This document shows positions 1-32,116 of a stretch of DNA of 32,116 nt, piece after piece. Each line of letters begins with the position of its first letter. Positions within the stretch are counted from its first letter, which is position 1. This DNA is from Acidobacteriota bacterium (lineage in GTDB: Bacteria; Acidobacteriota; Vicinamibacteria; Vicinamibacterales; UBA8438): NCBI GenBank assembly GCA_002726085.1, contig PBRZ01000008.1, positions 4,176-36,291 on the forward strand. Direction: 5' to 3'. The notes under the pieces were generated by a model, which was not told the origin of the DNA, did not search any database, and saw nothing but the letters and a program-made list of their open reading frames with translations. The translations under genes and the position numbers were made by a program.

Positions 1-63
1 GAGACCTCGTTGCGGGAGGCGCTCCACGTCCTGATGGGCATGTCCGAGTATCAACTGGCGTGA
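1..63 (+). CDS. 3' end of an unidentified gene (partial)
   Basis: Frame 1 is open from the window edge to a TGA at 61-63 and encodes only about 20 residues, ending in EYQLA. The fragment is too short to assign to a family. It reads toward the PQQ dehydrogenase but stops about 200 bp before it, and a separate promoter-like TATAAT lies between them, so co-transcription is not evident. It could also be a chance open frame. Only the sequence to the left of the window can settle this. Confidence 0.3.
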   Translation, partial: ETSLREALHVLMGMSEYQLA

Positions 64-73
64 GCGAGGCCCC

Positions 74-181
74 TCACGAGGCGTCGTTCGCCTCGCTGCC
101 GCTCCATCGGAACACCAATCGCCATTGATCGTTGATGCGTATGGAGTGGCAACCCTTCCAGTCGCCCTTCATCGCAGACAG
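74..181 (-). pseudogene. Degenerate HigB/RelE-type toxin fragment
   Basis: The minus strand encodes a segment reading KGDWKG, then HSIRINDQWRLVFRW, which matches the core block of HigB-family (RelE superfamily) ribosome-dependent mRNA interferases, where KGDxKGxxSIRINDQWRxxFRW is typical. Upstream of about position 181 the open frame no longer resembles HigB, so the N-terminal half is missing. Downstream it stops after SEANDAS, short of the usual C-terminal acidic/DYH tail. No HigA antitoxin frame is recognisable next to it within the window. I read it as a decayed remnant of a toxin-antitoxin locus, overlapping on the opposite strand the 5' upstream region of the PQQ dehydrogenase. The homology is by eye from the family motif. 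Confidence 0.6.
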
Positions 182-218
182 CTGTAAACGCCGGCCCTTT
201 TGGTGCGTCTGTATAAGA

Positions 219-224
219 TATAAT
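219..224 (+). promoter_or_regulatory. Candidate -10 box of the PQQ dehydrogenase
   Basis: A perfect TATAAT stands in an AT-rich patch within otherwise GC-rich sequence, about 40 nt before the TTG start. No convincing -35 hexamer is seen at 16-18 bp. Other plus-strand genes in the window carry TATAAT or TACAAT at comparable positions. Confidence 0.45.
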
Positions 225-250
225 GGACTGCTCTGTCGGACCCGCGTACG

Positions 251-256
251 AAGGAG
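251..256 (+). promoter_or_regulatory. Ribosome binding site fixing the TTG start
   Basis: AAGGAG lies 7 nt before the TTG at 264. This Shine-Dalgarno sequence and the signal peptide that starts right after it decide the start codon. The longer in-frame ATG extension from 132 would read through the promoter region and the toxin remnant. Confidence 0.7.
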
Positions 257-263
257 AATCCAC

Positions 264-2279
264 TTGAAGGCCATCTATAGTCCCGGTTTCGCGAAGTCGG
301 CCGGTCTCGTAGCGTTGGCGTTGTGTATGACGCTCGCCGCGGGACCAGTCACGGCCCAGGACGGCGGTTGGACGCACTGGGGCGGCGACGCCGCCAGCAC
401 CCGCTATGCGCCGTTCGACCAGATCGACGCCAGCAATTTCGAGGATCTCGAGGTTGCCTGGGTCTGGCGGGGCGACAACTTCGGCCCCCATATCTACAAC
501 ATCCAGCGCTCGACCCCGATCTACGCCGACGGCAAGCTGTTCTCGGTGGCGGGTGAGCGCCGCACGGTCTTTGCCATGGACCCGGCGACCGGTGAGACGC
601 TCTGGACCTTCCGCGAGCCGTCCACCAAGCGCTGGGAAGACTCGATGCGGAAGAGCTACGGCAAAGGCGTCGCCTACGAAGAGGTGAACGGCGAGGGGCG
701 AATCTACATCGTGACGCCGGCGTTCTTCCTCCACGTGCTGGACGCCGACACCGGTATTCCGGTCGCTGACTTCGGCGACAACGGCACCATCGACCTGCTG
801 TCCAACTTCGGCTACGACTTTCATCCGACCGACGGGCTGCCCCCCGAAGTCGGGTACATCACTAACTCGTCGCCCCCGATCGTCACCAACGGTGTGGTCG
901 TCGTCGGCAACAGTCACGAGCAGGGCTACCAGCAGACCCGGCGCGAGAACGTGCCGGGGCACATCCTCGGCTACGATGCCGCCAACGGCGACTTCCTGTG
1001 GAAGTTCAACGTCATTCCGCAGTCGGAGAGCGAGTTCGGGTTCGATACCTGGGAGAGCGACGCCTGGTCCTACACCGGTAACGTCTCGGCCTGGGCGCCC
1101 CTGTCCGCCGACGAAGAGCTCGGGCTGGTCTACGTGGCGACCGACCCGCCGACCAACGACTTCTGGGGCGGTTTCCATCCCGGGGACAACCTGTTCGCCA
1201 CCACGATTCTCGCGCTGGACGTGCGGACCGGCGAACGCAGGTGGCATTTCCAGACGGTGCACCACGATATCTGGAACTACGACAACCCGACCGCGCCCAC
1301 CCTGGTCGACATCTCGGTCGACGGACAGCGCATACCGGCGCTGGTGCAGACGACGAAGCAGTCGTATGCCTATGTGCTGAACCGGGCGACCGGCGAGCCG
1401 GTCTGGCCGATCGAGGAGCGACCGGCGCCACAGGGGCACGTGCCCGGCGAGTGGTACTCGCCGACCCAGCCGCACCCGACCAAGCCGGCGGCTTACGAGC
1501 TGCAAAACGTCAGCATCGACGAGCTGATCGACTTCACACCCGAGCTGCGGGCCGAGGCAACCGAGATCCTCGAGCAATACGAGTATGGGCCGCTCTTTAC
1601 CCCGCCGTTGCAGCGTGGGAACGACCTCGGCAAGCGCGCCGCCATTCACTGCCCCGGTTCGAACGGTGGAACCAACATCATGGGTGGCGCCTCGGTCGAC
1701 ACCGAGACCAACATTCTCTATGTCTCGTCCACCAAGGCTTGCTCGGCGCCGATGCTGACGCCGGGTCTCGCGGCCGACCAGGACGATCCGAACCCGATCG
1801 GCCGGACGGTCATGGAGTGGGTGGCTGGCCCCGGAGGGGTGCGCGGTCCGCAGGGGCTGCCGCTGTTCAAACCGCCCTACGCCCGCATCACGGCGATCGA
1901 CCTGAACACCGGTGAAACGCTCTGGTGGATCCCGAATGGCGACACGCCAGACCGCATCAAGAACCATCCGGCACTCGAGGGCGTCGACGTCGGCAACACC
2001 GGGGCGCCGTCGCATCCCACCACGGTGTCGACCAAGTCGCTGCTCATCTATGGTGAGGGCCGCGGCGGCGGTGCGGTGCTCCATGCCCACAACAAGATGA
2101 CCGGCGAGCGGATCGGGACGGTGGAGATCCCGGCGCCGACCAACACCGCGCCAATGACCTTCATGCACGAGGGCGTGCAATACATCGTTGCGCCGATCGG
2201 CGGCAGGTCGGGCGGCGGTCGCGGCGGGAGAGGTTCGCAGATGCCGGGTTCGTTCGTGGCGCTCAGGCTGCCGCAGTAG
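264..2279 (+). CDS. Secreted PQQ-dependent dehydrogenase, quinoprotein glucose-dehydrogenase-like
   Basis: The 671-residue protein starts with TTG, chosen for its AAGGAG site and a signal peptide (residues 1-31, ending VTA). The mature part is an eight-bladed PQQ propeller of the quinoprotein alcohol/glucose dehydrogenase type, with repeated blade motifs of the form TGExxWxF (TGETLWTF, NGDFLWKF, TGERRWHF, TGEPVWPI, TGETLWWI). Residues 333-342 read HHDIWNYDNP, matching the conserved HHDxWDxD region near the PQQ site, with Asn at the first Asp position after Trp. The C-terminal blade contains QYIVAPIGG and then a Gly/Arg-rich loop. No C-terminal CxxCH heme domain is present, so electrons must go to another carrier. 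It likely oxidises an alcohol or sugar in the periplasm and passes electrons to the respiratory chain. Substrate cannot be read from the sequence. A terminator follows. Confidence 0.85.
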   Translation: MKAIYSPGFAKSAGLVALALCMTLAAGPVTAQDGGWTHWGGDAASTRYAPFDQIDASNFEDLEVAWVWRGDNFGPHIYNIQRSTPIYADGKLFSVAGERRTVFAMDPATGETLWTFREPSTKRWEDSMRKSYGKGVAYEEVNGEGRIYIVTPAFFLHVLDADTGIPVADFGDNGTIDLLSNFGYDFHPTDGLPPEVGYITNSSPPIVTNGVVVVGNSHEQGYQQTRRENVPGHILGYDAANGDFLWKFNVIPQSESEFGFDTWESDAWSYTGNVSAWAPLSADEELGLVYVATDPPTNDFWGGFHPGDNLFATTILALDVRTGERRWHFQTVHHDIWNYDNPTAPTLVDISVDGQRIPALVQTTKQSYAYVLNRATGEPVWPIEERPAPQGHVPGEWYSPTQPHPTKPAAYELQNVSIDELIDFTPELRAEATEILEQYEYGPLFTPPLQRGNDLGKRAAIHCPGSNGGTNIMGGASVDTETNILYVSSTKACSAPMLTPGLAADQDDPNPIGRTVMEWVAGPGGVRGPQGLPLFKPPYARITAIDLNTGETLWWIPNGDTPDRIKNHPALEGVDVGNTGAPSHPTTVSTKSLLIYGEGRGGGAVLHAHNKMTGERIGTVEIPAPTNTAPMTFMHEGVQYIVAPIGGRSGGGRGGRGSQMPGSFVALRLPQ

Positions 2280-2300
2280 GGCGGCCTCGGCGGAATGCTC

Positions 2301-2339
2301 AGGCGGCGCTCCAGATCATGGGGGCGCCGCCTTTTTTTT
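2301..2339 (+). terminator. Rho-independent terminator after the PQQ dehydrogenase
   Basis: AGGCGGCGC at 2301-2309 pairs with GCGCCGCCT at 2324-2332, with a short loop, followed by an eight-T run. It lies 21 nt after the stop codon and separates the dehydrogenase from the downstream reductase. Confidence 0.85.
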
Positions 2340-2412
2340 CGAACGCGTGAATCGCGCAGGCAGGACGTGCGTTCGTCGGTATCGTTGGGGGGTGATTTGG
2401 GGGAGGGGCTAA

Positions 2413-3393
2413 ATGGTAGAGCAAAAGACCGGAACGGTCGTACACAAAAAACTGGTGTCGGAGACGCTCATGCGGTTCCGGCTGATGCCGGAGCCGGACA
2501 ATCGGTTTCCCGATTACGACGAGGGGCAATACATCGCGCTCCGTCGGGACGACTGCAAGCTGACGCGGAAGACCGGTGTCGCGCCCGATGGAAAGCCGGT
2601 CTACGAGCCGGATCTCGACCCGTGGGGACGGCAGACGATCGGTTCGGTGACGCATTCCTACTCGGTCGCGTCGGCACCGGCCGAGACCGCTGAACATGGC
2701 TGGCTCGAGTTCTTTGTCGCGCTTGAATACGGTGTGCACGGTCTACCCGGTCGTCTCAGCGAGGCGCTGTTCGGGATGAGCAAGGAGACCAGTTGCGAGG
2801 TGACCTACCACGACCGGATTACCGGCAACTTCACGTTGTCGGCACGGGCCGAGGACGCCAAGAGTGTCCTGTTCATCGGTACCGGGACCGGCGTTGCGCC
2901 GTTCGTCTCCATGGTCAAGGAGCTGCACGCGCGCGGGGATGGGGGTGACGACCGGCGATACACCTTGCTCCACACCAACCGCACGGCCCCGGAGCTTGGC
3001 TATCACGACACGCTGTTCGAGATCGAGGCGGCGGGCCGGTTCGACTTCATGTATGTGCCGACCGTCAGCCGTCCGTCCGAGCATGCGGCCGTCGACAAGC
3101 GAATCGGCCAGGGACGTGCCAGCAACGTGTTGCGTCACATTTTTGATCTGCCGACGACCGAGGAGGAGAACCAGACGAGCGCTGGTGGAGACGTCGCGCG
3201 CACGGCGGCCAACATCGCCCTCGAACGGCTGGTTCATCCTGTGCTGCCGAGCCATCTGTCCCCCACGGCGATCCGTGACCGGGTCGACCCTGCGGCATCC
3301 GTGCTGCTGACGTGCGGCAACCCGGTGTCGACGGCAGACATCAGGTCGACCGCCGCCCGGCGGCAGATCCGGTTCGAGATGGAGGAGTGGTAG
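2413..3393 (+). CDS. FAD-binding ferredoxin/flavodoxin--NADP+ reductase family protein
   Basis: The 326-residue cytoplasmic protein has no signal peptide. The FAD domain carries HSYSVAS at residues 81-87, corresponding to the RxYS flavin motif of the ferredoxin-NADP+ reductase superfamily with His in place of Arg. The NAD(P) domain has GTGTGVAPF at 156-164 and TCGNP at 300-304, the position of the CGNxxM/CGxP motif. Two stretches look like insertions relative to a minimal reductase: residues 48-76 in the FAD domain and about 245-285 before the last strand. The start follows a strong GGGAGGGG. A terminator upstream makes it a separate transcription unit. It probably moves electrons between NAD(P)H and a small iron-sulfur or flavin protein. 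The partner is unknown, and no ferredoxin gene is adjacent. Confidence 0.8.
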   Translation: MVEQKTGTVVHKKLVSETLMRFRLMPEPDNRFPDYDEGQYIALRRDDCKLTRKTGVAPDGKPVYEPDLDPWGRQTIGSVTHSYSVASAPAETAEHGWLEFFVALEYGVHGLPGRLSEALFGMSKETSCEVTYHDRITGNFTLSARAEDAKSVLFIGTGTGVAPFVSMVKELHARGDGGDDRRYTLLHTNRTAPELGYHDTLFEIEAAGRFDFMYVPTVSRPSEHAAVDKRIGQGRASNVLRHIFDLPTTEEENQTSAGGDVARTAANIALERLVHPVLPSHLSPTAIRDRVDPAASVLLTCGNPVSTADIRSTAARRQIRFEMEEW

Positions 3394-3626
3394 GGGTTTC
3401 CCGGCGAGGCGTCCGCGAGGGCTGTCGTCGCGGCTTCTGCTTGGCGAGGTCACAGCCAGGGCGCGCACGTGCGCGCCCCGCGGACGCGGAGTGGGGCTCG
3501 CGGGGTCCCCGCGGAGCGTTCGCGGGGGGTGCGGGGCGTAGCCCCGTCTAAGGAGGCCGAACACCTCGCCAGGAAACCGACACAGGACACCAGGAGGCAG
3601 AGCGCCGCGGTCGGGTGGGGTCCCCG
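3394..3626. repeat. GC-rich intergenic stretch with REP-like hairpins
   Basis: This convergent intergenic region contains an 18-bp perfect palindrome GGCGCGCACGTGCGCGCC (3460-3477) and a compact hairpin CGGGGC-GTA-GCCCCG (3532-3546). Neither is followed by a T run, so they are not clear terminators. The base composition and stacked short hairpins resemble REP-type repeats, but I see no second copy in this window. Confidence 0.35.
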
Positions 3627-4067
3627 TCACTCCGCTGCGTCGTCGAAGGCGACCTGGTCGGTGATGTGTAGGCCGTGCGCCAGGGTCTTGTGCACCGGGC
3701 ACCGTTGGGCGACCTGAGTCAACCGTGCCCGCTGTGCCGTCGTCACCTCGCCGTGAATCGTGACCTGACTCTGTACCCGGTCGATCAGCCCGTCGGCCCG
3801 CTCGTCGCAGTCGACGCAGTCGTCGGCATGCACCCGGTCGAACTCGAGGGACACGTCGACACCGGTCAGCGGAATGTCCTTGTGGGTCGCATACAGCCTT
3901 AGCGTCATGGCGATGCAGGCTGCCAGACTGCCCAGCAGAAACTCGTACGGCGTCGGTCCCGTGTCGGCACCACCGGCCTCGGGCGGCTCGTCACTGCGCC
4001 ACAGAAACTGGCGCGACCGGATATCGACCGCGGTCCCGGTCCGCAGCGACGCGCTAACCGTGGCCAT
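3627..4067 (-). CDS. OsmC/Ohr family protein
   Basis: The 146-residue protein has the OsmC fold signature: PTPYEFLLGSLAACIAMTLR with the first redox Cys at residue 51, and RCPVHKTL with the second at residue 123. Members are thiol peroxidases that reduce organic hydroperoxides in the cytoplasm, or related YhfA-type proteins. The HADDCVDC segment (about 80-87) contributes two further Cys, which may be redox or metal-binding in this member. The start has AGGAG about 11 nt upstream. It lies 51 bp downstream of the serine hydrolase on the same strand and may be co-transcribed with it, though the functions do not obviously connect. The physiological substrate is not deducible. Confidence 0.88.
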   Translation of the reverse strand: MATVSASLRTGTAVDIRSRQFLWRSDEPPEAGGADTGPTPYEFLLGSLAACIAMTLRLYATHKDIPLTGVDVSLEFDRVHADDCVDCDERADGLIDRVQSQVTIHGEVTTAQRARLTQVAQRCPVHKTLAHGLHITDQVAFDDAAE

Positions 4068-4118
4068 CGACGGCGTGCTCCTGCTCTTTGGTCTCGTCGG
4101 GACAGCCGGTGCTAGTCG

Positions 4119-5393
4119 TCAGTCTTCAATCGCCTGATAGATCAGTGCGCGAATCTTGCCCTGGTCGTCGAGACCGCCGGCCGGTATCAGCTGGGTCAGA
4201 TAGACCACGACCAGCTCTTCGGTGGGGTCCACCCAATAGGTCGAGTGATACGCGCCGCCCCATCCATACTCCCCTTTGGAGCCGGGCAGCCCGCGAGCGC
4301 CGACGTCTTCGACGATGGAGAAGCCGAGCCCGAACCCCTGACCCGCTCGGAACGGTTGGTCGGTCAGATGGTTCGTCGTCATCAGCTCGACCGTCTTGCG
4401 GCCAAGCAGCCGGGTCCCCTCCAATTCGCCACCGTTCAGCGTCATCTGGAGGAACCGCGCGTAGTCGGTGGCGGTCGACAGCAGCCCGGCACCGCCGGAG
4501 AAGCTGGTGCGCGGCCCGTCGACATAGGCGCCCTGGCCGACCATGTGTCCCGGGTTCGGCGCGCGGTCGAGCCCGTCGTTCGTCGCCGAATAGACCGTTG
4601 CCAGACGGTCCCGCTTGTCGAGCGGCAGATAGAAGTGGGTGTCCTCCATCCCGAGGGGTTCGAGAATCCGGGTCTGTATGAACTCGTCGAGCGGCTGGTC
4701 GCTCACCGCCTCGATCAGCGCGCCGAGGATGTCGGTGTTGTAGCCGTAGATCCACTGCTCGCCGGGGTGCGCGTCAAACGGTAGCGCCGCGAGGCGGGCA
4801 ATGGTGTCGCCCACCGGTTCCTCACGGTCGGCGAAGTACCAGCCCTGGATGCCGGCAGACTCCCAGCGGTCGCTTGCCGGCCCGCTGCCGTAGCTGACCC
4901 CGGAGGTGTGCGTCAGAAGCTGGCGTATCGTGATGGGTCCACGCGCGTCGACCACGTCATAGCCTGCGCCATCTCTGGCGACGGCGACTTGCGTGCGGGC
5001 GAACTGGGGCAGATAGCGCCCGACCGGGTCGGAGATGAGCAGCTTGCCCTCCTCCTGCAACAGCATCACCCCGGTGCTGACGATCGCCTTGGTCTGCGAG
5101 GCGATCCGGAAGATCGCGTCATCGGCCATCGGCGACCTCGACTCGATGTCGCGCTGTCCGAACGACCGCAGATAGGCGACCCGACCGCGTCTCGCCACCA
5201 GGATCACCGCGCCGGCCAGCCGGCCGTCGTCGACATAGGCCTGCATCGCCTCGGTGAGCCGCTCCAGCCGGGGTCCGGAGAGCCCGACCGCCTCGGGTTG
5301 TGCCCGAGGAAGATCTTCAGCCGAGAGGACCGGCGCCGAGAGTACCGCCAGCGTCAGCAAGAGGACGAGCGGTCGTGTACGCAGTGACGTCAT
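4119..5393 (-). CDS. Secreted serine hydrolase, beta-lactamase class C / esterase family
   Basis: The 424-residue protein has a signal peptide (residues 1-25, ending VLSA). The penicillin-binding transpeptidase-like fold is indicated by the catalytic tetrad IASQTKA (S99, K102), by LLTHTSG at 159-165, by YGYN at 216-219 in the YxN position, and by [13 protein letters not shown] near 378-390 in the KTG/HxG position. In the YxN motif the third residue appears to be Tyr rather than Asn if YGY is the triad, which is common in esterase-like members. The family includes EstB-type esterases, D-amino-acid peptidases and peptidoglycan hydrolases; class C beta-lactamase activity itself is unlikely to be assumed from this. 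GAGGT sits 6 nt before the ATG. A TATACT lies about 33 nt upstream. Confidence 0.87.
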
Positions 5394-5425
5394 GGAGCAC
5401 CTCGTGTAAGTGTCGAGTCGGGAGG

Positions 5426-5431
5426 AGTATA
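5426..5431 (-). promoter_or_regulatory. Candidate -10 box of the serine hydrolase
   Basis: TATACT on the minus strand, preceded directly by TG, about 33 nt before the ATG at 5393. No clear -35 hexamer was found. Confidence 0.3.
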
Positions 5432-5486
5432 CAGGGGTCAGCCCACCGGCTCGTCACATTCATCGGCACGCGGACCGGGTGGCCCG

Positions 5487-6293
5487 TCACTCGCGCTGCG
5501 GGGGTGACAGCTGTGGCAGGCTTATATTGACCGCCGTCGTTTCTCCCGGCCGGACCTCCACGTCGGTCACATAGCCTTCGTAGCCGTCACGCCGGACCTC
5601 GATGCGATGACGACCGGCGCCGAGGTCGAGCTCCAGTCGCGCGATGCCGGGGCTGCGCCATTCCTCGCCGTCCACCAGAATCACGGCGTCGTCCGGCTGC
5701 ACGCGGATGGCGAGCGTGCCAAAGTCGGATGCGGGCGGGCGCTCGGGTGGCGCGGCTCGTCGACGTCCAGGTTCCGGGCGCGGAGACGGTTCCGCCTCGA
5801 ACTCAAGCTGTGCGGGCGGAACCGGTGGCGGGGGAGTCGATTCGCCAGGTGGTAGCGGCTCCATCTGGTGCCGGATGTGATAGGTGGATCCAACCGGCAA
5901 ATACAGCTGCTCCTGAAAGCTCTGATGCCCCTCGAGACGCAACTCGATGTCGTGTGGACCGGGCCTCAGGTGCAGCCGCTGGAAGATGCCGTCGTAGCCG
6001 TCGACGTAGACCTCGGTCTCTTCCGGCTTCACCTCGAGCCGGACGGAGCCGCGCTCCTGATACCGGACGCCGTAGTAGGGGTATGGCCCCCAAGGACCGT
6101 AGGAGTAGGGTCCATAGAAGTACGGATTGTAGTACCCGGGGCCGTACCAAACGCGCGTGTAGAGGACGGGTCGCCCTTGACGGCGGCGGACGCGACGGCG
6201 CTGCGCGTCGGCCGTGTCTGGCCACGCCAGGAGCACGAGGGTGCAGACAACACAGACCCAGGTTGTGGTTCGTTTCGGAACAGACACCGACAT
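5487..6293 (-). CDS. Secreted protein with two PEGA domains
   Basis: The 268-residue protein has a signal peptide (residues 1-30, TADA) followed by an Arg-rich patch and a Tyr/Gly/Pro-rich segment at 44-78. The first PEGA domain covers about 82-147 (VRLEVKPEETEVYVDG, then LRPGPHDIELR). A Pro/Glu/Arg linker spans 148-190, and a second PEGA domain covers about 192-260 (LAIRVQPDDAVILVDGEEW, then LGAGRHRIEVRRDGY). PEGA domains are beta-sandwich surface modules, common as C-terminal add-ons to outer-membrane or secreted proteins. Here they are the main content. AAGGAGG lies 1-7 nt beyond the start codon region (6295-6301), confirming the start. Likely a periplasmic or cell-surface structural protein; function unknown. 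Confidence 0.85.
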   Translation of the reverse strand: MSVSVPKRTTTWVCVVCTLVLLAWPDTADAQRRRVRRRQGRPVLYTRVWYGPGYYNPYFYGPYSYGPWGPYPYYGVRYQERGSVRLEVKPEETEVYVDGYDGIFQRLHLRPGPHDIELRLEGHQSFQEQLYLPVGSTYHIRHQMEPLPPGESTPPPPVPPAQLEFEAEPSPRPEPGRRRAAPPERPPASDFGTLAIRVQPDDAVILVDGEEWRSPGIARLELDLGAGRHRIEVRRDGYEGYVTDVEVRPGETTAVNISLPQLSPPQRE

Positions 6294-6641
6294 CCTCCTT
6301 GCAGGCGCCGTGCAGGGTAATCACTAACAAGTGCAATGCACGTTCCAGCCGCAGGCTCGTTGCGTCGTGGCCGCGACAGTCACGAGGAGACCGGTTTAGA
6401 GGCCTCAAGACGCTGGATCCTCATGGCCTTCCGGTCTTCCGTGTTTTACCAGCGGGGTCTGTGTCTTGGCTCGCTGTCCCTTTCTTGGCAGGTGCCTGTC
6501 CCCTCTCGGGCACAGTCAGCCTTGCGGCCCGTCGCAGAACCCTGCGTCGCACCGAGAATGGCGCTGGGCTTCTGCCACGGGCCGCCAGGACTACAATGGC
6601 GGACGGAAGCCTGAACACCTGCTCTCTTCAGGGAGGATCCG
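6294..6641. other. Divergent intergenic region between PEGA and CDGSH genes
   Basis: These 348 bp separate two divergently transcribed genes and hold no credible gene. They include a TACAAT at 6592-6597, about 45 nt before the CDGSH start, and the AAGGAGG of the PEGA gene. The stretch around 6466-6505 has two CTGTCCC copies and reads GGCAGGTGCCTGTCCCC, which reminds me of a sequence seen with REP/RAYT elements in other genomes. That resemblance is from memory and unverified. Confidence 0.5.
6592..6597 (+). promoter_or_regulatory. Candidate -10 box of the CDGSH gene
   Basis: TACAAT 44 nt before the ATG at 6642. No good -35 hexamer. Confidence 0.35.
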
Positions 6642-7289
6642 ATGAGTCAGAAGCCGACGATCGTTGCCAGGAAGAACGGACCCTATTTCGTGACGAACTG
6701 CCGGATGCTGAAGGGCCTCGCCGACGGCAAGGTGTATGAGACCGACGGCAGGGTGAAGCTGTGCCGCTGCGGCGGGTCGTCGAACAAGCCGTTCTGCGAC
6801 GGCACGCACAACCAGAACGGATTCACCGACGACAAAGCGGCAGACCGGGCGACAGACAAGCGGGACAATTACACCGGCGCCGCCGTGACCCTCCACGACA
6901 ACCGCGGCATCTGCGCGCATGCGGCTCGTTGCACCGACGGTCTCGCGTCGGTGTTCCGCCTCGGCACCGAGCCGTGGATCGATCCGGACGGCGCCGACGC
7001 CGAGGCGATTGTCGCGCAGGTCAATCAGTGTCCGTCTGGAGCGTTGAGCTACAGTGTCGACGGCGTCGAGCATCGCGACCGCGACCGCGACCCGATGATA
7101 CTGATCGCGCCCAATGGTCCCTACGCGATCTTTGGCGGCGCCGACCTGCAGGAGGTTACCTGGGGGGAGGGGGCTTCGAAGGAGCACTTCGATCTGTGCC
7201 GGTGCGGCCACAGCAAGAACAAGCCGTTCTGCAGCGGCGCGCACTGGGACCACCACTTCGACGAACAAGCGCCGAAGCCCTCCGAATAG
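6642..7289 (+). CDS. CDGSH-type [2Fe-2S] protein with two CDGSH motifs and a central Fer4_19-like domain
   Basis: The 215-residue cytoplasmic protein has two CDGSH (mitoNEET-type) zinc-finger-like motifs that bind [2Fe-2S] clusters through three Cys and one His. The first uses C41, C43, C52 and H56 (CRCGGSSNKPFCDGTH); the second uses C186, C188, C197 and H201 (CRCGHSKNKPFCSGAH). Between them, residues 80-135 form a divergent ferredoxin-like Fer4_19 domain with C91, C97 and C130 (CAHAARC, then QCPSGAL). The protein may therefore carry three Fe-S centres and act as an electron-transfer or redox-sensing protein. GGGAGG lies 5 nt before the ATG. The organisation is a known bacterial architecture. 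No partner gene is adjacent; it ends 24 bp from a convergent membrane protein gene. Confidence 0.9.
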   Translation: MSQKPTIVARKNGPYFVTNCRMLKGLADGKVYETDGRVKLCRCGGSSNKPFCDGTHNQNGFTDDKAADRATDKRDNYTGAAVTLHDNRGICAHAARCTDGLASVFRLGTEPWIDPDGADAEAIVAQVNQCPSGALSYSVDGVEHRDRDRDPMILIAPNGPYAIFGGADLQEVTWGEGASKEHFDLCRCGHSKNKPFCSGAHWDHHFDEQAPKPSE

Positions 7290-7313
7290 GGCGATGCCGG
7301 CCGGTGCGGTGGC

Positions 7314-8366
7314 TCATCCGCCGGTGGTGTCGGTTTGGGCCGGGCGCGTGGCGGCTCGTTGTTGGCGCGCGAAGGCGCGGAGGTCGGGCACCTTGTCGAA
7401 TTCGTCGACGATCTCCCGTCCGAGAATCTCCTCCAACACGTCCTCGAGTGTCACGATGCCGCTGACGGTGCCGAACTCGTCGGTGACCACGACCAGGTGC
7501 TGCCGTCGCTCGAGGAAGGTGCGCAACAACTGGTCCAGTTTGGCGGTCTCGACCACGAAGTGCACCGGGTACATCAGCTCGTCCAGGGTCGTGTCGAATT
7601 CGTCCTTGGCCGCGGCTCGCAGGATGTCTCGCCGATGGACGACGCCGACGATATCGTCCGGGTCCTCGTCGTAGACCGGCACCCGGCTGTGTTGCAGCAG
7701 CAGCTCGTTGGCTGCCGCATCGGCGAGGCTGGTGCCTGTGTGGAGGGTGAAGAGCACCGTCCGCGGCGTCATGATCTGACCGGCGTTTTTGACCTCGAGC
7801 GCCAGGACGTTGCTGATGACGTTGGCCTCGTGCGGTTTCAGATCGCCCGAGCGCAATCCCCGCCGCACCATCATCAGCAGCTCGTCGTCCGAGACGCGGT
7901 CGTGCTCGGTCGCCGTTGAGACCAGCAGACGGGTCAGCCGGCGGCTCAGCCAGATGAACGGTGCGAAGATCACGACCAGCGCTTGCAGCGGACCGGCGAT
8001 CGGGCCGGCCAGCTGACGCGAGAAGACGACACCGGTCGTTTTCGGGATGATCTCGGACAGGAACAGGATCGCCAGCGTGAACGCGGCCGAGAAGTAACCG
8101 ATCCGGGCGGACCCCAGAACGTTGGCGGCGATCGCTCCGGCCAGCGCGGCGCCGCCGGTGTTCGCCAGGGTGTTCAGCGAGAGGATTGCTGCGATTGGGC
8201 GGTCCACCTCGGTGCGCAGCCGACGCAGCAGCCTGCCGCTGCTGCGTCCCTCACGCTCCAACGCGTCGATTCTCGACGACGGGACCGAGTAGAGCACCGC
8301 CTCGAACAGCGAGCAGGCCGCCGACGTGGCGATGACGAGCGCGACGACGACAGATAGTTCGACCAT
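7314..8366 (-). CDS. CNNM/CorC-type membrane protein with DUF21 and CBS pair
   Basis: The 350-residue protein has the N-terminal transmembrane CNNM domain (DUF21, residues 1-150) with the family motif SEIIPKT at 104-110, followed by a Bateman module of two CBS repeats at about 200-255 and 262-320 (IMTPRTVLF, then VVTDEFGTVSGIVTLEDVLEEI). It belongs to the HlyC/CorC group implicated in Mg2+/Co2+ export. The family's C-terminal CorC_HlyC domain is absent: only about 30 residues follow the second CBS repeat, so this is a short form. CBS domains typically sense adenosine nucleotides. The ribosome binding site is weak, and the start is supported by the N-terminal membrane helix. Confidence 0.87.
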   Translation of the reverse strand: MVELSVVVALVIATSAACSLFEAVLYSVPSSRIDALEREGRSSGRLLRRLRTEVDRPIAAILSLNTLANTGGAALAGAIAANVLGSARIGYFSAAFTLAILFLSEIIPKTTGVVFSRQLAGPIAGPLQALVVIFAPFIWLSRRLTRLLVSTATEHDRVSDDELLMMVRRGLRSGDLKPHEANVISNVLALEVKNAGQIMTPRTVLFTLHTGTSLADAAANELLLQHSRVPVYDEDPDDIVGVVHRRDILRAAAKDEFDTTLDELMYPVHFVVETAKLDQLLRTFLERRQHLVVVTDEFGTVSGIVTLEDVLEEILGREIVDEFDKVPDLRAFARQQRAATRPAQTDTTGG

Positions 8367-8501
8367 AACACCAGTATGGTCAGGTCTCAGCCGCCTCGAT
8401 GCAAGCAGCGACCGGGTGGGAACGAGCGTCGCTCGTCCACAGCGGAGGTTCCCCAGCCTCCGAGCTCGTGAGGCCGAGGCTGGCGAAGCCCTCCGGCTTC
8501 C

Positions 8502-8550
8502 TTCTGTCTCCTGCCTCCTGCCTCCTGTCTCCCGCCTCCTGACTCCTTGG
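8502..8550. repeat. Heptamer tandem repeat, about seven imperfect units
   Basis: Units of 7 bp run TTCTGTC, TCCTGCC, TCCTGCC, TCCTGTC, TCCCGCC, TCCTGAC, then a decayed unit. The reverse complement gives GNCAGGA, close to the GCCNGAA-type units elsewhere in the window. It lies between hflC and the CNNM gene. An 8-bp stem CCAGCCTC/GAGGCTGG (8453-8483) lies just to its left. Confidence 0.8.
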
Positions 8551-8561
8551 GCTCTCGCCTC

Positions 8562-9494
8562 CTACCTCGGCGCCTCGAGATAGCGCATCAATTCGCTGTC
8601 GGTCCCCAGGATGAAGAAGGTGCTGGGGTCCATCGTCTTCTCGTAGGTCTCGAGCGACTTCGTGAACGCGTAGAACCCTGAGTCGCGGCCATACGCTTCC
8701 GCGTAGATGTTGGTCGCCTCGGCGTCGGCGGTGCCTCGCAGCTCTTCGGCGGTCCGGAACGCTTCTGACTTGATCCGCGCCAGGTCCCGTTCCCGTTCAC
8801 CCATAATCCGCGCCGACTCTCCCTGCCCCTCAGATCGGAAACCCTCGGCAATCCGGTTGCGCTCGGCGATCATCCGGGCGAAGACGTCCTGTTGCACCTC
8901 GGGTACGTAGTTGATCCGCTTGATCTTCAGGTCCAGCAGCTCGATCCCGAGCTCGACGACCGCCGCGGAGGCCGCCTCGAGGATCTCACGCGTAATCTGC
9001 TCGCGCCCGGTGACGATCTCGTCGAGACTCTCCGGCTCTTCCTGTGGCGCGACGGTCGTGTCGGCCGGTTCACGGTTGGCGGTCCGGACGACCTCGATCA
9101 AATCGTGACGCGCGACCGCGTTGCGCGTCTCCCCGTCGAGGATGTCGTCGAGCCGTGACTGCGCCCCACGCTCGTCGCGCAGCCGCTGGAAAAAGAGCAA
9201 CGGCTCGGAGATCCGCCACCGCGCGTAGGTATCGACGAAGATGAACGTCTTGTCTCGTGTCGGCACCTGGTTCGGGCTGCCGTCCCACTCCAGGAACCGT
9301 TTCTCGAACATGTTCGCGGTCTGGATGAACGGCACTTTGAAATGCAGCCCTGGTTCGGTCACCGGCTCGCCGACCGGCTCGCCGAACTGCGTGATGATCG
9401 CCTGATTGGTTTCGCTGACCGTGTAGACCGAGCCTCCCAGCAGGATGACCCCGACCAGCACGAGAACTAACAATATCGGTTGAGATCGGTTCAC
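8562..9494 (-). CDS. hflC: HflC, SPFH/band-7 subunit of the HflKC complex
   Basis: The 310-residue protein has one N-terminal transmembrane helix (about 7-27) and a stomatin/prohibitin (SPFH) domain, with typical HflC text: TQFGEP, EPGLHFKVPF and a KRFLEWDG block. A long C-terminal helical region follows (MIAERNRIAEGFRSEGQGE, then ELRGTADAEA). It starts with GTG inside a 4-bp GTGA overlap with the end of hflK, with GGAGG 6 nt upstream, so the two are translationally coupled. HflKC forms a large periplasmic-side cage that surrounds and modulates the FtsH protease at the inner membrane. The insertion at about residues 144-160 (Thr/Val/Pro/Glu-rich) is typical of spacer variation in HflC. Confidence 0.93.
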   Translation of the reverse strand: MNRSQPILLVLVLVGVILLGGSVYTVSETNQAIITQFGEPVGEPVTEPGLHFKVPFIQTANMFEKRFLEWDGSPNQVPTRDKTFIFVDTYARWRISEPLLFFQRLRDERGAQSRLDDILDGETRNAVARHDLIEVVRTANREPADTTVAPQEEPESLDEIVTGREQITREILEAASAAVVELGIELLDLKIKRINYVPEVQQDVFARMIAERNRIAEGFRSEGQGESARIMGERERDLARIKSEAFRTAEELRGTADAEATNIYAEAYGRDSGFYAFTKSLETYEKTMDPSTFFILGTDSELMRYLEAPR

Positions 9495-10525
9495 TGGCCA
9501 CCTCCGGTTCGCTGTGTGGTGTCGGTCAAGGTAGCGGTCGCCGCGCGCGCGCCGCTGTCGAGCGACAGCAGCGGCAAGACGCCTGTCGCACCCTCGGCCA
9601 CGAACACTTTGCGTCCGACCTGCGGCAGGATCCGCTGCATCGTCTCGAGATACATCCTCCGCCGGGTTACCTGCGGCGCCTGGCGATAGGCCGCCTCGAT
9701 GGCGGCGAACCGCGTCGCTTCACCCTCGGCGCGATTCACGCGGTCCAGAGCGTAGCCCTCGGCTTGCAGAACCGCCTGCTCGGCCTCGCCGCGCGCCCGG
9801 GGGATCACAGCGTTGTACTCGGCACGCGCCTCGTTGATCAGCCGGTCGCGCTGCTGTTGGGCCTGGTTGACCTCGTCCCACGACGGCTTGACCGGGTCGG
9901 GCGGGTTGACGTCTTGCAGCACCACCTGGTCGATGGTGATCCCCATCTGGTATTGCTCGGTCAGCCCCTGCAGTCTGGCCTCCACGGCGCTCTCGATCTC
10001 CTGGCGCCCGACGGTCAGCACCTCGGTCACCGTCCGGTCGCCGACCGTCTCTCGCATGATCGCCTCGTTCATCGCCCGAAACGTGCCGACGACGTCCCGG
10101 ACCTTGAACAGGAACTCGTAGGGATCGTCGATCCGATACTGGACAATCCACTCGACGACCGCCACGTTCAGGTCGCCGGTCAGCATCACCGCTTCGTCAG
10201 CGAACCGTCGCTCCTGGGTGGCAAACTCGGTGCGGATGTTCGCCTCGACGGTCCGGAACCCGAACTCTTCTTTCTGCTGTCGCTGGACCTCGACCCGCTG
10301 CATGGTCTCGACGAACGGCAGCTTGAAATGCAGCCCCGGCTCGGTCGTGCGCACGTACTTCCCGAACCGCAGGATCACGCCCACCTCTTCGGGCTGGACC
10401 TGATAGACGGTACCCAGCAGCGACACCAGCGCGACGAGGGCCACCAGGCCGCCCGCCACGACTCGCCAGGGGATCTTGGGCACCTTGAGCTTTGTCACGT
10501 CGACGATGCGAAAGTTGTCGTCCAT
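9491..10525 (-). CDS. hflK: HflK, SPFH/band-7 subunit of the HflKC complex
   Basis: The 344-residue protein has a short cytoplasmic N-terminus, a transmembrane helix at about 24-44 and an SPFH domain (RFGKYVRTTEPGLHFKLPF), then the HflK-type helical arm (VNQAQQQRDRLINEARAEYN, ARGEAEQAVLQAEGYALDRV). The long Gly-rich N-terminal extension of Escherichia coli HflK is lacking, as in many non-proteobacterial members. AAGGAG lies about 8 nt before the ATG. It is first in a two-gene operon with hflC, overlapping by 4 bp. Its role is to form the hetero-oligomer with HflC that encloses FtsH and tunes degradation of membrane proteins. No ftsH is seen in this window. Confidence 0.93.
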   Translation of the reverse strand: MDDNFRIVDVTKLKVPKIPWRVVAGGLVALVALVSLLGTVYQVQPEEVGVILRFGKYVRTTEPGLHFKLPFVETMQRVEVQRQQKEEFGFRTVEANIRTEFATQERRFADEAVMLTGDLNVAVVEWIVQYRIDDPYEFLFKVRDVVGTFRAMNEAIMRETVGDRTVTEVLTVGRQEIESAVEARLQGLTEQYQMGITIDQVVLQDVNPPDPVKPSWDEVNQAQQQRDRLINEARAEYNAVIPRARGEAEQAVLQAEGYALDRVNRAEGEATRFAAIEAAYRQAPQVTRRRMYLETMQRILPQVGRKVFVAEGATGVLPLLSLDSGARAATATLTDTTQRTGGGQ

Positions 10526-10732
10526 GCACTTTCTCCTTCTATGAGCGCGGCGAGTGAGCCGTGTCGGTTGTGACGGAATACCGCGTCCCGAGCAGACATG
10601 ACGCAGAAGACTACCCTGTACTGTAGCGCCAAACGCGCCCTGGCGGGTCGACGGACAGCCTTCTAACAGGAACTACGTTTCGGACAGGTGTTTGATTCAG
10701 ATGGGGGAAGCGGAAAAAGAGCTGGGCGTCCC

Positions 10733-11776
10733 TCACTTTTTCACGTACTGGTCCCAATTCCGCGTGGTGCCCGGCGCGCGGTCCGCTTGGAGTATCCGCA
10801 TCCAGCCCGGATACTCTGGTGACAACGCGCTCACCGTGTTCAACCGTTCGAGCTCAGCATCGGTCAAGGTCAGGTCGACGGAGCCGAGATTGTCGTCGAG
10901 CTGGTCGAGCCGCTTGGCCCCGATGATGACGCTGGTCACCGCAGTCTGGTGAAGCAGCCAGGCGAGCGCGACCTGCGCCACCGAGACCTCATGCGCAGTC
11001 GCCACCTCGCGCATCACGTCGATGATGTCGTAGCCGCGCTCCTTGTCGACTGGCGGGAAGTCGAATTTCACCCGTCGCGCGTTCGGGTCGGTCTCGCTGT
11101 CGCGGGTGAACTTGCCCGACAGGAACCCGCCGGCGAGCGGGCTCCAGGGCAGCACCGCCAGCCCCTGGTCCTCGACGAGCGGAATCATCTCGCGCTCGAG
11201 CTCGCGGCCGGCAATCGAGTAGTAGGACTGCGTGCTGATGAACTCGGCCAGCCCCTGCTGACGCGAGATGCCGAGCGCCTTCATGAGCTGCCAGGCAGTC
11301 AGGTTCGAGCATCCGACGTAGCGAACCTTGCCTGCGCGCACGAGATCGTTGAGCGCGCCGAGCGTCTCCCCGATGTCGGTAACCGGGTCGTGGCCGTGGA
11401 TCTGGTAGAGGTCGATGTAGTCGGTGCCCAGCCTTCTGAGGCTGGCGTCGCACTCCTGCATGATGTGCACGCGGGAGAGCCCGATCTGGTTCGGTCCCTC
11501 GCCCATCCGCCCTCGCACCTTCGTGGCCACGATGACGTCCGGACGCCGGGCGCCCAACGCCTTGCCGAGCATCTCCTCGGACTGGCCGGCCGAGTAGACG
11601 TTCGCGGTGTCGAAGAAGTTGATGCCCGCGTCCAGAGACCGATGGACCAGCGTGTCCGCTTCCGTCTGGCCGAGGGCGCCGATAGCCTGGAATGGACCGA
11701 TGCCACCGAAGGTCATGGCGCCAAGGCAGAGCTCGGAGACGTAGATGCCGGTGTTCGCGAGACGACGATGGTTCAT
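10733..11776 (-). CDS. Aldo/keto reductase family oxidoreductase
   Basis: The 347-residue protein has the aldo/keto reductase barrel with the catalytic tetrad visible: D56 (FFDTANVYSAG), Y61, K86 (VATKVRG) and H127 (YQIHGHD). NADPH-binding C-terminal text includes VIIGAKRLDQLDDNLG. It is closest in style to YajO/IolS-type reductases. The substrate, an aldehyde or sugar ketone, cannot be deduced. The start lacks a strong ribosome binding site. It lies 41 bp downstream of the secreted esterase on the same strand, and the gap is largely filled by a heptamer tandem repeat. Its C-terminal end is followed by about 200 bp before hflK. Confidence 0.88.
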   Translation of the reverse strand: MNHRRLANTGIYVSELCLGAMTFGGIGPFQAIGALGQTEADTLVHRSLDAGINFFDTANVYSAGQSEEMLGKALGARRPDVIVATKVRGRMGEGPNQIGLSRVHIMQECDASLRRLGTDYIDLYQIHGHDPVTDIGETLGALNDLVRAGKVRYVGCSNLTAWQLMKALGISRQQGLAEFISTQSYYSIAGRELEREMIPLVEDQGLAVLPWSPLAGGFLSGKFTRDSETDPNARRVKFDFPPVDKERGYDIIDVMREVATAHEVSVAQVALAWLLHQTAVTSVIIGAKRLDQLDDNLGSVDLTLTDAELERLNTVSALSPEYPGWMRILQADRAPGTTRNWDQYVKK

Positions 11777-11792
11777 GTTGGTAGGTACCCTT

Positions 11793-11813
11793 CTCAGAAG
11801 TCAGAAGTCAGAA
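11793..11813. repeat. Heptamer tandem repeat, three units
   Basis: CTCAGAA, GTCAGAA and GTCAGAA stand head to tail in the 41-bp gap between the esterase and the aldo/keto reductase. The unit is one substitution away from the GCCAGAA repeat at 18181. Confidence 0.8.
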
Positions 11814-11817
11814 GCTC

Positions 11818-12516
11818 CTACCGTTCCGCCCAGCGTTCCAGGACCCACTCGCCGGCTTGCTGGAGCGGCGCCGCGCCCATCTGGAAGTGGCCGACGCCTT
11901 CGAGCGGCAAGAAGGCGACCGTTTGACCGCGGTCGTCCATTGTTTGAGCCAGCGCTTCGGCCGGGCCAAATGGTACCACCTCGTCATCCCGTGCGTGAAT
12001 GATGTAGACCGGCATATCGCCCACTTTGGTCGCATCATCGCGGTCGGACCGCGCAGCCATCGGAATCGCCGCCTTGAACAGGTCGGGGTGCCGTGTCGCC
12101 AGATACCAGGTGCCCCGTCCACCCATGCTGAAGCCGGTGATCAGGACGCGATCCGGGTCGATGGCGTACCGCTCCCGCACGTCGTCGAGCAGCGCCATCA
12201 CGCCGCGCTCGCTCGTTTCGTTGGCCCACCGGCGGTCCGGCGCGTCCGGCGACACGATAATCGCGCCCCACTCCTGCAGCGCCGGTCCGACGACGCCACG
12301 CAAGAACTGCGTGCCGTACCCGGCGCCGGGCGAGCCTCCGGGGTGCAGCGCCAGGACCAGCGGCACCGGTGTGTCCGGGTCGTAGTCCCGGGGTATCAAG
12401 ATGCCGTAGGTCATCGTGCCGACACCGTTGACGGCGATCGTGGCGTTGTGCAGTCCCGGTTCGAGAGGCGCCTGCATCAGCGTCCCGAGCAGGGCGGTCG
12501 TCAGCAGCCAGCGCAT
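11818..12516 (-). CDS. Secreted alpha/beta-hydrolase, polyhydroxybutyrate-depolymerase/esterase-like
   Basis: The 232-residue protein begins with a short hydrophobic signal-like segment (MRWLLTTALLGTLMQAP). The hydrolase fold is shown by ALHPGG at 56-61 (oxyanion region), the nucleophile elbow GFSMGG with S130, the acid at D177 or D178 (IIHARDDEVVP) and H210 (GVGHFQ). The size fits small prolyl-oligopeptidase/dienelactone-hydrolase-like or PHB-depolymerase-like esterases. It begins with a strong GAGGAGG about 9 nt upstream. The natural substrate is unknown. It is divergent from gltX with 71 bp between the starts, so the two share a promoter region. Confidence 0.85.
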   Translation of the reverse strand: MRWLLTTALLGTLMQAPLEPGLHNATIAVNGVGTMTYGILIPRDYDPDTPVPLVLALHPGGSPGAGYGTQFLRGVVGPALQEWGAIIVSPDAPDRRWANETSERGVMALLDDVRERYAIDPDRVLITGFSMGGRGTWYLATRHPDLFKAAIPMAARSDRDDATKVGDMPVYIIHARDDEVVPFGPAEALAQTMDDRGQTVAFLPLEGVGHFQMGAAPLQQAGEWVLERWAER

Positions 12517-12571
12517 GGTCGTTTCCTCCTCAGGTCAGGTGTCGCCCGGACGGCCAACCCCTGGCGATCAT

Positions 12572-12577
12572 TATAAT
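12572..12577 (+). promoter_or_regulatory. Candidate -10 box of gltX, very close to the start codon
   Basis: TATAAT ends only 10 nt before the gltX ATG. A -10 box at this distance places transcription initiation within a few nucleotides of the start codon, so the transcript would be leaderless or nearly so. No Shine-Dalgarno sequence is visible before the ATG, consistent with that. The same box reads TATAAT on the minus strand at 12570-12575 for the divergent esterase. Confidence 0.45.
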
Positions 12578-12587
12578 CGTTGGTCAG

Positions 12588-14159
12588 ATGACGGTTCGCA
12601 CACGTTTCGCACCGAGCCCCACCGGGTATCTCCACATCGGTGGCGTCCGTACGGCGCTGTTCAACTGGCTGTTCGCCCGGCGTCACGGGGGGCAGTTTCT
12701 GTTGCGGATCGACGACACCGACGCCGAGCGGAACATCCAGGAGACGTTGCAGCCCATCCTGGACGGCTTCCGCTGGCTCGGACTCGACTGGGATGAAGGG
12801 CCCGAGGTCGACGGGCCGTATGCGCCGTACTACCAGTCTCAGCGCGGTGACCGGTATCGGGCGGCGATCGACCGACTGCTGGCGAGCGGCGCCGCGTATC
12901 GTGACTACGCGACCACCGACGAGATTCAGGCCGAACGCGAGACCGCGCAGCGCGAGAAACGACGCTTTCTCTACAGTCGACGCTGGATGGCCGAGACCGA
13001 GGCGCAGGCGGCCGCGTTCGAAGCCGAGGGTCGGCGAGCCTTCGTGCGTCTCAAGATGCCCCGCGAGGGTGTCTGCGCCTTTCACGACCTTGTGCGAGGC
13101 GACGTCGAGTTCGAGTGGGCGCTCGAGCAGGACCACGTGGTGCAGCGTGCCGACGGCACCTGTCTCTATCACCTGGCGAGCGCCGTCGACGACCACGACT
13201 TCGAGATTACCCACGTAATCCGGGCAATCGAGCACCTCTCGAACACGCCCCGTCAGATGTTCATCGCCACGGCGCTGGGCTATGCGCTGCCGGCCTTCGC
13301 CCATCTGCCGTATGTGGCCGAGCCGGGGAGCGCCGAGAAGCTCAGCAAGCGGAAGCTGAACAAGTATCTGAAGCACCACGAGTTCAAGAAGATCCATGAC
13401 CACGGCGTCGACATCGCCGCCGCGCTTGGGCTGGAAATCTCTCCAGAGACCTTCAATCCGGTGGTGGTCGATTTCTATCGCGAGGTCGGTTTCGAGCCGG
13501 ACGCGCTGGTGAACTATCTGCTCCTCCTCGGGTGGTCGCTCGACGACCGGACCGAGACCTTTACCCGCGAGCAGATGGTCGAGCACTTCTCGCTGGAGCG
13601 GGTGAATCGCTCGGCGGCCAGCTTCGACCCCCAGAAGCTGCTGGCGTTCCAGGAGCGTCGGATGCAGGCGCTGTCTCTCGATGAACGTGTGGCCCGGACG
13701 CGTCCGTTCCTGGAGCGCGCCAGCCTGGTAGATACGCCGCCGACCGACGCGCAGCGGTCGCGGCTCGGTCAGGTCGTCGCTGCGGCCGGCGAGCGTCTCA
13801 AGGTCGCCGGCGACATCCTCTCCTATCCCGAGTTCTTCCAGGCGGATGCACAGGTCGCGTACGATGAGAAGGCGTTCAACAAACGCGTGAGAAAGGATGG
13901 CGTCGAGCCGCTGCTGCGGCGGTTCCGCGACCGGCTGGCAAACATCGAGCCGTTTGACGCCCAGACGCTGGACCGGACCATGCACCAGTTCGTCGACACG
14001 GAAGGCATCGGCATCGGTCAGATCATCCATGCGGTGCGCGTCGCGGTGACCGGCAAGGCGGTCGGTTTCGGTCTGTTCGAGGGGCTGTCGATCCTGGGTC
14101 GCGAGGCGTGTCTGGCGCGCATCGATTGCACCCTCGAGTGCCTGAAGCCCGAAGCCTGA
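12588..14159 (+). CDS. gltX: Glutamyl-tRNA synthetase
   Basis: The 523-residue class I synthetase attaches glutamate to tRNA-Glu in the cytoplasm. The N-terminus [19 protein letters not shown] contains the HIGH-equivalent HIGG at 16-19 and fixes the start. The KMSKS-equivalent is EKLSKRK at 250-256. The catalytic Rossmann domain is followed by the connective insertion and a bacterial-type C-terminal anticodon-binding domain to about residue 515. The extreme C-terminus (LKPEA) is encoded by the start of a heptamer tandem repeat. glnS follows after 37 bp on the same strand, so the two related synthetases may be co-transcribed. No -35 element is clear. Discriminating versus non-discriminating specificity cannot be judged by eye. 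Confidence 0.95.
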
Positions 14160-14174
14160 AGCCTGCAGCCGGAG
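14140..14174. repeat. Heptamer tandem repeat, five units, overlapping the gltX 3' end
   Basis: GCCTGAA, GCCCGAA, GCCTGAA, GCCTGCA and GCCGGAG occupy the gltX-glnS junction. The first three units encode the final residues and the TGA stop of gltX (14157-14159). The consensus GCCNGAA matches repeats at 18181 and 21790. Confidence 0.85.
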
Positions 14175-14196
14175 AGCTAGGACCGATAGGACTGAG

Positions 14197-16089
<1,893 letters not shown>

Positions 16090-16106
16090 GCTCGGAGGGC
16101 AAACAG

Positions 16107-16466
16107 ATGGGGAAACGGATTGCAGCAGTAGCGGCCGTCGTCATCGTCGTAGGCGGGCTCGTCGTGGCGGCCCAAAGCGACATCACAGGTAGCTGGAGCG
16201 CGGTGGTCGAGCTCGACCTGGGTTCGGGCGAGCCGGTGTTCGTCTTCAAGCAGGATGGCGACACACTGACCGGAACTTATGAGGGCACGTTCGGGAGCGC
16301 CGAGCTCACCGGGACGGTGACGGGCGACATGGTCGAGTTCAGCTTCGGGGCCGAGGGCGTCGGCGAGGCGAAGTACACCGGCAAGATCATGGGCGACACC
16401 ATGGAAGGCACGTGCGACTATGGCGATGCCGGCGGCGGCACCTGGAGCGCCAAGAAGTCAGAGTAG
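16107..16466 (+). CDS. Small secreted hypothetical protein, beta-rich
   Basis: The 119-residue protein has a signal peptide (residues 1-22, VVAAQ). The mature part is Gly/Thr/Glu-rich with alternating short strands (ITGSWSAVVEL, TLTGTYEGTF, AELTGTVTGDMVEFSF, AKYTGKIMGDTMEGT), suggesting an antiparallel beta-barrel or sheet, lipocalin-like in feel. Similar short proteins, predicted periplasmic, are common in Acidobacteriota as unannotated families. The start has GGAGGG at 16094-16099, only a few nt from the inverted-repeat element. It is convergent with the SYLF gene, 9 bp apart. Function unknown. Confidence 0.75.
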   Translation: MGKRIAAVAAVVIVVGGLVVAAQSDITGSWSAVVELDLGSGEPVFVFKQDGDTLTGTYEGTFGSAELTGTVTGDMVEFSFGAEGVGEAKYTGKIMGDTMEGTCDYGDAGGGTWSAKKSE

Positions 16467-16475
16467 CGCGATGCG

Positions 16476-17168
16476 CTAGTCCTGATGCGTCGCGAGCGTG
16501 GCGCGCCAGGCCGCCACGGCATCGGCGTCGTGCGGGGTGGCACTCTCTTCTTCCAGGACAAGCTGCGCGGACCCGAACGGGTAGCCGTAGAACCGCTCGT
16601 TGGCGTCGCGGTCCGCCGTGATCGTCGAGCCCTTCAGTGTGATGCCGGCAAACAGTCCGCGTGTTCTCGAATAGCTGAGAATCTCGGCTCGCAGCATCAG
16701 GTCGGTCGACGCCTCGGCGTCCCGTCCAATCGGTCCGATGACCGCCGAGGCATCGCCACCGATCTTGAATTCGTTCTGCAGCAGTTTCTCGAGCCCGCGG
16801 CGGTTCATGATCACGAGGATCAGATCCACCGACTGGCCCCCGATCTGCAGGCCGAAGCTGCCACCGGTCAAGGTCAGAAATGCCGGTGGTGACCATCCGC
16901 CATGCTCGCTCCTGGCGCTGATGACCCCTTTGCCGCGGTGCGCGCCAAAAATGAAGCCGGCTTTCACCGTGTTCGGGATGATCGCGATCGCCTCGGCGTT
17001 GTCGAAGATAGCCCGCGGGACGGCGTTGTCGGGGGCCGCCATCATCTCCTCGAAGACCGCCGTGGCGGACTCGAGCCGCTCGATTTCATTGTGTTGCGCG
17101 ATGGCCAGACCGGTGCTCAGGTGCAGCGCAAGCCCGGTGATCACCAGTCGTGTGTATCGCATCCTCAT
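16476..17168 (-). CDS. Secreted SYLF-domain lipid-binding protein
   Basis: The start is placed at the ATG at 17168, giving 230 residues, because GAGGA (17175-17179) lies 6 nt upstream and a signal peptide (MRMRYTRLVITGLALHLSTG, ending IAQ) follows. A longer frame extends to 17234 but has no such site. The SYLF domain (DUF500) covers most of the mature protein, with typical text AIAIIPNTVKAGFIFGAHRGKG, GGQSVDLILVIMNRRGLEKLL, EFKIGGDASAVIGPIGRDAEA and ILSYSRTRGLFAGITLKGSTI. SYLF proteins bind phosphoinositides in eukaryotes; bacterial secreted members are of uncertain function. It sits next to the DUF4214 gene, both exported, and both read leftward from divergent promoters with the medium-chain oxidoreductase. 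Confidence 0.88.
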   Translation of the reverse strand: MRMRYTRLVITGLALHLSTGLAIAQHNEIERLESATAVFEEMMAAPDNAVPRAIFDNAEAIAIIPNTVKAGFIFGAHRGKGVISARSEHGGWSPPAFLTLTGGSFGLQIGGQSVDLILVIMNRRGLEKLLQNEFKIGGDASAVIGPIGRDAEASTDLMLRAEILSYSRTRGLFAGITLKGSTITADRDANERFYGYPFGSAQLVLEEESATPHDADAVAAWRATLATHQD

Positions 17169-17273
17169 GAGAGGTCCTCTTCCAGATGACAGTCGCTGGC
17201 TGCCAATCTCAGTATAGGTCGCGCGGCGCCCCACCGATAGAGGTCGCGACGGCCCGGCGCCAACGGTTTCGCC

Positions 17274-18083
17274 TCACCTGGAGGGCAGGCTGGTCTCGAA
17301 TTCCTGAGATTGCACGAGGTTCATGATGGCGACGCGGAACTGGCCACGATTGATCTCACGCAGATAGTCGTCGGCGCCGGCCGAGTCGGGGGCCCGATCC
17401 AGCAGCCCCGCGTAGAACGCCTCGAGGATCTCCGCTGGTTGCGTGCGCTGCCGGATCACGACGAATTCCCGGCTGTCGAGCATCGAGCCGACCTGGTTGT
17501 CGATCCGGCCCCGCTGGATCTCGGCGACAGCCGCCGCGCGCGCGCTCGGCTCGACCTCGCGCTGCAGGATCGCGCGGTACAAACGGTTGGCGATTTCCTC
17601 GGCCTGACGGCGCGTGTAGTTGGTCGCGCCGATGCCGGTAACCTCGAATTCCAGCTCGAACTCGAGATTCAGGTTGCCCGGCACATACACCAGCGCGCGG
17701 CAGCGTCCGCGACTCCGTCCGGCGCTGAACCGGAGGTTGCCCGACCCGGTGTCGGAGACCGAGACACGGCCGTCACACTCGCGGTCCAGCTCCACGCCGA
17801 GCTGAAACCGCTCGCGTGGAAAACGCCGGCCCCGTTGGTCGAACGGGTCGATCTCGATGGTGAAGCGCTCGCGTGGCCCAAGCTGGATCCGCCTGCCGCC
17901 CAGCGCGCGCAGGCGCTCGCCGTCCTTCCCGCCGGCCACCTCCAGCTCGACCACTACCGGCTCCCGCCACCCGTCGAACGGGCTCTGCGCATTGGCGTCT
18001 CGTGGGGCACCAGCGATGAGCATTCCACAGCTGGCGAGCCCAGCGAGACAGCGTGTCGCCGACCGCTCTGCGTGTGTCACCAT
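17274..18083 (-). CDS. Secreted protein with two DUF4214-type repeats
   Basis: The start at 18083 is chosen over the longer frame because AGGAG lies about 5 nt upstream (GAGGAGAGAC) and the signal peptide-like segment (GLASCGMLIAGAP, ending NAQ) follows directly. The mature N-terminal half (about 40-150) is beta-rich and unrecognised. The C-terminal half carries two related helical units, about 161-208 (EEIANRLYRAILQREVEPSA, then DSREF) and 218-262 (EILEAFYAGLLDRAPDSAGA, then SQEF), matching the DUF4214 pattern of LYRxxLxRxPDxxG...SxEF. DUF4214 is known from surface and RTX-linked proteins. 269 residues. The gene is leftmost of the divergent pair with the oxidoreductase. Function unknown. Confidence 0.75.
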   Translation of the reverse strand: MVTHAERSATRCLAGLASCGMLIAGAPRDANAQSPFDGWREPVVVELEVAGGKDGERLRALGGRRIQLGPRERFTIEIDPFDQRGRRFPRERFQLGVELDRECDGRVSVSDTGSGNLRFSAGRSRGRCRALVYVPGNLNLEFELEFEVTGIGATNYTRRQAEEIANRLYRAILQREVEPSARAAAVAEIQRGRIDNQVGSMLDSREFVVIRQRTQPAEILEAFYAGLLDRAPDSAGADDYLREINRGQFRVAIMNLVQSQEFETSLPSR

Positions 18084-18143
18084 GTCTCTCCTCGGACTAA
18101 GCGACAGGTTGCCGCAAGTCCCATCTTGGCATGATAACTCGGG

Positions 18144-18149
18144 TACAAT
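18144..18149 (+). promoter_or_regulatory. Candidate -10 box upstream of the medium-chain oxidoreductase
   Basis: TACAAT 74 nt before the ATG at 18223, in the divergent intergenic region. No convincing -35 at the usual spacing. Confidence 0.3.
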
Positions 18150-18180
18150 CGCCCGTCGTAGAGCGTGTTGAGCGCCCGTA

Positions 18181-18208
18181 GCCAGAAGCCAGAAGCCAGA
18201 AGCCAGAG
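18181..18208. repeat. Heptamer tandem repeat, four units
   Basis: GCCAGAA occurs three times in a row, followed by GCCAGAG, in the divergent intergenic region between the DUF4214 gene and the oxidoreductase. It ends 14 nt before the oxidoreductase start, so it occupies the 5' leader. Confidence 0.85.
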
Positions 18209-18222
18209 AGAGCAGAGTTCTC

Positions 18223-19263
18223 ATGTCTAACCTCACCAACCGTCAGGTCCTACTCAACGCCCACCCGGTCGGGTTTCCGGTCGACACCGACTTCAAAATG
18301 GTCGAGACCCCAGCTCCGGCGCCGGCCGACGGCGACCTGCTCATCCGGACGATCTACCTGTCGCTCGATCCCTACATGCGCGGCCGCATGAACCAGGGGC
18401 CCTCGTATGCCACGGGAGTAGAGATCGGCGACGTGATGACGGCGGGCACGGTGGGGCAGGTGGTCGCGTCGAAGAACGATAACTTCGCCGAAGGCGATTT
18501 CGTCCTCTGCGGAAACGGGTGGCAAGAATACGCAGTCTCGGACGGTCAGGGCGTCCGGAAGCTGGACCCGACTGTGGCCCCGATCTCGACGGCGGTCGGC
18601 GTGCTGGGCATGCCGGGGATGACCGCGTATGTCGGGCTCCTCGACGTCGGCGAGCTGAAGGACGGCGATAACGTCGTCGTGTCCGCGGCGTCGGGGGCCG
18701 TCGGGGCGGTGGTCGGTCAGATCGCGAAGATCAAGGGGCACCGGGTCGTCGGCGTGGCCGGTGTGCAGAAGAAATGCGACTACGTGACCGGCGAGCTAGG
18801 GTTCGACGCCTGTGTCAGTCATCGTAGCGAGACGCTGGCGGACGACCTGAAGGCGGCCTGCCCGGACGGCATCGACCTGTACTTCGAGAACGTCGGTGGC
18901 AAGGTGTTCGAGGCGGTTGTGCCGCTGCTCAACGACTTCGCACGGGTGCCGGTCTGTGGTCGCATCGCCAACTACAACATGACTGAGCCCCCGAGTGGAC
19001 CCAACCAGGTTCCCTCCCTGATGCAGCGCACACTGGTTCATCGTCTGATGATCCGTGGCTTCATCGTGTACGACCGCGCGCACCTGCAGGACGACTTTCT
19101 CCGGGAGGTCGGTGGGTGGATCCGGTCAGGCCAGCTGAAGTATCGCGAGGACATCGTCGAGGGGATCGACAACGCCGTCAGGACGTTCCAGGGGCTGCTG
19201 CGAGGCGAGAATTTCGGCAAGCAGCTCGTGCAGGTGTCCGACGACCCGACACGCCCTGCCTGA
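18223..19263 (+). CDS. Zinc-free medium-chain NADP-dependent oxidoreductase (PTGR/CurA-like)
   Basis: The 346-residue protein has the GroES-like N-terminal domain (LSLDPYMRGRMN) and a Rossmann domain with the nucleotide-binding stretch VSAASGAVGAVVGQ at 153-166. It lacks the Zn ligands of true alcohol dehydrogenases, placing it with leukotriene B4 12-hydroxydehydrogenase/curcumin-reductase-type enzymes that reduce alkenal or alkenone double bonds with NADPH. The heptamer repeat lies immediately upstream of its start. The stop TGA at 19261-19263 is followed after 9 nt by the transporter start, so the two genes form a likely operon. Substrate unknown; the pairing with a transporter hints at uptake and processing of one compound class, which is inference. 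Confidence 0.9.
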   Translation: MSNLTNRQVLLNAHPVGFPVDTDFKMVETPAPAPADGDLLIRTIYLSLDPYMRGRMNQGPSYATGVEIGDVMTAGTVGQVVASKNDNFAEGDFVLCGNGWQEYAVSDGQGVRKLDPTVAPISTAVGVLGMPGMTAYVGLLDVGELKDGDNVVVSAASGAVGAVVGQIAKIKGHRVVGVAGVQKKCDYVTGELGFDACVSHRSETLADDLKAACPDGIDLYFENVGGKVFEAVVPLLNDFARVPVCGRIANYNMTEPPSGPNQVPSLMQRTLVHRLMIRGFIVYDRAHLQDDFLREVGGWIRSGQLKYREDIVEGIDNAVRTFQGLLRGENFGKQLVQVSDDPTRPA

Positions 19264-19272
19264 CGCGGGAAC

Positions 19273-20637
19273 ATGACCGGGTCCCGCCCCTCGCGCTTCC
19301 CCGATTCCCTGGTCCTGATCTTCGGGTTGATCCTGCTGGCGCAGGTGGCGACCTACGTGCTGCCGGCCGGGGAGTTCGAGCGCGAGGGCCGACAGGTGGT
19401 TCGTGGCTCCTATCACGCCGTCGAGGCGGCGCCGCTGCCGGTCTTCACCTTCCTGACCGCAATTCCCGCGGGGCTGGCCGACGCCGCCGACATCATCTTC
19501 TTCATCTTCATCGTCGGCGGAGTGTTTGGCGTTCTGCGGTCGACCGGAGCGATCGACGCGCTGATCGGCCTTGCCATTCACCGCCTGGGCGGGCGACCGG
19601 TGCTACTGGTGGGCGGCATGGTGACCCTGTTTGCCCTCGGGTCCTCGACGGTCGGCATGGCCGAGGAGTACATGCCGTTCGTTCCGCTGCTGGTCACGAT
19701 GTGTCTGGCCCTCGAGATGGACGCGGTGGTGGCGCTCGGCATCATCTACGTCGGTGCCGGCATCGGCTACGCGTGTGCGGCGCTCAACCCGTTCACGGTG
19801 TTGATCGGACAAACCATCGCCGGGCTGGAGCTGACCTCTGGGCAGGGGGTCCGCTGGCTGCTGCTGGCGGTCTGTCTGGTCGTGGGTGTGGACCACATCC
19901 TGCGCTACATGCGGCGCCTGCAGGCAGACCCCGACAGCAGCCTGGTGAGTGACGTCTCCTACACAGACGGCTTCGACGTGCCGGAGGACGTGCGGATCAC
20001 ACCGGCGCGCATGGCGGTGGTCGCCGTGTTTGCCGCCGGGGTGGGGTTGTTCGTCTACGGGGTCGGCGCGCGCGAGTGGTATCTAACCGAGTTGACCGCG
20101 GTATTCCTGGGCATCGCGCTCGTGGCCGCCGTGGTGGCCCGGCTCTCCCCGAACCGTGTCGCTGGGGCGTTCTACATCGGTGCCGCCGAGCTGACGACCA
20201 CCGCCATCATCGTCGGGTTCGCTCGCACCATCCAGGTGGTGCTGACCGAAGGGCAGGTCATCGACACCGTCATCAACGGACTGGCCACACCCCTCCAGGA
20301 TTTCCCCGGACACGTGGCGGCAGTCGGCATGCTCGCGGTCCAGACCCTGTGCAACCTGTTCATCCCGTCCGGGTCCGGTCAGGCCTACGTGACGATGCCG
20401 ATCATGGCGCCGCTCGCCGATCTGACCGGCATCACACGGCAGACCGCGGTGCTCGCCTATCAGTTCGGCGACGGCTTCACCAACATGGCGGTCCCGACCA
20501 ACGCGCTGCTGATGGGCATGCTCGCCCTGGCCCGCATTCCGTATCAACGCTGGCTGCGCTTCGTCGGTCCGCTGCTGCTGAAGCTCTACGTGGTGGCGAT
20601 CCTGGCGCTGATCATCGCCGTGCAGCTGAAGTACTGA
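19273..20637 (+). CDS. YfcC-family membrane transporter (C4-dicarboxylate/basic amino acid antiporter-like)
   Basis: The 454-residue protein is very hydrophobic, with about 10-12 transmembrane helices. Text such as FPDSLVLIFGLILLAQVATYVLPAGEFE, ALGSSTVGMAEEYMPFVPLL and FIPSGSGQAYVTMPIMAPL (a re-entrant-loop-like SGSGQA motif) fits the YfcC/DcuC-like family (COG1288), predicted to move C4-dicarboxylates, arginine/ornithine or related metabolites. The start follows CGGGAAC, a weak site, 9 nt after the oxidoreductase stop; coupling is plausible. A stem-loop CTCGAC/GTCGAG (20639-20664) follows but lacks a T run. Substrate cannot be assigned from sequence. Confidence 0.82.
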   Translation: MTGSRPSRFPDSLVLIFGLILLAQVATYVLPAGEFEREGRQVVRGSYHAVEAAPLPVFTFLTAIPAGLADAADIIFFIFIVGGVFGVLRSTGAIDALIGLAIHRLGGRPVLLVGGMVTLFALGSSTVGMAEEYMPFVPLLVTMCLALEMDAVVALGIIYVGAGIGYACAALNPFTVLIGQTIAGLELTSGQGVRWLLLAVCLVVGVDHILRYMRRLQADPDSSLVSDVSYTDGFDVPEDVRITPARMAVVAVFAAGVGLFVYGVGAREWYLTELTAVFLGIALVAAVVARLSPNRVAGAFYIGAAELTTTAIIVGFARTIQVVLTEGQVIDTVINGLATPLQDFPGHVAAVGMLAVQTLCNLFIPSGSGQAYVTMPIMAPLADLTGITRQTAVLAYQFGDGFTNMAVPTNALLMGMLALARIPYQRWLRFVGPLLLKLYVVAILALIIAVQLKY

Positions 20638-20832
20638 GCTCGACGCGACCACGGCGGTGTCGAGAATCGATTCGGCAACCGGCTGCGTCCAATGGGGCAG
20701 GAGTAGGAAGATTCTATCCGAGGTCGGCTGCATGGCGCGCGGAGGCTCGCCCGGGGTGGGGCAGATTACTTGTCGGGCGTCCAGGGGACGCTCAGACTCG
20801 ATAATGGCTCGCTATTCTCGGCTTGCCGCTAC

Positions 20833-20838
20833 TACAAT
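20833..20838 (+). promoter_or_regulatory. Candidate -10 box of the TlpA-like gene
   Basis: TACAAT 73 nt before the ATG at 20911, in the 273-bp gap after the transporter. No good -35 was found. Confidence 0.3.
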
Positions 20839-20910
20839 CCCGAGGTTAGGGCCGTTTCGGTCCGCCGGGCGGCTGACGCCCGGCAGTGGGACACCACATT
20901 GGAGACGTTG

Positions 20911-21747
20911 ATGACATTTCGCAGGCTGTCGCGGGTCGGTGCCTTCGCGCTGTCGGTCGGGTTCGCAATCGGATGCGGCGCCTCGGACGAGCCGGGTCAG
21001 ACCACGGCCGGACCGGCGCCAGAACCGGTCTATGACGCCGACGTGCGCCCCGCCACCATCGAGCTCGTGGCCGACCCCACGTCGTTGCCCGCGCTGAGCA
21101 TGCGGGACCTCGACGGCCGGACGATCACATCCGACGACCTGCGCGGCAAGGTGACCCTGGTGAACTTCTGGGCGACCTGGTGCGGTCCGTGCCGCGCGGA
21201 GATTCCGGACCTCATCAAGCTGCAGGCGCGCTACCCGGAGCATCTCCAGGTCATCGGTGTGTCGGCGGATGAAGGCCCGATCCAGGTCGTCGAGGACTTC
21301 GCGACCGAGTACGGTATCAACTATCCGATCGTAATGGCCACGCCCGAGCTGAGCGGGGCCTTTCCCGGCGTCATGGCGCTGCCCACCTCGTTCGTCGTCG
21401 ACCCGGAGGGGCGCGTCGTGCAGACCCATGTCGGGCTCATCAACCCTGGGGTCCTCGAGCAGGAAACGCGTTTCCTGGCGGCGCTCGATCCGAGTATCAC
21501 CGTCGACCTCGTCGACGAGGACCTGCATGGCCGTCTGGTCAACGCCGCGCAGGCAACCGAAATTCCAGGTCTGGATCTGACAGTCCTTACCCCCGAACAG
21601 CGGACGACCGCCTTGCAGCGACTGAACGAGGAGGGGTGCAGCTGCGGCTGTCAATTGACCCTGGCGCAGTGCCGGATCAACGATTCGTCGTGCGGGTTCA
21701 GCCTGCCACTCGCCGAGCAGCTCGTCGCCGAGATCGTTGGGGAGTGA
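20911..21747 (+). CDS. TlpA/ResA-like thioredoxin-fold lipoprotein with a C-terminal CcmH-like Cys cluster
   Basis: The start is the ATG at 20911 with GGAG 6 nt upstream; a longer frame from 20770 is rejected because the lipoprotein signal (GFAIGC, lipid Cys at 22) begins only here. 278 residues. The thioredoxin domain (about 60-190) has NFWATWCGPC with active-site C91 and C94, and cis-Pro at 158 (MALPTS). After a linker, residues 240-275 read GCSCGCQLTLAQC, then CGFSLPLAEQLVAEI, with C243, C245, C247, C254 and C261. That cluster resembles the Cys-rich motif of CcmH/NrfF-type cytochrome c maturation proteins from memory (C-x-C-G-C...C...C-x-x-S). It suggests a combined thiol-disulfide relay, periplasmic and membrane-anchored, perhaps for apocytochrome or metal-site reduction. 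The role is inferred. A convergent terminator follows. Confidence 0.82.
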   Translation: MTFRRLSRVGAFALSVGFAIGCGASDEPGQTTAGPAPEPVYDADVRPATIELVADPTSLPALSMRDLDGRTITSDDLRGKVTLVNFWATWCGPCRAEIPDLIKLQARYPEHLQVIGVSADEGPIQVVEDFATEYGINYPIVMATPELSGAFPGVMALPTSFVVDPEGRVVQTHVGLINPGVLEQETRFLAALDPSITVDLVDEDLHGRLVNAAQATEIPGLDLTVLTPEQRTTALQRLNEEGCSCGCQLTLAQCRINDSSCGFSLPLAEQLVAEIVGE

Positions 21748-21789
21748 CGAGCGTCCGGTCCTGACGCCCGTGCTTGGCCAGGACCAGCC

Positions 21790-21824
21790 CCGAGGCTTCG
21801 GGCCACGGCCTTCAGGCTTCGGCC
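21790..21824. repeat. Heptamer tandem repeat, five imperfect units, minus orientation
   Basis: Read on the minus strand the units are GGCCGAA, GCCTGAA, GGCCGTG, GCCCGAA and GCCTCGG. It follows the TlpA-like gene and precedes a bidirectional terminator. The unit consensus matches the repeat at 14140 on the plus strand. Confidence 0.7.
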
Positions 21825-21844
21825 GCGCGGTGACCCAGAAAAAC

Positions 21845-21879
21845 AACGGCCGCGTTCCGTGACAGGAAGCGCGGCCGTT
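21845..21879. terminator. Bidirectional terminator between the TlpA-like gene and the RND pump gene
   Basis: AACGGCCGCGTTCC (21845-21858) pairs with GGAAGCGCGGCCGTT (21865-21879) with one bulged G and a 6-nt loop. On the minus strand a T-rich TTGTTTTT follows the stem, serving the RND operon; on the plus strand only a short T run follows. It lies in the convergent gap. Confidence 0.75.
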
Positions 21880-22003
21880 TGGTGTACGTCGCGGCCGGTC
21901 TGTTTGTAGGGCCGTACTGAAGTGTCGACGGCGTCTGACACTCCTGGCTCCCACCGCCGGAGCGCCTGAAGCCCAGACTACCGCCCGACCAGCCACGCCG
22001 CTG

Positions 22004-25233
<3,230 letters not shown>

Positions 25234-25237
<4 letters not shown>

Positions 25238-27765
25238 GCTCTCACCTTGGACGCGACCGTCATCAGAGCACGGTCTTGCCGGTATGGAATGACGCGCGCG
25301 CTACGCGCTTCGAGTGCAGCGCGTAGGGTCGAGAGGGCCTCGGTCAGCAGATCGGGCAGCTCGTCGAGCGTCCCGTCGACCTTGACCGTCTGCACCAGCT
25401 CGCCGGTGGCGACGTCGAGCAGGCGCGCCGTGATCCGGAGCCGGCCACCGACATGCTGATACCCGCCGCTGATGAGCCAGGCGGCGCTCTGTCCGGCCGC
25501 CGACTCGAGAGCCACCCCTTCGTCTGGTTCGTCGAGCCGAACAACCGACACGCCGTCAAGCTGCCGCAGGCCGTCGGCCATCGCCGACGCCATGTCTCCG
25601 CCGAGCCTGTCGTCGGCCGGATTGCGCGTGATGTTGGCGAATGGCACGACCATGACGCTTCGTCGCCGCTCCAGGTCGGTCCGGGGGACAGGGTCTCGTT
25701 CGGCGACAGTCCGCGGCGCGGCGCTTGCGTCACCGAGCTCGGCCCTGACGGCTGCCACCACGTTGCTGGTCAGTGTCTCGAGCTCACCGACCGCGCCGTC
25801 CATCTTGAACGAGCGCACCAGCGTGCCACCAGCCACTTCGAGCACTCGCGCAGTGACACGAAGCCGATCGCCACTTCGCTGATACCCGCCACCGACGAGC
25901 CACTGGGCGTTGCGCGCCTCAGCGGTCTCGAGCGCGAGAGCCTCGTCGTCGGTCGTGAGCGTCACGACCCGCCCGGCGTCGGTGTCGGCGAGCGCGGTCC
26001 GTAGCGCCGACGTCATGTCGCCGCCGATCCAGTCATCGGCTGCGTTGCGCGACACGTTGGAGAACGGCAGCACAGCGATCCCCCCGGTTGTCGCGGCCGT
26101 ATCGGTCGGTCGGTCGGCCGCCGGCGCGGCGTCGGGCGCTGTGCGTGGTGCCGCCGCTGGAGCCGCACCGCGGCCCGCGCGCCCTCGTCCGCCGCGCGCC
26201 CCCCGTTCTCTACGGGCGGCGCGACCGCCGCCTGCCGAAGCTCCGGCCGCTCCCGCATCCGCACGGCGAGCTCGGGAGGCATCTTCCACCGCTTCCACCG
26301 CTTCCACCGCGCGGGGGGGCGCCAGCGAGGAGTTTGAAGCCGCTGGTCGAGGCGGCGGTGCAGGAGGCGACGCGCTGGTCACCGGATTCAATGACTCGAT
26401 CTGACGACGCAGCGCGGCAATCTGCTCCTCACGGCTCAGGGTCGGGTCGATGTCGAACTCCGGAGCGGCCCGCTCGCTGGTCGCTCGCTGTTGCTCAGTG
26501 TCGGGAACCGGGTCGGGTTCCGGCGCTGAGGGGGCAGGCGGCGGAGGAGCCTGCGCGTTGCTGGTCATCGCGGTCGCGCGCGCCACCCGGAGGCCGTCGT
26601 CCAGCACGCTCACCACCATGCCCTCGGTCACCGCGTCGAGCGCCGAGACCGAGACCCGCTCTCCTTCGGCGAGCCCGCTCCGTATCAGCACTTCCTCGCG
26701 GGTCGACCGCAGAACCTCCACCTGGCGGTATCGCAGGCGGCTGGAGTCGTCGACGACCAGCACTTGATCGCGCCCACGCAGTGCCGCCCAGGGCAGCACG
26801 ACGACGTCGGTCACGGTCCGTCCCTCGATCTCCGCTTCCACGAACATCCCGGCCGCCAGCGGGGGGCGCGATGGGTTGCTGCCGGGCGCATACGGGTCAC
26901 GCACTTCGGCAACAACGTGCACCATCCGGCTCACCGGGTCGATTTCGCTCTCGGTCCGGACGACACGGCCCTGCCACGTGTGCCGGCGACCGGCGAAGTC
27001 GGCCGACAGCGTGACCGGGGGACCGGTTTGTCGCCCGCCGCCTCGGTAGGACAGCGGAACGTCGACATATGCCAGTTCTTCGTCCGGCAGCGGCAGTCTG
27101 ATCTCCGCCGAGTCGACCGCATAGATCCCCGCAAGGCGGTCGCCCTTGCTGACGAACTGGCCGATATCGACCTCCTTGCTCTGGACACGACCCGCATACG
27201 GCGCCTTGATTTCAGCGCGCTCGAGGTCTCGCGCTCCACGGTCGAGCGCCGCCTCCGCGGCGGCGACGGCGGCCCGGGCTTCCTGGACCTGTGGCTGGCG
27301 AAGCGTCAAAGCGCTCGGGTCGCCGCGGCCGAGCTCCTCCCATTCGCGGCGGGCCACCGCGGCCTCCGCTTCCTCCTGGGCGAGTCGGAGCTCGGCCTGC
27401 GCGAGTTGGGAGCGTGCCGTAATGACCGCCTGCTGGTAGTCGTACGGGTCGATCTTCAGCAGCACGTCTCCGGCTTCGAAGAAGCCACCGACTGCGAACG
27501 ACTGCGCCACCTCGGTGATCGGACCCGAGATCTCGGGCACCAGCTGACTCGAGGTGCGTGGCTGCACGGTGCCCTGACTGGTGACCATCAGGCCAACCGA
27601 TTGGAACTCCACGCGTTGGACGCGCACGCTCGGAGGCTCGAACGGCGGGGCCTGGGTCTCGACCGCCGGTCGGTTCAGATACATGAGGTAGGCCGCCAGG
27701 CTGGCGCCACCCAGCAGGACGACCGGCAACAGGAACCGCAGGATGCGAAGAGAAAGACGTGACAT
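25234..27765 (-). CDS. RND periplasmic adaptor fused to two TolB-N-terminal-like domains
   Basis: The adaptor (about residues 1-397) has a membrane helix, lipoyl/hairpin text (QGTVQPRTSSQLVPEISGP, APYAGRVQSKEVDIGQFVSKGD), an alpha-helical hairpin (about 110-185) and beta-barrel parts, typical of HlyD/AcrA-like adaptors. A Pro/Ala/Arg/Gly linker spans about 400-560. Two tandem domains follow, 562-678 and 702-820, each opening with V(L/V)PF.N..RN..DD..GGDM and closing with GGYQ...LR(V/I)TAR. This pattern matches the TolB-like (COG5616) domain usually seen fused to adenylate cyclases and TPR proteins. 843 residues, twice the usual size. The start could instead be the GTG at 27774. Overlaps the pump gene by 4 bp. 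The function of the extra domains is unknown. Confidence 0.88.
26283..26309. repeat. 9-bp tandem repeat in the adaptor linker
   Basis: CTTCCACCG occurs three times in a row with no change, encoding the AVEAVEAVE stretch in the linker on the minus strand. It marks low-complexity slippage between adaptor and TolB-like domains. Confidence 0.85.
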
Positions 27766-27792
27766 CGATTGCACTCGTCTGAAGGCTAAGGC

Positions 27793-27806
27793 CTGTTGAC
27801 TGTTGA
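27793..27806. repeat. Two-unit 7-bp repeat between outer membrane factor and adaptor genes
   Basis: CTGTTGA occurs twice in tandem in the 39-48 bp gap between the two operon genes. The unit sequence differs from the GCCNGAA type, only the period is shared. Confidence 0.45.
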
Positions 27807-27813
27807 CGGATTG

Positions 27814-29241
27814 CTAGGGCTGAGAAACGGTGACTGGCGCCGCGAGCTCGTCGAACCCGCCGCCGAGTGCCAGATACAGATCCACCCGGTTTTCGAGCCG
27901 CTGGCGGCGCGCGGCAATCAGGTCACCCTCGGCCTGCAGCGCCAGCCGCTGGGATTCGAGCACCGTGATGTAGTCGTCGAGTCCGGTGCGATATCGGTCT
28001 TCGGCCAGGTCTTCGGCGGCGCGCGATTGTTCTACCGAGGTCTCGAGGTGGCGCTCGCGATCGGCCAGAAACTCCTCGGCCGCCAGCGCGGTCTCCACCT
28101 CGGCATATGCGTTGAGCGCCGTGTTCGCGTAGGTTGCCAGCTCTTCGGCCGCTCGTGCCTCAGCGCGGTCGACGCCGGCGCGCAGACGTCCCCCCTGGAA
28201 CACAGGCTGGAGCAGGTTGCCCAAAAGACTCCAGACACCAAAGTCGCCGTCGACCAGGTCGGCGAGTGCGCTCGTGGCGGTGCCGGTGTTGCCGGTCAGG
28301 CTGAGTCTGGGGTACAGCTCTGTTCGTGCGACATGCAAGCGCTGGCTGGCCGCCGCGATTCGGCGTTCGGCCGCGACCAAATCCGGGCGCCGGCTGACCA
28401 GGTCGGCCGGGAGCCCCCCGGGGATCGCAGGTGGCGTGTCGGGCAGCGTCGAGGGCGTCGACCGGGCACCAGAGGCGTATCGACCCAGCAAGACGTCGAG
28501 CTGTCGTGTCGTCGCGTCCAGCTGCTGACGGCGCTGCGCCCGCAGTGCCTCGGCGTTGGCGAGGTTCGACAACGACAGTCGCACATCGAGCGCCGGGCGC
28601 AGCCCCTGCTCGAAGCGTCCTCGGACCTGATCGGACGAGGTGCTGAAGCTGGCGACGCTCGCCTCGGCCAGCCGCAACTGCTGCTCAGCTTCGGCGATGG
28701 CGAACCAGGTTTTCACCGTCTGGCCGGTGATGGAGAGCTGTGCGCCACGCAGGTCGGCCGCGCGGGACTGGAGGTCGGCCAGGGCGGCGCGCGCACCGGA
28801 CCGCAGCCGGCCCCAGAGGTCCGCTTCCCAGGTGGTGTCGACCGAGACGCCGTAGTTGGTGAACACGGTGCTCAACACCTGATTCTCGCTACCTGGAATC
28901 GGAAAGCCGATGAAGTTCTGTTTCCGCCGTGAACCGTTCAGCCCGGCCTGGACGGTCGGCTGGAGGTCCGCGGCGGCGATTCGAGAGTCGGCGGCCGCCT
29001 GCTCCAGACGCGCGGCGGCGGCTTGCAGGTCGTAGTTCTCCTCGAGTGCGGCGAGCACTACATCATCCAACGCGGCGTCGCCGAAATCTCTCCACCACCC
29101 GAAGTCAGGCGCATCGCCGGTGTCGGTGCGCGCCGTCCAGCTCTCTGGCGTCGCCACGTCGAGCGACGGAGGGGCGACCGGCGGCGCCGTGGCGCAACCG
29201 GCGACGAGCGCTGCGATTCCGATCCAGACGCCACGGGTCAT
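27814..29241 (-). CDS. Outer membrane efflux lipoprotein (TolC/OprM/NodT family)
   Basis: The 475-residue protein starts with a lipoprotein signal (MTRGVWIGIAALVAGCATAP, lipobox VAGC, lipid Cys at 16). Two copies of the outer membrane efflux protein repeat follow, with family text GLPADLVSRRPDLVAAERRI, then ARTELYPRLSLTGNTG and RYRTGLDDYITVLESQRLAL. The protein forms the trimeric channel across the outer membrane for the tripartite pump. It overlaps the TetR gene by 4 bp (ATGA) and precedes the adaptor, so all four genes probably form one transcript. Length and motifs match NodT-type factors. Confidence 0.94.
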   Translation of the reverse strand: MTRGVWIGIAALVAGCATAPPVAPPSLDVATPESWTARTDTGDAPDFGWWRDFGDAALDDVVLAALEENYDLQAAAARLEQAAADSRIAAADLQPTVQAGLNGSRRKQNFIGFPIPGSENQVLSTVFTNYGVSVDTTWEADLWGRLRSGARAALADLQSRAADLRGAQLSITGQTVKTWFAIAEAEQQLRLAEASVASFSTSSDQVRGRFEQGLRPALDVRLSLSNLANAEALRAQRRQQLDATTRQLDVLLGRYASGARSTPSTLPDTPPAIPGGLPADLVSRRPDLVAAERRIAAASQRLHVARTELYPRLSLTGNTGTATSALADLVDGDFGVWSLLGNLLQPVFQGGRLRAGVDRAEARAAEELATYANTALNAYAEVETALAAEEFLADRERHLETSVEQSRAAEDLAEDRYRTGLDDYITVLESQRLALQAEGDLIAARRQRLENRVDLYLALGGGFDELAAPVTVSQP

Positions 29242-29900
29242 CGCATCCTCCGACCGGCCCGGACTCCGACCGGCTCCGTCACCGGAGCCGCCGCCATGCC
29301 CGCTGTCGCGAACTGGATGAGCGACTCGAGAATCGCTTCCGGCTCCCGTTCGGCGCGGGCGTCGGTGGCGATGATCGCTTCGCCCCAGGTCATCGTGTAG
29401 GCCATCGACCCGAGCAGAAACAGCAGGCGCCAGTGCACCTCCACCGCGTCGAGCTCAGGCAGGCTGCGTTGGAATGCCGTCGAAAAACGCTGGAAGACGG
29501 TGTCGAATTTTTTGAGGAACTTCGCGCGGAGCTCCTGGTCGACCTCGGCGTGAATGCGACCGACGAGTTTGAGAAACTTCGGGTCGCTCTTGCCCCACTC
29601 ACACCATTTGTCGAACAGCGGCGTCAGAAACGCCCGGACGACCTGATCGGTGGGTACCGTCGTGTTCCCGCGCGCCTCGAGCTCGTCGAGCCGTTCGAGA
29701 CGAGCTCGGTTGACCGGCGCGGTCGTCCGCTCGAGCACCGCAATCAAGAGCGCTTCCTTTGAGCCGAAGTGATAGTTGACGGCCGCCAGGTTCACACATG
29801 CCTCGTTGGTGATATCTCGCATCGAGGTGGTCGGAAAACCGTGGTCGGCGAAGAGCCGCTCGGCCGCGTCGAGAATTCGTTCTTTGGTGTTTGTCGCCAT
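29238..29900 (-). CDS. TetR-family transcriptional regulator of the efflux operon
   Basis: The 220-residue protein has an N-terminal TetR helix-turn-helix (KERILDAAERLFADHGFPTT, then AVNYHFGSKEALL) at residues 6-54. The C-terminal ligand-binding region is helical and resembles the CerR/TetR_C-type group with a WRLLFLLGSMAYTMTWGE stretch. It is the first gene of the operon with the outer membrane factor, adaptor and pump, overlapping the next gene by 4 bp. An AT-rich promoter with a quasi-palindrome lies 50-80 bp upstream, so autorepression with effector-driven release is the likely scheme. This is inference; the effector is unknown. Confidence 0.92.
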   Translation of the reverse strand: MATNTKERILDAAERLFADHGFPTTSMRDITNEACVNLAAVNYHFGSKEALLIAVLERTTAPVNRARLERLDELEARGNTTVPTDQVVRAFLTPLFDKWCEWGKSDPKFLKLVGRIHAEVDQELRAKFLKKFDTVFQRFSTAFQRSLPELDAVEVHWRLLFLLGSMAYTMTWGEAIIATDARAEREPEAILESLIQFATAGMAAAPVTEPVGVRAGRRMR

Positions 29901-29946
29901 CGTCCAGTGCGCCCCGACGAGTCTAGGAGTCCAAAATCAAACGCCC

Positions 29947-29982
29947 ATTTAAATCATACGTTTAATAAACAGAAAAGTTCAA
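29947..29982 (-). promoter_or_regulatory. Promoter and candidate TetR operator of the efflux operon
   Basis: On the minus strand TTGAAC (29977-29982) and TATGAT (29953-29958) are spaced by 18 bp, a good vegetative promoter. A quasi-palindromic AT-rich segment, ATTTAAATCATACGTTTAAT (29947-29966, symmetric at about 12 of 20 positions), overlaps the -10 box, the place a TetR dimer would bind to block initiation. The TetR start is about 50 nt downstream. Confidence 0.6.
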
Positions 29983-30160
29983 CCGAGGTCGAAGCAGACG
30001 GAGAGTCGTCTGGGGCGAGGGCCCGCTAGGCGCAAGAAGTGCTCGCGACGACGATTGGTGTCGTTCGATAAGCGTCCGACTTGTCGGGGACTGCCCTGCA
30101 GATTCGAGAGTCGCTCGAGCTGGCAGGCGAAGAATCAGTTGAATCCTGTCCTCTACCTGA
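29983..30160. other. Non-coding part of the divergent gap before the cytochrome b gene
   Basis: This is part of a 413-bp divergent gap (29901-30313) between TetR and the cytochrome b gene. Beyond the TetR promoter I see no clear regulatory site, no hairpin-T terminator and no RNA gene here. Open frames overlap it on both strands but carry no recognisable motif. Confidence 0.4.
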
Positions 30161-30313
30161 GTATTCTTCCCGTTCAGTGTCTGCGGGGATCGCGCAAACG
30201 GAACCCAGGGGACCGACCGCGCCATGGGCGCTCGGCCGCTGGCGCACGTCGGGTACACAGACCGGCTGCCGAAGAACATGGTCAAGCGGGCCATCCGAGG
30301 CACGGGGGAGTAA
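30161..30313 (+). pseudogene. Possible short ORF or gene remnant abutting the cytochrome b gene
   Basis: A frame open from 30161 ends with TAA at 30311-30313, directly abutting the cytochrome b ATG at 30314. The only in-frame ATG is at 30224, giving 29 residues ending KRAIRGTGE. It is too short for a family assignment. The abutting stop/start suggests translational coupling or the tail of an upstream gene that has been lost. It could equally be chance. Confidence 0.25.
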
Positions 30314-31141
30314 ATGGAATTGTTTCAAGTAGGAACCGATCCGTGGGGGCAGGAGATTCTCATTCGGATTTCCTGGGGACTCCTGACTTTGGCGTTCTGG
30401 GCGGGCATCGCCTTTGTCCTGTTCCATGCGGTGTATGCGGTCGTCTGGAAGCCAAAGCTGACGCCGGACGGTGGCGGCGTTCCGAGCGGCGCCGAGGCAA
30501 ACGTGCCCCAGAGGGTCGTTCGTCACACCGGGGCTGCCAGAATGTTTCACTGGGTGATGGCGGCGTCGATGCTCACCCTGCTCGCGACTGGCTTCCTGCC
30601 GATCGTCGGCCTGGAGTTCTCCTGGCTGAACATCCACTGGATCTCGGGTCTCATCCTGATCCTGTGCATCCTGTATCACATCGTCCACGCATCTTTTTTT
30701 CTGGACTTCTGGTCGATCTGGATCCTGCCTGGCGATCTCAAGGAGGCGATGCAGCGGACCCGGCGGCAATTCGGTCAGGCAGTGGACGTCGGCAAGCACG
30801 GCAAGTACCCGATCGACCACAAGCTGTATCACCTTTCTGTGACAATCTTCGCACTGGTTGTCTCGGTGACCGGTCTGCTGATGATGCTGAACATCGACAC
30901 GCCGATCGTGCCTCGGAACGAGACGCTGTTCACCGCCGCGAACTGGGGCATCGTCTACGTCCTGCACGGGTTCTCGTCGGTGTTGTTCGTCACGCTCACG
31001 ATCACGCACATCTACTTCGCCATCCGTCCCGATAAGCTCTGGATGACCAAGGCGATGGTCTTTGGGTCGGTGGGCCGGGACGACTTCCTGTCGCACCATG
31101 ACCCGAAGCGGTGGGTCGTCACCCAGGACGGCCCGAAGTAA
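30314..31141 (+). CDS. Cytochrome b membrane subunit (formate dehydrogenase gamma / b561-type)
   Basis: The 275-residue protein has about five transmembrane helices (roughly 18-44, 79-98, 107-127, 171-192 and 212-234) with several membrane histidines placed to bind heme b: H79 (ARMFHW), H108, H122, H125, H173 (KLYHLSV), H218 and H232. This fits the cytochrome b561/formate-dehydrogenase-gamma or Ni-Fe-hydrogenase b subunit superfamily, which moves electrons between a periplasmic dehydrogenase and the quinone pool. No catalytic or Fe-S subunit gene is adjacent in this window, so the partner lies elsewhere or is the remnant upstream. GGGGGAG precedes the ATG by 3 nt. It is followed after 37 bp by an unknown gene. 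Confidence 0.8.
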   Translation: MELFQVGTDPWGQEILIRISWGLLTLAFWAGIAFVLFHAVYAVVWKPKLTPDGGGVPSGAEANVPQRVVRHTGAARMFHWVMAASMLTLLATGFLPIVGLEFSWLNIHWISGLILILCILYHIVHASFFLDFWSIWILPGDLKEAMQRTRRQFGQAVDVGKHGKYPIDHKLYHLSVTIFALVVSVTGLLMMLNIDTPIVPRNETLFTAANWGIVYVLHGFSSVLFVTLTITHIYFAIRPDKLWMTKAMVFGSVGRDDFLSHHDPKRWVVTQDGPK

Positions 31142-31178
31142 CCGGCCCCCGGCGTAACGGAGCGACGAAGGCGGAAGT

Positions 31179-31649
31179 GTGTCCGATACTGTAACGGCGG
31201 AGTTGAAAAACCGGATCGACGCGATCGAAGGCGGCTACGAGTTGTTCTTGAGCTATGCCGCCAAGGGCGCCAGGGGCGAACCGGGGACCGGCGGCGAGTT
31301 GCGGAGCTGCCTCGAGCGTATGGACAAGGCGATGGACGGGCTCGGCGAGTTCCTGTCCGGTCTCGTCCGCGGGCGCGGCCTCGAGCCGCTTCCGCCATAC
31401 GACGAGTTCTTCGAGGTGATCGGCCGCGATGCTGGGCGCGCCCAGCTCGCGCTCCGGCTCGTCATGGCCCAGCCCGGTATCAGCAGTCAAATCATCGACA
31501 ACCTGAACGCCTCGGTGCATCTGCGCGCGCTCCTCACCGACCTGTTTCTCGTTGACGAGATCTTGCGGCCGCGTGCCTCCGACGCGATCCCGGCGGCGGC
31601 TCTGGCTCGTGAGGAGCCGCCCCCCGCCGACACCTCCTCAACGCCCTAA
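31179..31649 (+). CDS. Hypothetical protein, mostly helical
   Basis: The 156-residue protein starts with GTG. It has no signal peptide or membrane helix and reads as a helical bundle (KNRIDAIEGGYELFLSYAAKG, LERMDKAMDGLGEFLSGLV, ALLTDLFLVDEIL). The C-terminal 25 residues are Ala/Pro/Ser-rich and probably disordered. I do not recognise a family. It lies 37 bp after the cytochrome b gene and 26 bp before the DoxX-type gene, so it belongs to the same likely operon; a small accessory factor for the cytochrome or membrane redox complex is one possibility, unproven. Confidence 0.7.
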   Translation: MSDTVTAELKNRIDAIEGGYELFLSYAAKGARGEPGTGGELRSCLERMDKAMDGLGEFLSGLVRGRGLEPLPPYDEFFEVIGRDAGRAQLALRLVMAQPGISSQIIDNLNASVHLRALLTDLFLVDEILRPRASDAIPAAALAREEPPPADTSSTP

Positions 31650-31675
31650 GGCGCCGTTTCGCCAGCTGCATCCGT

Positions 31676-32116
31676 ATGAGTAGATTGGGACCGAGTCTGC
31701 TGCGTTTGGCCGTCGGCACGGTGTTCGTGGCCCACGGTCTGATGAAGCTGCTGCCGGTACCTGGCGGCGGTGTGCCGGAGACTGCCGCCCTCTTCGAGTC
31801 GCTCGCATTTCAGGCACCCTACGCTGTGGCGTTGAGCCTGGGCTGGGTCGAGACAGCCGGCGGAGTGGCGCTGGTCCTGGGCGCCTACACCGGATGGACC
31901 GCCTCCGCCTTACTGCTGACCACCGTCGTCACGAGCTGGAAACTGCACCTACCGAACGGGTTGTTCCTGAATTGGGCGCTCGATCCTGGCGCCGGCCACG
32001 GCTACGAGTTCGATCTGTTGCTGATCGGTGCGCTGCTCTCTCTGATGGTGACTGGCGGCGGCAGCCTGTCAGTCGATGGTGCCCGTCAGCGCGCTGCCGA
32101 GCTGGAGGCGGCCGGT
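31676..32116 (+). CDS. DoxX-family membrane protein, 3' end beyond the window
   Basis: The frame is open from the ATG to the window edge, giving 147 residues. It has about four transmembrane helices; text such as LLRLAVGTVFVAHGLMKLLP, LSLGWVETAGGVALVLGAYT and GYEFDLLLIGALLSLMVTGGG fits the DoxX/SURF4-like family. DoxX proteins are membrane subunits of oxidoreductase-type complexes (quinol oxidase-linked, or thiol-redox-linked in MRC-type systems). It follows the hypothetical gene after 26 bp. The stop lies beyond position 32116, but length is near that expected for the family. Confidence 0.82.
   Translation, partial: MSRLGPSLLRLAVGTVFVAHGLMKLLPVPGGGVPETAALFESLAFQAPYAVALSLGWVETAGGVALVLGAYTGWTASALLLTTVVTSWKLHLPNGLFLNWALDPGAGHGYEFDLLLIGALLSLMVTGGGSLSVDGARQRAAELEAAG

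Follow-up and report, generated by a model that had tools for sequence, protein, structure and literature searches.

A C-terminal tail of TolB-like domains on an RND efflux adaptor in one family of Acidobacteriota

RND adaptors of the AcrA/MexA/MdtA type (TIGR01730) typically stop soon after the membrane-proximal domain, and tripartite pumps are usually drawn as self-contained. C-terminal extra domains on such adaptors are already known from metal pumps: SilB carries a single CusF-like metallochaperone domain at its C-terminus (PMC4446572). An accessory envelope element of another kind is YbjP, a lipoprotein recently found to be a partner of TolC (PMC13082787, PMC13095208).

Several other envelope systems are relevant here. 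In PilQ, AMIN domains attach to peptidoglycan and determine where the pilus machine is localised (PMC5285504). PelC forms a dodecameric lipoprotein ring, with a pore of 3.2 nm, on the outer-membrane barrel of the Pel exporter (PMC12141448). LpoB is an outer-membrane lipoprotein that activates the peptidoglycan synthase PBP1B, and consists of a disordered, Pro-rich linker and a small globular domain that reaches across the periplasm to its partner (PMC4632607).

The locus described here lies in a window of 32,116 nucleotides, the whole stretch of acidobacterial DNA that was analysed. Its adaptor shares with SilB the presence of an extra, putatively periplasmic region at the C-terminus, but the region consists of TolB_N/FlgO-like domains on a long disordered linker, and the pump appears to be of the drug type. 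A SilB-like metallochaperone tail was considered and rejected, the tail fold being alpha/beta and TolB-like, not a CusF-like beta-barrel. YbjP is comparable as an accessory envelope element on a tripartite pump; it is a separate lipoprotein that binds TolC, and the likeness is one of role. No report of a TolB-, FlgO- or AMIN-tailed RND adaptor was found in the open-access literature searched, which is weak evidence of absence, and the TolB-like fusion appears to be undescribed.

The fused adaptor and its operon

An earlier note, made from the DNA letters alone, had described the adaptor of a TetR-controlled tripartite pump with about 843 residues, in which a complete adaptor part is followed by a Pro/Ala/Arg/Gly linker and two TolB-like domains. 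The reading frame, the profile matches and the predicted structures bear out this description (Table 1).

Table 1. Coordinates and supporting evidence for the features discussed
Feature	Position	Strand	Evidence or remarks
TetR-family regulator, first gene of the operon	29238..29900	minus	TetR_N 9.5e-16, TetR_C_30 1.6e-23
Outer membrane factor (OMF), NodT type, 475 aa	27814..29241	minus	outer_NodT 7e-101, OEP 1.6e-43
Fused adaptor gene, 843 aa	25234..27765	minus	start ATG at 27765, stop 25236-25234
Adaptor part, residues 1-389	26599..27765	minus	TIGR01730, AF2 secondary structure, Foldseek AcrA/MexA
Pro/Ala/Arg/Gly linker, disordered, residues 390-558, helix 437-460 inside	26092..26598	minus	pLDDT, length variation, high dN
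Short conserved linker helix, residues 437-460, FDIDPTLSREEQIAALRRQIESLN	26386..26457	minus	motif HMM, AF2
TolB_N/FlgO-like domain 1, residues 560-682 (approx.)	25720..26088	minus	Pfam, AlphaFold, Foldseek
TolB_N/FlgO-like domain 2, residues 701-825 (approx.)	25291..25665	minus	Pfam, AlphaFold, Foldseek
RND permease, 1077 aa	22004..25237	minus	ACR_tran 1.5e-169; NCBIfam RND permease
CBM9/DUF5916 carriers of the module, L044-L052	G000 contigs C13, C22, C35, C55, C59, C67, C127, C151, C154		three in tandem on C13

The frame contains 843 codons without an internal stop. NCBIfam RND_mfp (TIGR01730) matches residues 47-387 (E 2.3e-45; 154.9 bits against a cut-off of 94.9) over positions 1-321 of a 322-position profile, and the adaptor part is therefore complete; Pfam HlyD_3 also matches (1.6e-12). 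In the AF2 model, compared by Foldseek, an N-terminal membrane anchor, barrel-sandwich, alpha-hairpin (helices at 108-145 and 157-182), beta-barrel and membrane-proximal domain are all present, and no Cys lipobox was seen at the N-terminus. Foldseek matches of the full-length model are led by AcrA and MexA, with E-values to 1e-27. The protein thus has every domain expected of an adaptor of this type and is encoded with a permease and an OMF, but it differs in its roughly 450 extra C-terminal residues, the linker and the two TolB-like domains; unfused relatives, like typical adaptors, stop soon after the membrane-proximal domain.

The operon order (TetR, OMF, fused adaptor, RND permease) is also found in relatives. 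Neighbouring genes overlap by 4 bases, the permease start overlapping the adaptor stop, with the exception of a 48-base gap from the OMF to the adaptor. The OMF N-terminus contains a lipobox-like LVAGC. The permease has a DD pair within VVDDAIVV, as drug-type (HAE) pumps have, and no NCBIfam metal-type model matched it above its cut-off. The pump is most likely an intact RND efflux system of the drug type, a type assigned from the permease sequence. In L015 and L101 (G001/G012, a 6.1 Mb chromosome contig) the OMF and the fused adaptor are in place and the permease does not adjoin them; a permease with 72% identity lies by itself at 5.72 Mb, and next to the OMF no TetR was seen. In a sister family (f14, L104-L108) the adaptor and permease are present, and neither a window-like OMF nor a matching TetR was seen in the fetched flanks. 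Elsewhere in the window, 12588-14159 and 14197-15927 are adjoining class I aminoacyl-tRNA synthetase genes, GltX-like and GlnS-like by sequence, and no RNA family of Rfam was found in the window.

The linker is about 170 residues long in the window protein, and its AlphaFold pLDDT is below 50 over residues 391-434 and 461-558 except for single residues. At about 3.4 Angstrom per residue, 170 residues could in principle span the periplasm. Relatives have linkers of 115-275 residues, except for L091, with 35. Within the linker there is an isolated, confidently predicted helix at 445-459, in a block with pLDDT values of 85-92 (AF2). The motif, which in the window reads FDIDPTLSREEQIAALRRQI, is shared by relatives in one half of the family, some of which have it two or three times (E 1e-13 to 1e-18 with an HMM of the motif); the HMM did not detect it in the other half. 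The same helix motif occurs in a standalone gene of genome G021 (L143:2520-3968; L158:5519-6967), which encodes a membrane segment, the motif, a linker and two TolB-like domains without an adaptor part. It follows that the motif travels with the tail and not with the adaptor, and that the tail exists as a unit by itself. At its C-terminus this standalone protein has GEGGMGEVYQP, which resembles the remnant of a kinase P-loop.

Taken by themselves, the last 295 residues of the fused adaptor match Pfam TolB_N (2e-6, 28.3 bits, curated cut-off 22.4) and FlgO (8e-6, 26.1 bits, curated cut-off 22.6). AlphaFold, run with eight aligned tails, predicts the topology b-a-b-a-b-b-b-a twice, with pLDDT mostly 75-93, and the window protein's two copies share 46% identity. 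A full-length run with 23 aligned relatives gave a pTM of 0.43, at which the placement of the domains relative to each other is not confident. A PDB search by tail sequence alone returned nothing significant, so a fold search was needed; in Foldseek the best PDB match was PelC (4.5e-8), TolB matched at about 1e-6, and further matches were HpaA, FlgT, GNA1162 and LpoB (4q6l), all of them periplasmic or outer-membrane-associated proteins. The TolB-N-like fold that had been suspected from sequence patterns is thus predicted confidently in both copies. TolB itself was rejected as an identity for the tail, no C-terminal beta-propeller being found in the ORF, by Pfam or in the model.

Of these structural relatives, PelC is the closest and likewise belongs to an envelope export machine, but it is a free lipoprotein in a 12-mer ring, whereas the tail is part of a fusion and has no lipobox. 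LpoB likewise combines a disordered Pro-rich linker with a small domain from this fold class, and differs in being a separate outer-membrane lipoprotein that binds and activates PBP1B; the window module is fused, again without a lipobox, to an adaptor with an N-terminal inner-membrane anchor. The likeness is one of fold class and linker.

Distribution and conservation of the tail

Scanning the adaptor part against GTDB contigs gave 24 relatives, all seven of which that reach the tail carry the linker and two domains; these are Acidobacteriota, some of them named Vicinamibacterales. An adaptor orthologue is present in 24 of the 28 genomes of the family to which the window belongs. All 17 orthologues with an ORF reaching the tail, the window's included, carry the domains, 15 of them two and two of them (L091 and L094) one, and a separation into two genes, which could have undone the proposed fusion, was not seen among them. 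In the other seven the contig ends before the domains (L057, L063, L064, L075, L098, L099 and L100 are cut inside the linker or tail or shortly ahead of it), and it is probably the GC-rich, repetitive linker that breaks these assemblies.

Beyond the family, a TolB-like tail is absent from all of the roughly 50 orthologues examined in other families of the order and phylum (one record, L135, is masked). They end mostly 2-18 and at most about 50 residues past the position of residue 389, apart from the AMIN cases below. The fetched flanks of the sister family's unfused adaptors contained no standalone TolB-like gene. In the adaptor tree, the fused and cut sequences form one group, with a support of only 0.63, and the unfused L019 is sister to them. 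In the domain tree, a single clade (0.97) holds the adaptor tails and excludes paralogues from the same genome, as expected for one gain. Judging from these trees and counts, the ancestor of a single family of Acidobacteriota most likely acquired the tail.

In both TolB-like domains dN is lower than dS for all pairs with a computable dS (for example, dN 0.31 and dS 0.98 for domain 2 of the window against L014), and the fold residues are kept across deep divergence. The linker has a much higher dN than the domains and changes in length. By these rates, purifying selection acts on the domains, whereas the linker is free to drift.

A somewhat similar arrangement is found in genus g131 of another Acidobacteriota family, where four orthologous adaptors (L139, L140, L142 and L149) have a Pro/Glu/Ala-rich linker and an extra domain at the same position. 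AMIN was above its cut-off in all three g131 tails tested, and L149 is alike by sequence. Close relatives of the AMIN-tailed adaptors end after 12 residues. The AMIN tail is an independent gain of a domain of envelope-binding type at the same point of the adaptor.

Other carriers of the module and possible roles of the tail

The earlier note had named adenylate cyclases and TPR proteins as the usual hosts of the module. In the window genome, surveyed by searches, TPR proteins are indeed among the hosts, as a minority of two kinase-TPR proteins, and the matches scanned included no adenylate cyclase. The list needs widening, because the main hosts are secreted CBM9/DUF5916 proteins: 11 further copies lie at the N-terminus of CBM9_1/DUF5916-type proteins (nine Pfam-scanned, the other two alike by sequence), which are predicted to be secreted and in most of which a stretch resembling a signal peptide can be seen. 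Proteins with DUF5916 are probably barrels of the outer membrane. All of these modules are of the COG5616 type, but the adaptor tail domains form a clade of their own; they are 31-39% identical to the other copies in the genome and 21-24% identical to one kinase-type copy. In the kinase-TPR proteins no hydrophobic segment precedes the module, which may therefore be cytoplasmic there and is not inherently envelope-binding. The N-lobe of one kinase-TolB-TPR protein (L043:2173-4596, G000:C80) was not recovered in frame, with Pfam Pkinase matching only from profile position 132; a frameshift or decay is possible.

We give about an even chance to the reading that the tail, gained in the family's ancestor, is an envelope tether or localisation device on an intact RND pump. 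The adaptor part would assemble with the permease and OMF as in AcrAB-TolC, and the tails would leave the membrane-proximal end and extend into the periplasm, the linker being flexible and its short helix serving, in part of the family, as a docking motif. The one or two globular domains would then hold on to something else in the envelope, be it peptidoglycan, a protein of the outer membrane or a further carrier of the module, and the pump would thereby be localised, anchored or stabilised. We infer that the tail lies in the periplasm, that it tethers and what kind of partner it has. A tether is favoured by the kind of fold, by LpoB as a precedent, by the AMIN tails as a parallel and by the occurrence of the tail as a separate gene; the AMIN parallel applies by analogy only. 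The earlier note's idea of contact with another part of the envelope is plausible, and the AMIN-tailed orthologues and the standalone membrane-anchored tail gene strengthen it. It counts against a tether that no binding partner was identified and that the helix is confined to half of the family. Neither a long reach nor exactly two domains can be required, given the 35-residue linker and single domain of L091 and the single domain of L094.

If the tail is such a tether, built-in tails that vary by lineage, TolB-like here and AMIN elsewhere, would demonstrate that dedicated parts tie pumps to the envelope. Tethered adaptors would complement the TolC partner YbjP and offer ready-made variants with which to ask why a pump has to be anchored, and because the tail is separable as a domain, its role can be tested by deletion.

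It may also be, though we think it rather unlikely, that the module is a shared docking tag, by which the adaptor, the free membrane-anchored protein and the dozen CBM9/DUF5916 proteins meet one partner or each other. Such a tag would mean that a lineage-specific network couples an efflux pump to outer-membrane proteins. Similarly doubtful is a regulatory or sensing role, in which binding of a ligand, or of a signalling protein in the periplasm, to the TolB-like domains alters pump assembly or transport. The kinase-TPR proteins carry the same domain, as expected of a signalling interaction module, and the conserved linker helix could dock on the pump; however, by number the closest relatives are CBM9/DUF5916 proteins, which are secreted and not sensors, no ligand pocket was identified, and the AMIN-tailed relatives suggest envelope binding.

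Less likely again is that a multiplying module ended up on the adaptor and has no important function there. By locus counts the module is strongly expanded in the window's family, with 6-17 loci per genome in 12 of the 13 members sampled (G005 had none at the threshold used) and 0-3 per genome in other families of the order. This abundance, the copy number of one to two and the loose linkers would suit neutral baggage, but the tail is kept in every complete orthologue across the family's genera, and both the dN values and the conserved fold residues argue against it.

A ring of twelve domains, formed by six adaptors with two domains each around or below the OMF, is attractive because dodecameric PelC is the best PDB match, and 15 of the 17 members have the two domains needed; PelC rings also sit on an outer-membrane barrel. 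It is nevertheless very unlikely, as two members have a single domain, the linkers between the two domains vary from 7 to 86 residues, and the PelC pore, at 3.2 nm, would be too narrow to encircle a TolC tube.

Finally, an assembly or frame artefact at 26085-26600 joining the adaptor to a separate TolB-like gene, a concern already raised in the earlier note and nourished by the GC-rich linker and the seven family contigs that end in or near it, can be dismissed with near certainty, as the frame is single and open, conservation at the codon level holds on both sides, and the same fusion is repeated in independent assemblies, one of them the chromosome contig of L015.
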